This document shows, in pieces, positions 1 to 64,000 of a DNA stretch of 64,000 bases. A program made the translations under genes and the position numbers. A model generated the notes under the pieces. The model had not been told where the DNA came from and searched no databases. It saw only the letters and a list, made by a program, of their open reading frames with translations. Numbering within the stretch: the stretch's first letter is position 1; each line of letters starts with the position of its first letter. The stretch spans positions 1 to 64,000 of the forward strand of contig PKUH01000108.1 in the NCBI GenBank assembly GCA_002869615.1, written 5' to 3'. Origin of the DNA: Desulfuromonas sp. (GTDB taxonomy: Bacteria > Desulfobacterota > Desulfuromonadia > Desulfuromonadales > UBA2294).

Positions 1-101
1 CTTCCATTTTGTTTCATCCTTTTATCTTGTATTAGTGTCCCGCTTGGCAGAGCGGGCATTCTTCTTTTATTCATGTTTTAATTCTCCTTGTCAGGTAGCA
101 T

Positions 102-134
102 GGAGAAGCCTCAATTTTATTGTTGAGGCTCTCC
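102..134 (-). terminator. Stem-loop after the BRO-N gene
   Basis: A stem (about 102-114 pairing with 123-134, one bulge, 8-base loop) begins 12 bases after the stop codon of the BRO-N gene. It lacks a clean U-tract, so it may be a weak terminator or an mRNA 3'-end stabiliser. A second small hairpin (GC-rich, about 37-59) lies further downstream. Confidence 0.4.
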
Positions 135-145
135 TTAGCCAACCG

Positions 146-568
146 TTAAGCTCCGTGATATGAGCCTGTTCTTATGATCTCAGGCAGTACCTTTTCACTG
201 AGCATTCTTTTAATAACTGCAGCTGCCGGTTTTCTGCTCTTGAGGATTAGCTTCCAGACACCGTATTCAGATATATAGAGCGGCGAGTTCTTATATCTTC
301 CAAGCTTACAGATGTCTTGCTGATCGATGCCAAAGTAACCGATACAAGTAGTATTGCCTCTGACAGCAACACTAGTATTTCTCAGGCCCAGTACCTCGCA
401 AACACTCTTGGCTTTGTACCAGATCTTTCCATCAACTCTTACTCGACTCAGCTTTGAATAGCTCACACCGAGTATGTCTGTAAGCAATGCTTTCATTGGA
501 ACTTGTTCTTTGATCCATGTGATTTTTTCTGACCTGCTTTCCGACAGCAGGTTTTTTCTTTTCTCCAT
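146..568 (-). CDS. BRO-N domain (phage antirepressor-like) protein
   Basis: Predicted 140-residue DNA-binding protein. Residues about 40-125 resemble the BRO-N domain of phage and baculovirus antirepressors: the IWYKAKSVCEVLGLRN stretch and the later SEYGVWKLILKSRKPAA stretch match its usual pattern. There is no C-terminal KilA or ANT domain, so it is a short single-domain form. The start follows the stop of the upstream HTH gene by two bases (TAA-ac-ATG), so the two are translationally coupled. Proteins like this are typical of prophages and genomic islands, which agrees with the tRNA-like attachment remnant at 2741-2757. What it regulates is not visible here. Confidence 0.75.
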   Translation of the reverse strand: MEKRKNLLSESRSEKITWIKEQVPMKALLTDILGVSYSKLSRVRVDGKIWYKAKSVCEVLGLRNTSVAVRGNTTCIGYFGIDQQDICKLGRYKNSPLYISEYGVWKLILKSRKPAAAVIKRMLSEKVLPEIIRTGSYHGA

Positions 569-570
569 GT

Positions 571-771
571 TTATGCCTCCATACCTAACTGCTCGATATA
601 CTCGAACACATCGTTTTCTTTGTAGCGGATCAGCTTGCCCAGCTTAACGAATCTGGGTCCCATGCCTTTATATCTGTAGTACTCCAGTGTTTTGGGAGAG
701 ATATGCAATATCTCCGCTACATCGTTCTGGTCCAGAAGTCTCTGGGTCTTGTTTTGAATTTCATTATTCAT
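571..771 (-). CDS. AlpA/excisionase-like helix-turn-helix protein
   Basis: A 66-residue protein made almost entirely of a MerR/AlpA-type winged HTH (HTH_17 class). LLDQNDVAEILHISPKTLEYY forms the HTH and GPRFVKLGKLIRYKENDV the wing. Such small proteins serve as excisionases (recombination directionality factors) or transcriptional regulators in integrative elements. A strong Shine-Dalgarno (AGGAGG, 8 bases before ATG at 771) fixes the start. It is the first gene of a two-gene unit with the BRO-N gene. No integrase lies in the window; one would be expected to the left if this end belongs to a tRNA-integrated island. Confidence 0.8.
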   Translation of the reverse strand: MNNEIQNKTQRLLDQNDVAEILHISPKTLEYYRYKGMGPRFVKLGKLIRYKENDVFEYIEQLGMEA

Positions 772-1284
772 GTGAAATTCCTCCTATAGTTATTTTGCTC
801 ACGGTCTATGCCGCAGCTTCTACTTGTTAATAACGGGACTTGTTTTGAAAACTCAGGAACAATTCAAATATTGATCGAACTGACTATTCCGCTATTAGAC
901 AAATCAGGGCATATAAGTGGTAATAACTGGGGCTTGCACCATAAACCAATAGGTCAAGTTAGCAGTAAAGTGGGTCGTTTTTCAGGTAGGTTTGCTAACG
1001 GATTTATTAAACATCAATATTATAAAATATACGTTGTATCAGGTCGGCCTTGGTATGACGTGAATGTGTCTGAAAGTATTCCCCACGTGGGCTGCAAGGA
1101 AGAATAAAACACTATAAGGAACTAGACTTTCCAGCTACTTTAAATCCAGTAAATACTGTCCCCGAGCTCCCCTGTCTACTGTGTTTGTAGGGATTGGCGG
1201 GTAAATTGTAGTGCAACGTTCGTAAAAAGGAAAAGCCCCGGAGGTTATCCGAGGCTTCCTTGATCACTGTGCTGTGGCTACAGG
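772..1284. other. Intergenic stretch in the island
   Basis: About 510 bases with no gene I can support. A 99-codon open frame on the plus strand (808-1107) has no ribosome binding site and no recognisable protein features. The stretch holds a 10-bp palindrome (cccacgtggg, 1082-1091), the terminator at 1233-1257, and presumably the promoter of the leftward HTH/BRO-N pair. Base composition is AT-rich compared with the core genome to the right. Confidence 0.5.
1233..1257 (-). terminator. Terminator after the 156-residue island protein
   Basis: A 9-bp stem (aagccccgg at 1233-1241 with ccgaggctt at 1249-1257, one G-U pair, 7-base loop) lies 28 bases past the stop at 1285. On the minus strand it is followed by TTCC and then a T-rich run, consistent with a modest intrinsic terminator. 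Confidence 0.55.
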
Positions 1285-1755
1285 TTAAGCAGCAGCACTC
1301 TCAGCCGGTTCAGTCTCAGGCTGAGCCTTGTTCTGTTCAACACGAGCATTGACCATCTCCAGCGTGATATCCTTGAAGTAGTGGTCTTCGTTCTCAAGAT
1401 CACGGAACGCCTTGATTTCCTCGTCACTCACAATGATCTTGGTTTTCTTATCCTCGTAAGTATCGTCAGCGATCATCTTCGCCTTCTTCAGCGCATGGAT
1501 ATCAACATAAGCCAGGACATCATCGTCAGGTGCGAGTTCTTCAACATCAGCACGACGCATAACCAGAGTCTGGCGACGAGCAAAGAAGTCAGGGCCTGCA
1601 TCGTCCTTACGCCCCTTGATACGCTGTTCAGCCTGGTAGTCATTCAGTTCGCGTTCACGCTTCTTGAAATTGATGAAATCCGCGTAGTCCTTCGGCGACA
1701 TTACATCCTTAAGATGAGAGAACTGATCTTCGTTAAAAATATTGATTGTAGACAT
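1285..1755 (-). CDS. Unrecognised island protein (156 aa)
   Basis: I do not recognise a family. The protein is highly charged, predicted mostly helical and soluble, with no membrane segment, Cys cluster or enzyme motif. A central basic stretch (FINFKKRERELNDYQ) suggests a coiled coil and an Ala/Glu/Pro-rich tail ends in AESAAA. The start is placed at MSTINIF (1755) because GGGAAAGG lies 5 bases upstream, rather than at the in-frame codon at 1791, which would lie beyond a stem-loop. The gene is preceded by three successive stem-loops and a tiny ORF and followed by a terminator. It is probably a structural or accessory protein of the element. Confidence 0.7.
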   Translation of the reverse strand: MSTINIFNEDQFSHLKDVMSPKDYADFINFKKRERELNDYQAEQRIKGRKDDAGPDFFARRQTLVMRRADVEELAPDDDVLAYVDIHALKKAKMIADDTYEDKKTKIIVSDEEIKAFRDLENEDHYFKDITLEMVNARVEQNKAQPETEPAESAAA

Positions 1756-1769
1756 TTGTCTACCTTTCC

Positions 1770-1870
1770 CAACCCTACAGGGTTGATGCAAGTACCGAAC
1801 TGTGGTAACTTGCGGTTAGAGTTAAAGGTTCACTTAGCCCCTTGTCGCTGTTGGAGCAGCTTCAGGGGGC
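1770..1870 (-). other. Three tandem stem-loops in the leader of the 156-aa gene
   Basis: Reading leftwards there are three successive inverted repeats. The first is a long interrupted stem (gcccc 1837-1841 with ggggc 1866-1870, then gctg 1847-1850 with cagc 1857-1860). The second is gcaagtacc (1788-1796) with ggtaacttgc (1804-1813, one bulge). The third is a perfect 7-bp stem, caaccct (1770-1776) with agggttg (1779-1785), directly beside the Shine-Dalgarno of the gene starting at 1755. The first overlaps the stop codon of the small ORF at 1862-1921. They could form a translational control leader or mRNA processing sites. Confidence 0.45.
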
Positions 1871-1921
1871 AACTTCTTTGTACATAAGACTGGCAACCGG
1901 ACTTCCACGACTCATCGCCAT
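1862..1921 (-). CDS. Possible 19-residue small ORF
   Basis: An ATG at 1921, 8 bases after a perfect AAAGGAGG, opens a 19-codon frame (MAMSRGSPVASLMYKEVAP) that stops inside the first of three leader stem-loops. It lies 18 bases after the EXLDI gene stop and about 105 bases before the 156-residue gene. The Shine-Dalgarno is among the best in the window, which argues for translation. It could be a leader peptide or a small protein; no homology is recognisable at this length. Confidence 0.4.
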   Translation of the reverse strand: MAMSRGSPVASLMYKEVAP

Positions 1922-1939
1922 ATCAGCAACCTCCTTTCG

Positions 1940-2407
1940 TTAGATATCTAAAAATTCAGCCATTGGCTTTTCGTTCCTGAGAGCAGCAGCCACACCATTG
2001 GTCAGTGACTCGCCCTCAAGCTCTTTGACAGATTCCAGAATTTTACCAGTACATATTTCTGTGTCATTGTCATGGGTCACAGAATACAAATAGTATTTAC
2101 CTTTCTTGGTACGATAGAGCCTCTGGGTCAATGTCTCCACCTCACCTATCGGCATTTCATCTGAACCGATTTCTTTTCCGTAAAATCGAACGTGCTTACC
2201 ATTAGAACCAGAAACAGCATCTGTTGATCCAAGCCACAATGTGATTTCCTCCAAGCCTTCCAACGCACCTTCTAGTTCAACCACATATTGTTTTAATGCC
2301 TCAACAAATACAGTTGAAACTTTACTGCCATCTGACTCAGCCATTTCTTTTGCACGAACATAAGTTGCTTCATCTGCGTCCGGTATATACAGAGTTTTCT
2401 TTCCCAT
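1940..2407 (-). CDS. EXLDI-type protein with ribbon-helix-helix-like N-terminus
   Basis: A 155-residue protein that ends in AEFLDI, matching the C-terminal EXLDI signature of a small family I know only by that name. Residues 1-45 (KTLYIPDADEATYVRAKEMA, then VSTVFVEALKQYV) have the strand-helix-helix character of ribbon-helix-helix DNA-binding domains. The middle region (HVRFYGKEIG, RLYRTKKGKYYLY) is beta-rich. ATG 2407 follows AAAAGGAGGACAA. The promoter just upstream has a tandem 9-bp repeat in its spacer, the arrangement expected of an RHH autorepressor. Function is unassigned; both the RHH reading and autoregulation are inference. Confidence 0.7.
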   Translation of the reverse strand: MGKKTLYIPDADEATYVRAKEMAESDGSKVSTVFVEALKQYVVELEGALEGLEEITLWLGSTDAVSGSNGKHVRFYGKEIGSDEMPIGEVETLTQRLYRTKKGKYYLYSVTHDNDTEICTGKILESVKELEGESLTNGVAAALRNEKPMAEFLDI

Positions 2408-2436
2408 TGTTGTCCTCCTTTTAATAGTATACTTAA

Positions 2437-2465
2437 CTTATAATACGTACTATACGTACTGTCAA
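2437..2465 (-). promoter_or_regulatory. Promoter with tandem repeat operator for the EXLDI gene
   Basis: On the minus strand TTGACA (2465-2460) and TATAAG (2442-2437) are separated by exactly 17 bases. The spacer, with the last base of the -35, consists of two head-to-tail copies of AGTACGTAT (2460-2452 and 2451-2443). A protein bound there would block RNA polymerase. The Shine-Dalgarno and ATG follow about 30 bases downstream. An additional AATACATT/AATGTATT inverted repeat lies just upstream of the -35. Confidence 0.7.
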
Positions 2466-2740
2466 TACATTAATTTAAAAAAAATGTATTTTCATGTTTA
2501 GGTAGACGCTATTCATGGATGTTGAGAATCAGTTAGATTCCGCATATAGGAATACAACTGATATTGAATAAGACATACTTGAAGTGGATATCGGTTTAAA
2601 GGATTATTGCGGGAGCATCATAGATCGCTTGATTTTGTGCGGGATTCATGGCAGGATTGAAATCATATTCGTCACGCATTTTGCTACACGCTGTCAGCTA
2701 ATAATGCCGTAAGTTATTGATATCAGGAGTTGGCAGAGTA

Positions 2741-2757
2741 TCTCGCCTTCGGCACCA
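2741..2757 (+). repeat. tRNA 3'-end remnant, probable island attachment site
   Basis: tctcgccttcggcacca ends like a tRNA gene: an acceptor 3' strand CTTCGGC (2747-2753), discriminator A (2754) and encoded CCA (2755-2757). The matching 5' strand would be GCCGAAG, as in many bacterial tRNA-Leu genes. Nothing upstream folds as a tRNA body, so this is only the 3' end. A terminator for plus-strand transcription follows 9 bases later, as would follow an intact tRNA. This is the usual product of tyrosine-integrase insertion into a tRNA gene, with the complete tRNA at the opposite end of the element. Confidence 0.6.
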
Positions 2758-2766
2758 GCAAGAAGA

Positions 2767-2799
2767 AAAGCCCTGAAATCGCACAGATTTCAGGGCTTT
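2767..2799. terminator. Bidirectional intrinsic terminator
   Basis: A perfect 14-bp stem, aaagccctgaaatc (2767-2780) with gatttcagggcttt (2786-2799), and a 5-base loop, with T-rich sequence on the plus-strand side. It lies 53 bases past the stop of the leftward chemotaxis-like gene and 9 bases after the tRNA-like end. It may originally have terminated that tRNA and now also serves the gene on the right. Confidence 0.8.
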
Positions 2800-2852
2800 A
2801 TTTTCCCAGGTATAAAAACGGACACTTTGAGGCAAGGAGTCTGTTCGCCTAA

Positions 2853-4526
2853 TCAGAAAAGCTCGATATTGTTCCCTAAGGTTGACTCATTCCCCTCTTC
2901 GTTGGTTTTATCGGAGTCTTTCCCCTCGCCCTTCCTGGCCGCACTGCCATCATGAGTCATTCGTTCATTGTCCATCGTATAACGCTCGTACAACCGATCA
3001 ATCAGTTTACGGCTTCTGTCATCAAGTTCTGTTTCACCACTATAGGTCAACTCTGACGTCATTGTTTTCAATTCAGACTTGATCGTATGTATCGTCGTTA
3101 ATTTTGAGCTGAAGTACTCGAGCTCAGAACAGATCTTACGGGTTTCGGTCTGCAAATCAACGATACCGGAGAGAAGACTACCCCCTTGACCACAGACGTC
3201 CGCCACCAAATGGCTGAGTTTTTCGCGGACCTGTTCGGTGGCATTCTGCAATTCCAACATTGAACCCTGGGCGCCATTTTTCAGTTGCACGAGAAAATTG
3301 ACGAATTGTTCCAGTTCGTCAATGATCGAATCGAAGGTCCGCTTCAACTCGGAAAGCATGGAAACCCGAGCATTGAGACGAATCATCAGTTCGTTATCAT
3401 CACTCCCCTCCAGCGAACCGGTTGCGCCCTGACCCAGCGAATCATCAACACGCGATATACTGGTTTGCAATGCCTTGATTTCATCGTAAATGATCTTGCA
3501 GGTTTTCGTATTATCAGTAAAAGAAGCCTTGACCAGTTCAATACACGAATCAACTTTGTCATAAGATGTCCCGTAAAAAGCAAGACCGTCATACAACTGC
3601 TGCAGATTGTAGTCGAGGCTGAGAAGACCCGAGTTCCGATGCCCCGTCAACGCCTGGTTAACGTTCAGGACAAGTTGCCTCGACTCCAGCAGACATGAGT
3701 CGATAGCATGATACCGCTGCAGAACCTGCTCAACGGCATGGGATAATTCGTCCATGACAAAATCGAGATGCCGGATCTGTAATTCACAGACATCGACCAA
3801 TAGCCGATTCAAGACATCATTATTTTCAAGTTCCTCATGTTGTAGAGACCGATTCAATTCCTCACGCAGGTCGGCAAAGGCTTCATTGACATGGAAAATT
3901 TTCTGGCGGGTAATATCATCGAACTGGAGCCACGAAACGATATTGTCAATATGCCCGTCAATGGCCGTCCCTATTCTGGCTAAATCATTGGCTTCCGAAT
4001 TATCCAGAACATTGAGTGGCTTCAATCCCCGTGAAAGGTCAACCTTTTCCTCGAGAATCTTTTGCTGAACACCTGTTTTATGTTTCAGGTATTGAAATGA
4101 CTCTTCAGATTTCTTGGTTTGTTCGCGCAGATTATTATGCAGCTGGACAATAGCGTCGAGATGTACTGTTGTCGTTTTTTCGCTGTTGACTGTTTGCGAA
4201 TCTGACGCACCCGGGGCGAGTTCTTCAGGCTGCCCTTGTTCTTCCATGGTCGCGAGCCACTGTGAGAGCTCCTGCTGTTCAAGATACAACGATTCAAACT
4301 TCTCAAGGGCCTGGTGGAGGATCAACCCCACTGATCGATTACGTGCATTCAGACCACCGGAGAGGTTTTCAAGTTCCGTGTCGATCTGCGAGTAATTATG
4401 ATCAAGATCCGGCTCGGCGGCATTGATGTTGCCTGATTTGAATGGTTTGATACGTTGTCGACAGCCATATACCTGCTGCCCGACATGGAGAAAAAAACGC
4501 TCTGTATATCCGGCAAGTTCTTTCAA
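2853..4526 (-). CDS. Soluble chemotaxis-like coiled-coil protein (in-frame stop near its 5' end)
   Basis: Long alpha-helical, Gln/Leu/Glu-rich soluble protein with no membrane segments. It contains IVSWLQFDDITRQKI (about residues 194-208), resembling the QFQDITRQ motif of CheZ-like and some MCP-like proteins, and ends in GNNIELF, an acidic -ELF tail seen in chemotaxis-associated proteins. A role in a chemosensory pathway is inferred. The frame given begins at a TTG (4526) with no obvious binding site. A better start is ATG 4574, 8 bases after AGGGGA, but it is separated by an in-frame TAA (4532-4530) at codon 15. The sequence either side of the TAA reads coherently (KTLDKISEFE, stop, SLKELAGYTERFF), so the gene is probably broken by a point mutation or reinitiates at the TTG. 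Confidence 0.7.
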   Translation of the reverse strand: MKELAGYTERFFLHVGQQVYGCRQRIKPFKSGNINAAEPDLDHNYSQIDTELENLSGGLNARNRSVGLILHQALEKFESLYLEQQELSQWLATMEEQGQPEELAPGASDSQTVNSEKTTTVHLDAIVQLHNNLREQTKKSEESFQYLKHKTGVQQKILEEKVDLSRGLKPLNVLDNSEANDLARIGTAIDGHIDNIVSWLQFDDITRQKIFHVNEAFADLREELNRSLQHEELENNDVLNRLLVDVCELQIRHLDFVMDELSHAVEQVLQRYHAIDSCLLESRQLVLNVNQALTGHRNSGLLSLDYNLQQLYDGLAFYGTSYDKVDSCIELVKASFTDNTKTCKIIYDEIKALQTSISRVDDSLGQGATGSLEGSDDNELMIRLNARVSMLSELKRTFDSIIDELEQFVNFLVQLKNGAQGSMLELQNATEQVREKLSHLVADVCGQGGSLLSGIVDLQTETRKICSELEYFSSKLTTIHTIKSELKTMTSELTYSGETELDDRSRKLIDRLYERYTMDNERMTHDGSAARKGEGKDSDKTNEEGNESTLGNNIELF

Positions 4527-4529
4527 ACT

Positions 4530-4574
4530 TTATTCGAATTCACTTATTTTATCCAGGGTTTTCTGAATCGTCAT
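4530..4574 (-). other. 5' segment of the chemotaxis-like gene, cut off by TAA
   Basis: ATG 4574 with a Shine-Dalgarno (TAGGGGAC) encodes MTIQKTLDKISEFE and then TAA, in the same frame as the downstream coding sequence. Either the native N-terminus is separated by a nonsense change (CAA, AAA or GAA to TAA would all be single-base), or this is a 14-codon leader coupled to a TTG start three bases after its stop. Confidence 0.6.
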
Positions 4575-5067
4575 AATCAGTCCCCTAACCTGATGCAGCC
4601 TTATCTTATGGTCGAGATGAGTAGATCTTGCATATTGAGGATACACATAATTACAAAATCAATACCAACTCGGTTGAACCCTTGTAAACTCCTGACAAGA
4701 CATGATTTTTGTATTGAAGAGTAAAATATTAGACGCATTGCCCGCAACCCCAGGCTGCAGTTTCGCGGCATTGTACCAACAAACAAGCCATTATACCATT
4801 CAGAACCGGAACATTTACGCAGGCTCTTTTTCCCGGTGCTCACCAATCGGCAGGGCCATGGTTTTTCTGAGAAAACGTCAGAGCCAAGCTGACAAAATTC
4901 ACCATGAAAAGGGATGATCCGGAACTCGGGAGCGATTCCCATCGGGTGGTTTGGGGTCAGATCTTCACATTTGACCTTTTGGATATAACATCTGTCAAAT
5001 GTGAAGATCTGACCCCATTTTTACTCGTTTGCCAAACCACTCTGTTGAGCACTTCCAGGCATGATAA
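4575..5067. other. Intergenic region with REP-like repeat
   Basis: About 490 bases with no supportable gene. It holds the presumed promoter of the leftward chemotaxis-like gene (TATAAT- and TACAAT-like hexamers around 4775-4800 on the minus strand) and an interrupted hairpin (ggctct 4822-4827 with agagcc 4880-4885). The large inverted repeat at 4952-5017 is listed separately. I looked for riboswitch consensus motifs and did not find one I could defend. Confidence 0.5.
4952..5017. repeat. REP-like inverted repeat, copy 1
   Basis: Two perfect 24-base arms (4952-4975 and 4994-5017), beginning tggggtcagatcttcac, flank an 18-base AT-rich loop. The same element recurs at 8910-8977 with a different loop. 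Conserved arms with a variable loop in intergenic DNA are typical of REP/BIME-type non-autonomous elements, which are often mobilised by Y1-family transposases. It lies between the chemotaxis-like gene and the 3' end of the deaminase gene and could act as a terminator for the latter. Confidence 0.8.
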
Positions 5068-5604
5068 TTACACCCCGCGCAGAGTTGTAACCGCCCATTC
5101 GGCCCTTGGATCCTCCAAATCAATCCTGGTGACACTGATATTCGATAGAATCTTGTCGTATTCTCTCTTTTTATGTTGATCCATCACAGGATCGGCATCA
5201 GAGGGCACCCACGGATGCAGGTAAACAACACTTTTCACATGGGCCTGGGCCAACTCCTTGGCACACCCGAAGCAAGGCTGCATTGTCGTATACAGCGTTG
5301 CGCCCTCTACCGCGATGCCGAAGCGGGCCGCTGACAGCAATGCATTCTGCTCGGCGTGAACGCAGATACAGAGATCATATCCCTGCCCGCTGGCGAACTG
5401 GCCACCGGGATTACTGCAACGCAGACAACCGCCATCGAGACAATTCTCCATCCCCTCCGGTACACCATTGTAACCGGTCGAGATCACCCGGTTCTCCTTA
5501 ACAATCACCGCGCCAACGCGATTACCGGTACAATTGGCCTTTTCCCGAACAGCAAAGGCAATCCCCATGTAGTAGGTATCACGATCCGGCAACTCATTTG
5601 TCAT
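5068..5604 (-). CDS. dCMP/cytidine deaminase family protein
   Basis: Zinc-dependent deaminase of the deoxycytidylate (ComEB-like) branch, predicted to convert dCMP to dUMP for thymidylate synthesis. Catalytic motifs are HAEQNALL (zinc His and catalytic Glu) and PCFGCAKE (two zinc Cys). Upstream Cys residues in the CLDGGCLRCSNPGG segment fit the second metal site of some dCMP deaminases. Start chosen at ATG 5604 rather than the TTG four codons earlier. It lies 14 bases after the TRAP permease stop, so it is probably co-transcribed, though no functional link is obvious. About 178 residues, normal for the family. Substrate is inferred from family resemblance. Confidence 0.85.
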   Translation of the reverse strand: MTNELPDRDTYYMGIAFAVREKANCTGNRVGAVIVKENRVISTGYNGVPEGMENCLDGGCLRCSNPGGQFASGQGYDLCICVHAEQNALLSAARFGIAVEGATLYTTMQPCFGCAKELAQAHVKSVVYLHPWVPSDADPVMDQHKKREYDKILSNISVTRIDLEDPRAEWAVTTLRGV

Positions 5605-5618
5605 GTCTTCATCCAATA

Positions 5619-7721
5619 CTAAACAGCAGAGGCCGCCTCACCTGTCATACGAGATGCCCTGAAGTTGAATGTGAAGATCCCACAAAGAACGACCAGTCCC
5701 GCCAGATGGATCAACAAATCAGAGGGATACAGCAACGCAACCGCGCAGCCAAAAGTTATCAAACGCACAGGCAACTTCAGCGGCGCTTCCATGAAACCCT
5801 GGATCGCCGCGGTAAAAGCATACAACCCGAACATGGCGAAGAAGAAAATCATGAAAACTTCGTCCCAGGAACCACCGATAAAGGGGGTGTAAGCGAACAA
5901 TAAGGGGACGATGTAAAGACCTTTGGCAACTTTCCATGACTGAAAGCCGGTTTCCATCGGCTTGGTACCTGCGATCGCAGCGCCAGTGAACGCAGCGAGA
6001 GCTACCGGCGGTGTGACATTGGAATCCTGGCTGAGCCAGAAGACAATCAAGTGAGCCGCCAGCAAGGCAAAGGTCATAGCGTCAGCACTGATGACCGCAT
6101 CGCGAACCATGCCGGCCATATCGATCGGAATCGTATCGACAATCGCCTGTGCGGCAGCGGTTGTCATCGGACTACCTATCTCGGCGAATCTCTCCGGCAC
6201 GGCGACCATAAAGAGCGCCTTTGCTGTTTCCGGAATGTGACCGCTCACCAACGCTTCGACCAACATATTATCCGCGATCAGAGCATGTAGCGCCGGCGCC
6301 GAGAGGGTTCCGAGAACGATATAGGCGGCCGTAACCGGCAACCCCATACCAAGCACCAGGGAAGCGAGAGCGATGAGCAGAATCGCTATAATCATGCTGT
6401 TGCCAGCCCACTCGGTAATCATCAGTGAGAAAGTATTGCCAACGCCGGCCGTGGCGATAACATTTACAATCAGGCCGACAGAGCAGAGCAGGATTGCCGT
6501 CATCACCATGTTTTTGACACCAATAGCCATCGCCTCAACGATCGCCCTGGGTCCCATCTTGTTGGCGGTAAGCCACGAAGTAACAACAACGGCAATAATA
6601 CTGATGCCCGCAGCGTAGGTTGGAGTAAAGCCATAGATCAGAAGCCCGATCAAAATACCGATCGGCAGCAGGAAGACGATGCCGCCCTTCTTGAGGACCT
6701 CAATCGCCGAAACCTCCTCGCCATCAAGCGCATTCACATGATTCTTCTTGGCCTCGATACGTACGAAAAAGGCAACCGTAGCAAAGTAAAGGATTGCCGG
6801 GAGGATACTGACCAGAATGATGGTGTTGTAGGAGATTTGCGTATAGGTTGCCATAACGAAGGCACCGGCGCCCATAATCGGCGGCATCAGCTGCCCCCCT
6901 GTCGAGGCGGCAGCTTCAACTCCGGCCGCGAACCTGGCCGGGAAACCGGCCCGTTTCATCAACGGGATAGTGATGACACCGGTTGATGCCGTGTTGGCAA
7001 CAGCCGAGCCTGAGATCGTCCCCATCAGCCCGGAAGCGAAGACCGCAACCAATCCCGGGCCACCAACCATTCGGCCGGCCACGGCTCTGGCCAGGTCGAT
7101 AACAAACTCACCGGCCCCGGAACGGAGCAGAAAAGCGCCGAAAAGCAGAAACATGAAAACGTAAGTCGCAGAGATACTGGCAATAGTGCCGAAAATTGCA
7201 TCATCGCCATATATACTGCGAAAAAGAATGGTCTCCAGACTGAGGCCGCTAAATTTAAAAACGCCATCGATCAGGCTGCCCCACCAGGCGATGTAAGACA
7301 AGGAAACAATAATCAGGAATGGGATAAACCACCCGGCCGCTCTGCGGGTAAACTCCAAGGCACAGAGAATGAGGATAATTCCGGCAACCCATTCAAGCGG
7401 ACTCATGGTTACGCCCCGCGCATAGATCGCATCTTCACGGGCGATCAGGAAGATGGCCGAGCCGGCCGCAAGCAGTCCGAGCATTACATCGAGGGATTTC
7501 CACAGCATGTTCGGATCTTTTCGCAGCGGATAAACCAGCGACGCAACCAGGGCAAAGCCGGCAAAGTGCAAAGAGTTCTGCCAAAGACTGGGAAGGATGG
7601 TTACAACATTGAACCAGATATGCAGGACCGAGACGGCGACCCCCATTACCAATAGCAAACGACTCGGACGCAAATGACTTTCAGTCTCTTGATCTTCAGC
7701 TTCTTGTTCTGTTGGGTTCAT
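5619..7721 (-). CDS. TRAP transporter permease, fused DctQ/DctM type
   Basis: 700-residue inner-membrane protein of the fused TRAP permease family (small 4-TM and large 12-TM subunits in one chain). The N-terminal about 170 residues hold the DctQ-like helices. From about residue 180 the DctM-like part shows repeated GXG-rich hydrophobic helices (GGPGLVAVFASGLMGTISGS, then GMGLPVTAAYIVLG), the family's paired signature. It is driven by a sodium or proton gradient and needs the periplasmic receptor encoded 68 bases upstream (7790-8815). Fused permeases normally pair with TAXI receptors, as here. The substrate cannot be read from sequence; TAXI-TRAP systems generally take organic or amino acids. 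Confidence 0.92.
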   Translation of the reverse strand: MNPTEQEAEDQETESHLRPSRLLLVMGVAVSVLHIWFNVVTILPSLWQNSLHFAGFALVASLVYPLRKDPNMLWKSLDVMLGLLAAGSAIFLIAREDAIYARGVTMSPLEWVAGIILILCALEFTRRAAGWFIPFLIIVSLSYIAWWGSLIDGVFKFSGLSLETILFRSIYGDDAIFGTIASISATYVFMFLLFGAFLLRSGAGEFVIDLARAVAGRMVGGPGLVAVFASGLMGTISGSAVANTASTGVITIPLMKRAGFPARFAAGVEAAASTGGQLMPPIMGAGAFVMATYTQISYNTIILVSILPAILYFATVAFFVRIEAKKNHVNALDGEEVSAIEVLKKGGIVFLLPIGILIGLLIYGFTPTYAAGISIIAVVVTSWLTANKMGPRAIVEAMAIGVKNMVMTAILLCSVGLIVNVIATAGVGNTFSLMITEWAGNSMIIAILLIALASLVLGMGLPVTAAYIVLGTLSAPALHALIADNMLVEALVSGHIPETAKALFMVAVPERFAEIGSPMTTAAAQAIVDTIPIDMAGMVRDAVISADAMTFALLAAHLIVFWLSQDSNVTPPVALAAFTGAAIAGTKPMETGFQSWKVAKGLYIVPLLFAYTPFIGGSWDEVFMIFFFAMFGLYAFTAAIQGFMEAPLKLPVRLITFGCAVALLYPSDLLIHLAGLVVLCGIFTFNFRASRMTGEAASAV

Positions 7722-7789
7722 CCAGAAATCTCCGGGATAAACTGCGGTCGTCCGTGTTAAGGGACGACCGCAGGGTGTAACTTAATATT

Positions 7790-8815
7790 CTATTTTGCCA
7801 GCAAACGCTCTGGAATTTTGATGCCAACTTCCTGATAGTATCTGGCTGCGCCCGGATGTAAAGGCATCGGCAGACCTGAAATTGCCTTTTCGATGGCCAT
7901 CGCCTTGGTGGCCCCGTGAATCGCATTGAGAAAAGGCAGGTTTTCATAAATAGTTTTGGTGATCTGGTAGACAGCATCTTCGTCAACATCAGCCCGGACC
8001 GACAAGAAATTCGGCTGAGCGATGGTGTTGATATCCTTGGCCTGACCGGGATAAGTTCCCGCCGGAATAACGTAGCGTGTCCAGAGGTCGAGGCCGCCGT
8101 CGGCCTGCTTCAACTGCTTATCGGTAAAATCGAGAACGGCGATATCGCTGACCATATTGGCAACGGCCTTGGTAACGGCGCTGGCCGGAACGCCGGCGGG
8201 GATACCAAAACCGGAGATCTGGCCGTTTTGCAGGGCATCGGCCGAGGGGCCGTAACCGACATGGATCAAGTCATAGTCTTTTTCAATATCGACACCCAGG
8301 TTGCCAAGGATGACCGTGTTCGAGCCGAGAGTGCCGGAATTCTTCTTGCCCATCGACATCGCCTCACCCTTCATGCCGACCAGATCACTAACGGTGCCGG
8401 TTTTAGCAAACTTCTTCAGCACCGCGTAGTGTTCGACATTCTGCCAGAGCATGGTGACGGCACGCAGGTTTCTCTGCGGCCCGTCATTCTTGATCGGACC
8501 GGTGCCGTTCCATGCATAAGAACCGTAAAGGCCCTGGAGAATGGCAAATTGAACTTCATTGTCACGCAGCAACTTGACGTTCTCACCGGAACCTGCCGAG
8601 TTGATGGCCGACATGGCAATCTTCTGTTTCGGCTGAAGTTTGACCTTCACCAGCGTTGAGAGGGCTACACCCACCGGATAGTAGGTACCGCCGGTCGATG
8701 CGGTCGCCAGCAGGTAGTTGCGCTCTTCCGCCGCGCGAACGTCCGATGCTGCAAAGGGGGTGAGCATTATACTGAGGGCAACAATGGCTAACAGTGTTCT
8801 CTTTAAATTGAGCAT
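7790..8815 (-). CDS. TAXI family TRAP transporter solute-binding receptor
   Basis: 341-residue periplasmic binding protein with a signal peptide (basic MLNLKR, hydrophobic core, likely cleavage near residue 28, VRA-AEE). The mature start YLLATASTGGTYYPVG is the hallmark of the TAXI family (TRAP-associated extracytoplasmic immunogenic), whose binding pocket includes this Thr/Gly-rich loop. It delivers solute to the fused permease directly downstream. ATG 8815 follows AAGGAGGAAC. It is the first gene of a three-gene unit with the permease and deaminase. A REP-like repeat and the divergent AEC gene lie upstream. Confidence 0.92.
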   Translation of the reverse strand: MLNLKRTLLAIVALSIMLTPFAASDVRAAEERNYLLATASTGGTYYPVGVALSTLVKVKLQPKQKIAMSAINSAGSGENVKLLRDNEVQFAILQGLYGSYAWNGTGPIKNDGPQRNLRAVTMLWQNVEHYAVLKKFAKTGTVSDLVGMKGEAMSMGKKNSGTLGSNTVILGNLGVDIEKDYDLIHVGYGPSADALQNGQISGFGIPAGVPASAVTKAVANMVSDIAVLDFTDKQLKQADGGLDLWTRYVIPAGTYPGQAKDINTIAQPNFLSVRADVDEDAVYQITKTIYENLPFLNAIHGATKAMAIEKAISGLPMPLHPGAARYYQEVGIKIPERLLAK

Positions 8816-8909
8816 TTGTTCCTCCTTGTACAGTTATGGTTAACAGTCTTATGAATTTACCATAAATTTAATGAAAGTGGCATACCAGGCAGGAAATATC
8901 TTTAATGAG

Positions 8910-8977
8910 TGGGGTCAGACCTTCACATTTGACAGAGCCAGAAAATAAGAAATGTCAAATGTGAAGATCTGACCCCT
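8910..8977. repeat. REP-like inverted repeat, copy 2
   Basis: Second copy of the element at 4952-5017: arms 8911-8933 and 8954-8976 with one mismatch (C at 8920), and a different 20-base loop. It lies between the divergent TAXI and AEC promoters. Retention of arm sequence with changed loop and flanks suggests dispersal rather than a single duplication. The two copies bracket the deaminase-TRAP-TAXI unit (4952-8977). Confidence 0.8.
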
Positions 8978-9048
8978 GATTGCATTGGAACTTTAATGGC
9001 TACTCATAATAAATTAATGATACATTATCGAGCAGGAGAGAGCATGAC

Positions 9049-9996
9049 ATGATCAACGATTTTCTTTTCGCGGTACATATCACCGCGCCGATCTTCTTCA
9101 TCATCGGATTCGGCATATTTTTCAAGCGCCTGGGCTGGATCACTGACGAATTCGCCAGGATCGGCTCTGATCTCGTCTTCAAGGTCACCCTGCCTTGCCT
9201 GCTCTTCGTCAAGTTGGTCGACACCGATTTCGAGAATGGCATCCCGGTGCTTCTGATCACTTACGCCCTGATCGCCACGACCATTGTTTTTCTTCTGCTC
9301 GACAACGTTATCTGCAAGTCGATTGCTTCAGGCGCAGACCGGGGCGCTTTCGTCCAGGGAACGTTCCGGGGCAATATGGGCATCATCGGTCTGGCCTATT
9401 GCCTGAGTGCCTTCGGTGAGAGTGTGATCACCATCGCCTCGATCTACCTGGCGATCATGACCACACTCTACAATGTTCTCTCAATAATCACCCTGTCGCG
9501 CCATCAACAGCAGGAGAATACCCCGAACATGGGAGCCTACGTCATCAAGAGTGTGGCAAAGAACCCGCTGATTATTGCAATCGCGGCCGGGGTCAGTGTC
9601 GCCCTGATAAAAATGCCAGTGCCGGAGATCCTGCTTAGTACTGGAGAATATTTTGCCGGAATGACCCTGCCGCTTGCCCTGCTCTGTGCCGGCGCCTCGA
9701 TCCGCCTGAAAGAATTTCAGTCATCACCGCTTCTGTACTGGGCGACCTGCGGCAAGCTCTTCTTTGTACCGCTGATTGTCACGGGAGGCGGGATAGCCAT
9801 CGGTCTGCGTGGCGAAAGCCTTGGTGTCCTTTTCCTGATGAGCGCCTCGCCGACAGCTGCAGCAAGCTACCCGATGGCGCAGGCGTTGGGGGCAAACTAC
9901 CATCTTGCTGCCGCCATTATCGCAGCAACCTCTCTGGCTTCTATCTGTTCATCTACTCTCGGAATCTTTTTGCTGCGGGTTTTTGACCTGATTTGA
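9049..9996 (+). CDS. AEC family transporter (auxin efflux carrier-like)
   Basis: 315-residue inner-membrane protein with about 10 predicted helices of the auxin-efflux-carrier superfamily. The N-terminal helix (FFIIGFGIFFKRLGWI), the FRGNMGIIGLAYCLS segment and the repeated second half (MTLPLALLCAGASIRL, then SASPTAAASYPMAQALG) follow the family's pattern. Bacterial members carry carboxylates such as malonate (MdcF) or malate. ATG 9049 follows AGGAGAG. Divergent from the TAXI/TRAP unit and 1.2 kb from malonyl-CoA decarboxylase, which makes malonate a candidate substrate; that is inference. Confidence 0.85.
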   Translation: MINDFLFAVHITAPIFFIIGFGIFFKRLGWITDEFARIGSDLVFKVTLPCLLFVKLVDTDFENGIPVLLITYALIATTIVFLLLDNVICKSIASGADRGAFVQGTFRGNMGIIGLAYCLSAFGESVITIASIYLAIMTTLYNVLSIITLSRHQQQENTPNMGAYVIKSVAKNPLIIAIAAGVSVALIKMPVPEILLSTGEYFAGMTLPLALLCAGASIRLKEFQSSPLLYWATCGKLFFVPLIVTGGGIAIGLRGESLGVLFLMSASPTAAASYPMAQALGANYHLAAAIIAATSLASICSSTLGIFLLRVFDLI

Positions 9997-10024
9997 CATT
10001 CTTAACATCTTGAACATAAGGGTG

Positions 10025-10564
10025 TTAAAGGGTCTCTTCACTCGGTCTGGGCGGCCGTTTACTTTTGTCTTGTTTCCTTGATTTAAACAATTGCGAAACC
10101 GCATCCCTCATAAAATTAATGGAATCGGCGCTTCCCCGCAAACTGAACCTGACAACCTTGAACCTGTCCGATTGCAACGGCAGAGCAAAACCGATTAAAT
10201 TGCCCTTTTTCGCAGCTTTGTCGATCAGGTCAAAATCACTGAAGTAATATTGATATTTGTCGATTTTCGAAAGATATCCGCCACAGATAAATGAGGTATT
10301 GTATGCACCTTTGTCTGAATTTATCAGAACAGGGTATTCAGAATCTTTCTTGCAGGCTGTCTTCATGCCAATGAGATAAACACAATGTTCTGTTTCAATG
10401 AAACAGTACTGCCCAAAAACATTTCCAGTGTCACTTATTGTGGCTGCATAAATAAATCCTGCATCGGAGAAGTCGACCATCCAATCCTTAAATTGCTCAC
10501 CCTCTGAATAGGAGAAGGAGCCGGTAAAGAAAACCATAAAAAACAAGCAGAGAATAATTCGCAT
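10025..10564 (-). CDS. Unrecognised secreted protein
   Basis: About 179 residues with a clear signal peptide (MRIILCLFFMVFFTGSFSYS), so exported. The mature part has four Cys residues (YCFIETEHC, TACKKD, FICGGY) that could form disulfides, a predominantly beta pattern and a basic, Pro-containing tail. No family recognised. The start is placed at MRIILC (10564), where a signal peptide begins, rather than at 10702, which would overlap the YcxB-like gene and add a non-conserved basic extension. It follows that gene by 28 bases in the same operon as malonyl-CoA decarboxylase. Confidence 0.65.
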   Translation of the reverse strand: MRIILCLFFMVFFTGSFSYSEGEQFKDWMVDFSDAGFIYAATISDTGNVFGQYCFIETEHCVYLIGMKTACKKDSEYPVLINSDKGAYNTSFICGGYLSKIDKYQYYFSDFDLIDKAAKKGNLIGFALPLQSDRFKVVRFSLRGSADSINFMRDAVSQLFKSRKQDKSKRPPRPSEETL

Positions 10565-10592
10565 AGATATCAACCTAATCCCATAAACCGGA

Positions 10593-11126
10593 CTATTTCT
10601 TTTTGGTCTTCCTTCGAAGTGTCTTGATAAAGCCGTCATAATCTCCTTCAATAACCGAATTTTTCGGGATGATGTGGGCATTCGATGCCGAGGTATAGAC
10701 ATAGGTATGATCGTCTGAGGAAATAATTTTCTCGACCGACTTGAGCGCTATCCTGTTCTCCGTGGCCTCCGACTTAAGCATCAGCTCGTTGCCAACAATT
10801 TCCAGCTCTTGCTGGCCGAGCAACGCTTCATTCTGCGGTTCCGCATAAACCTTCCGGAGCTGCCGGGCCGTACTCCAGCGAAAGAATGCCGGCTGAAGAA
10901 AGTATATCGGAGTCGAAACGCAAAACGCGACAAAGCTGATAACGATGGCTGTCTTGGACGGCGTCGCCCGTTCGACAAACATGATCGCCGATACTGCGAC
11001 CAGCGGCGTAAAAGCCCAGACCAGGCGCATGATTGACAGTTTGCGCTTCATTTCCGGAATCGAATCAATATGGTCCTGGTTAAATTTAACCGCATCTTCG
11101 AGCTTGAGAGAATAAATCAGTTTCAT
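10593..11126 (-). CDS. YcxB-like membrane protein
   Basis: 177 residues. An N-terminal strand region (KLIYSLKLEDAVKFNQDHI) is followed by two membrane helices (about 33-52 and 57-79) and a C-terminal PH-like beta domain (QQELEIVGNELMLKSEATENRIALKSV, then HIIPKNSV). This is the layout of the YcxB family, whose function is unknown. It sits between malonyl-CoA decarboxylase (55 bases upstream) and the secreted protein gene (28 bases downstream). Confidence 0.7.
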   Translation of the reverse strand: MKLIYSLKLEDAVKFNQDHIDSIPEMKRKLSIMRLVWAFTPLVAVSAIMFVERATPSKTAIVISFVAFCVSTPIYFLQPAFFRWSTARQLRKVYAEPQNEALLGQQELEIVGNELMLKSEATENRIALKSVEKIISSDDHTYVYTSASNAHIIPKNSVIEGDYDGFIKTLRRKTKKK

Positions 11127-11181
11127 TGTTTCCCATCCTTAAAATTAAAAAGCAGTAAACAGGGGTTCTGGTTAAATAACT

Positions 11182-12564
11182 CTACTTAAGTGATTTGATT
11201 GCCGACGACAGGATGATCTTTCCCTGGGTGGCGTAAAATTCATGGTTTTTCTCGATATCCTTGATCGGGTAAAGGTAATTGACCATCAGACCGAATGATT
11301 GTTCCATCCCTTTTCCGGAAACATCTCCAAGCCAGTTCACCCGCTCAATCCGGGCGCCGTTGCCGAGATGGAAACGCTCGACCGGATCGATCGGCTGACC
11401 ATCGTCGCGGGTGGTGTGGAAATAGTGATAGAGTAGCTTTTCGAGAATCGGTTTTAATACTGTCGACACGTTGTCGTCGTGCGCCCATTCATTCTGCTCA
11501 AGGAAATTAAGTAAATCAGGCTCTGCCGAACGGTTGATCGACAACTGGGCCAGTTCAAGCATGCCGTCGGCATCAATCAGACGGACCCTCTCCTCCTCAT
11601 CAAGGCTGTTGAGCCAGCGCCTGAATCCCGGAATCGGCGACAGGGTCGCAAAGGTCTTGATATTGGGAAGCTCGGCCTTAAGCGATGCAACAACCCGCTT
11701 GATCAGGAAATTACCGAAACTGATCCCCTTGAGCCCTTGCTGGGCATTGGAGATCGAATAAAAGATAGCAGTATCCGCCTTCTCTGGATCAACATCCGGC
11801 GTACTTTCATCAAGTAAGGTCTGGACACTCTCGGCAATCCCGTTAGTCAGGGCTACTTCAACAAAAATCAGCGGCTCACCCGGCATGTTCGGATGGAAGA
11901 AAGCATAGCAACGGCGATCCAGGTGCAGGCGATGCCGTAAATCCTGCCATGAATTGATTTCATGCACCGCTTCGTACTCAACCAATTTTTCCAGAAGAGC
12001 CGCCGGTGACTGCCAGTCGACCTGACGCATTTTCAGCAAACCGACATCGAACCAGTTCGCCAGCAGGTGTCTCAATTCCCGGTCAAAAGGTTTCAGATCA
12101 CTGTTCTCACGACAGAATCCAAGAAGATCACGCCGTAAATCGACCAGAAATTTGATGCCATTCGGCAGAGCACTGAACTGACTCAACAATTTCAGTCGGG
12201 GCGGTTCCAAAAGATCACGCATGGCCGCCTCGACCGAGCTATAATCGGCATCACTGGCGAGGTAGGCATGGCACTGTTTGCGCATTGCGGCGCGATCAAG
12301 CCCGTATTCGTTGGCCAGAATTTCGAGGAAACGGCGGCGGCCGGTTTGCGAAAGATGCTGGTAAAGTTCACCAATCTGCATGGCATGACTGCGCGCCGAA
12401 ACTTCTCCGCCCCTGGCTCCGATCCAGTTATCGAGATGTCGCCTGAGGATCTCTTCGTCGCCGTTTGCAAGGTCGAGGTCAACGCGACTGTGGCGATCAC
12501 CGAGCAGGCTACCGGTCAGATTCGACCAACTTCGCCCCAGATTTTTCAGACTGTATTTAAACAT
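11182..12564 (-). CDS. Malonyl-CoA decarboxylase
   Basis: 460 residues of the eukaryote/MatA-type malonyl-CoA decarboxylase family (EC 4.1.1.9), converting malonyl-CoA to acetyl-CoA and CO2. The N-terminal helical domain covers about residues 1-180. The GNAT-like catalytic domain follows with HPNMPGEPLIFVEVALT, FYSISNAQQGLKGISFGN (conserved Ser), TLSPIPGFRRWL and FHLGNGARIERVNWLGD (catalytic His region). In rhizobia this enzyme works with malonyl-CoA synthetase and a carrier in malonate use. No synthetase is seen here, but an AEC carrier is nearby. It leads an operon with the YcxB-like and secreted protein genes, and a terminator upstream separates it from the porin-like unit. Confidence 0.9.
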   Translation of the reverse strand: MFKYSLKNLGRSWSNLTGSLLGDRHSRVDLDLANGDEEILRRHLDNWIGARGGEVSARSHAMQIGELYQHLSQTGRRRFLEILANEYGLDRAAMRKQCHAYLASDADYSSVEAAMRDLLEPPRLKLLSQFSALPNGIKFLVDLRRDLLGFCRENSDLKPFDRELRHLLANWFDVGLLKMRQVDWQSPAALLEKLVEYEAVHEINSWQDLRHRLHLDRRCYAFFHPNMPGEPLIFVEVALTNGIAESVQTLLDESTPDVDPEKADTAIFYSISNAQQGLKGISFGNFLIKRVVASLKAELPNIKTFATLSPIPGFRRWLNSLDEEERVRLIDADGMLELAQLSINRSAEPDLLNFLEQNEWAHDDNVSTVLKPILEKLLYHYFHTTRDDGQPIDPVERFHLGNGARIERVNWLGDVSGKGMEQSFGLMVNYLYPIKDIEKNHEFYATQGKIILSSAIKSLK

Positions 12565-12686
12565 GGTTCTCCCCGGCCCGAATTTTCGGTTGCCTAAAGG
12601 TATCGTGACTAGAAAGAAACTTCCAGAAGATTTTCAGAAAGGTTTCCGGATGGGGAGCAGATGATTCAGACTCACCATTATTCAAC

Positions 12687-12710
12687 AAAAAAAGGGAGCC
12701 GAAGCTCCCC
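12687..12710 (-). terminator. Intrinsic terminator with UUCG loop
   Basis: On the minus strand GGGAGC-TTCG-GCTCCC is followed by seven T. It lies 22 bases past the small membrane protein's stop and ends the 13625-12732 transcription unit before malonyl-CoA decarboxylase. Confidence 0.9.
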
Positions 12711-12731
12711 TCTTTCGGTACTTATCCATGT

Positions 12732-12980
12732 TCAATCATCGAGGCTTCTTGTTTTGTTGATCATTTTATCCTTGTTGCTCGTTCCGGTTTCAATCGATTC
12801 GCCGAACAGGCCGATCGCATAGATGATGCAGGCCATGATCACCAGAAATATGACAAACTTGAAGCTCGCTTTCGGTTTTTGGTAAGCAATAACCACAAAG
12901 ATTACCGCAATCACGACCACGACAATGGAATACTCATGATAAAACTCGACGGCATACATCCACATTGTTTCAAAATTCAT
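12732..12980 (-). CDS. Small two-helix membrane protein, unrecognised
   Basis: 82 residues: two hydrophobic helices (SIVVVVIAVIFVVIAYQ and FVIFLVIMACIIYAIGLFG) and a short charged tail. ATG 12980 follows GAGGT, six bases after the stop of the porin-like gene, so the pair is co-transcribed and ends at a UUCG-loop terminator. No family recognised. The context suggests an envelope role. Confidence 0.75.
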   Translation of the reverse strand: MNFETMWMYAVEFYHEYSIVVVVIAVIFVVIAYQKPKASFKFVIFLVIMACIIYAIGLFGESIETGTSNKDKMINKTRSLDD

Positions 12981-12986
12981 ATCACT

Positions 12987-13625
12987 TTACCTCGGCTGCG
13001 TTCGGAAAAAGAAGGCGAAATTGACATAAGCAAGCTCGGTATCGGCACTGAAGTGGCTGCTTTCCCAGGCAGTCCCATTCCAGTTCGGACCCCGGCCATG
13101 ATACCCCATCATGATATAACCACCTTTGGCCGACATGCTCAGTCGGCCCGGGAAATTGAAGTTGACCCCGGCGGTCGCCCCGACCCCGAATCCGTACAGA
13201 TCAAAATCACGGGCGGTTGCTCCTTCGAGGTCTCCCTCAATCAACTCCATGCGGATTTCCGGGCCGAACCAGAGCCTGATATTAGGAGCGACCAGACCAC
13301 CGAAACCAAAATTGTGATTCATGACCAGGCCGTCAAGGTCGGCATCGACGCCGGCCCGATTATTGTAGTCTTCAATCTCGAGCATTGTTCGGCCAAGTTC
13401 AAGACGGTAATTGAACATCCTGTTCGTAGCGAGATTGGAGTCGACGACAAAGCCAAAATCGTGGTGTGTGCTGTCGATATCAAAATCATAATCGCCATCC
13501 CAGTCGCCATCAGTTACCTTGCCATCCTGGAAATACATCCCGATGCCGCCGGCAAAAACGGGGGTCGCGAGCAGTGACAGCAACAGGACGATCAGGCTGA
13601 AGCGGATCAGGTTAGTGATGTTCAT
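12987..13625 (-). CDS. Outer-membrane beta-barrel-like protein
   Basis: 212 residues with a signal peptide (hydrophobic RFSLIVLLLSLLATPVFA) and a mature part of alternating, Asp/Gly/aromatic-rich strands (FGFVVDSNLA, YRLELGRTMLEI, VNFNFPGRLSMSAKGGYIMMGY). It ends YVNFAFFFRTQPR, consistent with a small 8-stranded outer-membrane barrel. Start at MNITN (13625), 7 bases after GGGGAGG, rather than six codons upstream. Specific function unknown. Confidence 0.75.
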   Translation of the reverse strand: MNITNLIRFSLIVLLLSLLATPVFAGGIGMYFQDGKVTDGDWDGDYDFDIDSTHHDFGFVVDSNLATNRMFNYRLELGRTMLEIEDYNNRAGVDADLDGLVMNHNFGFGGLVAPNIRLWFGPEIRMELIEGDLEGATARDFDLYGFGVGATAGVNFNFPGRLSMSAKGGYIMMGYHGRGPNWNGTAWESSHFSADTELAYVNFAFFFRTQPR

Positions 13626-13943
13626 ATAAGCCTCCCCGGGCAAGAATGGTGAAAGTCATACCTCAGTGTCAGAATTTTGCACAGATCATGCCATAGATTA
13701 GAATATCATAAGGCAACAATCTCAATTGTCAGCGGAACCGGGTATGAGGTAGAGATAACAACGTCTGGATAAATTATAACAGCGACATACTGCCATAAAG
13801 CTGCCAGAATGAGTTACAACAAAAAAGTTTTTTTGCAACGTATTGGCTTGCATTGTAGATTATTAACAACAAATCCGTCCCCGGCAGACAGCTTCGGTTT
13901 CCGGAGACTCCTGTACGGTGACGCCAACAATCGGGAGAATATC
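13626..13943. other. Divergent intergenic region
   Basis: 318 bases between the leftward barrel protein and rightward cytochrome c. It contains the cytochrome promoter (13833-13861). I see no gene; a 45-codon in-frame extension of the cytochrome lies here but overlaps its promoter and lacks a binding site. Confidence 0.5.
13833..13861 (+). promoter_or_regulatory. Predicted promoter of the cytochrome c gene
   Basis: TTGCAA (13833-13838) and TAGATT (13856-13861) with a 17-base spacer, about 80 bases before the ATG at 13944. Predicted from sequence only. Confidence 0.45.
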
Positions 13944-14270
13944 ATGCGACAATCGATCTTGGCGACTTTGCTAATCTTGTATGCAGCCACACCCCTTATG
14001 GCGACAGAAGTTCCGACCGTTGAACTCGGGCAGAAACTGTTTGAATCGACCCTGATCGGCAGCAACGGCAATAGCTGCTCGGGTTGTCATCCCGACGGTA
14101 AAGGCCTCGAAGAGATTGACGCCTACGATGACGGCATGCTCAAGGAGATGACTAATTTCTGTATCCGGGATGCGCTCAAAGGTGAAATGATGGATCTCGA
14201 GTCGACCGAAATAGAATCGTTTCTGCTCTACCTGCGCAAGCTGCACCGATCGATGCAACCGAAGCAATAG
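13944..14270 (+). CDS. Monohaem periplasmic cytochrome c
   Basis: 108 residues: signal peptide 1-20 (LLILYAATPLMA) and a single CSGCH haem c attachment site at 45-49. MLKEM or GEMM Met residues (about 67-90) are candidate axial ligands, with a final helix IESFLLYLRKLHR typical of class I cytochromes c. It is likely a soluble electron carrier, common in metal- or sulfur-reducing Desulfuromonadales. Start at ATG 13944 after CGGGAGA gives a proper signal peptide; the upstream extension does not. Its neighbours are divergent or convergent, so it is a single-gene unit. Confidence 0.85.
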   Translation: MRQSILATLLILYAATPLMATEVPTVELGQKLFESTLIGSNGNSCSGCHPDGKGLEEIDAYDDGMLKEMTNFCIRDALKGEMMDLESTEIESFLLYLRKLHRSMQPKQ

Positions 14271-14286
14271 TGTTGATCGGGCATCA

Positions 14287-14667
14287 TTAACATCCACAAC
14301 CGCAATTATGGCAGGTTTTTCGATGCTCGGCATCCGGGACAATGGTTTCCGGGGCAAATGCCAGGCGCTTGACTCCGCGCCTGATATCTTCCGGCAAATC
14401 ACATTCCGGCGACTCGCCAATCACATGACCGAGGCAGGGATTGCCGCCCTCCGATGAACGGAGGCGGATGCTGTTGAGGATGTCGCCATAGCCCTTTATT
14501 TCGACCGAGATGTCCTCTTCCCTGGAAAACCTGACAGCGACCCCCGCGTCAGCCAGTTCGGCACTGATCTCTTCGGCCAGGTCCGCAATCGTCGCGGCCT
14601 CGACGTTGTAGGTCCAGTCGCTGACAAAATCACGATGATAAAGAGCTATGGTAATAACTTTAGACAT
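14287..14667 (-). CDS. Unrecognised protein with C-terminal Cys cluster
   Basis: 126 residues. An N-terminal strand-helix-strand region (KVITIALYHRDFV, then AVRFSREEDISVEIKGY) leads to NPCLGHVIGESPECDLP and a final CHNCGCGC. The overall pattern faintly resembles DUF2703-like thioredoxin-fold proteins, but I would not assign it. The six closely spaced C-terminal Cys/His residues suggest metal binding, possibly Zn, Cu or Fe-S. ATG 14667 follows the stop of the YciO/Sua5-like gene by one base (TGA-c-ATG), so they are translationally coupled. Confidence 0.7.
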   Translation of the reverse strand: MSKVITIALYHRDFVSDWTYNVEAATIADLAEEISAELADAGVAVRFSREEDISVEIKGYGDILNSIRLRSSEGGNPCLGHVIGESPECDLPEDIRRGVKRLAFAPETIVPDAEHRKTCHNCGCGC

Positions 14668-14668
14668 G

Positions 14669-15283
14669 TCAGGCCTGTTCGATCCAGGATGTATCGCCGC
14701 TCCCCTGCCTGAGGACTTCAATAGTGTCATTAACCAGAGAGATAACAGTTGAAGAGTCACCCATCATCACGCCGCCATCGACCACGAGGTCAATTGACTT
14801 ACCGAAACGGGCTTCGATTTCATCCGGGTCATTGACCGGATCGTCACCGGAAGTATTGGCGCTGGTCGTCACGAGCGGATGCCCGAGTTCACGAACGATC
14901 GCCAGGGCGATTTCATTGTCAGGGATGCGGACTCCGACCGTCTTTTGATTGGTTGTCAGCAGTTTCGGAACCTGACGGGTCGCCTCGAGGACAAAGGTAT
15001 ACGGCCCGGGCAGGTGGCGTTTGAGGATCTTGTAGGCAAAGTTGCTGACCTGACAATAGCCGGAGATATCAGAAATGTCGGCGCAGATAAACGAAAAGGG
15101 CTTGCGGGCATCCCGCTTCTTGACCTGATAGATCCGTTTGACCCCCTTGCTGTTATAAATATCACATCCGAGGCCATAGATGGTGTCGGTCGGATAGACG
15201 ATCACCCCGCCCTGGCGCAAGGTATCAACAATGCGGGTCACGAGACGCGGTTGCGGGTTGTCAGGATTGAGATGTAACAGCAT
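14669..15283 (-). CDS. YciO/Sua5/YrdC family protein (threonylcarbamoyl-AMP synthase-like)
   Basis: 204 residues of the YrdC superfamily: GGVIVYPTDTIYGLGCD, the KKRDARKPFSFIC nucleotide-binding loop, LPGPYTFVLEA and LVTTSANTSGDDP. Members make threonylcarbamoyl-adenylate for t6A37 of ANN-decoding tRNAs; close relatives of the YciO branch are less active. The KKRD...KPFS form resembles the YciO branch, so t6A activity is not certain. It could be the only copy or a paralogue. It is first of a two-gene unit, about 100 bases after the DUF493 gene. Confidence 0.85.
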   Translation of the reverse strand: MLLHLNPDNPQPRLVTRIVDTLRQGGVIVYPTDTIYGLGCDIYNSKGVKRIYQVKKRDARKPFSFICADISDISGYCQVSNFAYKILKRHLPGPYTFVLEATRQVPKLLTTNQKTVGVRIPDNEIALAIVRELGHPLVTTSANTSGDDPVNDPDEIEARFGKSIDLVVDGGVMMGDSSTVISLVNDTIEVLRQGSGDTSWIEQA

Positions 15284-15380
15284 CGGCTTGCCCCATCGGT
15301 CAGATTTAACAGTTGCAGCGGCAGAATAGCAAATTAGTTGATAAAAAGGAAGATGACTTGTGGTTATCCGCTACGGCCGG

Positions 15381-15653
15381 CTACAGCAAGTACACCAATC
15401 CATCGATCGACTTGAGGTTTCGATAGATCGTATACAGTTGTTCTTTCGATGTGAGGTGTGTCAGCGCTGAGACGCATGAATATTTACCACCTGAACTCAA
15501 ACGAACGCGAATGGCATCATCGGGGCAGTTAGCGCTCCGGTTGACCGCCTCTTTGACCGCCAGGCGAAAAGCATCGCCTGCATTGCCCGGGCCGAAAGCC
15601 TTGAAGGTATAATCACAGGGAAATTCTATCTCGGGGACGGCTGAATCAGTCAT
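15381..15653 (-). CDS. DUF493/YbeD family protein
   Basis: 90 residues matching the DUF493 (YbeD-like) ferredoxin-like fold: [11 protein letters not shown], a helix, [37 protein letters not shown]. The family has a proposed regulatory role and no proven activity. Its ATG overlaps the dut stop codon (ATGA, 15653-15650), so it is the last gene of the pnp-M16-dut series. Confidence 0.85.
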
Positions 15654-16111
15654 TTTCCGGGTCCGTCAGTCCGGTTAACCCCGGTATGGCCAAAGCCGCC
15701 GCTGCCACGCGAGGAACTGTCCAGGGAATCGACAAGCATGAGTTCGGCCTGGGCGACCGGAGCGATCACCAGTTGGGCAATCCGATCTCCATGGTTGAAG
15801 AGAACCGGCTGTGAACCATGATTGATGGCGATAACCCCAATTTCACCACGATAGTCGGCATCGATGGTTCCGGGAGAATTGAGCATGGTGATCCCCTCAC
15901 GCAAGGCCAGTCCCGACCGGGGTCGAACCTGACCTTCGTATCCGACCGGAATCGACAGGGCGATGCCGGTCGGGATCAGCGTCCGCTCTCCGGGCTGAAG
16001 TTCTACAGGTTGTTCGAGGGCGGCACAGAGGTCCATTCCGGCAGCATGTTGCGACATGTACCGGGGCAGTACCGCGTCTGTGCGTAATTTAACAATCGGA
16101 ATTTCGATCAT
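15650..16111 (-). CDS. dut: Deoxyuridine 5'-triphosphate nucleotidohydrolase
   Basis: 153-residue trimeric dUTPase (dUTP to dUMP and PPi). All five motifs are seen: [33 protein letters not shown] (catalytic Asp), [10 protein letters not shown], and the C-terminal [11 protein letters not shown]-loop-like arm. It limits uracil in DNA and feeds dUMP to thymidylate synthesis, complementing the dCMP deaminase at 5068-5604. It lies 17 bases after the M16 peptidase gene and overlaps the DUF493 gene. Confidence 0.97.
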
Positions 16112-16128
16112 AACAAGCCCTTGTCCAC

Positions 16129-17391
16129 TCAGTTTTTCACGGTTAGATCAATTGATGTCTTATCGATGCGACCGGCATCACCAAGCAGCTGCAGGGTCAG
16201 GTATTCATCCCTGAACAACTCATTTGCCAGGCGGCAGACCTGGTCGGCCGTTACTGATTCAAGCTGCGTCATCGCCTGTTCAATCGAAAGCTGGGTGCCG
16301 AGATAAAGTTCGTTCTTGGCAAGCCGGGTCATTCTGTTTTCAGTATTTTCGAGAGACAACAGGAGATTTCCCCGCAACTGTTCACGGGCGGCATTGAACT
16401 CGTAAGCCGGCACCGGTTCGCGGATCAGATTTTTCAATTCGGCGAGAATCAGATCAATAACATAGAGAGCCTGGTCCGGTGCGGTTGCGGCATAGACGAT
16501 TTGAGCCCCTGTATCAGAATGGCAATTCAGGTAGCTGTATATCGAATAGGCAAGGCCCCTATCTTCACGAATCGATTGGAACAGGCGGGAGCTCATGCTT
16601 CCACCGAGGATTGTATTCAGGAAATAGAGGGCGTATCGATCCGGATCATTTTGCGGCAAGGCTTTGGTACCAAGGCAGATATGTATCTGTTCAAGCGATT
16701 TCTCGCGAACATCAATGCCGCCATGACAGACCGGTGATTCAATCGGGGAGCCGTGACCGGCTGCCGGTACGGACGAAAACTCACTTGCAACCTGATCGAC
16801 AACTTTATCGTGTTCAAGCTTGCCGGCAGCAGTTATCAGCAGGTTCTCGCCACAATAACAGTCGGCAACGAACCTGAGCAGAGTATCCCGGTCAAAATGA
16901 GCAACCGTCTCAGCCGTCCCGAGGATCGGTCTTGCCAACGGATTGTTTTTCCAGAAAAGGCGGCCGAAAAGTTCATGGATCTGATCATCCGGAGTATCTT
17001 CGACCATGGCGATCTCATTGAGGATGATCCGCCTTTCCTTCTCAATTTCTTCAAGATCAAAGACCGAATCGAGAAGGATATCCGAGATCAGGTCTGTCGC
17101 AAGGGGGAGATTGTGCGAAAGCATCTTGGCGTAGTAACAACAGAATTCATGGCTGGTAAAAGCATTGAGCATTCCGCCGACAGCATCAATCTCGCGGGCG
17201 ATCATCCGGGCTGTTCGGTGCCCGGTCCCTTTGAAAAACATATGCTCGGCAAAATGAGAGATGCCGCTTAAAGCGGCATCTTCATGACGGGAACCGGTCG
17301 CCACCCATGCTCCCAGGGAGACGGAGTGAGCGACCGGTATTTGTTCAGTAATGATCCTGATTCCGTTATCAAGGACCGTTTGCTTGATCAT
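16129..17391 (-). CDS. M16 family zinc peptidase (processing-peptidase-like)
   Basis: 420 residues. The inverted zinc motif [11 protein letters not shown] (HXXEH, about residues 47-57) and the third ligand Glu in [19 protein letters not shown] mark an active M16B (YmxG/PqqL-like) peptidase. The second, inactive half has the usual [24 protein letters not shown]. Cytoplasmic, no signal peptide. It sits 15 bases after pnp, a gene order also seen in Bacillus and many proteobacteria. Substrates are unknown. Confidence 0.92.
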
Positions 17392-17406
17392 TGAGTAACC
17401 TGCTGA

Positions 17407-19506
17407 TTAACCCTCTTCAGGCATTTTCTGGTCAAGCGCCTCTTTGCGCGACAGCTTGATCTTGCCCTGTTTGTCGATACCAATACATTTTACCAGAACT
17501 TTGTCACCTTCGTTGAGAACATCAGTGACTGCCCTGACCCGTTCCTTGGCCAGTTCGGAAATATGAACCAGGCCATCGGTCCCGGGGAAGATTTCGACAA
17601 AGGCACCAAACTCCATGATCTTTTTGACTTCACCTTCGTAAAGACGGCCGACTTCGGCCTCCTGGGTCAGGTTGCGGATCATCTTGATCGCTGCCTTGGC
17701 GGCTTCGCCATCGGAAGATGCGATATTGACGCGACCATCATCTTCAATATCGATGGCGCATCCGGTAGCTTCGATAATACCACGAATATTCTTGCCGCCA
17801 GGACCGATAACGGTACGTACCTGGTCTTTGGTGACATAAACAGTCGTGATCCGCGGTGCATACTTGGAGAGCTCCGGCCGGGCCTCAGGAATCGCTTCGG
17901 CCATCTTGCCGAGGATATGGAGACGCCCTTCACGAGCCTGTTGCAGCGCCTGCTTCATGATCTCCTTGTTGACGCCGGTGATCTTGATATCCATCTGCAG
18001 AGCGGCAACACCGCTTGCAGTTCCGGTCACCTTGAAGTCCATATCACCGAGGTGGTCCTCGTCACCGAGAATATCGGAGAGAACTGCAAAATCATCACCT
18101 TCCTTGATCAAGCCCATGGCAATACCGTCAACGGCATCGGAAACCGGAACACCGGCGTCCATAAGGGCGAGTGACGAACCACAGACCGAAGCCATCGACG
18201 ACGAACCGTTCGACTCGAGGATATCGGAGACGATACGAATCGTGTACGGAAAGTCATCATGCTTCGGAAGAATCTGGGCAACTGAACGCTCGGCCAGGTA
18301 GCCATGACCGATTTCACGACGGCCCGGGAAGAGACGCATGCTGGTCTCGCCGACACAGAACGGCGGGAAGTTATAGTGCAGCAGAAACTTCTTGAAATCC
18401 ATCGACTGGACATTGTCCATGCGTTGTTCGTCGACGGCGGTGCCGAGGGTCGCGGCGACCAGGGCCTGGGTTTCTCCACGCGTAAAGAGGGCGCTACCAT
18501 GAGCACGCGGCAGGAAGCCTGTTTCACAGGTAATCGGCCGGATGGTTGCCATATCACGACCATCGATCCGGACCCGGTCCTTGACGACCATCTGGCGGAC
18601 TATCCGTTTATGTAACGAACCGATAATACTGGAGATCTCGTCTTCACGGCCTTCAAATTCCTCGGCCAGGGCTTCCTGGACATCGGCCTTGACCTGATCA
18701 ACCGCAGCATACCGTTCCTGTTTGGTCTGGATACGGACCGCTTTGTCCATCGGCCCTTCGGCCAGGGCAGTAATCCGTTCTTCCAGAGCACTGTCGGGTT
18801 CGGCAACGATAAATTCGCGCTTTTCGCCACCAACCTTGGCAGCAAGCTCTTCCTGTAATTTGATCAACGGCTGCAGCGACTCGTGACCAAAGAAGATGGC
18901 ATCGAGCATTTCATCTTCGGAAATCAGGTCGGCTTCACCTTCAACCATCATCACCGCTTCTTTCGAACCGGAGACGACGATATCAATATCGCTCTTTTCC
19001 ATCTGCTCGAGGGTCGGATTGGCAACAAACGCGCCATCAACCCGGCCGACCCGGACCGCAGCAATCGGTCCTTCAAACGGAATATCCGATACGGCGACAG
19101 CGGCAGAAGCGGCGACCATAGCCAGGGTATCCGGATCGTTAATCAGATCAGCCGAAATAACTGTCGGCATGATCTGGGTTTCGAACAGGTAGCCCTTCGG
19201 AAAGAGCGGACGCATTGGCCGGTCGATGAGACGACAGATCAAAGTCTCACGTTCGGTGGCGCCGCGTTCACGACGGAAGAAAGAACCGGGAATTTTACCG
19301 GCAGCGTAGAATTTTTCCTGGTAGTTGACGGTCAGAGGAAAGAAATCCTGACCTTCGCGCATTTTGGTAGCTGAGACGACGGTACAGAGAACCTTGGTTT
19401 CTCCATAAGTAACAATAACCGCGCCATCAGCCTGTCTTGCCACCTGACCAGTTTCGATTGTCAGGGGCTGACCGTTGAAATCGGTCGTAACCTTCTGGTG
19501 GGCCAT
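17407..19506 (-). CDS. pnp: Polyribonucleotide nucleotidyltransferase
   Basis: 699-residue PNPase, the phosphorolytic 3'-5' exonuclease of mRNA decay. Two RNase PH domains (about 10-230 and 310-540) flank a helical linker; a KH domain ([20 protein letters not shown], about 560-580) and an S1 domain ([20 protein letters not shown]) end the chain. The catalytic core includes [10 protein letters not shown] and [19 protein letters not shown] 19506 follows AAAGGAGG. A 10-bp hairpin in the rpsO-pnp gap is placed like the RNase III-dependent autoregulatory site of other bacteria. Confidence 0.98.
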
Positions 19507-19606
19507 AAAAGCCTCCTTTTACAAATATTCTGTTTTACAACGATATCCTTCACCCAATCTACCAACACGGTGAAAGAAAGGCAAAGGAGGATGGCCTGAG
19601 ACAGTC

Positions 19607-19628
19607 TCTGTATCGTTGACGATACAGA
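19607..19628 (-). promoter_or_regulatory. Hairpin in the pnp leader
   Basis: A perfect 10-bp stem (tctgtatcgt 19607-19616 with acgatacaga 19619-19628), with a 2-base gap in DNA, about 100 bases before the pnp start. In enterobacteria RNase III cuts a hairpin in this position and PNPase then represses its own mRNA. The same role here is inference. Confidence 0.5.
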
Positions 19629-19676
19629 CGCTCTCTCCGGACAACCTCCTGCGCCAGCCTCTTGAAGCAGAAGGCA

Positions 19677-19709
19677 GCTTGTTCTCCGTGTCGGCAGAAG
19701 AACAGCTGC
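19677..19709 (-). terminator. Stem-loop between rpsO and pnp
   Basis: Just after the rpsO stop, GGCAGC-TGTTCT pairs with AGAACA-AGCTGCC (12 bp with one bulge, about 13-base loop). No U-tract follows, so it is more likely a processing or stability element than a full terminator, compatible with read-through from rpsO into pnp. Confidence 0.5.
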
Positions 19710-19716
19710 CCCTTTT

Positions 19717-19983
19717 TTACCGACGGATCCCGAGTTCCTTGATAATCGTCCGGTAGCTCTCGACATTCTTTGACTTGAGATAATCGAGAAGCCTTCGGCG
19801 CTTACCAACAAGTTTCAGCAGACCGCGGCGGGAGTGATGATCTTTCTTGTGAGTTCTGAAATGCTCAGTCAGGTAAGTAATCCGCTCCGACAGAAGGGCA
19901 ATCTGCACTTCCGGTGAACCGGTGTCACTGTCGTGAGTTTTGAACTTTTCAATAATTTCCTGTTTACGTTCCGTAGCCAGCAT
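19717..19983 (-). CDS. rpsO: 30S ribosomal protein S15
   Basis: 88-residue S15, a primary binder of the central domain of 16S rRNA. The diagnostic stretches [31 protein letters not shown] and [10 protein letters not shown] are present. Start at MLATERK (19983), the normal S15 length; an in-frame codon 8 residues upstream is not conserved. AAAGGA lies about 10 bases upstream. It sits between truB and pnp as in most bacteria. Confidence 0.97.
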
Positions 19984-20081
19984 CTTTCTTTTAATCCTTT
20001 CCGGCAATAATCATTTCACATTCTTGAAACACGTCTATTTATCATAACATCAAGCTGATGTAAAGTCTTGATTAGACTCTA

Positions 20082-20990
20082 TCAGTCAGTACGAACAAAA
20101 ACTTTGGCCAACTCGAAATCCCCTCTTTTTTCGCGCTCACGACCGGGCGCATAGTGTGCCACCGCCAGCAGTTTCTTCCCGGCAGTTATTCGCACCATGG
20201 TCCCGTCGACGATTCCCGGTGGCAAATCAGCTTCCACTGCCGCCGGAGGAATGCCGTTGCACAGACGCCCGGCAGCCTCCTCACCGACCGGCACCAGCGG
20301 ACGATCAGGCAGCATATCGATCAACGGAACTATATACTGTTCAACGTCTTCGCTCGCCTCAAACCGTTCAAGATTGACCGCCGCAGCGATCTCAAATGCG
20401 CCATGCCGGAAACGTCGCAAGCCGGACAGGTGAGCACCACAGCCGAGATCCTGTCCGATATCATGAGCCAGGGTCCGGACATAGGTCCCTTTCGAACAGA
20501 CGACATCGAATGAGACCTCCGGCAGTTCGCAGGCGGTCATATTGATCGAACGGATCACAACCGGCCGCGGCTCTCTTTCAACCGCAAGCCCCTGCCGGGC
20601 TAGTTTGTACAAAGGTGTACCGTTGCGCTTGAGGGCCGAATACATCGGCGGAATCTGTTCAATCGGGCCGTTCATCCGGATGATCGCCTGATTGACCTCG
20701 GAACATGACAACCCCTGCCACTCACCGGTCGCGACAATCTCCCCTTCCGCGTCCTGGCTGTCGGTGATGGAGCCGAGCCGCATCGTCGCCGCATACCCCT
20801 TGTCGCTTTCGGAAAAGTATTCGAGAAGCCGGGTCGCTTCACCGATCGCAACCGGAATGACGCCGGTCGCCATCGGGTCAAGGGTCCCGCCGTGGCCAAC
20901 GCGACGAATACCGGTTTTGCGTCTGATCCGTCGAACAACATCATGCGATGTGATTCCGGCCGGTTTATCAATTATCAGGAGTCCGTGCAT
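20082..20990 (-). CDS. truB: tRNA pseudouridine(55) synthase
   Basis: 302 residues; makes pseudouridine 55 in the T-loop of tRNAs. The catalytic Asp is in GGTLDPMATGVIPVAIG (about 35-50). KPAGITSHDVVRRIRR at the start and CSKGTYVRTLAHDIGQDLG (about 167-185) are family motifs. The C-terminal about 70 residues form the PUA-like part. It lies 8 bases after the nrnA stop and about 100 before rpsO. Confidence 0.96.
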   Translation of the reverse strand: MHGLLIIDKPAGITSHDVVRRIRRKTGIRRVGHGGTLDPMATGVIPVAIGEATRLLEYFSESDKGYAATMRLGSITDSQDAEGEIVATGEWQGLSCSEVNQAIIRMNGPIEQIPPMYSALKRNGTPLYKLARQGLAVEREPRPVVIRSINMTACELPEVSFDVVCSKGTYVRTLAHDIGQDLGCGAHLSGLRRFRHGAFEIAAAVNLERFEASEDVEQYIVPLIDMLPDRPLVPVGEEAAGRLCNGIPPAAVEADLPPGIVDGTMVRITAGKKLLAVAHYAPGREREKRGDFELAKVFVRTD

Positions 20991-20998
20991 GCAGCAGA

Positions 20999-21955
20999 TC
21001 AGAGGATACCGAGCCTTTTGAAGACTTCATTGCGGACAGTGTCGATGGAGCCTTCGACCTTGGCACCGGCGGCGTTGTGATGACCACCGCCGCCGAGTTC
21101 GCGGGCCAGAGCGCCTACATCAACAGCTCCCTTTGAGCGGAATCCGACCTTGTAGAGATTGGGCGAAATCTCGCGGAAGAAGATGGCAACCTCGACCCCT
21201 TCAATCGAACGGGGATAATTTACGAAACCGTCCGTATGTTCCGGCCCGGCATTGTACTTGCTGAGCATTTCACAGGAAACACAGACCGACGCAAACTTGC
21301 CGCAACGGGAAATCGTCAGGGTACGCAGGGCATCGCCGAGCAGTAGCAGGCGCTCTCTCGGCTGGGTCTCATACAGGTGGGAAGCAATTTCCCAGGCATC
21401 GAGTCCCAGACCGATCATTTCGGAAGCGACCGCGAAGGCTTCACTATCGGCATTGGAGTAGCGGAAAGATCCGGTATCCGAGAGAATTGTCGTATAGATA
21501 TTGATTGCGATCTCGGTTGTTATCGGCAGTTCCTTCGCTTTCAGCAATCGATAAATCAGGACACCGGTCGAACAGGCCTGTTCGTCGACAAAATAATATT
21601 CTCCGAAATCCTCGGAATACGGGTGATGGTCAATATTGACCAGTATCCGACACTTTTCGCGCAGCCCTTCGCCGGCCCGGTGCAACTCGCCGGCATCAAC
21701 GACAAATCCGACGTCAAACGGCTTCTCTTTCTCCAGATCTGCAACAATCGAATCCGAACCGGGCAGGAATCCGAACGGAGCGACGACACCGTCGCGATTA
21801 AAAGCGACAACATCCTTACCGATACCACGCAGGGCGAGAGTCAGGGCGAGGGTTGATGCATAGGCATCACCGTCAGGGCTTTCATGCGATGCGACAAGAA
21901 AGCGGCCATTGGCGTCAATAACGTCAAGAATCGCTTTGATCGTCGTTTTGCTCAT
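20999..21955 (-). CDS. nrnA: DHH phosphoesterase, NrnA-like oligoribonuclease/pAp phosphatase
   Basis: 318 residues with the DHH domain (SHESPDGDAYASTLAL, FVVDAGE, NIDHHPYS) and DHHA1 domain (GGGGHHNAAGAKV, C-terminal). NrnA proteins degrade nanoRNAs and dephosphorylate pAp, completing RNA decay begun by PNPase. The start is ATG 21955, 8 bases after AAGGAT, rather than the TTG two codons upstream. The gene overlaps the 3' end of rbfA by 32 bases, indicating coupled translation. Confidence 0.93.
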   Translation of the reverse strand: MSKTTIKAILDVIDANGRFLVASHESPDGDAYASTLALTLALRGIGKDVVAFNRDGVVAPFGFLPGSDSIVADLEKEKPFDVGFVVDAGELHRAGEGLREKCRILVNIDHHPYSEDFGEYYFVDEQACSTGVLIYRLLKAKELPITTEIAINIYTTILSDTGSFRYSNADSEAFAVASEMIGLGLDAWEIASHLYETQPRERLLLLGDALRTLTISRCGKFASVCVSCEMLSKYNAGPEHTDGFVNYPRSIEGVEVAIFFREISPNLYKVGFRSKGAVDVGALARELGGGGHHNAAGAKVEGSIDTVRNEVFKRLGIL

Positions 21956-22292
21956 CAGCAATATCCTTCAACAGTGTGTCGATATGGTTTCCGTAATCGA
22001 TCGACTTGTCATATTTGAAAATCAGTTCCGGGACCTGGCGCAAGCTCAGCTTTTGAGCGAGCTGGCGGCGAATAAAAGTTTTTGCCTTTTCAATCCCCTG
22101 TGCCGTTCTGGCCCGGGTTTCTTCATCGCCGATGACAGTATAATAGACCTTCGCAATCCCGAGATCGGCAGTCACATCAACGGCAGTCAGGGTAACATAA
22201 CCGATTCGCGGATCTTTCAACCCATTAATGAAGATCACTGAAAGCTCTTTGAGGATAGCCTCACCGACGCGGTGTGAACGTTTAAATTCCAA
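21924..22292 (-). CDS. rbfA: Ribosome-binding factor A
   Basis: 122-residue KH-fold factor for 30S maturation (binds near helix 1 of 16S rRNA). Motifs: FKRSHRVGEAILKELS, LKDPRIGYVTLTAVDVTADLGIAKVYYT, and RQLAQKLSLRQVPELIFKYDKSIDYG. Standard place after infB and ylxP and before nrnA; its 3' end overlaps nrnA. Confidence 0.96.
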   Translation of the reverse strand: MEFKRSHRVGEAILKELSVIFINGLKDPRIGYVTLTAVDVTADLGIAKVYYTVIGDEETRARTAQGIEKAKTFIRRQLAQKLSLRQVPELIFKYDKSIDYGNHIDTLLKDIADEQNDDQSDS

Positions 22293-22305
22293 AACAACCT
22301 CTTGT

Positions 22306-22593
22306 TCAGTAGTGAAAAATATCAGTAGACCGGGTGCATATTTCCGCTAACCCGGTCCGTATGATTTCAGATTCAATTTTTTCAAACAATGCATCGAATG
22401 ATTCATCATCGCTGCCGGTTATGACAAAACCGATCTCGGATCGCTGCCACGGGTCATGCAGGCCGGTTTCGGCACAGGAGACCGGGAAACGTTCCCGGCA
22501 GCGGCCGAGAATCTTGCGGACAACCGAGCGCTTCTCTTTTAAACTCTGCGGCGAGTAAAGCTGTAATTCAATACGCAGAACACCGACGATCAT
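22306..22593 (-). CDS. ylxP: DUF503 family protein YlxP
   Basis: 95 residues matching DUF503: MIVGVLRIELQLYSPQSLKEKR, VVRKILGRCRERFPVSCAETG, EIGFVITGSDDESFDALFEKIE. Ferredoxin-like fold, associated with ribosome maturation by its constant place between infB and rbfA. Gaps of 12-13 bases to both neighbours. Confidence 0.92.
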   Translation of the reverse strand: MIVGVLRIELQLYSPQSLKEKRSVVRKILGRCRERFPVSCAETGLHDPWQRSEIGFVITGSDDESFDALFEKIESEIIRTGLAEICTRSTDIFHY

Positions 22594-22605
22594 CGATTAA
22601 CCCCG

Positions 22606-25191
22606 CTAGAGGGTTGACTTAATCTCTTCCATCTCATAGGCCTCGATAATATCGCCAACCTTGATGTCGTTATAATTTTCGAGACCGAGACCGCACTCGT
22701 ATCCGGCCTGAACCTCCTTGACATCATCCTTGAAGCGCTTCAGTGAGTTGAGGCTTCCTTCCCAGATGACAATACTATCACGAACCAGGCGTGCCTTGGC
22801 ATTGCGCATGACCTTGCCGTCGAGGACATAACAGCCGGCGATCGTTCCGACCTTGGAAACGTGGAAGGTCTCGCGGACCTCGATTCGACCCATTGCCTTT
22901 TCCTGGAAGGTCGGGGCAAGCAGACCCTCCATGGCGTTCCGGATGTCATCAACCGCATCATAAATGATGTTGTAAAGGCGAATATCAACACCCTCTTTTT
23001 CGGCAAGTACTGTTGCCTTCCCCTCGGGTCTTACATTGAAACCGAGGACGATCGCATTCGATGCCGAAGCGAGAGTAATATCGCTTTCGGTAATACCACC
23101 GACAGCGGTATGAATGACAATGAGTCGGCAGTTATCGGTCGAAAGTTTATTGAGAGAATCCTTGACCGCCTCGACCGAGCCCTGTACGTCAGCCTTGATG
23201 ATTGTCTTGAGTTCCTTGACATCACCCTGTTGAATTTGCGCATAGAGTTGTTCGAGAGAAACTTTGCTGCTCTGCGCCATTTCAGCTTCACGGAGTTTCT
23301 GTTGCCGATGTTGAGCGACGTCCTTGGCGGTTTTCTCATCTTCAACAGCGTGCAGATTGTCACCTGCATCCGGAACTCCGGAAAGACCGGTTACCTCAAC
23401 CGGACAGGAGGGACCGGCCTTCTCGACTGTTTTGCCGAGATCGTCGACCATGGTCCGGACCCTGCCATAATGCACGCCGGTTACGACCGGATCGCCGATT
23501 TTGAGAGTCCCCTCCTGAACCAGAATAGTAGCTACCGGACCGCGCCCCTTGTCGAGACGTGCTTCGACTACTGTTCCTTTGGCTTTTTTGTTCGGATTCG
23601 CCTTGAGTTCTAAAACCTCGGCCTGCAGAAGAATCATTTCAAGCAGCTGATCGAGATTGGTCTGTTGCTTAGCTGAGACTTCAACAAAGATCGTATCGCC
23701 GCCCCAATCTTCCGGCACCAGCTCGTAATCGGCAAGCTCCTGCTTGACCCGGTCGGGGTTGGCATCCGGCTTGTCGATCTTGTTAACAGCAACGATAAGC
23801 GGTACACCGGCGGCCCGGGCATGATTGATCGCCTCCTTGGTCTGCGGCATCACGCCATCATCGGCGGCGACAACGAGGACTACGATATCTGTTACCTGGG
23901 CGCCACGTGAACGCATCGCGGTGAACGCTTCGTGACCGGGTGTATCGAGAAAGGCAATCTTGCGACCGTTAATTTCAACTTCATAAGCACCGATATGCTG
24001 GGTGATGCCACCGGCTTCGCCTTCGGTTACGCTCGTCGCCCGAACCGCGTCGAGCAGTGAGGTCTTGCCGTGGTCGACATGGCCCATAATGGTTACAACC
24101 GGTGAGCGCTCTTCCAGGTCTTCAACGCTGTCCTCTTCTTTATTAGTGGCAATATCCGATTTCTCGAGGATAGTCTCTTCATCAAAGGCAATATTTTCTA
24201 CTTCATAACTAAACTCGGAAGCAAGCAACGCGGCTGTTTCGAAATCGAGAGGATGATTGATCGTGACCATCTGACCCTGATTCATCAGCTCCCGAATCAG
24301 GTCATTGGCCTTGACTCCCATTCTTTTTGCCAGTTCACCAACTGTGATGACATCACTGATCTTGATAATCCGCTTGATCGCCTTGCTGACGGTAATTTCG
24401 GTCTTTTTCGCCGGCTTCGCCTGTCGCCGATTCTTCTTGTTGCGACCGAAGTCACGATCCGGCTCAAAAACTTCACGCCGACCGCGCCGCCGCGGCTTCT
24501 CACCGGGCCCAAAATCGACCCGCTCCTTACCTTTTTTCCGTTTTTTGCCACGCCCTTCTTTCTCCGGTGGTGGAACTTCACCGGGACCGGGACCGGTTCC
24601 GGGTGCAGCAGCGGCAGCTGCCGCCGGACGACCTGATGGCTTCTTGCGGTCTGGACTTGCAGGTCTACGCGGCTTTTTCTCGGCCGGGGTCGGCAGTTCG
24701 ACGCGCCCGAGAATCTTGGCCTGATTCGGGCTTGCCTTAGTCACCTTTTCCGGTTTGGTCGGAGCCTCGGTTTCTTTCTGCTCCTGACTCTCCTCAGCCT
24801 CCGATTCATCGGTCTTCTCTGCCTTTTCTTCAGCCGATGGCTGCTCTGCCTTCGGTTCATCAGCGACGACCTGATCCAGCTCGATATCTGTCGGGGATTC
24901 TTCCGAAGCAGCCTGGGCTTCTTCAACTTCCGGTTCGGCCACCGGCTCTTCGGCTTCAGGTTTTTTCTCGACAGCCTTTTTACGACGGCGGATGATTCCG
25001 GGATTAATCCGTTGTTCCTCGATCTTCATTTCCTGACCGGTTTGAGCCGCTTCGAATTTCAGAACATCATCATCACTCAGAATACTCTCCGTATCGCTCG
25101 CATCAATACCGAGGTCGGACAGCTTCTGAAGAATTTCAGCATCATCGATACCGAACTTCTTGGCCAATTCGTGAACATGTGTCTTGCCCAT
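22606..25191 (-). CDS. infB: Translation initiation factor IF-2
   Basis: 861-residue GTPase that brings fMet-tRNA to the 30S and promotes subunit joining. IF2_N ([19 protein letters not shown]) is followed by a Glu/Pro/Ala- and Arg/Lys-rich low-complexity linker (about 55-270, long as in deltaproteobacteria), a second IF2_N, then G domain motifs [24 protein letters not shown], and domains II-IV. The start is ATG 25191, 5 bases after GGAG; a TTG one codon earlier is less likely. The ATG overlaps the ylxR stop (TGATG). Confidence 0.97.
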
Positions 25192-25784
25192 CAATTCTCC
25201 CCTGCTATTTTCTGAAATCTGGAAATTTCCAGTGCTATTAATTCAGCAAAATGCTTATCTTTTATGCCAACACAATTCCGGTTATCCCGACCGAGAATTT
25301 TTCCGAGCTCTTCCTGGCTCGAGAAACGCGCCATCGCACAATCGGTGACTTCGGCGCTTGCTTTCAACTCATTCAGTGAGCGATCCGAGGCATCATTGGC
25401 AATAACCAGACAACGAATCTCGTTACGTTCAAGAAAAGATTGCAACGCGCTCCGGCCGCTTGCTACCGCTCCGGCCTTGCGGGCAATCCCGAGCAACCCC
25501 AGGATTCTCTGATTTATTGCTTCGCGGATCGTCGTTAAAATTCCATCCGGGTCAACCTCTGCTGTTTTATGTCGAAAAGCGCGGTCGAAAGCATTACTAC
25601 GAACCGCATTTTCAACACATCGCCGGTCGGCACAGGTATAAGCGCCCCGTCCGGGGAGTCGATCCCGATAATCGACATAAACCTTCTGCTCCGGACCGGC
25701 CACATAGCGGATGAACTGATCCTGTTCTCCTTTTTTACGACAGGTAACGCAGGTCCTTTCAACCGTCCGGCTTCCACGGGTCAT
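25191..25784 (-). CDS. YlxR (DUF448) - L7Ae/YlxQ fusion RNA-binding protein
   Basis: 197 residues. N-terminal DUF448/YlxR (about 1-85): [36 protein letters not shown], with paired Cys. C-terminal ribosomal L7Ae/L30e-like domain (about 95-190): [37 protein letters not shown]. In Bacillus these are separate genes, ylxR and ylxQ, between nusA and infB; a fusion is usual in deltaproteobacteria. The start codon overlaps the nusA stop by 4 bases (25784-25781) and its stop overlaps infB. An RNA-binding or regulatory role is inferred. Confidence 0.9.
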
Positions 25785-27082
25785 ATATCTTGCTCTACAT
25801 CCTCCTCGGCCTTCGGGTCAGCCGATGCATGTATCGTTTCATCATCCTCATCAACTTCCGGAGTCAGATTCGGCAGGATCTCCGCAAGTTTTTCCGCGAG
25901 CTCTTCCTTGCCGAGGCTGCTACGTCCCGGAATAGCATGTTGCTTCGCCATTTGATACAGTTCGTCCTTGGTGTATTTTTCAAGAAGCGATTCCGTTGTG
26001 ATTTCATCTGACGCCTCTTCTTCGGCCGCGGCTTCTTCAAGTTCGGCCTCGGCAGCTCTCGACTCGCTCTTGATATCGATCCGCCAATTACTCAGTTTGG
26101 CCGCCAGACGAACGTTTTGACCTTTTTTGCCGATCGCCAGCGACAGCTGATCGTCCGGAACGATGATTTCGAGGGCCTGTTCCTCATTATCGACATAAAC
26201 CCGCGTCACCTCTGCCGGAGAAAGTGCCGAGCAGGCAAAACGCGCAATATCGGGCGTCCAGGGAATAATATCGATTTTCTCCCCGCGTAGTTCGGAAACA
26301 ACATTCTGCACACGCGAGCCGCGCATGCCGACACAGGCACCAACCGGATCGACATCGGAATCATGAGAAACAACAGCGATCTTGGTTCTACTGCCAGGTT
26401 CGCGAGCAACTCCCATGATTTCAACGATTCCTTCAGAAATCTCCGGAACCTCGGAACTGAAAAGCGACGCCACGACCCCCGGGTGAGTTCGCGAAAGAAT
26501 AATCTGCGGACCCTTTGGTGAAAGCTTGACTTCAGAAAGGTACGCGCGAACGCGGTCACCCTGACGATAATTCTCGCGCGGGACCTGTTCGCGATGCGGC
26601 AGCAAAGCCTCGGTCCGGCCGAGATCAATAATCAGGTCACCGCGCTCATAGCGACGAACGATGCCATTTAGCAGTTCGCCAATGCGATCCTTGAATTCAT
26701 TGTAAATCCCTTCACGCTCGGCTTCGCGAACCTTCTGGATAATAACCTGTTTGGCGGTCTGGGCGGCAATCCGGCTGAAGCCGGTTGCATCAAGTTTCAT
26801 CCCGAGTGAGTCACCAGGTTCAGCATCGGGTTCAATCTCTCGTGCTTCGCTAAGAGTTATCTCCTGATACGAGTCTTCAACTTCCTCGACAACCGTAACA
26901 AATTCGAAAAGTTCAACTTCGCCGATCTCGTTATTGAAATGCGCCTCGAGATCACGCGTGTTACGATATTTCTTGTTTGCCGCCGAAAGGACAGCCGACT
27001 CGAGTGCCTCAACCAGCACTTCACGGTTTATCCCTTTGTCTTTGACGACCTGATCGATGACATGATTCAGATTAAGGACCAT
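25781..27082 (-). CDS. nusA: Transcription termination/antitermination factor NusA
   Basis: 433 residues. NusA_N (about 1-130), S1 ([23 protein letters not shown]), KH1 ([22 protein letters not shown]) and KH2 ([18 protein letters not shown], about 300-340) are all clear. After KH2 the chain continues through an acidic linker to [20 protein letters not shown], a SAP/Rho-N-like segment, and an acidic tail, instead of the C-terminal repeats of E. coli. It binds RNA polymerase and modulates pausing. A terminator lies in this operon's leader, giving a plausible autoregulation point. Confidence 0.96.
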
Positions 27083-27138
27083 CAGTGTTCCCCTTGATAT
27101 ATATTCTTTAATTGTTCAGGCAATCGAAACCGCCAGAT

Positions 27139-27633
27139 TTAAAATTCCGGATCGAGGTTGGCCTCACCAATCTCGGTCAAGGCGATTTCAACCTCGCCAC
27201 CTTTTTTGTCGGTTTGTTCAATCCGGATTCTCCCATCGTGAACTCCCTGAAGAATTCCGGTAAAAGTCTTCCTTTCGTAGCCGCGACCGTCCGGATCGAC
27301 CAGATTAATGGTCTTAACCTTGACCCGGTGTTCGGCAAAGCGCTCAAAATCCTGAGGCTTCTTGAGTGGTCGATCGAGCCCCGGCGATGAAACTTCGAGC
27401 CGATAGGCAGGCTCGATAATATCCTCAACTTCAAGCAGGGCACCAATCTCGCGACTGACCGAAGCACAATCATCAAGCCCGACCCCGCCATCCTTGTCGA
27501 TAAAGATGCGCAGAAACCACTCGGGGCCTTCCTGCTTGAACTCGAGATCAACCAGTTCGTACGCCATATCTTCCAGAACCGGTTCAATCAGATCGAGCAA
27601 CTCATCAACCAGTGATCGTTTCATCAAGCTCAT
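27139..27633 (-). CDS. rimP: Ribosome maturation factor RimP
   Basis: 164 residues; assists 30S assembly. LLDLIEPVLEDMAYELVDLEF, LRIFIDKDGGVGLDDCASVSREI and YRLEVSSPGLDRPLKKPQDFERF are family-defining, followed by the Sm-like C-terminal domain. ATG 27633 follows GGAG by 6 bases. First gene of the rimP-nusA-ylxR-infB operon. An intrinsic terminator lies about 20 bases upstream of its start codon, so expression depends on read-through from an upstream promoter. Confidence 0.95.
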   Translation of the reverse strand: MSLMKRSLVDELLDLIEPVLEDMAYELVDLEFKQEGPEWFLRIFIDKDGGVGLDDCASVSREIGALLEVEDIIEPAYRLEVSSPGLDRPLKKPQDFERFAEHRVKVKTINLVDPDGRGYERKTFTGILQGVHDGRIRIEQTDKKGGEVEIALTEIGEANLDPEF

Positions 27634-27650
27634 TACGGTCTCCGAAAAAC

Positions 27651-27674
27651 AAAAAAAGTGAGCCGGAGCTCACT
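27651..27674 (-). terminator. Intrinsic terminator / attenuator before rimP
   Basis: On the minus strand AAGTGAGC-TCCG-GCTCACTT runs into a T-stretch. It ends only about 20 bases before the rimP ATG, so no promoter fits between. It terminates rlmD read-through and, if transcription starts near 27695, acts as an attenuator in the rimP-nusA-infB leader. Confidence 0.8.
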
Positions 27675-27767
27675 TTTCTTATGATTCAATTCGAAAAGTA
27701 ATGAATGTTTAACACAATTCAGCTGAATATTGCAAGCCGTTATTTAAGCTTTTTTCAGCTCTATTCC

Positions 27768-27800
27768 CCGACTGCCGGCGGTACGGCAACCGGCAGTCAG
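27768..27800 (-). terminator. Stem-loop after rlmD
   Basis: A GC-rich 9-10 bp stem (gactgccgg with ccggcagtc, loop about 11 bases) begins two bases past the rlmD stop. No U-tract follows, so it may stabilise or pause rather than terminate; the strong terminator lies about 100 bases further on. Confidence 0.45.
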
Positions 27801-27801
27801 G

Positions 27802-29091
27802 CTAAGTTGTCCCGGTTCGCTCAAGTACGGAAATCGATTCGATATGCCAGGTCTGAGGAAACATGTCATAAGGTCGCATCGAAACGATTCGATAGCCATT
27901 ACCGAGCAGGAGTTTAAGATCACGGTACAGGGTCATCGGGTCACAGGAGACATAAACAACCCGACCAGGCTTATATCTGCACAGTTTACGCATGACATCA
28001 TAAGCACCCGACCGTGGCGGATCGAGGACAACCGTATCGAACTGCATCTGCGGCCAGAGCTTGTCGATCGCAAGTTCCGCCGTATCGGCCCGGAATTCCA
28101 GATTATCGGATTGCAGCAATTGCGCATTGCTTCGGGCCGCTAGGATCGCCGGCAAGTAATCTTCGACTCCGCAGACAAAAGCAGCCTTTTCAGCCAATGG
28201 CAGAGAAAAGTTCCCAACCCCGCAATACAGGTCGAGGACTCGCGTATCGGCTGCTACCGCGGCTACTACAGCACTGACCAGGCTCTTGTTCTGCTCGAGG
28301 TTTACCTGGACGAAACCACCAGCAGGGAACATCAACTCCATCGGCGACCCCGGAAGCGGACGGATAATCTGCTGTTTGCCCGGAAAAAGTTCGACGAGAG
28401 CCCCCTTATGACCAAGCCGGGCGAATATGGAGCAACCGTCAGTCTCGACGATCGGCTTCAGGACTTCCAGCAGCCGATCCGGATCGCTTCCGGGAGAATG
28501 AATAATCACTGAGAGTTGACCATAAACATCAACCGAGAGATCGAACTGCCGGAGGTGGTGAATCGGGGGACCGACGCTGAGTTGTTTTTTGAGCGCACGA
28601 AAAAAACGGTTCAGTTCGGGGGCGAGCAGCGGGCACTCTTCAATATCAACGATATAATGACTGGCCGGCCGGTAGAAGCCGGCAATCAGCCCCTCCCCTG
28701 TTGTACGGCACTTGACCTGGGCCCGGCAGCGATAGTTCCAGGGCGAGGGAGATGCAACAATCGGCCTGACACTGCCAGATTCAACCGCCAGGGAACGCAC
28801 GGCGGACTCGAGAAAAAGAGATTCTTTCCATTGCAGCTGCCGGGCATACGGCAAATGCTGCCACTGACAGCCGCCGCATTCAGCGGCGACGGGGCACTCA
28901 GGATCGATCCGGTCCGGGGACGGTGTCAGAACCTCGAGCAGCTCGGCATCACTATAACGTTTGTGGTCTTTAACGATCCGGCACCGAACCTTTTCACCCG
29001 GGATGACGTCCGGAACAAAAACCGCTTTACCGGCATGCCGACCGATGCCACGACCGCCGAACGACAGGTTATCGATCGTCAATTCAATCAT
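27802..29091 (-). CDS. rlmD: 23S rRNA (uracil-5-)-methyltransferase, RumA/RlmD family
   Basis: 429 residues. A TRAM domain (about 1-55) and a Cys cluster for a 4Fe-4S centre (CPVAAECGGCQWQH, with the fourth Cys in EECPLL) precede the Rossmann SAM domain (VLDLYCGVGNFSLPL, DTVVLDPPRSGA, VVYVSCDPMTLYRDL with the catalytic Cys). It methylates C5 of a uridine in 23S rRNA; the symbol follows family resemblance and the exact site (U1939 or U747) cannot be told. Its start overlaps the preceding unknown gene by 8 bases. Last gene of the mutS-rlmD operon. Confidence 0.9.
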   Translation of the reverse strand: MIELTIDNLSFGGRGIGRHAGKAVFVPDVIPGEKVRCRIVKDHKRYSDAELLEVLTPSPDRIDPECPVAAECGGCQWQHLPYARQLQWKESLFLESAVRSLAVESGSVRPIVASPSPWNYRCRAQVKCRTTGEGLIAGFYRPASHYIVDIEECPLLAPELNRFFRALKKQLSVGPPIHHLRQFDLSVDVYGQLSVIIHSPGSDPDRLLEVLKPIVETDGCSIFARLGHKGALVELFPGKQQIIRPLPGSPMELMFPAGGFVQVNLEQNKSLVSAVVAAVAADTRVLDLYCGVGNFSLPLAEKAAFVCGVEDYLPAILAARSNAQLLQSDNLEFRADTAELAIDKLWPQMQFDTVVLDPPRSGAYDVMRKLCRYKPGRVVYVSCDPMTLYRDLKLLLGNGYRIVSMRPYDMFPQTWHIESISVLERTGTT

Positions 29092-29482
29092 GAAGATTCA
29101 CGAGTACCCGGCTGCGTTCCTTGCGGTTGGCAAGCTGCCGGGCAACAAAACGGGCGGCAAAATCGTTGCTCTCCATATACTGCAACGCATTCTTTGCAAA
29201 ATTTTCAATCAGTTCAGACTGGACCTTTTCAACATCGGCGCCGGCAACTCCCATCTGCCTGAGCAGCTTCCTGTATTCTATCGATGCCCCGAAAAACTTG
29301 CGGGCTTTTTCCAGATCGTCGACACTGACCCGGGGAGAGACCAGCTCCGTGGTCAGATCGATGCGGCAGCGAACAGTGACCTTGACCTGGTGATAATCAC
29401 CGAAATAGCGGTTGCCATGTTCGCAAAAATCGACTTTCAGTCCGTTCTTGAGATTTTTGGAGCAGATGATTCGTTCATTCAT
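29084..29482 (-). CDS. Unrecognised conserved-looking cytoplasmic protein
   Basis: About 132 residues. A beta-rich N-terminal half (ICSKNLKNGLKVDFCEHGNRYFGDYHQVKVTVRCRIDL) is followed by a helical half (DDLEKARKFFGASIEYRKLL, then FAARFVARQLANRKERSRVLV). No family recognised and no catalytic motif seen. Start ATG 29482 (GGGAAG upstream) is preferred, but a GTG at 29491 is possible. Both overlap the end of trmJ, and its own 3' end overlaps rlmD, so it is embedded between two RNA methyltransferases and may assist one. Confidence 0.75.
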   Translation of the reverse strand: MNERIICSKNLKNGLKVDFCEHGNRYFGDYHQVKVTVRCRIDLTTELVSPRVSVDDLEKARKFFGASIEYRKLLRQMGVAGADVEKVQSELIENFAKNALQYMESNDFAARFVARQLANRKERSRVLVNLHD

Positions 29483-30233
29483 CTTCGCCACTTCCCTTTT
29501 TCCGCCGCTCCGATTCGACCCAGTCGATCCGGCTTAACAGACCGCGCAGAATCCGCACTTCGCGATCATTGAGCAGCGCCCGGCCGAATATGCGCCGGTA
29601 GGTATGCAGAATATGATCCGGGTTCCCGGGATCAAGGTATTCGATATCGAGTAACGTCCGGCGCATGTGATCATACAACTGCTCGAGGGTTTTGCCATCG
29701 GCCAATGCCTTGCGCCCATGTTTTTCGGCATTTTCAAAACCTGACCGTGAGAGTTCATAAAGGCAGATTGCAACCGACTGCGCCAGATTCATTGACGGGA
29801 GATCACGGCTGGTCGGAATCGTTATGAAACGCTGGCAGAGATCGAGCTCTTCGGTCAGCAGCCCCTTGTCCTCGCGGCCGAAAACCAGAGCGCAGGCACC
29901 CTGCCCCGGCATGCCGGAGGGAACGAATTGACCGATTTCATCAGGATGAAGAAAATCTTCCCGGTATTTTCCAAATCGGCGGGTTGTGCCAAGAGCGATT
30001 CGACAATCGGCCAGCGCGGCATCAAGACTTCCGTGAACAACGGCATTCTCAAGAATCGGTGCAGCCTTGACCGCCATCCGCCGGGCCTCGTTCCCGAGGT
30101 GGTCAGCTTGCGGTGAGACCAGGTGAAGGTTTAAAAAGCCGAAATTAGCCATGGCCCTGGCAACCGATCCGATATTCAGTGCACCCTGCGGGGCAACAAG
30201 CACAATTTTGACCTGGTCAAATTTTCTGTTCAT
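29475..30233 (-). CDS. trmJ: tRNA (cytidine/uridine-2'-O-)-methyltransferase TrmJ-like
   Basis: 252-residue SPOUT methyltransferase. Its N-terminal knot domain shows VLVAPQGALNIGSVARAMANFGF (motif 1), ALVFGREDKGLLTEEL (motif 2) and FITIPTSRDLPSMNLAQSVAICLYEL (motif 3). The C-terminal helical extension (LLDIEYLDPGNPDHILHTYRRIFGRA) is typical of TrmJ (RNA methyltransferase TrmH family group 1), which methylates position 32 of tRNA. ATG 30233 is taken as start; a TTG overlapping the rsmE stop (30245) is an alternative. No strong binding site is seen for either. Confidence 0.9.
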   Translation of the reverse strand: MNRKFDQVKIVLVAPQGALNIGSVARAMANFGFLNLHLVSPQADHLGNEARRMAVKAAPILENAVVHGSLDAALADCRIALGTTRRFGKYREDFLHPDEIGQFVPSGMPGQGACALVFGREDKGLLTEELDLCQRFITIPTSRDLPSMNLAQSVAICLYELSRSGFENAEKHGRKALADGKTLEQLYDHMRRTLLDIEYLDPGNPDHILHTYRRIFGRALLNDREVRILRGLLSRIDWVESERRKKGSGEDE

Positions 30234-30241
30234 AATATGAT

Positions 30242-30592
30242 TCAAAGGGAGAAATCACCGACGGCGTACTGCACTATCGTCAGCGCCGCAATCGCCGCGG
30301 TTTCAGTACGCAGGATGCGTGGCTCGAGTGCAACCGGCACAGAACCTTGCGGCGGCCGGCAAAACTTTTCAAAAGGGACAATCTGGTAGCGGTCACCGGC
30401 CAGATCGAGATGCGCCCGCCAACTGGCTGACTGCTGATCGATGACGGTCAGGATATCTCCGGGGCAGTAACGCAAGGACTGCAGAACCGACGCCACGGCA
30501 TCTGACAGTTCGCATGCCTGTTCAAATTCGAGCAGAGATGCGCACCTGACCTTCGAATCAGGGCCGCGTTCATTGACGCAGTCGAGGTTCAA
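30242..30592 (-). pseudogene. rsmE: Internally deleted 16S rRNA m3U1498 methyltransferase (RsmE) remnant
   Basis: The open frame gives about 116 residues where RsmE has about 240. The N-terminal part fits the PUA-like domain (SVLQSLRYCPGDILTVIDQQ, about 38-58). The end VALEPRILRTETAAIAAL is the RsmE C-terminal signature. Between them, near 30345-30360, the SPOUT core including the GPEGG motif is missing, so the product should be inactive. Start uncertain: TTG 30592 aligns best. ATG 30573 overlaps the holC stop (ATGA), as a native start would, but is in another frame, so there may also be a frameshift near the 5' end. The remnant retains operon position between holC and trmJ. Confidence 0.65.
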
Positions 30593-30989
30593 GGCCCGCC
30601 CCCCGGTATTCGGCAAAACGGGCCCGTGAAGCATCGGCCAGATCATCGGCAAAGAGCTCGGCAAAATCGATAACCGACCTGAAGCGACGCATGAATGCCA
30701 GACTGCAAGGTTTCCCCATGATCAGGACATCAGAGCCGTTAGGGTTCTCTTCATGGATTGATATCACAACCGGCTCATCGATACATTCGACGGCACCATT
30801 ATCATAGGCATGCGGAATAAACGAGCCTTTTTTCCATGTCCAGATGAAGCGATCAAGCGTTACCCCCTGATTGTCATCGGCCACGACGATCAGCACCCGG
30901 CTTCCGGTCGAAAAGAACTCTTCCGCCAGCTCGCAGAGGAATCTGGCCTTCTCCGGTTTGTCGAGCTTGATAAATTCAACGTGCGGCAT
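30570..30989 (-). CDS. holC: DNA polymerase III chi subunit-like protein
   Basis: 139 residues. VEFIKLDKPEKARFLCELAEEFFSTGSRVLIVVADD, LDRFIWTWKKGSFIPHAYD (the W/FIPH motif of chi) and PVVISI are characteristic. Chi links the clamp-loader psi subunit to SSB. It lies 15 bases after apgM. The C-terminal region (DDLADASRARFAEYRGAGLEP) resembles the usual chi end. Confidence 0.88.
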   Translation of the reverse strand: MPHVEFIKLDKPEKARFLCELAEEFFSTGSRVLIVVADDNQGVTLDRFIWTWKKGSFIPHAYDNGAVECIDEPVVISIHEENPNGSDVLIMGKPCSLAFMRRFRSVIDFAELFADDLADASRARFAEYRGAGLEPRLRQ

Positions 30990-31004
30990 CTCTTACCTGT
31001 CAGT

Positions 31005-32207
31005 TTAACGGCCGATCAGCCGACTCATCAGCAGATGACCGGGATTTACGACAAGACCGCTGGCAGCGGCCTCGGATTCACTATAAGACCGGGATGAGCC
31101 GCTGATCGAACCATCGGAAGAGAACATTGCAAAGGGGACCGGATCGGCGGTGTGCGTTTTCCGTTCAACCGGTGTCGGATGATCAGGGAGGACCACAACC
31201 CTGAAGTCGCCGAGTGCCGGCAGGCCATCAAGAACACGTCCGACCACGTCCCGATCAAATGATTCGATCGCCTGCAGTTTATCCTCGAGCGAGCCGCTGT
31301 GCGCTGCCTCATCCGGAGCCTCGACATGAAGATAGACGAAATCGCCCTGTTTCAAAGCTTCAAGGGCTGCATCTGCCTTGCCCTTGTAGTTGGTATCGAT
31401 ATAGCCGGTCGCACCCGGCACGTTGATGACCTCGAGGCCGGCGTAAATGCCGATTCCCTTAATCAGGTCGACCGCTGAGATCACCGCACCACCGGAGATA
31501 CCGAACCGTTCTGTCATCGGTTCCATCCGCGGTGCCCGGCCGTGGCCCCAGAGCCAGATCGAATTGGCCGGCAGCTTGCGCTCACTTTCGCGACTCGTGT
31601 TAACCGGGTGTTGACTGAACAGCATCTGGGCTGAAGTCATCAGGCTGATCAGTTCGTCGGCGCCGTCACCTTTCGGCAGGTGACCATCGATCGGTTGGTC
31701 ACTGATGTCGTGCGGCGGCACGAACTCGAGCTTGTCACGGCCATTTTTCCAGACCATGAGGTGGCGATAGGAGACCCCAGGATAAAAGTTGAACTCATCG
31801 CCACCCAGCTCGTTCTGGAGGCAATTGACCAGCTCGTTCGCTTCTTCGGTCGTAATATGTCCGGCCGAAAAATCATCCATATATAACTTGCCGTAATTGG
31901 GCGTCAGGGTGACCAGGTTGAGGCGAAAGGCGACATCTTCCGGCGCCAACTCAATCCCCATACTGGCAGCTTCCAATGGTGAGCGACCACTGTAGCAAAG
32001 GGCCGGATCGTAACCGAACACCGAAAGATTGGCGACATCACTGCCGGGATGGAAGCCTTCTGCAACCGTATGTGCGAGTCCGCATTCACCCTCGCGGGCC
32101 AGGCGATCCATATTAGGTGTTTCGGCATGCTCAAGCGGCGTCTTGCCGCCCAATTCCTCGATCGGTTCATCGGACATACCGTCACCAAGTAAAACGACAT
32201 ACTTCAT
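31005..32207 (-). CDS. apgM: 2,3-bisphosphoglycerate-independent phosphoglycerate mutase, archaeal type
   Basis: 400 residues of the ApgM family in the alkaline-phosphatase superfamily: MKYVVLLGDGMSDEPIEELGGKTP (metal Asp), HTVAEGFHPGSDVANLSVFGYDP (catalytic Ser), GRSPLEAASMGIEL, PDEAAHSGSLEDKLQAIESFD and VVLPDHPTPVERKTHTADPVPF (metal ligands). It interconverts 3- and 2-phosphoglycerate; several members act as phosphonopyruvate decarboxylase-like homologues, so activity is inferred. Start at ATG 32207 (MKYVV) rather than an upstream TTG at 32228. It lies 17 bases after xerD. Confidence 0.93.
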   Translation of the reverse strand: MKYVVLLGDGMSDEPIEELGGKTPLEHAETPNMDRLAREGECGLAHTVAEGFHPGSDVANLSVFGYDPALCYSGRSPLEAASMGIELAPEDVAFRLNLVTLTPNYGKLYMDDFSAGHITTEEANELVNCLQNELGGDEFNFYPGVSYRHLMVWKNGRDKLEFVPPHDISDQPIDGHLPKGDGADELISLMTSAQMLFSQHPVNTSRESERKLPANSIWLWGHGRAPRMEPMTERFGISGGAVISAVDLIKGIGIYAGLEVINVPGATGYIDTNYKGKADAALEALKQGDFVYLHVEAPDEAAHSGSLEDKLQAIESFDRDVVGRVLDGLPALGDFRVVVLPDHPTPVERKTHTADPVPFAMFSSDGSISGSSRSYSESEAAASGLVVNPGHLLMSRLIGR

Positions 32208-32224
32208 AAGGTTAACTATTCCCT

Positions 32225-33112
32225 TCAACTTCGGGGATGATGAATCCCGTGAATCTTTTTCAGCCGTTCCCGGGTCACATGAGTATAGATCTGCGTCGTC
32301 GAGATATCGGCGTGCCCGAGCATGGTCTGCACCGACCGCAAATCGGCGCCGTTATCGAGCAGGTGCGTCGCGAACGAATGCCGCAGGGTGTGCGGTGTAA
32401 TGTTTTTGGCGATGCCGGCCTGGGCGGTGCGGCGTTTAATAATCTTCCAGAAGCCCTGACGTGTCAAGCCTTGTCCGGCCCGGTTCAGGAAAACATGCGG
32501 ACACGCCTTTTCTTTTTCAAGAAATGGTCGAGCTGACTCGATATAGAGCTGCAGGGCTTCAATCGCCACCTCACCGACCGGAACGATCCTCTGTTTGCTT
32601 CGTTTGCCGAAAGCGACGAGGTAACCGACATCAAGTTGCAGATCGGAAAGCTTAAGGCTGATCAATTCCGAAACACGCAAACCGGTGGCATAGAGGACTT
32701 CAAACATTGCCCGGTCCCGGTAGTCGAGGTTTTCCTCCCCCGAGGGCGCGGCCAGAAGGCGTTCAACTTCATTCGGTGAGAGCGTATGCGGCAATGACTT
32801 GATACTCTTTGGGGCTTCAACACGATCTGCCGGGTTGGTCGCGGCGATCTCCTCAACAAGAAGGAATTTATGAAACATCCTTAAAGAGACCAGCACCCGG
32901 GCACGACTTCGGGCCGAAAGCTTATTATTTTTCAAGTCGGCAAGAAAACGGAGAACAACCGTCGGGGTCACGGCATCCGGGCTGGAAAACCCTTCAGCTT
33001 GCAAGTAATCAAGGTAGCGGGTCAAATCCCGGCCGTAGGCGTCGAGCGTGTTGGCTGACAGGCCCCGTTCGACAACAAGATAGTTCAGGAAAAGGTCGAG
33101 GTATTGATCCAT
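32225..33112 (-). CDS. xerD: Tyrosine recombinase XerD
   Basis: 295 residues. SAM-like N-terminal core-binding domain (about 1-85) and catalytic domain with Arg in LYATGLRVSEL, Lys in the KRSKQR turn, HTLRHSFATHLL (His-x-x-Arg), LGHADISTTQIYTHV (His/Trp position and catalytic Tyr). With XerC it resolves chromosome dimers at dif. The length and the PKS...LPHTLS linker favour XerD over phage integrases. Genomic setting (glnD-xerD-apgM) is core rather than mobile. Confidence 0.93.
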   Translation of the reverse strand: MDQYLDLFLNYLVVERGLSANTLDAYGRDLTRYLDYLQAEGFSSPDAVTPTVVLRFLADLKNNKLSARSRARVLVSLRMFHKFLLVEEIAATNPADRVEAPKSIKSLPHTLSPNEVERLLAAPSGEENLDYRDRAMFEVLYATGLRVSELISLKLSDLQLDVGYLVAFGKRSKQRIVPVGEVAIEALQLYIESARPFLEKEKACPHVFLNRAGQGLTRQGFWKIIKRRTAQAGIAKNITPHTLRHSFATHLLDNGADLRSVQTMLGHADISTTQIYTHVTRERLKKIHGIHHPRS

Positions 33113-33126
33113 AAGAAGCTGAAAAA

Positions 33127-34905
33127 CTAATCTTTATCAAGTTGATCGAGTACTTCAAGAAGAGCGTTTCGGACTTCCTTGATCTTCTCTTCGTCAGTAA
33201 TTTTTTGCCCGAAAATATCCTGTACATAGAAGGTATCAGTGGCTTGATCGACTTTGGTCGAAATCTTGGAAACACCGATATAGAGGCCGAGATCGATCAG
33301 GGTTCGGGCAATATCGTATAGCAGGCCAACCCGGTCGGTCGCATAGATATCAAGAACCGAATACTGGTCCGAGACCTCATTGTCAATCTCGACCCGATTG
33401 GCAAAACGGGGCTTCGGCTTCTCGGGCAACAACCCCATACCGGAATCCCGCTTGGCCACCATTTCGTCAACCCTTTTGCGCCCTTCAAGTACCGCGTTCA
33501 GCTCATTTTCGACCTTTTGCCATTTTTTCGGATTATCGACAATCGATTCGGTTGAACTACGGACCTGAAGGATGTCCATCGCCTCGCCATTACTGCGGGT
33601 ATAAGCCTGAGCGCCGAGAATATTGATGCCGTTGGCAGCCATGACTCCGGTGATCATCGAAAAGAGGCCCGGAACGTCGACCGTTGAAATAAAGACCTGT
33701 GAATAATCACTGGCCGGATCATGTTCGACATACAGCACCAGGCTTTTGTCCCCCCGACTGAAGGCAAGCCGTACATGTTCGGTAATTTCGGGTGAGCGGT
33801 GCGACAGAAGATAACGATAACTCATCGTCTGCAGAACTTTTTTGACACGTTTTTCGCCAAATTCATCAGCCAGGTTAGCAACAACCTTACGCTTCCGGTT
33901 CTTCAGTCGGTCAGAACGGGCATCCAGGCGGAAGTTGCCGCGTTCAAGGACATCGTAAGCTTTCAGGTAGAGCTCCTTGAGAAGGAACCCTTTCCATTCA
34001 CTCCAGACATCCGGACCGACGGCCTTGATATCGGCGAAGGTCAGCAGATATAACATCTTCAGTGTCTCGGTCATACCCATCTTGGTAGCAAATTGATCAA
34101 TCAGCTTATCGTCATTGAGATCACGGCGCTGTGAGATATGGGCCATATCAAGGTGGTTTCTGACCAGAAACTCGAGCCGTTCCCTGTCCTCGCGCTTGAG
34201 GCCCAGACGTCGACTGATCCTCGGTATCAGGTCCGCACCTTTATTTGCGTGATCCTTCCCCTCTCCCTTTCCGATATCGTGCAACAGCACAGAAAGCTGA
34301 AGAAGCTCCCGTTTTTCGATATCATTAGCCAATCGGGTCAAGAGGGGTTTACGTTCTTCATAAACTCCGGACCAGAGTTTAGCTATTTCCTCAACCGCAA
34401 AAATCGAATGCATATCGACCGTGTAAATATGATAGGCGTCATGCTGCACCTTGCAGTAAATACGGCGGAACTCGGGCATGAAGGCATTGAGGAACTGAAG
34501 GTGATGCATATCGCGCAAGATCCGGGAGTCCGGACGCATTGTACGAAGAATTTCAAGAAAGCCATCGGCCATCATCTTGGAACGACGAACCTGGTTATTG
34601 ATCAGATACAGGTTATCCCGGATCAAACTTTTCAATCGGTAACTGAGCTCGACCTGATGTTGGTGCGCCAGGAGAAAAGCCCGCATCATCATCGCCGGCT
34701 CTTTCTCGATAATCTCGGGTTTGCTCAGTCGAAGCTCACCTTTTAACGTATAAAAGTAGTCATCGATCTGCCTCTTACCGAACATGCCGAGAAACTTCGG
34801 CTGCTTTTCATCCTGTACGGTCGCCCGACTGATCAGGGATGATGACAGGTGCTCTATCTGGGTTGCCTGAAAGTAGTAATCCTGCATGAACAGTTCAACT
34901 GCCAA
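33127..34905 (-). CDS. glnD: GlnD C-terminal part (HD and two ACT domains), split gene
   Basis: Continues the same reading frame as the 284-residue ORF upstream after an in-frame TAA at 34989-34987. It holds the end of the nucleotidyltransferase-associated helices (AVELFMQDYYFQATQ), the HD uridylyl-removing domain (YTVDMHSIFAVEEI, LSVLLHDIGKGEGKDHANKGA) and two C-terminal ACT domains (VDVPGLFSMITGVMAANGINI, ATDRVGLLYDIARTLIDLGL) that sense glutamine. The listed start is a TTG with no binding site; codons 34986-34906 also belong to the native frame. An expressed fragment would be hydrolase-only. Confidence 0.85.
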   Translation of the reverse strand: MAVELFMQDYYFQATQIEHLSSSLISRATVQDEKQPKFLGMFGKRQIDDYFYTLKGELRLSKPEIIEKEPAMMMRAFLLAHQHQVELSYRLKSLIRDNLYLINNQVRRSKMMADGFLEILRTMRPDSRILRDMHHLQFLNAFMPEFRRIYCKVQHDAYHIYTVDMHSIFAVEEIAKLWSGVYEERKPLLTRLANDIEKRELLQLSVLLHDIGKGEGKDHANKGADLIPRISRRLGLKREDRERLEFLVRNHLDMAHISQRRDLNDDKLIDQFATKMGMTETLKMLYLLTFADIKAVGPDVWSEWKGFLLKELYLKAYDVLERGNFRLDARSDRLKNRKRKVVANLADEFGEKRVKKVLQTMSYRYLLSHRSPEITEHVRLAFSRGDKSLVLYVEHDPASDYSQVFISTVDVPGLFSMITGVMAANGINILGAQAYTRSNGEAMDILQVRSSTESIVDNPKKWQKVENELNAVLEGRKRVDEMVAKRDSGMGLLPEKPKPRFANRVEIDNEVSDQYSVLDIYATDRVGLLYDIARTLIDLGLYIGVSKISTKVDQATDTFYVQDIFGQKITDEEKIKEVRNALLEVLDQLDKD

Positions 34906-34986
34906 CGCTTTTTTGGTGTCGACATAACCGAGAAAACGGGCAATCTTTTCCTGCTGATCAAAATTGATCTGTTCGTTTTTGCGCGG

Positions 34987-35841
34987 TTAAATAAAATGAA
35001 GTTCGTTGCGCACTTTCCAGATATGATCAAGGGCCGCGGTGAAAGCGGCCGCTTCCTGTTCGCTGACTACACCCTTTTTAACCAGATCGAGCAAACTCAT
35101 TGCCTTGAATTTAACCCGCATGATCCAGAGAGCAGAATGAAGATCGCGCAACCCGCCCTCGCCCTCCTTGATATTCGGTTCAAGCAAATAGACCGTCGAG
35201 CCGTATTTACTCCGCCGGCTCTCGATTTCCTCGAGCTTGTTCGTAATAAAAACCTGGGTGTTCCGGTTTAGGACTTCCTTTAGAACATCCTCCTGGTAAT
35301 CCTTGTAGAGGTCACGATTACCACAGAGGTAGCGTGAATCGAGGAGCGCTGTGCGGGCGGTAATGTCCTGATTTGCCATGTCGAGACAGTCGCGGCCGGA
35401 ACGAACCGAGTAACCGACATCCAGACCGAGATCCCAAAGCATGTAAAGTATCCGCTCAGTCGTCTTTTTCAGTGCTGCGACATCATTACTGCCGCAATAG
35501 AACATGATATCGATATCGGATCGTGGGTTGAGTTCGCCACGACCATAACCACCGATAGCAATCAGGGCACATTCATTGAGTAGCGCACCATCGGCATCAA
35601 CCGTCGATGCCTTGAACAGGGCATTGATCAGTGCGTCAACGAGGGTTGTATACAACTGGACGATTTCGGTCCCGGAGGCTCCGGCCCGATGACGGGCAAA
35701 TAGATCCTTACGGGTTTTCTCGAGAAGCTGGCGGGCACCATCACACAACTTGTCGCGACGTTCATCAAACGGGATATCAGACGAATCGATAAGTTCGTTC
35801 GGCAGGTAGGTGTCGAATGTCTGGGTCATTTCTCCGGTCAT
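34987..35841 (-). CDS. glnD: GlnD N-terminal part (PII uridylyltransferase domain), cut by stop codon
   Basis: 284 residues of the bifunctional PII uridylyltransferase/uridylyl-removing enzyme. The nucleotidyltransferase signature GGYGRGELNPRSDIDIMF lies at about 97-114. The frame ends at TAA (34989-34987) right after KVRNELHFI, where intact GlnD continues with a Gly/Arg/Lys-rich turn. The codons after the stop (PRKNEQINFDQQEKIARFLGY) read as the expected continuation. The combined frame, 33127-35841, is 905 codons, normal for GlnD. ATG 35841 overlaps the amiC stop (ATGA). If real, nitrogen signalling through PII would be altered. Confidence 0.88.
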   Translation of the reverse strand: MTGEMTQTFDTYLPNELIDSSDIPFDERRDKLCDGARQLLEKTRKDLFARHRAGASGTEIVQLYTTLVDALINALFKASTVDADGALLNECALIAIGGYGRGELNPRSDIDIMFYCGSNDVAALKKTTERILYMLWDLGLDVGYSVRSGRDCLDMANQDITARTALLDSRYLCGNRDLYKDYQEDVLKEVLNRNTQVFITNKLEEIESRRSKYGSTVYLLEPNIKEGEGGLRDLHSALWIMRVKFKAMSLLDLVKKGVVSEQEAAAFTAALDHIWKVRNELHFI

Positions 35842-37562
35842 CGCGCCGCCAGTAGCTTCAGCGCCGAGGCGTAGCTGTGTACACCTCTGACGATGGCCGC
35901 AGCCGCACGATCCTGATAAGTCCGGCTGACCAGAAGTTTTTCTTCGTAGTGGTTACTGATAAAAGCAGTTTCGACAAGAACCGATGGCATGGTTGCCCCG
36001 AGCAGAACATAAAACGGGCCCTGCCTGACACCGAGGTTTTTCACTTTGTAGTGACGTTTCAGGTTTTTGACCATTGCTTTTTGGATTTCGGCTGCCAAAC
36101 GACTTGATTCATTGATTTTCGAATTAGCCAGAAGATCCATGAGAATCAGTTCGAGATCACCGACCTGCTTCAGGGATGTGCCGTTCTCGCGGGCAACTAC
36201 CTCGACCGCCTTGTCGTTTTTGGAGAAATTGAGATAGTAGGTCTCAATGCCGCGGGCCCTTCGATTGCGGTTGGCATTGGCATGAACGGAAATGAAAAGA
36301 TCAGCGCCGACCTTATTGGCAATCGCCGTCCGTTCTTCGAGCTCGAGAAAGGTATCACCGGAGCGGGTCAGGATAACCTCGCATTTCAGTTCTTGCTCAA
36401 GCTTCCGGGCCAGTGCCTTGGCCATTGCCAGGGTAACGTCCTTCTCAAGGATACCGCTCGGGCCGACAGCGCCCGGGTCCTTGCCGCCATGCCCGGCATC
36501 GACCACGATCCGGCGCAGTCCCTGGCCGCTTCGTGACTCAGGAATGTGAACTCTGAGCGGTCGTTCCTTCGGTTCCGACTTGAGCAATCCGGCGATGTCA
36601 TCGTCGGCACCTCCAGGTATCGTAATCGAATCGTCTGCCCGGGCCACCTGAACAGTTCCGGCCTGTTCTTCCCCCTGGACATCAATCACGATACGGAACG
36701 GTTCAGCTAAGGGGAAGACGTTATAGTCACTGAAACTTTCAAGATCAAGAACGACCCGCGTCGTTTTACTGTCGGGTTGTCCGGCCCGGATTTTTGTCAA
36801 TAATCCGTCATTAACATCCTGGTTCCGGACAAGAGTTCCGACAGGCATGGTTTCGCTAAGATCGACATAGATTCTTGGCGGTGACTCGCCAGAGCTGTCG
36901 CCCTTAAGGAAATTAGATGTAAAATTGACCTTGTTCTGCATTTCAAGAACGACCCGGGTATAGCCCGGATTCGACCAGAACCGGATCGATTTGAGACTGT
37001 TTCCATCGATTGAAGGCGTAAGTGAAGACTGCGCCGATTTGGCCGGTTGACTCATTTTCGGTGCATATCGGGCCAATGACTTGACCTTGCGGCTTGCCCG
37101 CTTGCTCATATCACCATCGGGGTAGATGGTCAGGATCCGTTTATACCGCGAATAGGCCGGTGCCGGCTCTTCAAGGATGGTCTCGTGAATTTTTGCCGAA
37201 AAGTTCAACGAATCATCGGCGAGGCGGCTTTCGGGATAACTGTCGGGCAGGCGATCAAAAAGCCTTGCCGAATCCCGGGCGTCATCGAGCAACCCGGAGA
37301 TACCGTAAAGTTCAAAAGTCGTCTTGGCGGCCATGAAAAGAGCATCATCGGCGCGATTGCCATCTCCATGATTGCGATAAACATCTTCAAACTGCCGGAC
37401 CACCTTCAACCAGTTATGCCGGTAGAGGCGATCTTTCTGTGAATCCTGCAATCGGTAATAACTTTTGCGGGCTTTTTCATAAACGCGATCAGACGAATCT
37501 GCACTGCTGAGTGCAGGAACGATCAGGATCAGCATAAAAATAAGGCAACGTTTCAATATCAT
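35838..37562 (-). CDS. amiC: N-acetylmuramoyl-L-alanine amidase with AMIN domain
   Basis: 574 residues, periplasmic. Signal peptide (KRCLIFMLILIVPALSSA), TPR-like helical region (about 25-160), AMIN domain (SIRFWSNPGYTRVVLEMQ to FRIVIDVQGEE, about 190-300) that targets septal peptidoglycan, and Amidase_3 domain (IVVDAGHGGKDPGAVGPSG, HANANRNRRARGIETYYLN, VLVETAFISN) with zinc His and Glu residues. It splits daughter-cell murein. It lies 3 bases after mutS and overlaps glnD by 4. The symbol reflects AmiC-like architecture. Confidence 0.93.
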   Translation of the reverse strand: MILKRCLIFMLILIVPALSSADSSDRVYEKARKSYYRLQDSQKDRLYRHNWLKVVRQFEDVYRNHGDGNRADDALFMAAKTTFELYGISGLLDDARDSARLFDRLPDSYPESRLADDSLNFSAKIHETILEEPAPAYSRYKRILTIYPDGDMSKRASRKVKSLARYAPKMSQPAKSAQSSLTPSIDGNSLKSIRFWSNPGYTRVVLEMQNKVNFTSNFLKGDSSGESPPRIYVDLSETMPVGTLVRNQDVNDGLLTKIRAGQPDSKTTRVVLDLESFSDYNVFPLAEPFRIVIDVQGEEQAGTVQVARADDSITIPGGADDDIAGLLKSEPKERPLRVHIPESRSGQGLRRIVVDAGHGGKDPGAVGPSGILEKDVTLAMAKALARKLEQELKCEVILTRSGDTFLELEERTAIANKVGADLFISVHANANRNRRARGIETYYLNFSKNDKAVEVVARENGTSLKQVGDLELILMDLLANSKINESSRLAAEIQKAMVKNLKRHYKVKNLGVRQGPFYVLLGATMPSVLVETAFISNHYEEKLLVSRTYQDRAAAAIVRGVHSYASALKLLAAR

Positions 37563-37565
37563 TGG

Positions 37566-40175
37566 CTACAACAATCTCTTGAGTTCATCAATCAGATTCA
37601 ATGCTTCCAGCGGCGTCAACACAGAAATATCAGTTTGATCGAGTTTTTCCCGTACAGCATCGGTATCGGTACTGAACAGACCCATCTGTGCTTTCTGCGG
37701 CGGCGGCTCCCCTTGTCGGCGCGCCAGTCGCGGCTGACCTTCCGCCCCGTACTCTCCCGATTCAAGGTTCCGCAATATCTCCTTGGCACGGTCTATTACA
37801 TCCTGTGGCAGGCCGGCGAGCCGGGCAACCTGTATTCCGTAGGAGTGAGAAGCGCCGCCCTTGACAATACGACGCAGGAAAATGATCTGATCATTCCACT
37901 CCTTGACAGCTATATTGTAGTTCTGTACACGTTCCCGAGTCAAAGAAAGATCTGTCAACTCATGGTAGTGTGTCGCGAACAACGTTTTGGCTGCAACCTT
38001 TTTATTGTCATGCAAATATTCGGCCACAGACCAGGCGATACTGACCCCGTCAAAAGTTGAGGTGCCGCGACCTATTTCATCGAGAACAATCAGGCTGCGG
38101 GGTGTTGCATGATTCAGGATGTTGGCTGTCTCGGTCATCTCAACCATGAATGTCGATTGTCCGCGCGCCAGGTTGTCACTGGCGCCAACCCGGGTAAAAA
38201 TCCGGTCGACCACCCCGATGCGGGCTTCGGCGGCCGGCACCATCGAACCGATTTGCGCCATCAGGACAATCAACGCAACCTGCCTCATATATGTTGATTT
38301 ACCGGCCATGTTTGGTCCGGTAATAATCAGGATCTGGTTCTGCTCGAGATCCATCTCAACATCATTCGGAACGAACCGCTCGTCGAGGGTCATGGTTTCA
38401 ACGACCGGATGCCGTCCATCCCGAATCACCAGATCGTGACCATCGTCGATTTCAGGAGCGATATAGTTCTGCTCATGAGCGATATCAGCCAACTCCGCAA
38501 GGACATCGAGGGTGGCCAGGGCGATCGCCGTCTGCTGCAGCCGTTCCCCCTGTTGCGCTACCGTTTTGCGGACCTGTTGAAACAGCTCGTATTCGAGCTC
38601 AACCAGACGATCTTCGGCGCCGAGGATCTTGTCTTCGTACTCCTTGAGTTCCGGAGTGATGTAACGCTCGGCATTAGCCAGGGTTTGTTTACGAACGTAC
38701 TCTTCCGGCACCCGATCCAGATGGGTTTTGGTTACTTCGATATAGTAACCGAATACCTTGTTGTACCGGACCTTGAGCGACGAAATTCCGGTCTGCTTGC
38801 GCTGCTCAGCCTCAAGACGGGCAATCCAGCCCTTCCCTTCGCGACTGATTGTTCGCAATTCGTCGAGTTCTTCACTGTAGCCGTCACGGATGATGCCACC
38901 CTCACGCAGAACAAAAGGCGGATCATCAACCAGAGCTGCGGCGACAAGTTCGGTGATCTCCGGTATCGGATCTATGCGCGCACTCAAATCAACCGCGAGC
39001 GCACCCAGCAGTGCGCTCATCAGGTTCAGCAACTCGGGCAGGCGCTCCAATGAATCCCGCAGCGCCACCAGATCCTTGCCATTGGCACTTGCCATTGCAA
39101 TCTTGCCGTTCAGGCGTTCGAGGTCATAGACCCCATCGAGCAAAGATCGAAGGTCCTGGCGCAGCAGGGCCGATCCGGCGAGTTCAGCCACCGTCTCCTG
39201 ACGCTGCCTGATGCGTGTGGCATCAACCAGCGGGTGATTGATCCACTGCCGCAGCAGTCGGCCTCCCATGGCCGTTACCGTCCGATCGAGTACGCCGAGC
39301 AATGAACCTTTCCGTGAACGGTCGTACATTGTTCCGGTCAACTCAAGGTTGCGCCGGGTTGCATCATCCAGAACCATGTAATCGCTGACATGATAGGTTA
39401 CAAGGGTTTGCAGGTGCGGCACCGAGCCTTTGCGTGCTTCCTTGAGATAGTGGAGTGCAGCTCCGGCAGCCTGAGTTGCTGTTTTCATCCCCTGGCAGCC
39501 GAAAACTTCAAGCCCTGAGCAGTTATAGGTATCGAGCAACTGCTCGGTCGCATAATCGATATCGGCTGACCAGGCCGGAACTGTATTGACGACCTTCTGC
39601 CCGGTCAGATCACTTAATGGCACAAGCCATTCGCCGTCGGAAGAGTCATCGATGACAATAATTTCGGTCGGGTCGATCGACGCCAACTCACTACGGACGG
39701 TCTCTATTTCAGAAACCTGGGTAACCCTAAACTCACCAGTCGACACATCAAGTAAGGCAATCCCATAACTGTTCGAATCAGCAACCAGCGCCATCAGGAA
39801 ATTGTTCCGGTCAGGTTTCAGATTTTCACTGTCGACCACAAGACCGGGAGTAACGACCTGGACCACATCACGCTTGACCAGTCCCTTGACCGTTTTCGGA
39901 TCCTCAACCTGTTCGCAAATCGCTACTTTGTGGCCATGCTCAACCAGCTTCGCAATGTAGGGCTGACAGCTATGGAAAGGAATACCACAGAGAGGGATTT
40001 CCTCATCGGCTCCCTTGTTGCGCGCGGTCAGGGTGATATCGAGAATTCGCGAAGCGGTGACAGCATCTTCCATGAACATTTCATAGAAATCACCGAGGCG
40101 GAAGAACAGGATGGCATCAGGGTACCGGGATTTAATTTCCAGGTACTGACGCATCATCGGGGTTGTCTTGGACAT
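37566..40175 (-). CDS. mutS: DNA mismatch repair protein MutS
   Basis: 869 residues, full length. N-terminal mismatch-recognition domain with [15 protein letters not shown] (the Phe-x-Glu mismatch-reading motif), connector, core lever and clamp, then the ATPase: [15 protein letters not shown] (Walker A), [16 protein letters not shown] (Walker B and signature) and [12 protein letters not shown]. The C-terminal tail ends [17 protein letters not shown], the tetramerisation segment. First gene of the mutS-rlmD operon; a promoter is predicted about 85-115 bases upstream. Confidence 0.97.
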
Positions 40176-40259
40176 GAAAACCGAACCTCTTGAACACCTT
40201 TAAGGCGAGTCGTACCGGCAGGATATTTCTGTTGAATTACAGATCGCCAGGCGGTGATT

Positions 40260-40288
40260 ATGTTAACAAAGCGACTTTGCAAAGTAAA
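40260..40288 (-). promoter_or_regulatory. Predicted promoter for the mutS operon
   Basis: Minus strand TTTACT (40288-40283) and TAACAT (40265-40260) with a 17-base spacer, about 85 bases before the mutS ATG. Predicted from sequence only; hexamers match the consensus moderately. Confidence 0.4.
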
Positions 40289-40329
40289 CAATTTCAAACC
40301 CTATTTCGCATGTTTTTACCGGTTCGTTC

Positions 40330-40358
40330 TTGACCTGCAATTTCTGTGGTGTTACATA
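40330..40358 (+). promoter_or_regulatory. Predicted promoter for the gene at 40401
   Basis: TTGACC (40330-40335) and TACATA (40353-40358) with a 17-base spacer, 42 bases before the ATG at 40401. AGGAAT precedes that ATG. Confidence 0.5.
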
Positions 40359-40400
40359 AAGCTCGCTACCATAAAAAACCGAAAGGAATTAAACAGATAG

Positions 40401-40889
40401 ATGACTAAAGAGAATGCAAATATTGACGATTTCAACATCGGCTGCCTGAATGATGAAATCGAGGTCGATAAACTCTGCGTCGAGCTCCTGACCGCCTTCC
40501 ACAAGTACCTGATCGACAACAGGAACGAAGATCCTTTGACTGCCGGCAGCCGGGCCCGGGGCGCTGATTATTTCCTGCGTGATTTTATCATTGCCGACCG
40601 TCGCGACAACCTCTTCCGCATCGATCCGCAAAGAATTCGGCAGTTTGGCGGCAACTGGTACATCATTTCAAACATGGAGCCCAACCTCGAAGAACTTGGC
40701 GAGATGCTGGCCGGCGTCGCTGCGTTTTACGAATACTGCAGTGCTCTCGAGCTGATTGCACACGACACCGCCGATGAAATAGCGGCACATTGCCTGGCGC
40801 TCGAGTTCTATCAACAACGCATCGACGAATTTGATGCAATCGCTGACGACGGCTTCATCAAATGGAATGACGCCTGTCCGGTGAGTTGA
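40401..40889 (+). CDS. Unrecognised cytoplasmic protein
   Basis: 162 residues, acidic and mostly helical, no signal peptide, membrane helix or Cys motif. Distinctive stretches are RARGADYFLRDFIIADRRDNLF and GNWYIISNMEPNLEELGEMLAGVAAFYEYC. No family recognised. The end resembles a helical dimerisation region. It is followed after 5 bases by the cation-efflux gene, so the two are co-transcribed, but no metal-binding motif links them. Confidence 0.7.
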   Translation: MTKENANIDDFNIGCLNDEIEVDKLCVELLTAFHKYLIDNRNEDPLTAGSRARGADYFLRDFIIADRRDNLFRIDPQRIRQFGGNWYIISNMEPNLEELGEMLAGVAAFYEYCSALELIAHDTADEIAAHCLALEFYQQRIDEFDAIADDGFIKWNDACPVS

Positions 40890-40894
40890 GCAGC

Positions 40895-41821
40895 ATGGTT
40901 CATTCTGCCAAAAAAATAGGAGCGGCCCGGCTCTCTGTCGTCACCGCCGGGGCTCTGACCATCATCAAACTGTCAATTGGCATCGTCACCGGCTCCATGG
41001 CTGTCCTTGCCTCGGCGGTCGACTCCATACTCGACATCCTGATGTCGAGTATTAATTTCTACGCTATCAAAAAAGCCGAAGAACCGGCTGACGAATGCCA
41101 CCCCTTCGGCCATGGCAAATACGAAACCGTAGCCACCGTGGTCCAGGCATTTGTCATCGCAATCTCCGGCAGCTGGATCATTTTCGAGGCGACGAGAAGA
41201 CTGATTCAGGGTAGCGAATTGAAAATGATCCAGGGAGGCATCGCCGTATTGATCTTCAGTACCCTGATTTCATTGGCTATCAGCCGTTACCTGCGAAAAG
41301 TTGCCAAGGAGACCGATTCTTCGGCTCTCGAAGCAGATTCTCTCCACTTTTCAATGGATGTTTACACCAACCTCGCCCTGGCCGGCGGCCTTTTCATCCT
41401 GCAACTGACCGGCTATACCGGTATCGATCCGATCCTGTCGATCCTGGTTGGTGCCTATATCATTGTCGAAGCCTTCAAACTTGTCAGACACGGCATGCGT
41501 GATGTTCTTGACGCCGAACTGCCGCCTGCAGTAATGGCTGACGTCACCAGGCTTCTTGATGATTTCAAAGAGGACCTGGTCGATTACCGCAATCTCCGAA
41601 CCCGGCGGGCCGGTTCCCAGAAGTTCATGGATTTTGATCTGGTGGTTTGCCGCCACATGTCGATTGAAGAAGCCCATGATATTGCCGACAAACTGGAGGC
41701 ACAGATCAAGAGCGACATCCCGGGCGCCGATATCACGATACACCTTGAGCCCTGCCTCAACGAAAGTTGTCCCGGCATGGAAAATTGCACGTCGGACAAA
41801 ATGCGGGTTCCTGGGAAATAA
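40895..41821 (+). CDS. Cation diffusion facilitator (CDF) transporter
   Basis: 308 residues with six membrane helices (about 15-200) and a C-terminal cytoplasmic domain. Transport-site ligands lie in helix 2 (ASAVDSILDIL) and helix 5 (ADSLHFSMDVYTN), the DSxxD/HxxxD-like pattern of CDF proteins, with HPFGHGKYE between helices 2 and 3. The C-terminal VCRHMSIEEAHDIADKLE, HLEPC, then SCPGMENC segment resembles FieF-type exporters with an added Cys-rich tail. Probably exports Fe2+, Zn2+ or Mn2+ by proton antiport. Start at ATG 40895 rather than the overlapping TTG at 40886. Confidence 0.9.
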   Translation: MVHSAKKIGAARLSVVTAGALTIIKLSIGIVTGSMAVLASAVDSILDILMSSINFYAIKKAEEPADECHPFGHGKYETVATVVQAFVIAISGSWIIFEATRRLIQGSELKMIQGGIAVLIFSTLISLAISRYLRKVAKETDSSALEADSLHFSMDVYTNLALAGGLFILQLTGYTGIDPILSILVGAYIIVEAFKLVRHGMRDVLDAELPPAVMADVTRLLDDFKEDLVDYRNLRTRRAGSQKFMDFDLVVCRHMSIEEAHDIADKLEAQIKSDIPGADITIHLEPCLNESCPGMENCTSDKMRVPGK

Positions 41822-41910
41822 CCGACTGGAATCTCGAGGAACCTCGAAAATCCGAACTTTCAGCGTAGAACGCTCATTGCCGACTTTCACCCTATCCAGA
41901 GGATTCTATT

Positions 41911-42246
41911 ATGACTTTACCCCCCTGCCCTGAATGTCAATCCGAATATACCTATGAAGATCGCGGCCTTCTGGTCTGCCCGGAGTGTGCTCATGAATGG
42001 TCAGAAAAATCAGAAGAAACATCAACCGATGAAAAAATCGTTCGCGATGCCAATGGAAACATCCTTGCCGATGGCGACACGGTGACCGTGATCAAGGATC
42101 TCAAGGTCAAGGGCGCATCAGCGTCGGTCAAGGTCGGCACCAAGGTCAAGAACATCCGTCTGGTCGACGGTGATCATGACATAGATTGTAAAATTGATGG
42201 ATTCGGGGCAATGAAACTGAAATCGGAGTTTGTAAAGAAAGTCTGA
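41911..42246 (+). CDS. yjdM: YjdM/PhnA-like zinc-ribbon protein
   Basis: 111 residues. N-terminal zinc ribbon ([25 protein letters not shown]) and C-terminal PhnA-like SH3-type domain ([25 protein letters not shown], then [27 protein letters not shown]). Historically annotated as alkylphosphonate utilisation protein PhnA; its physiological role is unclear. A stand-alone gene with its own ATG 90 bases after the CDF gene. Confidence 0.9.
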
Positions 42247-42429
42247 AGAGGTCATCCGGCCCCTTTTGAGACATCAATTGCTTTCGGAAAGATATAAATT
42301 GCATCAACCAGTGATGCCGCTACTGTCTGCCATTTTTACGCACAATATTGGATATGCAGGCCGATTGCAAGATCGATGCGACCGACAATATGCCAAGCAA
42401 ATTTGAGTCAAACCGCATGATTACTGATT

Positions 42430-44430
42430 TCAGTAATCACTGCTATCTCGTTTCAGCTCTTCAAGTCGCTCAATAACATCGCGACTCTCCTTCTGGCGAT
42501 TCTCCATTTCATCAAAAATCCTCTGAGCCATCTCGCTGACGCTCCGTACAGCTTCATCAATCTCACGTGAGGTCTTTTTCTGACCGTCGGTCGCATCGGC
42601 CATATCATCGGCCATCAGCTTGATCTCTTCAATCGACCTGACAATACTCTGAATTCCCTGACTCTGCTCCTGAGAAGCTGTTGTTACCTGAGCCGAAAGA
42701 TCACCAAGGCTCTCAACCGCTTCACTGACTGATTCAACCGCCCGGGCCACTTCCTTGGTCGATTTCCGGATTTCCTGGGTCATGAACATTGATTTTTCGG
42801 AACTGCCACTGATCTGCTTGAGTGATTCTTCAACTTCCTCGCCGAGCGAGATTCCCGAGGCGACCAGTTGACGTGTCTGGGTGACATGGGAGACCGACTC
42901 ACGGGTAAATTCCTGAATTTCGGCGATAAGATTATTAATCGCATTGGTCGAATCGGCGGCCTCTTGCGACAGACTCCGCACCTCTTCCGCAACAACGCCG
43001 AACGCTTGGCCATGTTCTCCCGCCTGGGCGGCGATGATCGCAGCGTTGAGCGCCAGCAGGTTGGTCTTTTGAGTGATTTCGCTGATGACGACGGTAATGT
43101 GACCAATCTCTTCGCTCTTGCCGGCCAGGGCGTTGATCACCGACGCCGTTTCATCGACTGACGTCAGAATCCCCTGCAGACCGGTCAGGTTATCGATAAC
43201 CGCATCGACCCCGTCCCCGGATTGGCGTTGAACGGTTTCAGCCATATCATGGGACTGCTGACTGTTTTCTTCGACCGATTTGATCGTACTCGCAATCTGT
43301 GTCATCGAGGTGATCGTCGAATTCATGAAATCAGTCAATTTACTGAGGTTATTGTTAACCTCTTCAATCGTCGCAGAGATCTCAGTGGCTGACGAACGGG
43401 TGCTGTCGACCGAACTCTGGATAATGCCGGCCGCATTGGCAATGCCGCCTATCGACTCAATATTCGACTCGTTCGCCCTGTGCAAGTTCGACTCGACGAG
43501 CTTATGCTCCTGGCGGAAACCGAGCAGTTCGGAAAAAGAATTTTCGAGTTCACCGGTCAACGACTCGACCCCATCCATCAGGTTGATCTTGGTCATGGCG
43601 GCCGCTACCTGGTCGGCAAACAGACGTATCGTATCGGCATCGGCATCGGTCAATAACTGCCGGCGCAGCTTGTTGTCAACACCGAGCAGGCCAACAACCT
43701 CATTTTTCACAGCGATCGGACAGAGCACAAAATTACGCGAGCGTAACGCTTCTATATCAGAATACGGAGGTTTGATATGAAATTCTTCTGGCAGTTTACG
43801 GACATCCTCAATATTCATCATCCTGTTTTCATCAACAGACTTGAATATCGCCCCTGACTCTTCATTGAGCGGCAAGGTTAAGCCGACCGGAGAGTCACCA
43901 ACAACACCCTTGCTTGCAACAAATTCAAGGCACTCCTTCTGACGATCAATCATCAATATATTGACCCGGTCATAACCGAGGATTTCATGCAGGCCGTCTG
44001 CTGAGAGATGCAGGATTTCCTTTATATCAAGTGACCTCTGGATATGTGCATTGATTGAATGGAAATTTTTAAGATTCTGATTGAGTGACTGGAAGCGTTG
44101 TTCAAACTTTTCCTTCTGCACTGCGATCTCGAAATTCAGGCGATCGAGCTTTTCGGTCCGATCCTTCATCTGGAGAATAAAGCGGCCGATAATCAACCCG
44201 AAATAGGAGAAAACAATCGCCGTACCGAACCCCATGTAGGTGTAAAGAAGGCTCGACTGCGGAGTACGGACCATATCGCCGAAGACGTCTTGCAGAAAGG
44301 ACTTATCAGGATCAGAAAAGAAGAAGAGGCGCAGGAGAATCCAGCCAATCGGCGCAAAAAAGCCCAACGCAAAGCCGATTAAAGCAAACATCCAGCTTTT
44401 GTTTAACGAATCGAGATTAACTTTCTTCAT
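42430..44430 (-). CDS. Methyl-accepting chemotaxis protein with GAF domain
   Basis: 666 residues. Two membrane helices near the N-terminus (about 13-38 and 61-85) leave only a short periplasmic loop. A coiled coil and a GAF domain (about 125-275: VNILMIDRQKECLEFVASKG, LLGVDNKLRR) follow in the cytoplasm, then the MCP signalling helices with the hairpin tip HGQAFGVVAEEVRSLSQEAADST (about 470-490). There is no HAMP domain and no ligand pocket outside, so it probably senses a cytoplasmic signal through GAF. No CheA/CheW genes are nearby. The tip's usual E-x-G-x-x-G lead-in is seen as AQAGEHGQAF. Confidence 0.9.
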   Translation of the reverse strand: MKKVNLDSLNKSWMFALIGFALGFFAPIGWILLRLFFFSDPDKSFLQDVFGDMVRTPQSSLLYTYMGFGTAIVFSYFGLIIGRFILQMKDRTEKLDRLNFEIAVQKEKFEQRFQSLNQNLKNFHSINAHIQRSLDIKEILHLSADGLHEILGYDRVNILMIDRQKECLEFVASKGVVGDSPVGLTLPLNEESGAIFKSVDENRMMNIEDVRKLPEEFHIKPPYSDIEALRSRNFVLCPIAVKNEVVGLLGVDNKLRRQLLTDADADTIRLFADQVAAAMTKINLMDGVESLTGELENSFSELLGFRQEHKLVESNLHRANESNIESIGGIANAAGIIQSSVDSTRSSATEISATIEEVNNNLSKLTDFMNSTITSMTQIASTIKSVEENSQQSHDMAETVQRQSGDGVDAVIDNLTGLQGILTSVDETASVINALAGKSEEIGHITVVISEITQKTNLLALNAAIIAAQAGEHGQAFGVVAEEVRSLSQEAADSTNAINNLIAEIQEFTRESVSHVTQTRQLVASGISLGEEVEESLKQISGSSEKSMFMTQEIRKSTKEVARAVESVSEAVESLGDLSAQVTTASQEQSQGIQSIVRSIEEIKLMADDMADATDGQKKTSREIDEAVRSVSEMAQRIFDEMENRQKESRDVIERLEELKRDSSDY

Positions 44431-44522
44431 ACCAGACCCTGCTTGTCGGACAACGGGCTCTAACTCCCATAATATTTCACTATATGTACAGACTAGGTTT
44501 TTAAACTAAAAAAATCAATAGT

Positions 44523-45614
44523 TTATCGGCCAACCATGATACCGAGTTCTTCAGCTGTCGTAACAAGATCACCATCCGGATCAATCAGATTGAGGCTGCC
44601 AACAGCATCATCGATGTTGACAAATTCGATTCTACGGCCATGCAGAGCGACCATTTTGCCAAATCCGCCTTCTTCAATCAACTGAACGGCTTTAACCCCG
44701 AAACGGGAACTCAGTATCCGGTCGAAAGGTGACGGCGTACCGCCGCGCTGAACGTGGCCGAGGACGACGACCCGTTGTTCCATAATTCCGCCGAGGCACT
44801 GATCAATCTGCTGGGCAACCTCGTGCGCGACCCCGCCGAGACGTTCAACACCGAGATTATCCTGGGCCGACTTCTGAACAACCTTGTCACCCTCGGCCGG
44901 CCGGGCCCCTTCAGCAACTACGACAATTGAGAAGCGATGCCCTTCAGCGCTTCGCCGCCTGATCGCAGCACAGACCCTGTCAATATGAAACGGAATTTCG
45001 GGAATCAGAATGACGTCGGCCGAGCCGGCAATTCCTGACTCGAGAGCGATCCAGCCGGCGTCCCGGCCCATAACTTCAACGACCATAACCCGATGATGAC
45101 TTTCGGCGGTTGTATGCAGCCGATCAAGTGCTTCGGTTACAATACCGACGGCGGTATTGTAACCGAAGGTAACATCAGTCCCTTTCAGATCATTATCGAT
45201 CGTTTTCGGTACGCCAACAACCGGCATGCCAAGTTCGCCGAGCTGGCGGGCAATTTTCAGGGTACCGTCTCCGCCAACAGCAATCAGGGCATCGGCACCA
45301 ATACTCTTGAAATTGGCAAGAACCTGTTGTGAAACATCCTCAAGAACCGGTTGGCCGTTTTTTTCTACAGGATAGGAAAAAGGATTTCCCCGATTGCTCG
45401 TTCCAAGAATGGTACCGCCCCGCTGCAAAAGGCCACGCACTGACGATAGGTCAAGTTCGCGCCAGCGTGGTTCTCCAACCAGACCATCAAAACCATCCTC
45501 AATGCCGAGAACCCGCCATCCGCGTTGACAAGAAGCGCGCACAACACCGCGTATGACCGCGTTCAATCCGGGACAATCACCGCCTCCGGTCAATATGGCA
45601 ATGGTTTTTGACAT
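44523..45614 (-). CDS. pfkA: 6-phosphofructokinase, group III type
   Basis: 363 residues. AILTGGGDCPGLNAVIRGVVR binds the phosphoryl donor. GGDGTLKIA has Gly at the position equivalent to E. coli 104, predicting ATP rather than PPi use, while VPKTIDNDLKGTD has Lys at the position equivalent to 124, which is Gly in classical ATP enzymes. This Gly/Lys pair is known from group III enzymes such as those of actinomycetes. MGRDAGWIAL and VLGHVQRGGTPSPFDR bind fructose-6-phosphate. It catalyses the committed glycolytic step. It follows exbD by 59 bases. Confidence 0.93.
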   Translation of the reverse strand: MSKTIAILTGGGDCPGLNAVIRGVVRASCQRGWRVLGIEDGFDGLVGEPRWRELDLSSVRGLLQRGGTILGTSNRGNPFSYPVEKNGQPVLEDVSQQVLANFKSIGADALIAVGGDGTLKIARQLGELGMPVVGVPKTIDNDLKGTDVTFGYNTAVGIVTEALDRLHTTAESHHRVMVVEVMGRDAGWIALESGIAGSADVILIPEIPFHIDRVCAAIRRRSAEGHRFSIVVVAEGARPAEGDKVVQKSAQDNLGVERLGGVAHEVAQQIDQCLGGIMEQRVVVLGHVQRGGTPSPFDRILSSRFGVKAVQLIEEGGFGKMVALHGRRIEFVNIDDAVGSLNLIDPDGDLVTTAEELGIMVGR

Positions 45615-45673
45615 TGTTTTCTCCGAAAAAAGTTATCAGAAGGCAAAACTATCGACTGCCTACGATCAACTGT

Positions 45674-46081
45674 TTACTTTCTTTTCTGCTCCGTTGCTAT
45701 AGCAAGTTTTCCGAAACCGTTGCTCTTGGCGCTGTCCATCAGCTGCACAACCTGACCATGCTTTGCCTCTTTGTCGGCCATCAGCAGGAAGGTCATCTGT
45801 GCAGAACGGGCACCGTAAGTCTTCAGATGCGCCTGCAGGGCCGCCAGAGATATCTGTTCATCCCGAAGGTAGATATTGCCGTTTTCCGCGAGGTAAACCT
45901 TGATCTCTTCGGGCTCTTTATCGGCGATGCTGGTTGACGATTCAGGAAGTTTGATCGAAATCCCCGGTGTTTCGATAAAGGTTGTCGAGATCATGAAAAA
46001 AATCAGCAGCAGAAAAACAACGTCAATCATCGGCGTCAGTTCGACCCGCACATCTTCTCTTTTATTACGATGGAATGACAT
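45674..46081 (-). CDS. ExbD/TolR family energy-transduction protein
   Basis: 135 residues: short cytoplasmic N-terminus, one membrane helix (PMIDVVFLLLIFFMIST, containing the conserved proton-pathway Asp), and a periplasmic domain (IKVYLAENGNIYLRDEQISLAAL). It works with the ExbB-like channel encoded 2 bases upstream to harness proton-motive force for TonB or TolA. No tonB, tolA or pal is in the window, so which partner it serves is open. Confidence 0.92.
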   Translation of the reverse strand: MSFHRNKREDVRVELTPMIDVVFLLLIFFMISTTFIETPGISIKLPESSTSIADKEPEEIKVYLAENGNIYLRDEQISLAALQAHLKTYGARSAQMTFLLMADKEAKHGQVVQLMDSAKSNGFGKLAIATEQKRK

Positions 46082-46083
46082 GT

Positions 46084-46683
46084 TTATTTACCAAGCCGGT
46101 CAACTACCCGGAGCGCCCTGACTTCAAGATCGAGAGAGATCCGGTCGACCCGCCCGGAGAGATACTTGTGCAGCAGGATTGTCGGGATCGCTACGGTCAG
46201 TCCGGCGGCGGTTGTTATCAGTGCTTCGGAAATGCCGCCACCGAGAGTAGCCGGGCTACCGACACCTTCAACAGCCAGAACGGTAAATGCGCGGATCATC
46301 CCGAGAACGGTTCCGAGTAAACCGAGCAGTGGCGTAATCGTTGCGATGGTTCCGAGCAAACCGAGCAGGCGCTCCAGGGCGGCAAGTTCTCGTGAACCGG
46401 CTTCCTCCACCACTGCCTTGATCTGTTCTCGTGAACGCCCGGCCAGCCGGATGGCGGTCAGGTAGACACGGGAAAGTGGGTTTCCATAACGCTGGCAGGC
46501 GACTGAAGCCTCTTCATACTTTGCTTCGTTCAATAGTGGATCGATTTCATCAATGAGGGCCTCATTGCCCTGTTGAAATTTCCGGTAATTCCAGAGTCGC
46601 TCGAGGAAAATGGCCAGTGCCAGAACAGAACAGAGTGCAATCGGCCACATCAGGGGGCCGCCCTTCTGGAAAATCTCAAACAT
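46084..46683 (-). CDS. ExbB/TolQ family proton-channel protein
   Basis: 199 residues with three membrane helices (about 13-31, 108-130, 152-175). The TM2-TM3 block IATITPLLGLLGTVLGMIRAF and GGGISEALITTAAGLTVAIPTILLHKYLSGRVDRI is diagnostic for MotA/TolQ/ExbB. It forms the stator pentamer around ExbD, which is encoded immediately downstream. It lies 14 bases after the LapA-domain gene. Confidence 0.93.
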   Translation of the reverse strand: MFEIFQKGGPLMWPIALCSVLALAIFLERLWNYRKFQQGNEALIDEIDPLLNEAKYEEASVACQRYGNPLSRVYLTAIRLAGRSREQIKAVVEEAGSRELAALERLLGLLGTIATITPLLGLLGTVLGMIRAFTVLAVEGVGSPATLGGGISEALITTAAGLTVAIPTILLHKYLSGRVDRISLDLEVRALRVVDRLGK

Positions 46684-46697
46684 CAGAATTCCTCACT

Positions 46698-47123
46698 TTA
46701 TTTTTCATTATCTGCAGATTCGGGCTTTTCTTGTTGAGCATCATTTTGCCTGACCGGCATTTCTGCCCCGGCAGTTGTTTTTGCAGAATCATCGGCAACA
46801 ATTTTTTCTTCTGTTCCTTCTGCGGCAGTCTTCCCGATCTTCTCTTTCCGGCCCCAGCGCCGCTTCGGCTTCTTCTCTTTTTCGGTTGCTGCCGCCGGTT
46901 GTGCCGTGTGAGCCGGTCGGGAGGTCCCGAAGCCGTGCCATGCCTGCCAGACCAGGGCCAGGAAAAAACCGAAAAAGAAAACGAACAGTAACAACAAGAA
47001 CAGCGGAATTTCAGGGCTTTGCCAGCCGAGAAGTTTTACCGTAACGGTGTCAAGGTTCGACATGCAGAACAAAAGCAGCAAGACGATGACAATCAGCATC
47101 ATCAGACGAAAGATCAGAATCAT
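46698..47123 (-). CDS. LapA (DUF1049) domain membrane protein
   Basis: 141 residues: two membrane helices (about 2-20 and 39-62) bracketing MSNLDTVTVKLLGWQSPEIPL, the LapA/DUF1049 pattern linked to lipopolysaccharide assembly. A low-complexity Lys/Ala/Glu-rich cytoplasmic tail replaces the coiled coil of E. coli LapA. The start codon overlaps the HIT gene's stop (47123-47120). Confidence 0.8.
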   Translation of the reverse strand: MILIFRLMMLIVIVLLLLFCMSNLDTVTVKLLGWQSPEIPLFLLLLFVFFFGFFLALVWQAWHGFGTSRPAHTAQPAAATEKEKKPKRRWGRKEKIGKTAAEGTEEKIVADDSAKTTAGAEMPVRQNDAQQEKPESADNEK

Positions 47124-47626
47124 TCTTCCCTCCCGGTTGTAAAAGCTTCGAGTAAAACTTGATAAGACTCCTCAAGGTGCTGCGGTATCACCCTGGTGTC
47201 TCCGAGTACCGGCATAAAGTTGGTATCCCCCTGCCAGCGCGGCACCAGGTGCCAATGCAGGTGATCGGCGATTCCCGCCCCGGCCGCGGCACCGAGATTT
47301 AACCCGATATTCATTCCCTGGGGGTTCATGGTTTGCTGAAGAACACTCCGGCACCGACAGATCAGTTGAGAAATCTCAGAATTTTCCGGATCGGACAACT
47401 CACATAAATCAGCGACATGACGATACGGGACGACCAGGAGGTGCCCATTATTATAGGGAAAGCGATTCATGACAACAAAGGCGCGTTCGCCACGGAGTAA
47501 AACCAGTCTTTCGTGATCCGTCCCGGCCGATTCATCAAGACAAAAAACACAAGAGTCTACTGCCTGATTGTGCCGACTTTCATCAAGAATATATTCCATG
47601 CGCCATGGCGCCCAGAGCTGTTTCAC
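47120..47626 (-). CDS. HIT family hydrolase (diadenosine polyphosphate hydrolase-like)
   Basis: 168 residues. MKQLWAPWRMEYILDE at the N-terminus, CVFCLD, the strand FVVMNRFPYNNGHLLVVPYRHVADL, and the catalytic triad motif DHLHWHLVPRW (HxHxH). N-terminal WAPWRMEYI is typical of Ap4A phosphorylase/hydrolase-like bacterial members. Nucleotide hydrolase; the physiological substrate is unknown. It overlaps neighbours on both sides by 4 bases. Confidence 0.92.
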   Translation of the reverse strand: MKQLWAPWRMEYILDESRHNQAVDSCVFCLDESAGTDHERLVLLRGERAFVVMNRFPYNNGHLLVVPYRHVADLCELSDPENSEISQLICRCRSVLQQTMNPQGMNIGLNLGAAAGAGIADHLHWHLVPRWQGDTNFMPVLGDTRVIPQHLEESYQVLLEAFTTGREE

Positions 47627-48153
47627 AGAAGAACTCCCTGCAAGTCCGGATTTGCATTGAACCCTGTATCAAGATTCAGAATCTGCCCGTCCACCCTGTC
47701 TCCGAGAGTAAGTATGCCGACCGAATGAAACGGCGCCCCGCGTCGATCGAGGGCACTTCCAGGATTAAACAGAAGCATGTCATCGAGGCGTCGACACAAA
47801 GGATAATGGCTGTGGCCAAAGATCAGGGCATCAAGCTGTTCAGTTGAGAACTCAGTTAACACATGATTGGCAACCGCGACAGGATTGCCCCATCCGTGAA
47901 TCAGGCCGATCCGGAACCCGGCGGCCTCGAATATGCGTTTGGTCGGCAGACCCGGCGAATCGAGGTCGCAGTTACCCCTGACAGCAAGAACCGGTTTTTG
48001 TTCAAAACAATCAAGAAGATCGGGATGGACAATATCTCCGGCATGCAGTACGACATCCACCCCAGCCAATGGCCCGCAAACCAATTCGGAGAGAAAGTTG
48101 ATACCAAATCCCAAATCCTCGATATGGGTGTCAGATAGCACACCAATTTTCAT
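47623..48153 (-). CDS. YfcE-type metallophosphoesterase
   Basis: 176 residues with calcineurin-like metal motifs in order: GVLSDTHIED, LHAGDIVH, VRGNCD, GLIHGWGNP, FGHSHYPL. The compact YfcE/MJ0936 type hydrolyses small phosphodiesters in vitro. Start at MKIGVL (48153), where the first strand begins, rather than 9 codons upstream. First gene of the phosphoesterase-HIT-lapA-exbB-exbD-pfkA run. Confidence 0.9.
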   Translation of the reverse strand: MKIGVLSDTHIEDLGFGINFLSELVCGPLAGVDVVLHAGDIVHPDLLDCFEQKPVLAVRGNCDLDSPGLPTKRIFEAAGFRIGLIHGWGNPVAVANHVLTEFSTEQLDALIFGHSHYPLCRRLDDMLLFNPGSALDRRGAPFHSVGILTLGDRVDGQILNLDTGFNANPDLQGVLL

Positions 48154-48567
48154 CTGACTATTATAAACATGATCTGTCAAAGATGCTTTAATAATTTTAC
48201 CATTTCACAAAACCAACCCGTCGCCGGATCAGGCTGCCAGTCGTCATACTGGCCATTTTCAGCCATTAATTGCATTATCGATTTGGGTAATAAACTGCAT
48301 ATTCCTTTACGAATTGATTGAAAAATCCGAAATAAAGGCTATTTATATAGTGACACGTAAATTAGTAAAAGATTGGCATTGCCATTGCTAGATAGAATTG
48401 ATTGAGCAAACAATTAACTTGACAGAAACAGTCGGAATCGCTATTTTCGCAATTTAATTTCAGTAAATTTTTTTCACGTAACTTAAAAAATCCGCTCAAT
48501 TAGTTAGAATCACACGATTCCTGTTCGAATCTAAAACGGACGGTACATCCAACGGAGGATTTATTCA
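48154..48567. other. Divergent intergenic region upstream of maeB
   Basis: About 410 AT-rich bases with no gene. It holds the predicted maeB promoter at 48419-48447, leaving a leader of roughly 110 bases before the start. I found no convincing riboswitch or terminator in the leader. Confidence 0.5.
48419..48447 (+). promoter_or_regulatory. Predicted promoter of maeB
   Basis: TTGACA (48419-48424) and TATTTT (48442-48447) with a 17-base spacer. Perfect -35, moderate -10, about 120 bases upstream of the ATG. Confidence 0.55.
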
Positions 48568-50829
48568 ATGTCCAGCAAACGTCAAGACGCCCTCGACTAT
48601 CACAGCACCGGGCGCAAAGGTAAAATCGAAGTCATCACAACTAAACCATGCGCAACCAGTCGCGACCTCTCTCTGGCGTATAGCCCGGGTGTCGCCGAAC
48701 CGTGTCTCGAGATCGAAAAAGATCCGAACAACGCCTACGAATACACGGCCAAGGGTAATCTCGTGGCTGTCGTCTCCAACGGCACCGCGGTTCTTGGTCT
48801 CGGTGACATCGGCGCCCTGGCCGGCAAGCCGGTAATGGAGGGTAAAGGGGTTCTGTTCAAAAGTTTCGCTGACGTTGACGTTTTCGACATTGAACTCAAC
48901 ACCAAGGATTCCGACGAACTGATTCGAACCGTCAAACTGCTCGAGCCGACTTTCGGCGGCATCAACCTCGAGGACATCAAGGGTCCGGAATGCTTCTATA
49001 TCGAGGAAGAGTTACAGAAGATCATGAACATTCCGGTCTTTCACGATGACCAGCACGGCACTGCCATTATTTCTGCTGCCGGCATGGTCAATGCCCTCGA
49101 AATAATCGGCAAGGATATCAAAAAAGTTAAAATCGTTGTCAATGGTGCCGGCGCAGCCGGTATCGCCTGCGCCAACCTCGCTGTCACCATGGGAATTGAC
49201 AAGGACAACGTCATACTCTGCGACACCAAGGGCGTTATCTACAAAGGCCGCACCGAAGGAATGAACGACTACAAAGAGCGACTGGCCGCCAAAACCGATG
49301 CCCGTACTCTTGAAGACGCCATGGTTGATGCCGATATCTTCTTCGGCGTATCTGCCAAAGGCGCATTGACCGGAAAAATGCTGAAAAGCATGGCCAAGGA
49401 CCCGATTGTTTTCGCAATGGCCAACCCGGACCCGGAAATCACTCCTCCTGAAGCAAAGGCCGTTCGGGATGACGTTATTATCGGCACCGGACGTTCTGAC
49501 TACAACAACCAGGTTAACAACGTACTCTGCTTTCCGTTCCTGTTCCGGGGCGCTCTCGACACCCATGCCAGCGCCATTAATGACGAAATGAAACTGGCCG
49601 CTGTCCATGCACTGGCCGCACTGGCCAAGGAGGATGTACCTGATTCCGTCCGCAAGGCCTACGCCGGAGAAGAGATCAAGTTCGGTCGCGAGTACCTCAT
49701 TCCGAAACCGTTCGATCCGCGTGTACTGCTGCATGTCGCCCCGGCCGTCGCCCAGGCGGCCATGGATTCCGGCGTTGCCCGTCGACCGATCGCCGATATG
49801 GATAAATATCTCGAACGTCTTGAAGCGATGCAGGGACGTTCCAAGGAGATTATGCGGACTCTCATCAACAAGGCCAAGGCCGCTCCGAAGCGGATTGTCT
49901 TCCCGGAAGGTGACGAGGAGAAAATCCTGCGGGCCGCCCAGATCCTCGTTGATGAAGGCATCGCCAAACCGATCATGCTCGGTGACGAGGAGGAGATCCT
50001 GAGTAATGCGAAAGCTCTCAACGTCGACATGAAAGACGTTGTTATTATTGATCCGGCCAAAAGTGAACAGGTCGAAAGTTACACCCAGGAATTTTTCTCG
50101 ATGCGTCAGCGCAAGGGAGTCACTCTGGCCGAAGCGCGCCGTACCATGCGCAAAAGCCGTAATCACTTCGGTTCAATGATGGTTCTTAAAGGGGATGCCG
50201 ATTCACTGCTTTCCGGCATCAACCACCACTATCCTGAAACCATTCGGCCGGCCCTGGAGATTATCGGCAAACGAGATGATCTCTCGAAGGTTCACGGCAT
50301 GTACATGATGGTCACCAAAAAGGATGCTTATTTCTTTGCCGACACCACGGTCAATATCGAACCGACCGCCGAAGAACTGGCCGAAACAGCAATCCTGACC
50401 GCCCAGAAGGCCAATCAATTTGACTTCGAGCCGAAAGTCGCGATGCTCTCCTTCTCCAACTTCGGTTCGGCCGAGCATCCACTGACCTACAACGTGAAAA
50501 AAGCAACTGCCCTGGTCAAGGAATGGGCTCCGGAACTTATTGTCGACGGAGAGATTCAGGCCAATGTCGCACTTGACCCTGATCTGATCGAGACTCAATA
50601 TCAGTTTTCCAAGCTCAAGGGTGACGCCAACTGCTTCATCTTCCCTGATCTGCAGTCCGGTAACATCGCCTACAAGCTGCTTCACAAGCTGGGTGAAGCG
50701 GAAGCAATCGGTCCGATTCTGATGGGCATGAACAAACCGGTTCATGTACTGCAGCGCGGTGATGCTGTTGCCGACATCGTCAACATGGCCGCTGTTGCCG
50801 TTGTTGATGTTCAGGAATCTGATCAGTAA
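48568..50829 (+). CDS. maeB: Malic enzyme with C-terminal phosphate acetyltransferase-like domain
   Basis: 753 residues, the long MaeB form. The malic enzyme domains (about 1-410) show [59 protein letters not shown] (metal/catalytic) and the [15 protein letters not shown] nucleotide fold. The C-terminal part (about 430-750: [41 protein letters not shown]) is phosphotransacetylase-like and is thought to act as a regulatory acetyl-CoA-sensing domain. It decarboxylates malate to pyruvate, feeding acetyl-CoA or NADPH. GGAGG lies 8 bases before the ATG; it ends at a strong terminator. Confidence 0.96.
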
Positions 50830-50847
50830 ACCACTGCATACTTTAGC

Positions 50848-50887
50848 AAATAAAAAGGGAGCGAATCAATTCGCTCCCTTTTTATTT
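50848..50887. terminator. Bidirectional terminator between maeB and mnmA
   Basis: A perfect 19-bp inverted repeat (50848-50866 with 50869-50887): GGGAGCGAAT-CA-ATTCGCTCCC flanked by A-rich and T-rich arms, so it terminates both maeB and the convergent mnmA operon. Confidence 0.95.
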
Positions 50888-50904
50888 GCAATTATCAACA
50901 TGGC

Positions 50905-51990
50905 CTATTCAATCCAGCCACCACCAACCACTTCATCCCCCGAATAAAATACGGCGGCCTGTCCAGGTCTCACTCCGTCCTGCGGCTGCTCAAGGGAAAC
51001 ATGTGCCCGATTACCGGGCAGCGGCTCAACACGGGCCGGAACTTCACGATGCCGGTATCGAATCCGACAATGTGAATTCATATCGCCATCCGGTTTACCG
51101 CGCGACCAATTGGTTGCATAAACGGTGAAATCGGAGCGAGCGAGATGTTTTTTTTCACCGACGATCACTTGTTTGCCGTCAACATCAATACCGACAACAA
51201 ACAATGGTTCCGGCCATGAAATACCCAGGCCCTTACGCTGGCCGATGGTGTATCGGTAAATACCCTGATGTTGCCCGACAATCCGGCCGGAGACGTGAAC
51301 GATGTCACCATTGAGTGAGCCTCCACCTCGCTCTTCCTCAAGGAAGCGGACATAATCGCCGTCCGGAACGAAACAGATATCCTGACTCTCCGGTTTTTCG
51401 GCTACCCGCAGGCCGAGACGAACTGCATGTTCCCGAACCTCCTCCTTGGTCAAGCCACCGAGAGGAAAACGGATCATCCGCATCTGTTCCTGGTTCAGGG
51501 TAAAGAGAAAATAACTCTGGTCCTTCTGCTCATCGATACCTTTATGGAGTTGGTAGAATCCGCCATTCTCAATAATTTGCGCATAATGGCCGGTGGCCAG
51601 CCAGTCAGCCTGCAATTCCCGGGCGCGGCGCAGGAGAATTTCGAATTTAAGAACCTGATTGCAGAGGATACAAGGATTCGGTGTGCGGCCATTAAAATAG
51701 TCGTCACAGAACGGATCAATCACCATCTCCTGGAAATGGGCCTCGAAATTGACGACATAAAACGGAATATCAAGGGATTCGGCAACACGGCGTGCATCGT
51801 AGACATCATCGAGCGAACAACAGGTTCCGAATGTCTCACCATCGGGGGCGTCAAATTTCGAATAGTCCCAGATCTGCATGGTCATGCCGATAACTTCATG
51901 ACCCTGCTCCTTGTACAGAGCAGCCGCAACCGATGAATCGACTCCGCCGCTCATGGCGACAACGACTCTTTTCTTTTCAGTCTTTTCCAT
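50905..51990 (-). CDS. mnmA: tRNA-specific 2-thiouridylase
   Basis: 361 residues; thiolates U34 of Lys/Glu/Gln tRNAs using sulfur from the cysteine desulfurase. VVVAMSGGVDSSVAAALYKEQG is the PP-loop. NPCILCNQVLKF and DICFVPDGDY carry the two catalytic Cys, with SGRIVGQHQGIYRYTIGQRKGLGI near the C-terminal domain. Start at ATG 51990 rather than the TTG at 52002. Last gene of cysE-iscR-iscS-iscU-mnmA, placing sulfur donor and acceptor together. Confidence 0.96.
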   Translation of the reverse strand: MEKTEKKRVVVAMSGGVDSSVAAALYKEQGHEVIGMTMQIWDYSKFDAPDGETFGTCCSLDDVYDARRVAESLDIPFYVVNFEAHFQEMVIDPFCDDYFNGRTPNPCILCNQVLKFEILLRRARELQADWLATGHYAQIIENGGFYQLHKGIDEQKDQSYFLFTLNQEQMRMIRFPLGGLTKEEVREHAVRLGLRVAEKPESQDICFVPDGDYVRFLEEERGGGSLNGDIVHVSGRIVGQHQGIYRYTIGQRKGLGISWPEPLFVVGIDVDGKQVIVGEKKHLARSDFTVYATNWSRGKPDGDMNSHCRIRYRHREVPARVEPLPGNRAHVSLEQPQDGVRPGQAAVFYSGDEVVGGGWIE

Positions 51991-52064
51991 CTCGTTACAC
52001 AACTGAAGGGCGCCCAGAATCCGGTAGCCCTTCGAGGTTTAAACCGTTTTCCAGGAAACAGATG

Positions 52065-52433
52065 TTAACTGTTCTCTTTTCTGTAGTTTTCAATCGCTTC
52101 ATGCAGGGCGTCTGCTGCCAGATTGGAACAGTGCATCTTCTGCGCCGGCAACCCGTCGAGCGCTTCGGCAACCGCCTGGTTTGAAAGTTCGAGAGCCTCA
52201 TCAATGGTCTTGCCAATCGCCATTTCGGTGACCATCGAGGAGGTGGCAATTGCTGCACCGCAACCGAAGGTCTTGAATTTAACGTCGGTAATAACATTAT
52301 CTTCGACCTTAAGAAATATCTTCATAATATCGCCGCAGGAGGCATTGCCAACCTCTCCTACGCCGTTGGCATCTTCAATCTCCCCGACATTCCGGGGGTT
52401 GGTAAAATGATCCATGACTTTGTCGGTATACAT
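52065..52433 (-). CDS. iscU: Fe-S cluster scaffold IscU/NifU-like
   Basis: 122 residues. Three cluster-ligand Cys are seen: GNASCGDIMKI, KTFGCGAAIATSS and KMHCSNLA. The LPPVK motif typical of IscU is replaced by LPAQK, as in NifU-type scaffolds. It receives sulfur from the desulfurase encoded 27 bases upstream. Confidence 0.95.
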   Translation of the reverse strand: MYTDKVMDHFTNPRNVGEIEDANGVGEVGNASCGDIMKIFLKVEDNVITDVKFKTFGCGAAIATSSMVTEMAIGKTIDEALELSNQAVAEALDGLPAQKMHCSNLAADALHEAIENYRKENS

Positions 52434-52460
52434 CGATAATCTCCTTATTCAACGCCAGAG

Positions 52461-53672
52461 CTATATCCGTCTGATCGTTTCACAAACTTCGCATTCTTCT
52501 TCTTTGTTGCAGTTGTAAAGCGGGCTCATATCCCGCAAGCGCTGGACCGTTTTCGGTAAAACGTCCAGAACGTAATCGATATCTTCTTCTGTGGTATCGG
52601 CACCGAGACTGAACCGGGTACTCGAATGGGCCAACGTCACCTCGACACACATCGCGCCCATCACGTGCGACGGTTCAAGTGAGCCGGAGGTACATGCCGA
52701 CCCGGAGGATGCGGCGATACCATACATGTCAAGGTTGAGCAACAGAGACTCGCCTTCGATAAAGGCAAAACTGACATTCAGGGTATTCGGTAGCCTGAAG
52801 TCAGGATCCGGATGTCCGTTCAGCTTGATATTCGGGATCTTTTCCAGAACCCCTTTTTCAAGTTTGTCGCGCAGCCTACGCATGTGTGCAGCATTTTCTT
52901 CAAGATGTTCGCCGGCCAGTTCACAGGCTTTGCCGAGACCGACAATGCCGGCAACATTATGCGTTCCGGCCCGACGATTTCGCTCCTGATGACCACCATG
53001 CAGCAATGGTGTCAGACGGGTTCCACGTCTTATATACATAGCTCCGACACCCTTAGGGGCGCCGATTTTATGTCCGGAAAGGACCAGCAGGTCGGCGCCA
53101 CAGGCATGAACGTCGACCGGCACCTTGCCGATTGCCTGAACGGCATCTGTATGAAACCTGACTTTGTATTTCTTGGCGATCCTGCCGATCTCTTCAACCG
53201 GAAAAAGGTTGCCGGTTTCGTTATTGCCCCACATGATCGATATCAGGATGGTCTTGTCATTAATCGCATCTTCGAGCTCTTTGAGATCGAGCATACCGTC
53301 CTGATCAACGGAGAGGTAAGTAACATCACATCCCTGTTTTTCAAGATACTGGCAGGTCTCAAGAACCGCCGGATGCTCGACCGAAGTCGTTATAATATGG
53401 TTCCCCTTCTCCTGTAGAGCATCAACTGTCCCCTTGATTGCAAAATTATCCCCTTCGCTGCCACAGGAGACAAAAACGATTTCAGCCGGCGAACAATTAA
53501 GCAGCCCGGCAACCTGTTCGCGTGCGGATTCAACCATGCCGCTGACCTCACGGCCGGCCCAATGAACACTGGACGGGTTGCCGAATTGTTCCTTGTAAAA
53601 CGGCATCATCGCTTCAAGAACCTCGGGATGAACCGGGGTTGTTGCATTGTTATCGAGGTAAATCCTTTTCAC
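52461..53672 (-). CDS. iscS: Cysteine desulfurase (NifS/IscS type)
   Basis: 403 residues, PLP-dependent. MKRIYLDNNATTPVHPEVLEAM, DAVQAIGKVPVDV, the PLP Lys in LSGHKIGAPKGVGAMYIRRG and the catalytic Cys loop SSGSACTSGSLEPSHVM. The C-terminal tail carries an extra cluster of Cys (CNKEEECEVCE) not present in E. coli IscS. It supplies sulfur for Fe-S clusters and tRNA thiolation. It follows iscR by 24 bases. The NifS subgroup is possible. Confidence 0.95.
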   Translation of the reverse strand: MKRIYLDNNATTPVHPEVLEAMMPFYKEQFGNPSSVHWAGREVSGMVESAREQVAGLLNCSPAEIVFVSCGSEGDNFAIKGTVDALQEKGNHIITTSVEHPAVLETCQYLEKQGCDVTYLSVDQDGMLDLKELEDAINDKTILISIMWGNNETGNLFPVEEIGRIAKKYKVRFHTDAVQAIGKVPVDVHACGADLLVLSGHKIGAPKGVGAMYIRRGTRLTPLLHGGHQERNRRAGTHNVAGIVGLGKACELAGEHLEENAAHMRRLRDKLEKGVLEKIPNIKLNGHPDPDFRLPNTLNVSFAFIEGESLLLNLDMYGIAASSGSACTSGSLEPSHVMGAMCVEVTLAHSSTRFSLGADTTEEDIDYVLDVLPKTVQRLRDMSPLYNCNKEEECEVCETIRRI

Positions 53673-53696
53673 TTTAGTCCTCCAGTTAAAACGAGA

Positions 53697-54146
53697 TCAG
53701 GAAACATGGCCGGCCTTGGTCGTCGACGTACCACTGTACTGCCGGGCTTCCTGGGTCAGGTCATCAAGGGTTATCGATGACAGAAATTGACGAATCCGGT
53801 CACCCAGGCCCTGCCAGACCGTATGACTGACACACTGGGTATCACAAACACACTGCCCGTCCTGATCCATACATGAGACCGGAACAAGTGTCTCCTCAAC
53901 GCTGTCGATAATCTCATCCACCCGGATTGAAGTTGCGTCGCGAGCCAGCACATAACCTCCGCCGGGGCCGCGAACCGAGTCAACAATATTGCCCCGCCGC
54001 AACTTGACAAAAAGTTGTTCGAGGTAAGGCAGGGAGATCTCCTCACGGGTCGAAATTTCACGAATTGTAACCGGCGAGCCATCAGCCGTCAGGTTCAGAC
54101 TGACCATCGCCCTGACCGCATACTGGGCTTTTGTTGACACTCTCAT
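53697..54146 (-). CDS. iscR: Rrf2 family regulator, IscR-like
   Basis: 149 residues. Winged HTH (MRVSTKAQYAVRAMVSLNLTA, then SLPYLEQLFVKLRRGNIVDSVRGPGGGYVLARD) and a Cys segment CMDQDGQCVCDTQCVSHTVW that can hold an Fe-S cluster. IscR represses its own operon when cluster-loaded. The position between cysE and iscS supports this role. The Cys spacing differs from E. coli IscR, so cluster type is uncertain. Confidence 0.9.
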   Translation of the reverse strand: MRVSTKAQYAVRAMVSLNLTADGSPVTIREISTREEISLPYLEQLFVKLRRGNIVDSVRGPGGGYVLARDATSIRVDEIIDSVEETLVPVSCMDQDGQCVCDTQCVSHTVWQGLGDRIRQFLSSITLDDLTQEARQYSGTSTTKAGHVS

Positions 54147-54151
54147 GATTT

Positions 54152-54853
54152 TCAGGCGCTTTCTGCGACAACCTCTGTCTCGGCGAGCCGGGCGCGCAAC
54201 TCCTGCTGCTCGGCATTCAATTCTTTCACCTGGTTCTCAAGCGACTTGATCTGGTCAAAAAGGCACTCAATCGCTTTGGCTTGTGGGTCCGGAAGCCGTC
54301 CATGTTCGAGATCAGCTTTGACCTGTTTCTCTTTTTTGTCGCCGGCGACGACAACCTTGCCGGGGATCCCGACTACCGTCGCGTCGGCCGGGACTTCCTT
54401 GACAACGACCGAGTTGGAACCGATCTTGGCATTTTCACCAACTTCAAAGGGCCCGAGCACCTTCGCTCCGGAACCGATCACCACATTATCGCGCAGGGTC
54501 GGATGACGTTTCTCCTTGGCCCACGATGTGCCGCCGAGGGTGACACCATGGTAAATCGTCACATTGTCACCGATCTCGGCAGTTTCACCGATAACGACCC
54601 CCATTCCGTGATCGATAAAGAAACCCTTTCCGATCCGGGCTCCGGGGTGAATTTCAATTCCGGTAAAAAAACGGCCGAGGTGCGAAATAAAACGACCGAG
54701 GAAAAAAAGTTTGTAATTCCAACAGGCGTGAGCCAGGCGGTAGAAGAGCAGTGCGTGGAAACCGGGATAACAAAATATGATTTCAAATATACTGCGCACT
54801 GCCGGATCCCGTTCAAATACGGCTTTGAAATCCTCTCTCAAGTTGGCAATCAC
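54152..54853 (-). CDS. cysE: Serine O-acetyltransferase
   Basis: 233 residues. N-terminal helices, then hexapeptide-repeat left-handed beta helix: [41 protein letters not shown] contains the catalytic Asp/His. The C-terminal extension is a predicted coiled coil ([22 protein letters not shown]) longer than in E. coli, common in this clade. It makes O-acetylserine for cysteine synthesis, the substrate of the downstream desulfurase. First gene of the operon, under the promoter at 54917-54945. Confidence 0.95.
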
Positions 54854-54916
54854 TGAACACTCCTTTCCATCTGGATGATATTAAAAGAGCCGACTTCTGC
54901 CGGCCAATATATTTAA

Positions 54917-54945
54917 CTGATATCATACCTGACAAAAACTGTCAA
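54917..54945 (-). promoter_or_regulatory. Predicted promoter of the cysE-isc-mnmA operon
   Basis: Minus strand TTGACA (54945-54940) and TATCAG (54922-54917) with a 17-base spacer. The spacer holds TTGTCAGGTATGATA, within which TTGTCA partly repeats the -35. A site for IscR is plausible but I cannot match a consensus. Confidence 0.5.
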
Positions 54946-55049
54946 TTATTTTGGATTGAAAAAATAAAAATGTAAAAACAGGAAGTTAGATAAGAGTTTA
55001 AGGAGTAGAAAATGAGTATTCTGAAGCTGATAATGCGACTGGTATCAGA

Positions 55050-57122
55050 TCAAGCAACGAGAGACTTGGGGATGGAAAAAACAAATTGACTCCCCTCACC
55101 CGGCTTGCTCTTGACCCAGATTTCACCATTATGTGCCTCAACGATTTTCTTACAGATCGAAAGACCAAGGCCAGTCCCATCCGGACCGGTTGATTTGGAT
55201 AGTTGGCTGAACTCCTTGAACAGGTGTTCCTGGTCGTTCTCGGAGATGCCCTTACCGGTATCACTGACCGTAACCTTGACTTCCTTCGCATCCTCCTGCA
55301 GTACGATGCTGACACGTCCGCCCTGCGCCGTAAACTTGACGGCATTGCCGACCAGATTCATCAACAGACGTCGGATCAGGATTGGATCGTAATGGAGCAT
55401 GGTCAAGGGGCCGGAGTGAATTTCAATGGTCAATCCTTTTGTATCAACCAGAGAACGGACTTCATTGCCGATATCGCGAATCAGATCAGATAGATCACCC
55501 TCTTCCAGATCAAGCGGCATCTTGCCGGCCTCAAATCGTGAAAGATCTAGCAGGTTATGAATCAGATCAATTAAACGGTCGCCGCTGCGACCGATCTGGT
55601 CAAGATAGTCTTTCTGTTTTTCGTTCAGATTGTCCCGGTCCGAAAGCAACAGGAGTTCGCAATAGCCATTAACCACTGCTACCGGCGTTCTCAATTCATG
55701 CGCCGCTGTATTATAAAATTCGGTACGGGCTTTATCCATATTCAATAAACGCTGATTCGCCTTTTCAAGCGCGGTGCTGGTTTCAGCCAACTGCTTTTCA
55801 ATCCGCCGCCTGCCGGTCACATCACGAAACGAAAGGACCTGCAGGTCAGAGGCGTGCGCTTTTTCGCCCAGAGAAACAGAGAGTACTGATTGTCCGCCAT
55901 CACCTTTATTGATGACCGCATCAAAACGCTGGGTTCGTGTAATTAATGTTTTTTGCGCTGCAAGACTGGCCGCAAACCTGTCCCGGGAGTCAGGCTCTAG
56001 CAACGACAGAAAAGTTCGCTTCTGCAGCTCTTCCCGGGTGTAACCGCTAATCTCCATGGCACGCCGGTTAACAAAGAGGATCTGCTGATCAGAGTCAATC
56101 GCCATTAGACCGTCAGAAGCATTCTCAAAGAGCAATTCATAAACCGCCTTGACGCTGAGTTCCTGCTCTATCTGGGTCTGATTCAGTTTCAGGGACGCGG
56201 TTTCATCCTGATACTGCCGGAAAGACTCGGCATGTTGCAATGCCCCGGCTGCGACATTGGCCACCAGTTCGCAGAACCTGACTTCATCTTCCCTAACTCC
56301 GGCCTTCGGCCGCAATGCCTTAACCATCATCGCCCCGATGATTTCTTTTTTATAGATGACCGGCAGAACGATGCTGGTATTGAAAACGTCGGTATCGAGA
56401 CTGCCTCTGACCGGTTCGAGCAGGGGATTAGTCGCGACATCGTCAATGACAACCGGACGGGACGTCGTCAGTGCCTCCTGAATTTCCGGATACTTTTCAA
56501 GTTCTATCGAAATTGGTTTGAAATCATGCGCGTCACTCGACGCGACGACATTGGCAATCTCCATGTTTTTCCGGACAAACAGTATTGAACAGCGAAAAAT
56601 ATCATCAAGGACCGAAGCAACCCGATGCACAATCTGTTTGAGAATCTCTCCAGTATCAAGCGTGGAATTCACCGACTTTGCAATTTCAAGCAATATTTCA
56701 CCATCCCTGATTCTGCTTTCAAGGTGCGAAAAGCGTTCCCGCCTGCTGAGACATTGAGCGACCCGCCCCTCAAGCCCGGATGGATTTATCGGTTTCTTGA
56801 GATAATCGTCAGCCCCGATTGCAAACGGATTAACAGCATCCATCGATTTTTCATCGTCGATTAAAACAATAATCGGAAGATCGTTGGCGACACCTCCGGA
56901 ACGGACGGACTGACAAAATTCAACACCGCCCGTTTCCGGCAGCAGATCGACAATGACCAGCGCCACAGAATTTTCAGAAACCGCGACCAGACCTTCATTT
57001 CCGTTCCCGGCTGACAATACGGCATATCCACCGCCTTCAAGCTGCTCCTGCAAAAGTTGTCGAACAGAATTATCATCGGTGATGGTGAGGATTGTTTTGG
57101 TGTGGTTGAATTGATGATTCAT
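55050..57122 (-). CDS. Sensor histidine kinase with N-terminal receiver (REC-GAF-PAS-HisKA-HATPase)
   Basis: 690 residues, cytoplasmic, no membrane helix. Receiver about 10-125 (phospho-acceptor Asp near 59 in VIVDLLP, Lys in DDYLKKPI), GAF about 145-290 (IVHRVASVLDDIFRCSILFVRK), PAS about 330-440 (MAIDSDQQILFVNRRAMEISGYTREEL), HisKA (AAHELRTPVAVVNGYCELL), HATPase (LVGNAVKFTAQGG, VSDTGKGI, GTGLGLSICKKIVEAH). The receiver at the front means it is likely driven by another kinase. It lies 11 bases after ilvA and has no paired regulator in the window, so its input and output are unknown. Confidence 0.92.
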   Translation of the reverse strand: MNHQFNHTKTILTITDDNSVRQLLQEQLEGGGYAVLSAGNGNEGLVAVSENSVALVIVDLLPETGGVEFCQSVRSGGVANDLPIIVLIDDEKSMDAVNPFAIGADDYLKKPINPSGLEGRVAQCLSRRERFSHLESRIRDGEILLEIAKSVNSTLDTGEILKQIVHRVASVLDDIFRCSILFVRKNMEIANVVASSDAHDFKPISIELEKYPEIQEALTTSRPVVIDDVATNPLLEPVRGSLDTDVFNTSIVLPVIYKKEIIGAMMVKALRPKAGVREDEVRFCELVANVAAGALQHAESFRQYQDETASLKLNQTQIEQELSVKAVYELLFENASDGLMAIDSDQQILFVNRRAMEISGYTREELQKRTFLSLLEPDSRDRFAASLAAQKTLITRTQRFDAVINKGDGGQSVLSVSLGEKAHASDLQVLSFRDVTGRRRIEKQLAETSTALEKANQRLLNMDKARTEFYNTAAHELRTPVAVVNGYCELLLLSDRDNLNEKQKDYLDQIGRSGDRLIDLIHNLLDLSRFEAGKMPLDLEEGDLSDLIRDIGNEVRSLVDTKGLTIEIHSGPLTMLHYDPILIRRLLMNLVGNAVKFTAQGGRVSIVLQEDAKEVKVTVSDTGKGISENDQEHLFKEFSQLSKSTGPDGTGLGLSICKKIVEAHNGEIWVKSKPGEGSQFVFSIPKSLVA

Positions 57123-57133
57123 AGCGGCCTGCT

Positions 57134-58642
57134 TCAGAGGAACATTTGGTAGACGGGATTTCCTGTTTCCTCAATATAACGATACCCGAGTTCATCGAGG
57201 AATTTCTGCATCGCCGCCTCATCCCCTTCGGGAATTTCAAGGCCGATCAAAACACGACCAAAGTCACCGCCCTGGGCCCGGTAATGAAACAACGAGATAT
57301 TCCAGTTGGCGCCCATTGCCGAAAGGAACTTACCGAGTGCGCCCGGCCGTTCCGGAAACCAGAAACGATAGATGAATTCGCGTCCGGCCGATTCTGAACG
57401 GCCGCCAACCATGTAGCGGACATGGGTTTTGGCGAGTTCGTTGTCAGTCAGGTCGTGGTTGATGTAGCCGTTTTCTGTCATCTGTTTGGCAAACAGGGGG
57501 CGTTCAAGTTCATCCTTTACCGTGATTCCGACAAAAATATGAGCCTGTGACCGTTTGGCCAGCCGGTAATTGAATTCGGTAATATTGCGATCGCCGACGA
57601 CCTCGGAACAAAAACGCCGCAGCGCACCCGGTTGCTCCGGGATGGTCACGGCAAAGAGAGCTTCCTGGCATTCACCGCTCATGGTTCGCTCGGCGACATA
57701 GCGCAGCCGTTCGAAATTCATATTGGCCCCGGTGTTAATTGCAACCAGGGACTGACCTGCCCATTTGTTCTCACGAATGTATTTTTTTATTCCGGCGACC
57801 GCTAAAGCCCCGGCCGGTTCAACAATTGAACGGGTTGCCTGGAAGATATCCTTGATGGCGCTGCAGATCGCATCGGTGTCAACCAGAACGATGTCGTCGA
57901 CCACATCACGAGCAATAGAAAATGTCCGTTCACCGACCTCGCGAACGGCGACTCCATCGGCAAAAATCCCGACCGAATCGAGCTGAACCCGCTTCCCGGC
58001 CTTCAGGGACTGGTCCATGGCGTCACTATCCACCGGCTCGACCCCGATAACTTTAATCTCCGGACGCAACTCCTTGATGTAGGCGCCGATGCCGGCTATC
58101 AGACCACCACCACCGACCGGAACAAAAACTGCGTCGATCCGTCCGGATGATTGACGAAGCAGCTCATCAGCAACGGTTCCCTGACCGGCGATCACCAGTT
58201 CATCATCAAAGGGATGAATAAATGACATGCCGCGCTGCTTTACGAGTTCAGAGCAATGATCGGCTGCCTCGGAATAGCTGTCACCAACCATGACAACTTC
58301 GGCGCCGAGTGCCTCAACGGCTGCAGCCTTGATCTGCGGTGTTGTTACCGGCATGACGATGACTGCCGGAATACCGAGCTGGCGGGCCGAATAAGCAACA
58401 CCCTGAGCATGATTTCCGGCCGAAGCAGCGATCACGCCATGCGATAACTCCTGTTCAGAGAGGTGAGCAATACGGTTATAAGCGCCGCGCAGTTTATAGG
58501 AAAAGACCGGTTGCAGGTCTTCACGTTTAAGCAGGACCCGGTTATTTAATCTGCGGGATAGCCAGGCTGATTCCTCCAGAGGGGTTTCTATGGCCGCTTC
58601 GTAAACACGGGAGGTCAGTATTTTTTTGATCAGGGATTGCAT
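57134..58642 (-). CDS. ilvA: Threonine ammonia-lyase, biosynthetic
   Basis: 502 residues, long IlvA form. PLP Lys in FSYKLRGAYNRIAHL, phosphate loop PVGGGGLIAGIGAYIK, and catalytic ASAGNHAQGVAYSARQLG. Two ACT-like regulatory domains follow (about 330-500, EQPGALRRFCSEVVG and FPERPGALGKFLSAMG), which give isoleucine feedback. It deaminates threonine to 2-oxobutanoate, first step of isoleucine synthesis. The sensor kinase gene follows closely downstream. Confidence 0.96.
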   Translation of the reverse strand: MQSLIKKILTSRVYEAAIETPLEESAWLSRRLNNRVLLKREDLQPVFSYKLRGAYNRIAHLSEQELSHGVIAASAGNHAQGVAYSARQLGIPAVIVMPVTTPQIKAAAVEALGAEVVMVGDSYSEAADHCSELVKQRGMSFIHPFDDELVIAGQGTVADELLRQSSGRIDAVFVPVGGGGLIAGIGAYIKELRPEIKVIGVEPVDSDAMDQSLKAGKRVQLDSVGIFADGVAVREVGERTFSIARDVVDDIVLVDTDAICSAIKDIFQATRSIVEPAGALAVAGIKKYIRENKWAGQSLVAINTGANMNFERLRYVAERTMSGECQEALFAVTIPEQPGALRRFCSEVVGDRNITEFNYRLAKRSQAHIFVGITVKDELERPLFAKQMTENGYINHDLTDNELAKTHVRYMVGGRSESAGREFIYRFWFPERPGALGKFLSAMGANWNISLFHYRAQGGDFGRVLIGLEIPEGDEAAMQKFLDELGYRYIEETGNPVYQMFL

Positions 58643-58739
58643 AGAAATAGGTTCCGGTTGAAGAATCGGTCATGTCGGTTCTAACACAATTTACCGGTTC
58701 CGTCACCGCATTTCATTTTCCGGATTTTTAAAAAAACTA

Positions 58740-59990
58740 TCAGCGTTCGAGGATCATCGCACAGGCCATTCCACCGGCCGCACAGACCGAGATCAGCCCG
58801 TATTTCGCATCTTGACGCTTCATCTCATTCGCCAAGGTCGTCGCGATCCGGGCACCGGTTGCCGCGAAAGGATGACCAACCGAAATCGAACTGCCAAGCG
58901 GATTGATCTTCTCCATCGGAATTTTACCGATCGGCTCTTCCTTCCAGCCTTGCTCCCAGGCCGCCAGATTGGTCACAACCTGGGCGCCAAAAGCCTCGTG
59001 AATTTCAACGATATCTATATCATCTATGGACAAGCCGGTCCGCTTGAGCAGGCGCGGTACGGCAATAGCTGGAGCCATCAACAAACCCTCATCCGGATCG
59101 ATGGCCGCAAACTCGACATCCCGGATCCAGGCCGCCGCTTCGAGACCATTTTCCAGCAAAGCCTCTTCCGACGCCAACAAGATGGCTGCAGCACCATCGG
59201 TCAAAGGACTGGAATTACCAGCGGTGATCGTGCCGGCCGGTTGCGGTGCGAAAACCGACTTGAGGGTTGAGAGTTTTTCCAAGGTCGTATCACCACGCAC
59301 GATCGTATCGTGATCAACTCCATCCAGTGGACTGATTTCTTCTTTAAGGCGACCATCTGCCGTTGCGGCTGCTGCATTAATGTGACTATTGAAGGCAATC
59401 CGATCCTGAGCGTCCTGGCCGATACCCCACTGCTGAACAGTCAACTCGGCATGTTGCCCCATGGTCAGGCCAGTCGACGGTTCCTTGAATGAGAGCGGTT
59501 TCGGCTTGAAATGGCGAAACCGCAATCGGCTCATTGCCTTGAATCGGTCTCCAAGTGTCTTCGCCATGCCTGCTTCCATCAGAATAGCCGAGGCTTCCCG
59601 GCCAAACAGGATCGGTACCGTCGACATCGACTCGACACCGCCGGCGATGCCTAACGACATCCGTCCGGCCCTGATGGCATCGGCGACATCGACCATGGCG
59701 TGCAGACTGGTGATACAGTTATTAGAGACCATCAAGGCGTGGATATCTTTCGGCAGGCCGACATCGAACACGACCTCCCGGGCAAGGTTCGAGATACGGG
59801 GATCATGCAGGACCCGGCCCCAGACCAACCCGTCAATTTTTTCAGGATCGGAAATATATTTCTCGACAAGACCCTTTACAGCGTGACTTGAAAGGTCCAG
59901 CTGGTCATGATTTCGGAATTGGGCTCCAGCTTTGACAAATGGGGTACGCATACCGCCAACCACGGCAACACGTTGACTGGAATCAGACAT
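58740..59990 (-). CDS. Acetyl-CoA acyltransferase (thiolase), FadI-like
   Basis: 416 residues. Catalytic Cys in VSNNCITSLHAMVDVADAI, acyl-binding His in VEIHEAFGAQVVTNLAAWE, second Cys in SVCAAGGMACAMILE, and GHPFAATGARIATTLANEM. The NN-C-I-T variant and length match FadI-type 3-ketoacyl-CoA thiolases for fatty-acid or aromatic-derived acyl-CoA breakdown. Start at MSDSSQRV (59990), after GAGGGAGA, rather than 20 codons upstream. No partner FadJ/FadB gene is nearby. Divergent from fumarase. Confidence 0.9.
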   Translation of the reverse strand: MSDSSQRVAVVGGMRTPFVKAGAQFRNHDQLDLSSHAVKGLVEKYISDPEKIDGLVWGRVLHDPRISNLAREVVFDVGLPKDIHALMVSNNCITSLHAMVDVADAIRAGRMSLGIAGGVESMSTVPILFGREASAILMEAGMAKTLGDRFKAMSRLRFRHFKPKPLSFKEPSTGLTMGQHAELTVQQWGIGQDAQDRIAFNSHINAAAATADGRLKEEISPLDGVDHDTIVRGDTTLEKLSTLKSVFAPQPAGTITAGNSSPLTDGAAAILLASEEALLENGLEAAAWIRDVEFAAIDPDEGLLMAPAIAVPRLLKRTGLSIDDIDIVEIHEAFGAQVVTNLAAWEQGWKEEPIGKIPMEKINPLGSSISVGHPFAATGARIATTLANEMKRQDAKYGLISVCAAGGMACAMILER

Positions 59991-60033
59991 GGTATCTCCC
60001 TCAGCAAGCAAATAAGATTTCGTTAACTTGTTA

Positions 60034-60062
60034 TCGACATCAGATGCCATTTTTTATATAAT
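60034..60062 (+). promoter_or_regulatory. Predicted promoter of fumarase gene
   Basis: TCGACA (60034-60039) and a perfect TATAAT (60057-60062) with a 17-base spacer, about 85 bases before the ATG at 60148. Confidence 0.6.
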
Positions 60063-60147
60063 ACCACGCTGTTTAAATAGTTCTTCAAGAACATTCAATA
60101 TCTTCAGCTACCTGCACTACTTTTACTTGAACTTAAGGAGAGAGAAC

Positions 60148-61767
60148 ATGCCTGATTTTGTCTATCAAGACCCGTTTCCGGTTGGTAAGGACGAAACCAA
60201 ATATCGCAAGATTGACGGTTCCGAAAAATATGTCAGCACCGCCGACTTTGACGGCCAGCAGGTCCTCAAGGTTGATCCAGAGGCGCTGACCACACTCGCC
60301 AACGAAGCGATGCGCGACGTATCGTTCATGTTGCGTCCGGAACACAACGAGCAGGTCGCCGCCATCCTGCGCGACCCGGAAGCCTCGCCGAACGACCGTG
60401 GCGTCGCCATGGCCTTCCTGCGCAACGCCGAGATCTCGGCCAACTTTGAGCTGCCGATCTGCCAGGACACCGGTACCGCCACCGTTATCGGTAAAAAAGG
60501 CCAGATGGTCTGGACCGGCGTCAAGGATGAAGAAATGATCTCCAAGGGCATTTTCCAAACCTACACCGAGGAGAACCTGCGCTACAGCCAGACAATCGCG
60601 ACCGATATGTATACCGAAAAGAACACCGGCACCAATCTGCCGGCGCAGATCGACATCATGGCGACCGATGGCGATGTCTACAAGCTCCTGTTCATGGCCA
60701 AAGGTGGCGGCTCAGCCAACAAGACGATGCTGTTCCAGGAAACCAAGGCGCTGCTCAACCCGGACAAGCTTTTCGACTTCCTGGTCAGCAAGATGAAAAC
60801 TCTCGGCACCGCCGCCTGCCCCCCTTACCATCTCGCTTTCGTGATCGGTGGCACCTCGGCCGATGCCTGCATGAAGACGGTCAAGCTCGCCACAGCCAAG
60901 GAACTCGACGGCCTGCCGACCGAGGGCAATGACCACGGCCAGGCCTTCCGCGACATCGAGCTTGAAAAGAAGCTCCAACAGGCGGCACGCGATCTCGGCA
61001 TCGGTGCCCAGTTCGGTGGCAAGTATTTCACTCACGACGTTCGCGTCATCCGCCTGCCCCGCCACGGTGCCTCCTGCCCGGTCGGTATGGCAGTCTCCTG
61101 CTCGGCCGACCGCAACATCAAGGCAAAAATCACCAAAGACGGCCTGTTTGTCGAGGAGATGGACACCAACCCGGGACGATTGATTCCCGAGCAATACCGC
61201 GGCAAGCACAGCCACGGCACCTCGATCGACCTCGATAAGCCGATGAGCGAGATCCTGGCTGAACTCGACAAGCTCGAAGTCGGCGCGCCGCTGCTGCTGC
61301 AGGGAACCATCGTGGTTGGCCGCGATATTGCGCATGCCAAGTTCAAGGAGATCCTTGACTCCGGCAAACCTCTGCCGGAATACCTGAAGAACCACCCGAT
61401 CTACTACGCCGGACCGGCCAAGACTCCGCCCGGCAAACCCTCAGGGTCCTTCGGTCCGACCACAGCCGGCCGAATGGACAGTTATGTCGACCTGCTTCAG
61501 GAAAACGGCGGATCGATGGTGATGATTGCCAAGGGGAACCGCTCTCAACAGGTTACCGACGCCTGCAACAAACATGGCGGCTTCTATCTCGGATCGATCG
61601 GCGGCCCGGCTGCCGTTCTGGCCGAAGAGAACATCAAGAAGGTCGAATGCATCGATTTCCCGGAACTCGGCATGGAGGCGGTCTGGAAGATCGAGGTTGT
61701 CGACTTCCCGGCGTTTATCCTTGTCGACAACAAGGGCAACGATTTCTTCAAGAAACTCGGCCTGTAA
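60148..61767 (+). CDS. fumA: Class I (iron-sulfur) fumarate hydratase
   Basis: 539 residues, the FumA/FumB type combining both domains in one chain. The three cluster Cys lie in [33 protein letters not shown] and [23 protein letters not shown]. The C-terminal beta domain has [19 protein letters not shown] and [22 protein letters not shown]. It interconverts fumarate and malate in the TCA cycle, upstream of the malic enzyme at 48568. ATG 60148 with AAGGAG upstream is chosen; an in-frame codon at 60028 overlaps the promoter. Monocistronic, ended by a strong terminator. Confidence 0.96.
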
Positions 61768-61786
61768 GTCTTTATTTTTACTCAGC

Positions 61787-61818
61787 AAAAAGCCCCGCTG
61801 GAAACAGCGGGGCTTTTT
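61787..61818. terminator. Bidirectional terminator between fumA and smpB
   Basis: aaaaagccccgctg (61787-61800) pairs perfectly with cagcggggcttttt (61805-61818) around a GAAA tetraloop, ending both convergent genes. Confidence 0.95.
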
Positions 61819-61844
61819 CTATCGACTAACTGAAAAGATCCAGA

Positions 61845-62294
61845 TCAGTAATTGTGGTCGCGCATCGCGCGTTGCGATTCACGTTCAGCCTGTTTGCGCT
61901 TCAGTGTCTCACGCTTATCGTGGTGATGCTTACCCTTGCCAATACCGACCTCTACTTTGGCCCGACCATTCTTGAGATAGAGTTTGGTCGCGATCAGAGT
62001 ATATCCACGTTCGTCGACCCGTTTGGTTATTTTGTTGATCTCTTCCCGATTGAGTAGCAGTTTGCGTGAGCGGGTCGGATCATGATTAAAACGATTCCCC
62101 TGCTCGTAGGGACTGATATTCATATTATCGATAAAAATTTCGCCACCACGAATCTTGCAGAAAGATTCCTTGAGGCTGACCTTCCCGGCCCGGATCGACT
62201 TGATTTCGGTCCCGGTCAGAACCAGTCCCGCTTCATAGGTGTCCTCGATAAAATAGTCATGATACGCTTTTTTGTTGTTGGCGATGATTTTCAT
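61845..62294 (-). CDS. smpB: SsrA-binding protein SmpB
   Basis: 149 residues; binds tmRNA for trans-translation. [61 protein letters not shown] and the C-terminal basic tail [21 protein letters not shown] are all present. No ssrA gene lies in the window. Convergent with fumA. Confidence 0.97.
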
Positions 62295-62348
62295 AAAGCG
62301 CAGGATACAGCAGACGGAAGTGAGAATACAGCAGAAAAAAAACGAATT

Positions 62349-62801
62349 TCAGCCGGAGCTCTGGGCGTCCACGATTTCAACAATAACCGGCATATACTCC
62401 TCTTTCGTCAGATATCGGCTGGCAAAGCGGAGGGCTATAAAAGAAGCGGTCATAAAAGTAGTCCCGGATATCGCGGCGAGCAGATCGGGGTCGCTGCCGC
62501 TGATTAAATTTTCAGCCAGCAACTGCCCGGCGATCGCGCCAACAACCAGACAGACCAGGGGAACGATATATAAAAGGAAAGAAGACTGGAGAAAAGATCT
62601 GGTCGTGGTCGCAATTCTGACCCGGTCACCAATTCCGGCATTGAGCCGATTATGAACTTCAACCGCTTTACTGCTATTGTCTTCACCGACATGACAAACA
62701 CCTTCTGCGGCACAGTTTTCACAAAAGCTGCTCTTCTGGCAGAGAACGACTGCGACAGCCTTATCCTTGAGTTCAATAACATGCCCCACTTCTTCAATCA
62801 T
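62349..62801 (-). CDS. rseC: RseC/MucC family (SoxR-reducing system) protein
   Basis: 150 residues. N-terminal Cys-rich soluble part (CQKSSFCENCAAEGVCHVG, about 21-39) and two membrane helices (about 74-96 and 109-126), which define RseC. Members modulate sigma-E signalling or form part of an Rnf-like reducing system for SoxR. The Cys set may bind a cluster. No rnf or rpoE genes are visible. Confidence 0.9.
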   Translation of the reverse strand: MIEEVGHVIELKDKAVAVVLCQKSSFCENCAAEGVCHVGEDNSSKAVEVHNRLNAGIGDRVRIATTTRSFLQSSFLLYIVPLVCLVVGAIAGQLLAENLISGSDPDLLAAISGTTFMTASFIALRFASRYLTKEEYMPVIVEIVDAQSSG

Positions 62802-62932
62802 AAAGAAACTATAACACAGTCGATTTACCGAAGATAAACCTGATCAGGATTTTTTTTGCCGGTTTATTATCAAGTAGATTCAGACTTTGATCCTGCCTTC
62901 TCTCGTCTCTCCGTAAAAGGTTAAAGCAGCAT

Positions 62933-63886
62933 TTATAGATTTCCTTCGCCGAGAACATCGATATTGTCGAGATAGAGACGGGTCACCTCGCCGCCCCGCT
63001 CGCCGCGACAGAGAAAATCTGGCAATTGCTCTATCGGCGGCAATTCAGCCGGCTGTAAAACCAGAAAACTTGCCTCCTTGCCTTCGGTCAGCGTCCCGAT
63101 CCGATCATCAATCCGCAGGGCGCGTGCGCCGTTGACCGTCGCCATTATCAACAGCTGAAGCGGATCGATAGCCGGACCATAAACATCGCGCGCATATTCC
63201 ATCTCGTCCCAGAGCGAAAGACTTGCATTACTTGCCATACTGTCGGTACCTAGAGCCAGGTTGACACCCTGGCAAAGATACGATTCAACCGGCGCCCGCC
63301 CGACCCCGAGCCGCGCGTTGGAACGGGGGCAAAGAACAACCGAAGCCCCGGCCCGGGCAAGAGCCCTGATGGCAGCATCATCAAACTGGACTCCGTGAAC
63401 GAGTAGTGCCGGCGGCGATAGCACTTCACTTTTCTCGAGATACTCAAGACTGCCGCGTTGATACGGCGGCATCGGCTTATGCCAGCCAACCGCCGGATAG
63501 AGATGCGCGGCGATCGGACCGGCGGATTCAAGAAGAAAAGTCGCTTCATCTTCCGATTCGGCAACATGGATCGTTGTTAAACGGTTGTGCTTGCGAGCCA
63601 GTTCGGAAACCTTGCCCAGAGTTTGAGGTCCGACCGTATACGGTGAATGCGGCGACAAACCGCGCTGCAGACGATGCAAATCGCCACCCTGCAACCAGTC
63701 ATTGGCCATCATCGGCAGAACGGCGCCCATCCCCTCATCGAGACCGATCAGCTCAAAACAGAGCCATCCATAAAGTGGCGTTTCCCGGAAAGTTGCATCG
63801 AGCAGATGGACTGACAGGATATCGCATACCGCTCCGGTCCCTGACTGCAGCAATGTCTTTATTCCGTGTTGAATCGAAGCCTGCAA
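62933..63886 (-). CDS. Amidohydrolase (chlorohydrolase-like), 5'-truncated
   Basis: 317 residues of the cytosine/chloro-amidohydrolase superfamily. Metal and catalytic motifs: HSPYTVG, TTIHVAESEDEATFLLES, LLVHGVQFDDA, VVLCPRSNARLG, LALGTDSMASNASLSLWDEMEYA, with the terminal composite domain RIDDRIGTLTEGKEASFLVL. The N-terminal HxH metal site (HTHLE-type) is absent. The frame stays open to 63962, reading GRDGFVDWILELIR as in relatives, but is closed by TAA at 63965-63963. The codon at 63886 is TTG with no binding site. The 5' end seems damaged or frameshifted. Substrate unknown; deaminase (MtaD/SsnA-like) is likely. Confidence 0.75.
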   Translation of the reverse strand: MQASIQHGIKTLLQSGTGAVCDILSVHLLDATFRETPLYGWLCFELIGLDEGMGAVLPMMANDWLQGGDLHRLQRGLSPHSPYTVGPQTLGKVSELARKHNRLTTIHVAESEDEATFLLESAGPIAAHLYPAVGWHKPMPPYQRGSLEYLEKSEVLSPPALLVHGVQFDDAAIRALARAGASVVLCPRSNARLGVGRAPVESYLCQGVNLALGTDSMASNASLSLWDEMEYARDVYGPAIDPLQLLIMATVNGARALRIDDRIGTLTEGKEASFLVLQPAELPPIEQLPDFLCRGERGGEVTRLYLDNIDVLGEGNL

Positions 63887-64000
63887 ATCGTCCGGTTCGA
63901 GACTATGCTTGATCCGGATTAATTCGAGAATCCAGTCGACGAACCCATCTCTCCCCTGATCTTAATCGCATGTTGAGGCCCCCGAGTTACGATGCTGGAA

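Follow-up and report, generated by a model that had tools for sequence, protein, structure and literature searches.

The glnD gene of this Desulfuromonas sp., which encodes the bifunctional PII uridylyltransferase/uridylyl-removing enzyme, is interrupted by an in-frame stop codon; our verdict is that this is not a new two-part enzyme and that the stop is an ordinary private nonsense codon, whether real or a consensus error. In the window (the whole stretch of 64,000 nucleotides that was analysed), the frame lies at 33127..35841 on the minus strand. Translation confirmed what the first-pass annotation had reported, namely a frame of 905 codons with exactly one stop in 904 codons, a TAA at codon 285 (34987..34989, minus strand), where most relatives have Ser. 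The TAA is directly preceded by RNELHFI, and PRKNEQINFDQQ continues the same frame after it. The uninterrupted frame expected of a GlnD is thus broken at this codon.

The N-terminal open part (34990..35841, minus strand; 284 aa) comprises the nucleotidyltransferase core (GGYGRGELNPRSDID) and the first part of PF08335. The downstream part (33127..34986, minus strand; 619 aa) comprises the remaining PF08335, the HD domain (LLHDIGKGEGKDH) and two ACT domains, and has no start of its own at the 5' end. Against the GlnD family model TIGR01693 the two parts scored 250.8 and 475.1 bits on neighbouring stretches of the model (4-237 and 240-849), and together they span the family model; the nucleotidyltransferase, the HD and both ACT domains share a single frame. 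All of the corresponding motifs are intact, at 97, 519, 718 and 836. A second glnD copy, which the first-pass annotation had advised looking for, was not found in the organism's own assembly (98% complete, Desulfuromonadales).

The stop had initially been placed between the nucleotidyltransferase and HD domains, which proved to be incorrect. It cuts the Pfam domain GlnD_UR_UTase (PF08335), leaving model positions 2-88 on one side and 91-140 of 141 on the other. In an AlphaFold2 model (stop read as Ser, alignment with 32 related sequences, mean pLDDT 84), residue 285 falls at the end of predicted helix 261-284, before predicted helices 294-303 and 314-341, and the helices of the HD domain begin only near 475, some 190 residues past the stop. 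The break therefore does not coincide with a clean domain boundary. Helix 314-341, which would be lost to the first fragment, carries the invariant residues V315, E316, M319, Q320 and Y323. A search of solved structures returned poly(A) polymerases only (query residues 368-609, E about 4e-7), with no GlnD template by sequence.

Close relatives carry an intact gene, and the stop is not shared. Both the genus mate (G001, the same locus as Desulfuromonas sp. BM302; 80% amino acid identity) and the family mate (G002) have an intact glnD, with TCG and TCA, respectively, at codon 285. A single change from TCA to TAA, as originally suggested, is plausible from the family mate's codon, but the genus mate's TCG would need two changes. 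A stop at column 285 occurs in none of about 90 related loci; the residue there is mostly Ser, and in the remaining loci Gly, Ala, Thr, Gln or Leu. More widely, glnD was matched in 103 of the 107 genomes of the order and the full-length frames are intact except in three, each with unshared breaks elsewhere: G060 has an in-frame stop around residue 87 (L162 on contig C244, the same contig as L085), G052 (L164; a two-contig assembly) is frameshifted near residue 798, and G103 (L163) changes frame twice, near residues 240 and 730. G060 is a Desulfuromonadales draft genome, and its stop precedes the nucleotidyltransferase motif. Stops flagged in six further genomes (G029, G048, G069, G088, G101 and G107) were normal gene ends, and the split genes of G087 and G105 are contig ends, that is, assembly breaks. 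Since the breaks are unshared and scattered, they have the pattern of private mutations or assembly errors, not of a conserved split. No match was found in phage records.

Gene order, mutS-amiC-glnD-xerD-apgM, is common to the window and the genus mate, and the four neighbours of glnD are intact. Among these, on the minus strand, are xerD downstream (32225..33112), an amiC-type N-acetylmuramoyl-L-alanine amidase gene with an AMIN domain upstream (35838..37562; a 4-base overlap with the glnD start) and mutS (37566..40175). Over the syntenic 36 kb, the other genes with orthologues are free of stops and frameshifts, so that the assembly appears clean at glnD. Near 22400, what looked like another disrupted gene turned out to be RbfA-like, and the stops there all precede its own start. 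Neither repeats nor a sigma-70-like promoter were found at or near the glnD break. The source contig is 134,860 bases long and belongs to a draft assembly of 121 contigs.

The age of the stop was assessed from lineage-specific protein changes in the window lineage and in G001, polarised by G002. Before the stop the counts were 12 vs 11, and after it 44 vs 29 (chi2 3.1, not significant); the comparison genes gave 44 vs 44 (mutS), 35 vs 34 (amiC) and 21 vs 20 (apgM). The slight excess after the stop may be read as a hint at most, the signal of relaxed selection being weak and non-significant. Conserved columns of glnD likewise had no significant excess of lineage-specific changes. Nonsynonymous divergence (pN) was low in both parts of glnD and resembled the value for mutS; saturation of the synonymous sites precludes a dN/dS estimate for the C-terminal part. 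Together with the intactness of the other syntenic genes, these results mark the stop as either very recent or technical.

Could a functional enzyme nevertheless be made from the interrupted gene? One way would be a two-piece GlnD, in which the first 284 residues associate with a re-initiated second polypeptide and both activities are kept. The motifs and low pN of both halves fit such an arrangement, although a new stop equally predicts that both halves are conserved. Past the stop, the first TTG (codon 313; 34903..34905, minus strand) lies in a predicted loop just ahead of helix 314-341, where a second polypeptide might begin; the stretch 34906-34989 runs from the codon-285 stop to this TTG, the next one in the list of open reading frames (34905). 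However, no Shine-Dalgarno-like sequence was found ahead of it or of the first ATG (codon 319; 34885-34887, minus strand), nor is there a conserved start for the second half, in agreement with the first-pass annotation, which had seen no credible start there. With the break inside PF08335 and absent at that place in every relative, the genus mate included, none of the marks of a functional split was found: a break at a domain boundary, a second part equipped with its own start and ribosome-binding site, or a split conserved in relatives. The idea that uridylyltransferase and uridylyl-removing activities are separated as a functional arrangement is accordingly not supported. We regard a two-piece GlnD as very improbable, and its more specific form, in which re-initiation would supply an HD-ACT-ACT fragment that works in trans with a uridylyltransferase fragment in a nitrogen-fixing Desulfuromonadales species, as more improbable still.

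Another way would be for the stop to be read through, by a suppressor tRNA or by programmed readthrough, so that some full-length GlnD would be made at a low level. The frame and motifs past the stop are intact, as this would require. The 41 tRNA matches in the organism's own genome have normal sense anticodons only, and none of the recovered genes reads UAA, UAG or UGA, in a set that is incomplete (tRNA-Lys and tRNA-Ile were not recovered), so that a suppressor could have been missed. The absence of these two tRNAs from the matches fits a draft with missing regions. Against readthrough, TAA closes 8 of the 30 frames checked in the window and is therefore an ordinary stop here, and position 285 is occupied in relatives by a variable small residue (Ser/Gly/Ala/Thr), without conserved recoding. 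These observations make readthrough highly doubtful.

The partners of GlnD are all present in the same genome. The first-pass annotation had pointed to PII conservation as informative, and both PII genes retain the T-loop tyrosine: that of GlnB, which adjoins the glutamine synthetase gene, and that of GlnK, which adjoins an ammonium-transporter-like gene. A divergent third PII-like protein (L152:2928-3296) lies where a large RND-type efflux gene ends and is devoid of the T-loop tyrosine motif of the GlnB/GlnK type. GlnE is intact, there is only one glutamine synthetase, of the adenylylation type, and nifH is present. When E. coli or Caulobacter loses GlnD, PII is no longer modified, glutamine synthetase stays adenylylated and the cells become glutamine auxotrophs; in Caulobacter, deletion of glnE relieves the glnD defect (PMC4848567). 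Under nitrogen-fixing conditions glnD mutants of Azoarcus become depleted (PMC9769520), and Sinorhizobium meliloti GlnD without its N-terminal domain is unable to modify PII (PMC3596328). Given this set of partners, a true glnD null should be costly here, as in the Caulobacter and E. coli mutants, which makes a consensus error or a minority variant more likely.

These results leave two readings of the stop itself. The one we tentatively favour, at close to an even chance, is that a glnD which is single-copy and normal in all other respects has very recently acquired a private nonsense change of one base. Should the cells carry this base, translation would stop at residue 284, and the fragment would keep the catalytic motif but lose the final two helices of its uridylyltransferase module, together with the HD (uridylyl-removing) and ACT (glutamine-sensing) domains. 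PII would then not be modified, and glutamine synthetase would tend to be held in its adenylylated state by GlnE; such a null allele would be expected to be tolerable only with usable glutamine or organic nitrogen, or with a suppressor. The clean surrounding sequence argues for a real base, and a clean substitution on a long contig without repeats is not the usual assembly failure. It is nonetheless a substantial possibility that the living population has an intact GlnD and that the TAA in the draft assembly has a technical origin, either as an error in base calling or consensus or as a variant of a minority strain. In keeping with this, the assembly is a draft of 121 contigs from which some tRNA genes were not recovered, no significant signature of relaxed selection was seen, the intact partners would make a null costly, the other breaks in the order are likewise unshared and in different places, and about 3.8% of random single-base changes in glnD produce a stop.

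If the nonsense change is real, the strain would be a naturally occurring glnD null whose genes for PII, GlnE, nitrogenase and the only glutamine synthetase are intact. Glutamine dependence or a suppressor would then be predicted, and the strain would be of use as a physiological case. An error, in turn, would serve as a caution that a lone stop in a draft genome should not be taken as lost nitrogen control. Neither outcome requires a new mechanism.

Literature searches for precedents of a domain-split or pseudogene GlnD yielded nothing directly usable. The shortened S. meliloti allele glnD-sm2 (PMC3596328) likewise has the uridylyltransferase domain parted from the rest; however, there the N-terminal domain was removed by laboratory construction, whereas the window glnD would lose its C-terminal two thirds. 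Compared with GlnD as defined by NCBIfam (TIGR01693, NF003467), the gene has the same domain order (NT - PF08335 - HD - ACT - ACT), motifs and length, and differs by one in-frame TAA. It also resembles nonsense-disrupted genes in general, either private nulls or draft consensus errors, with the same single stop, conserved remainder and lack of sharing with relatives, the difference being that the stop here strikes a central nitrogen regulator with all of its partners intact.
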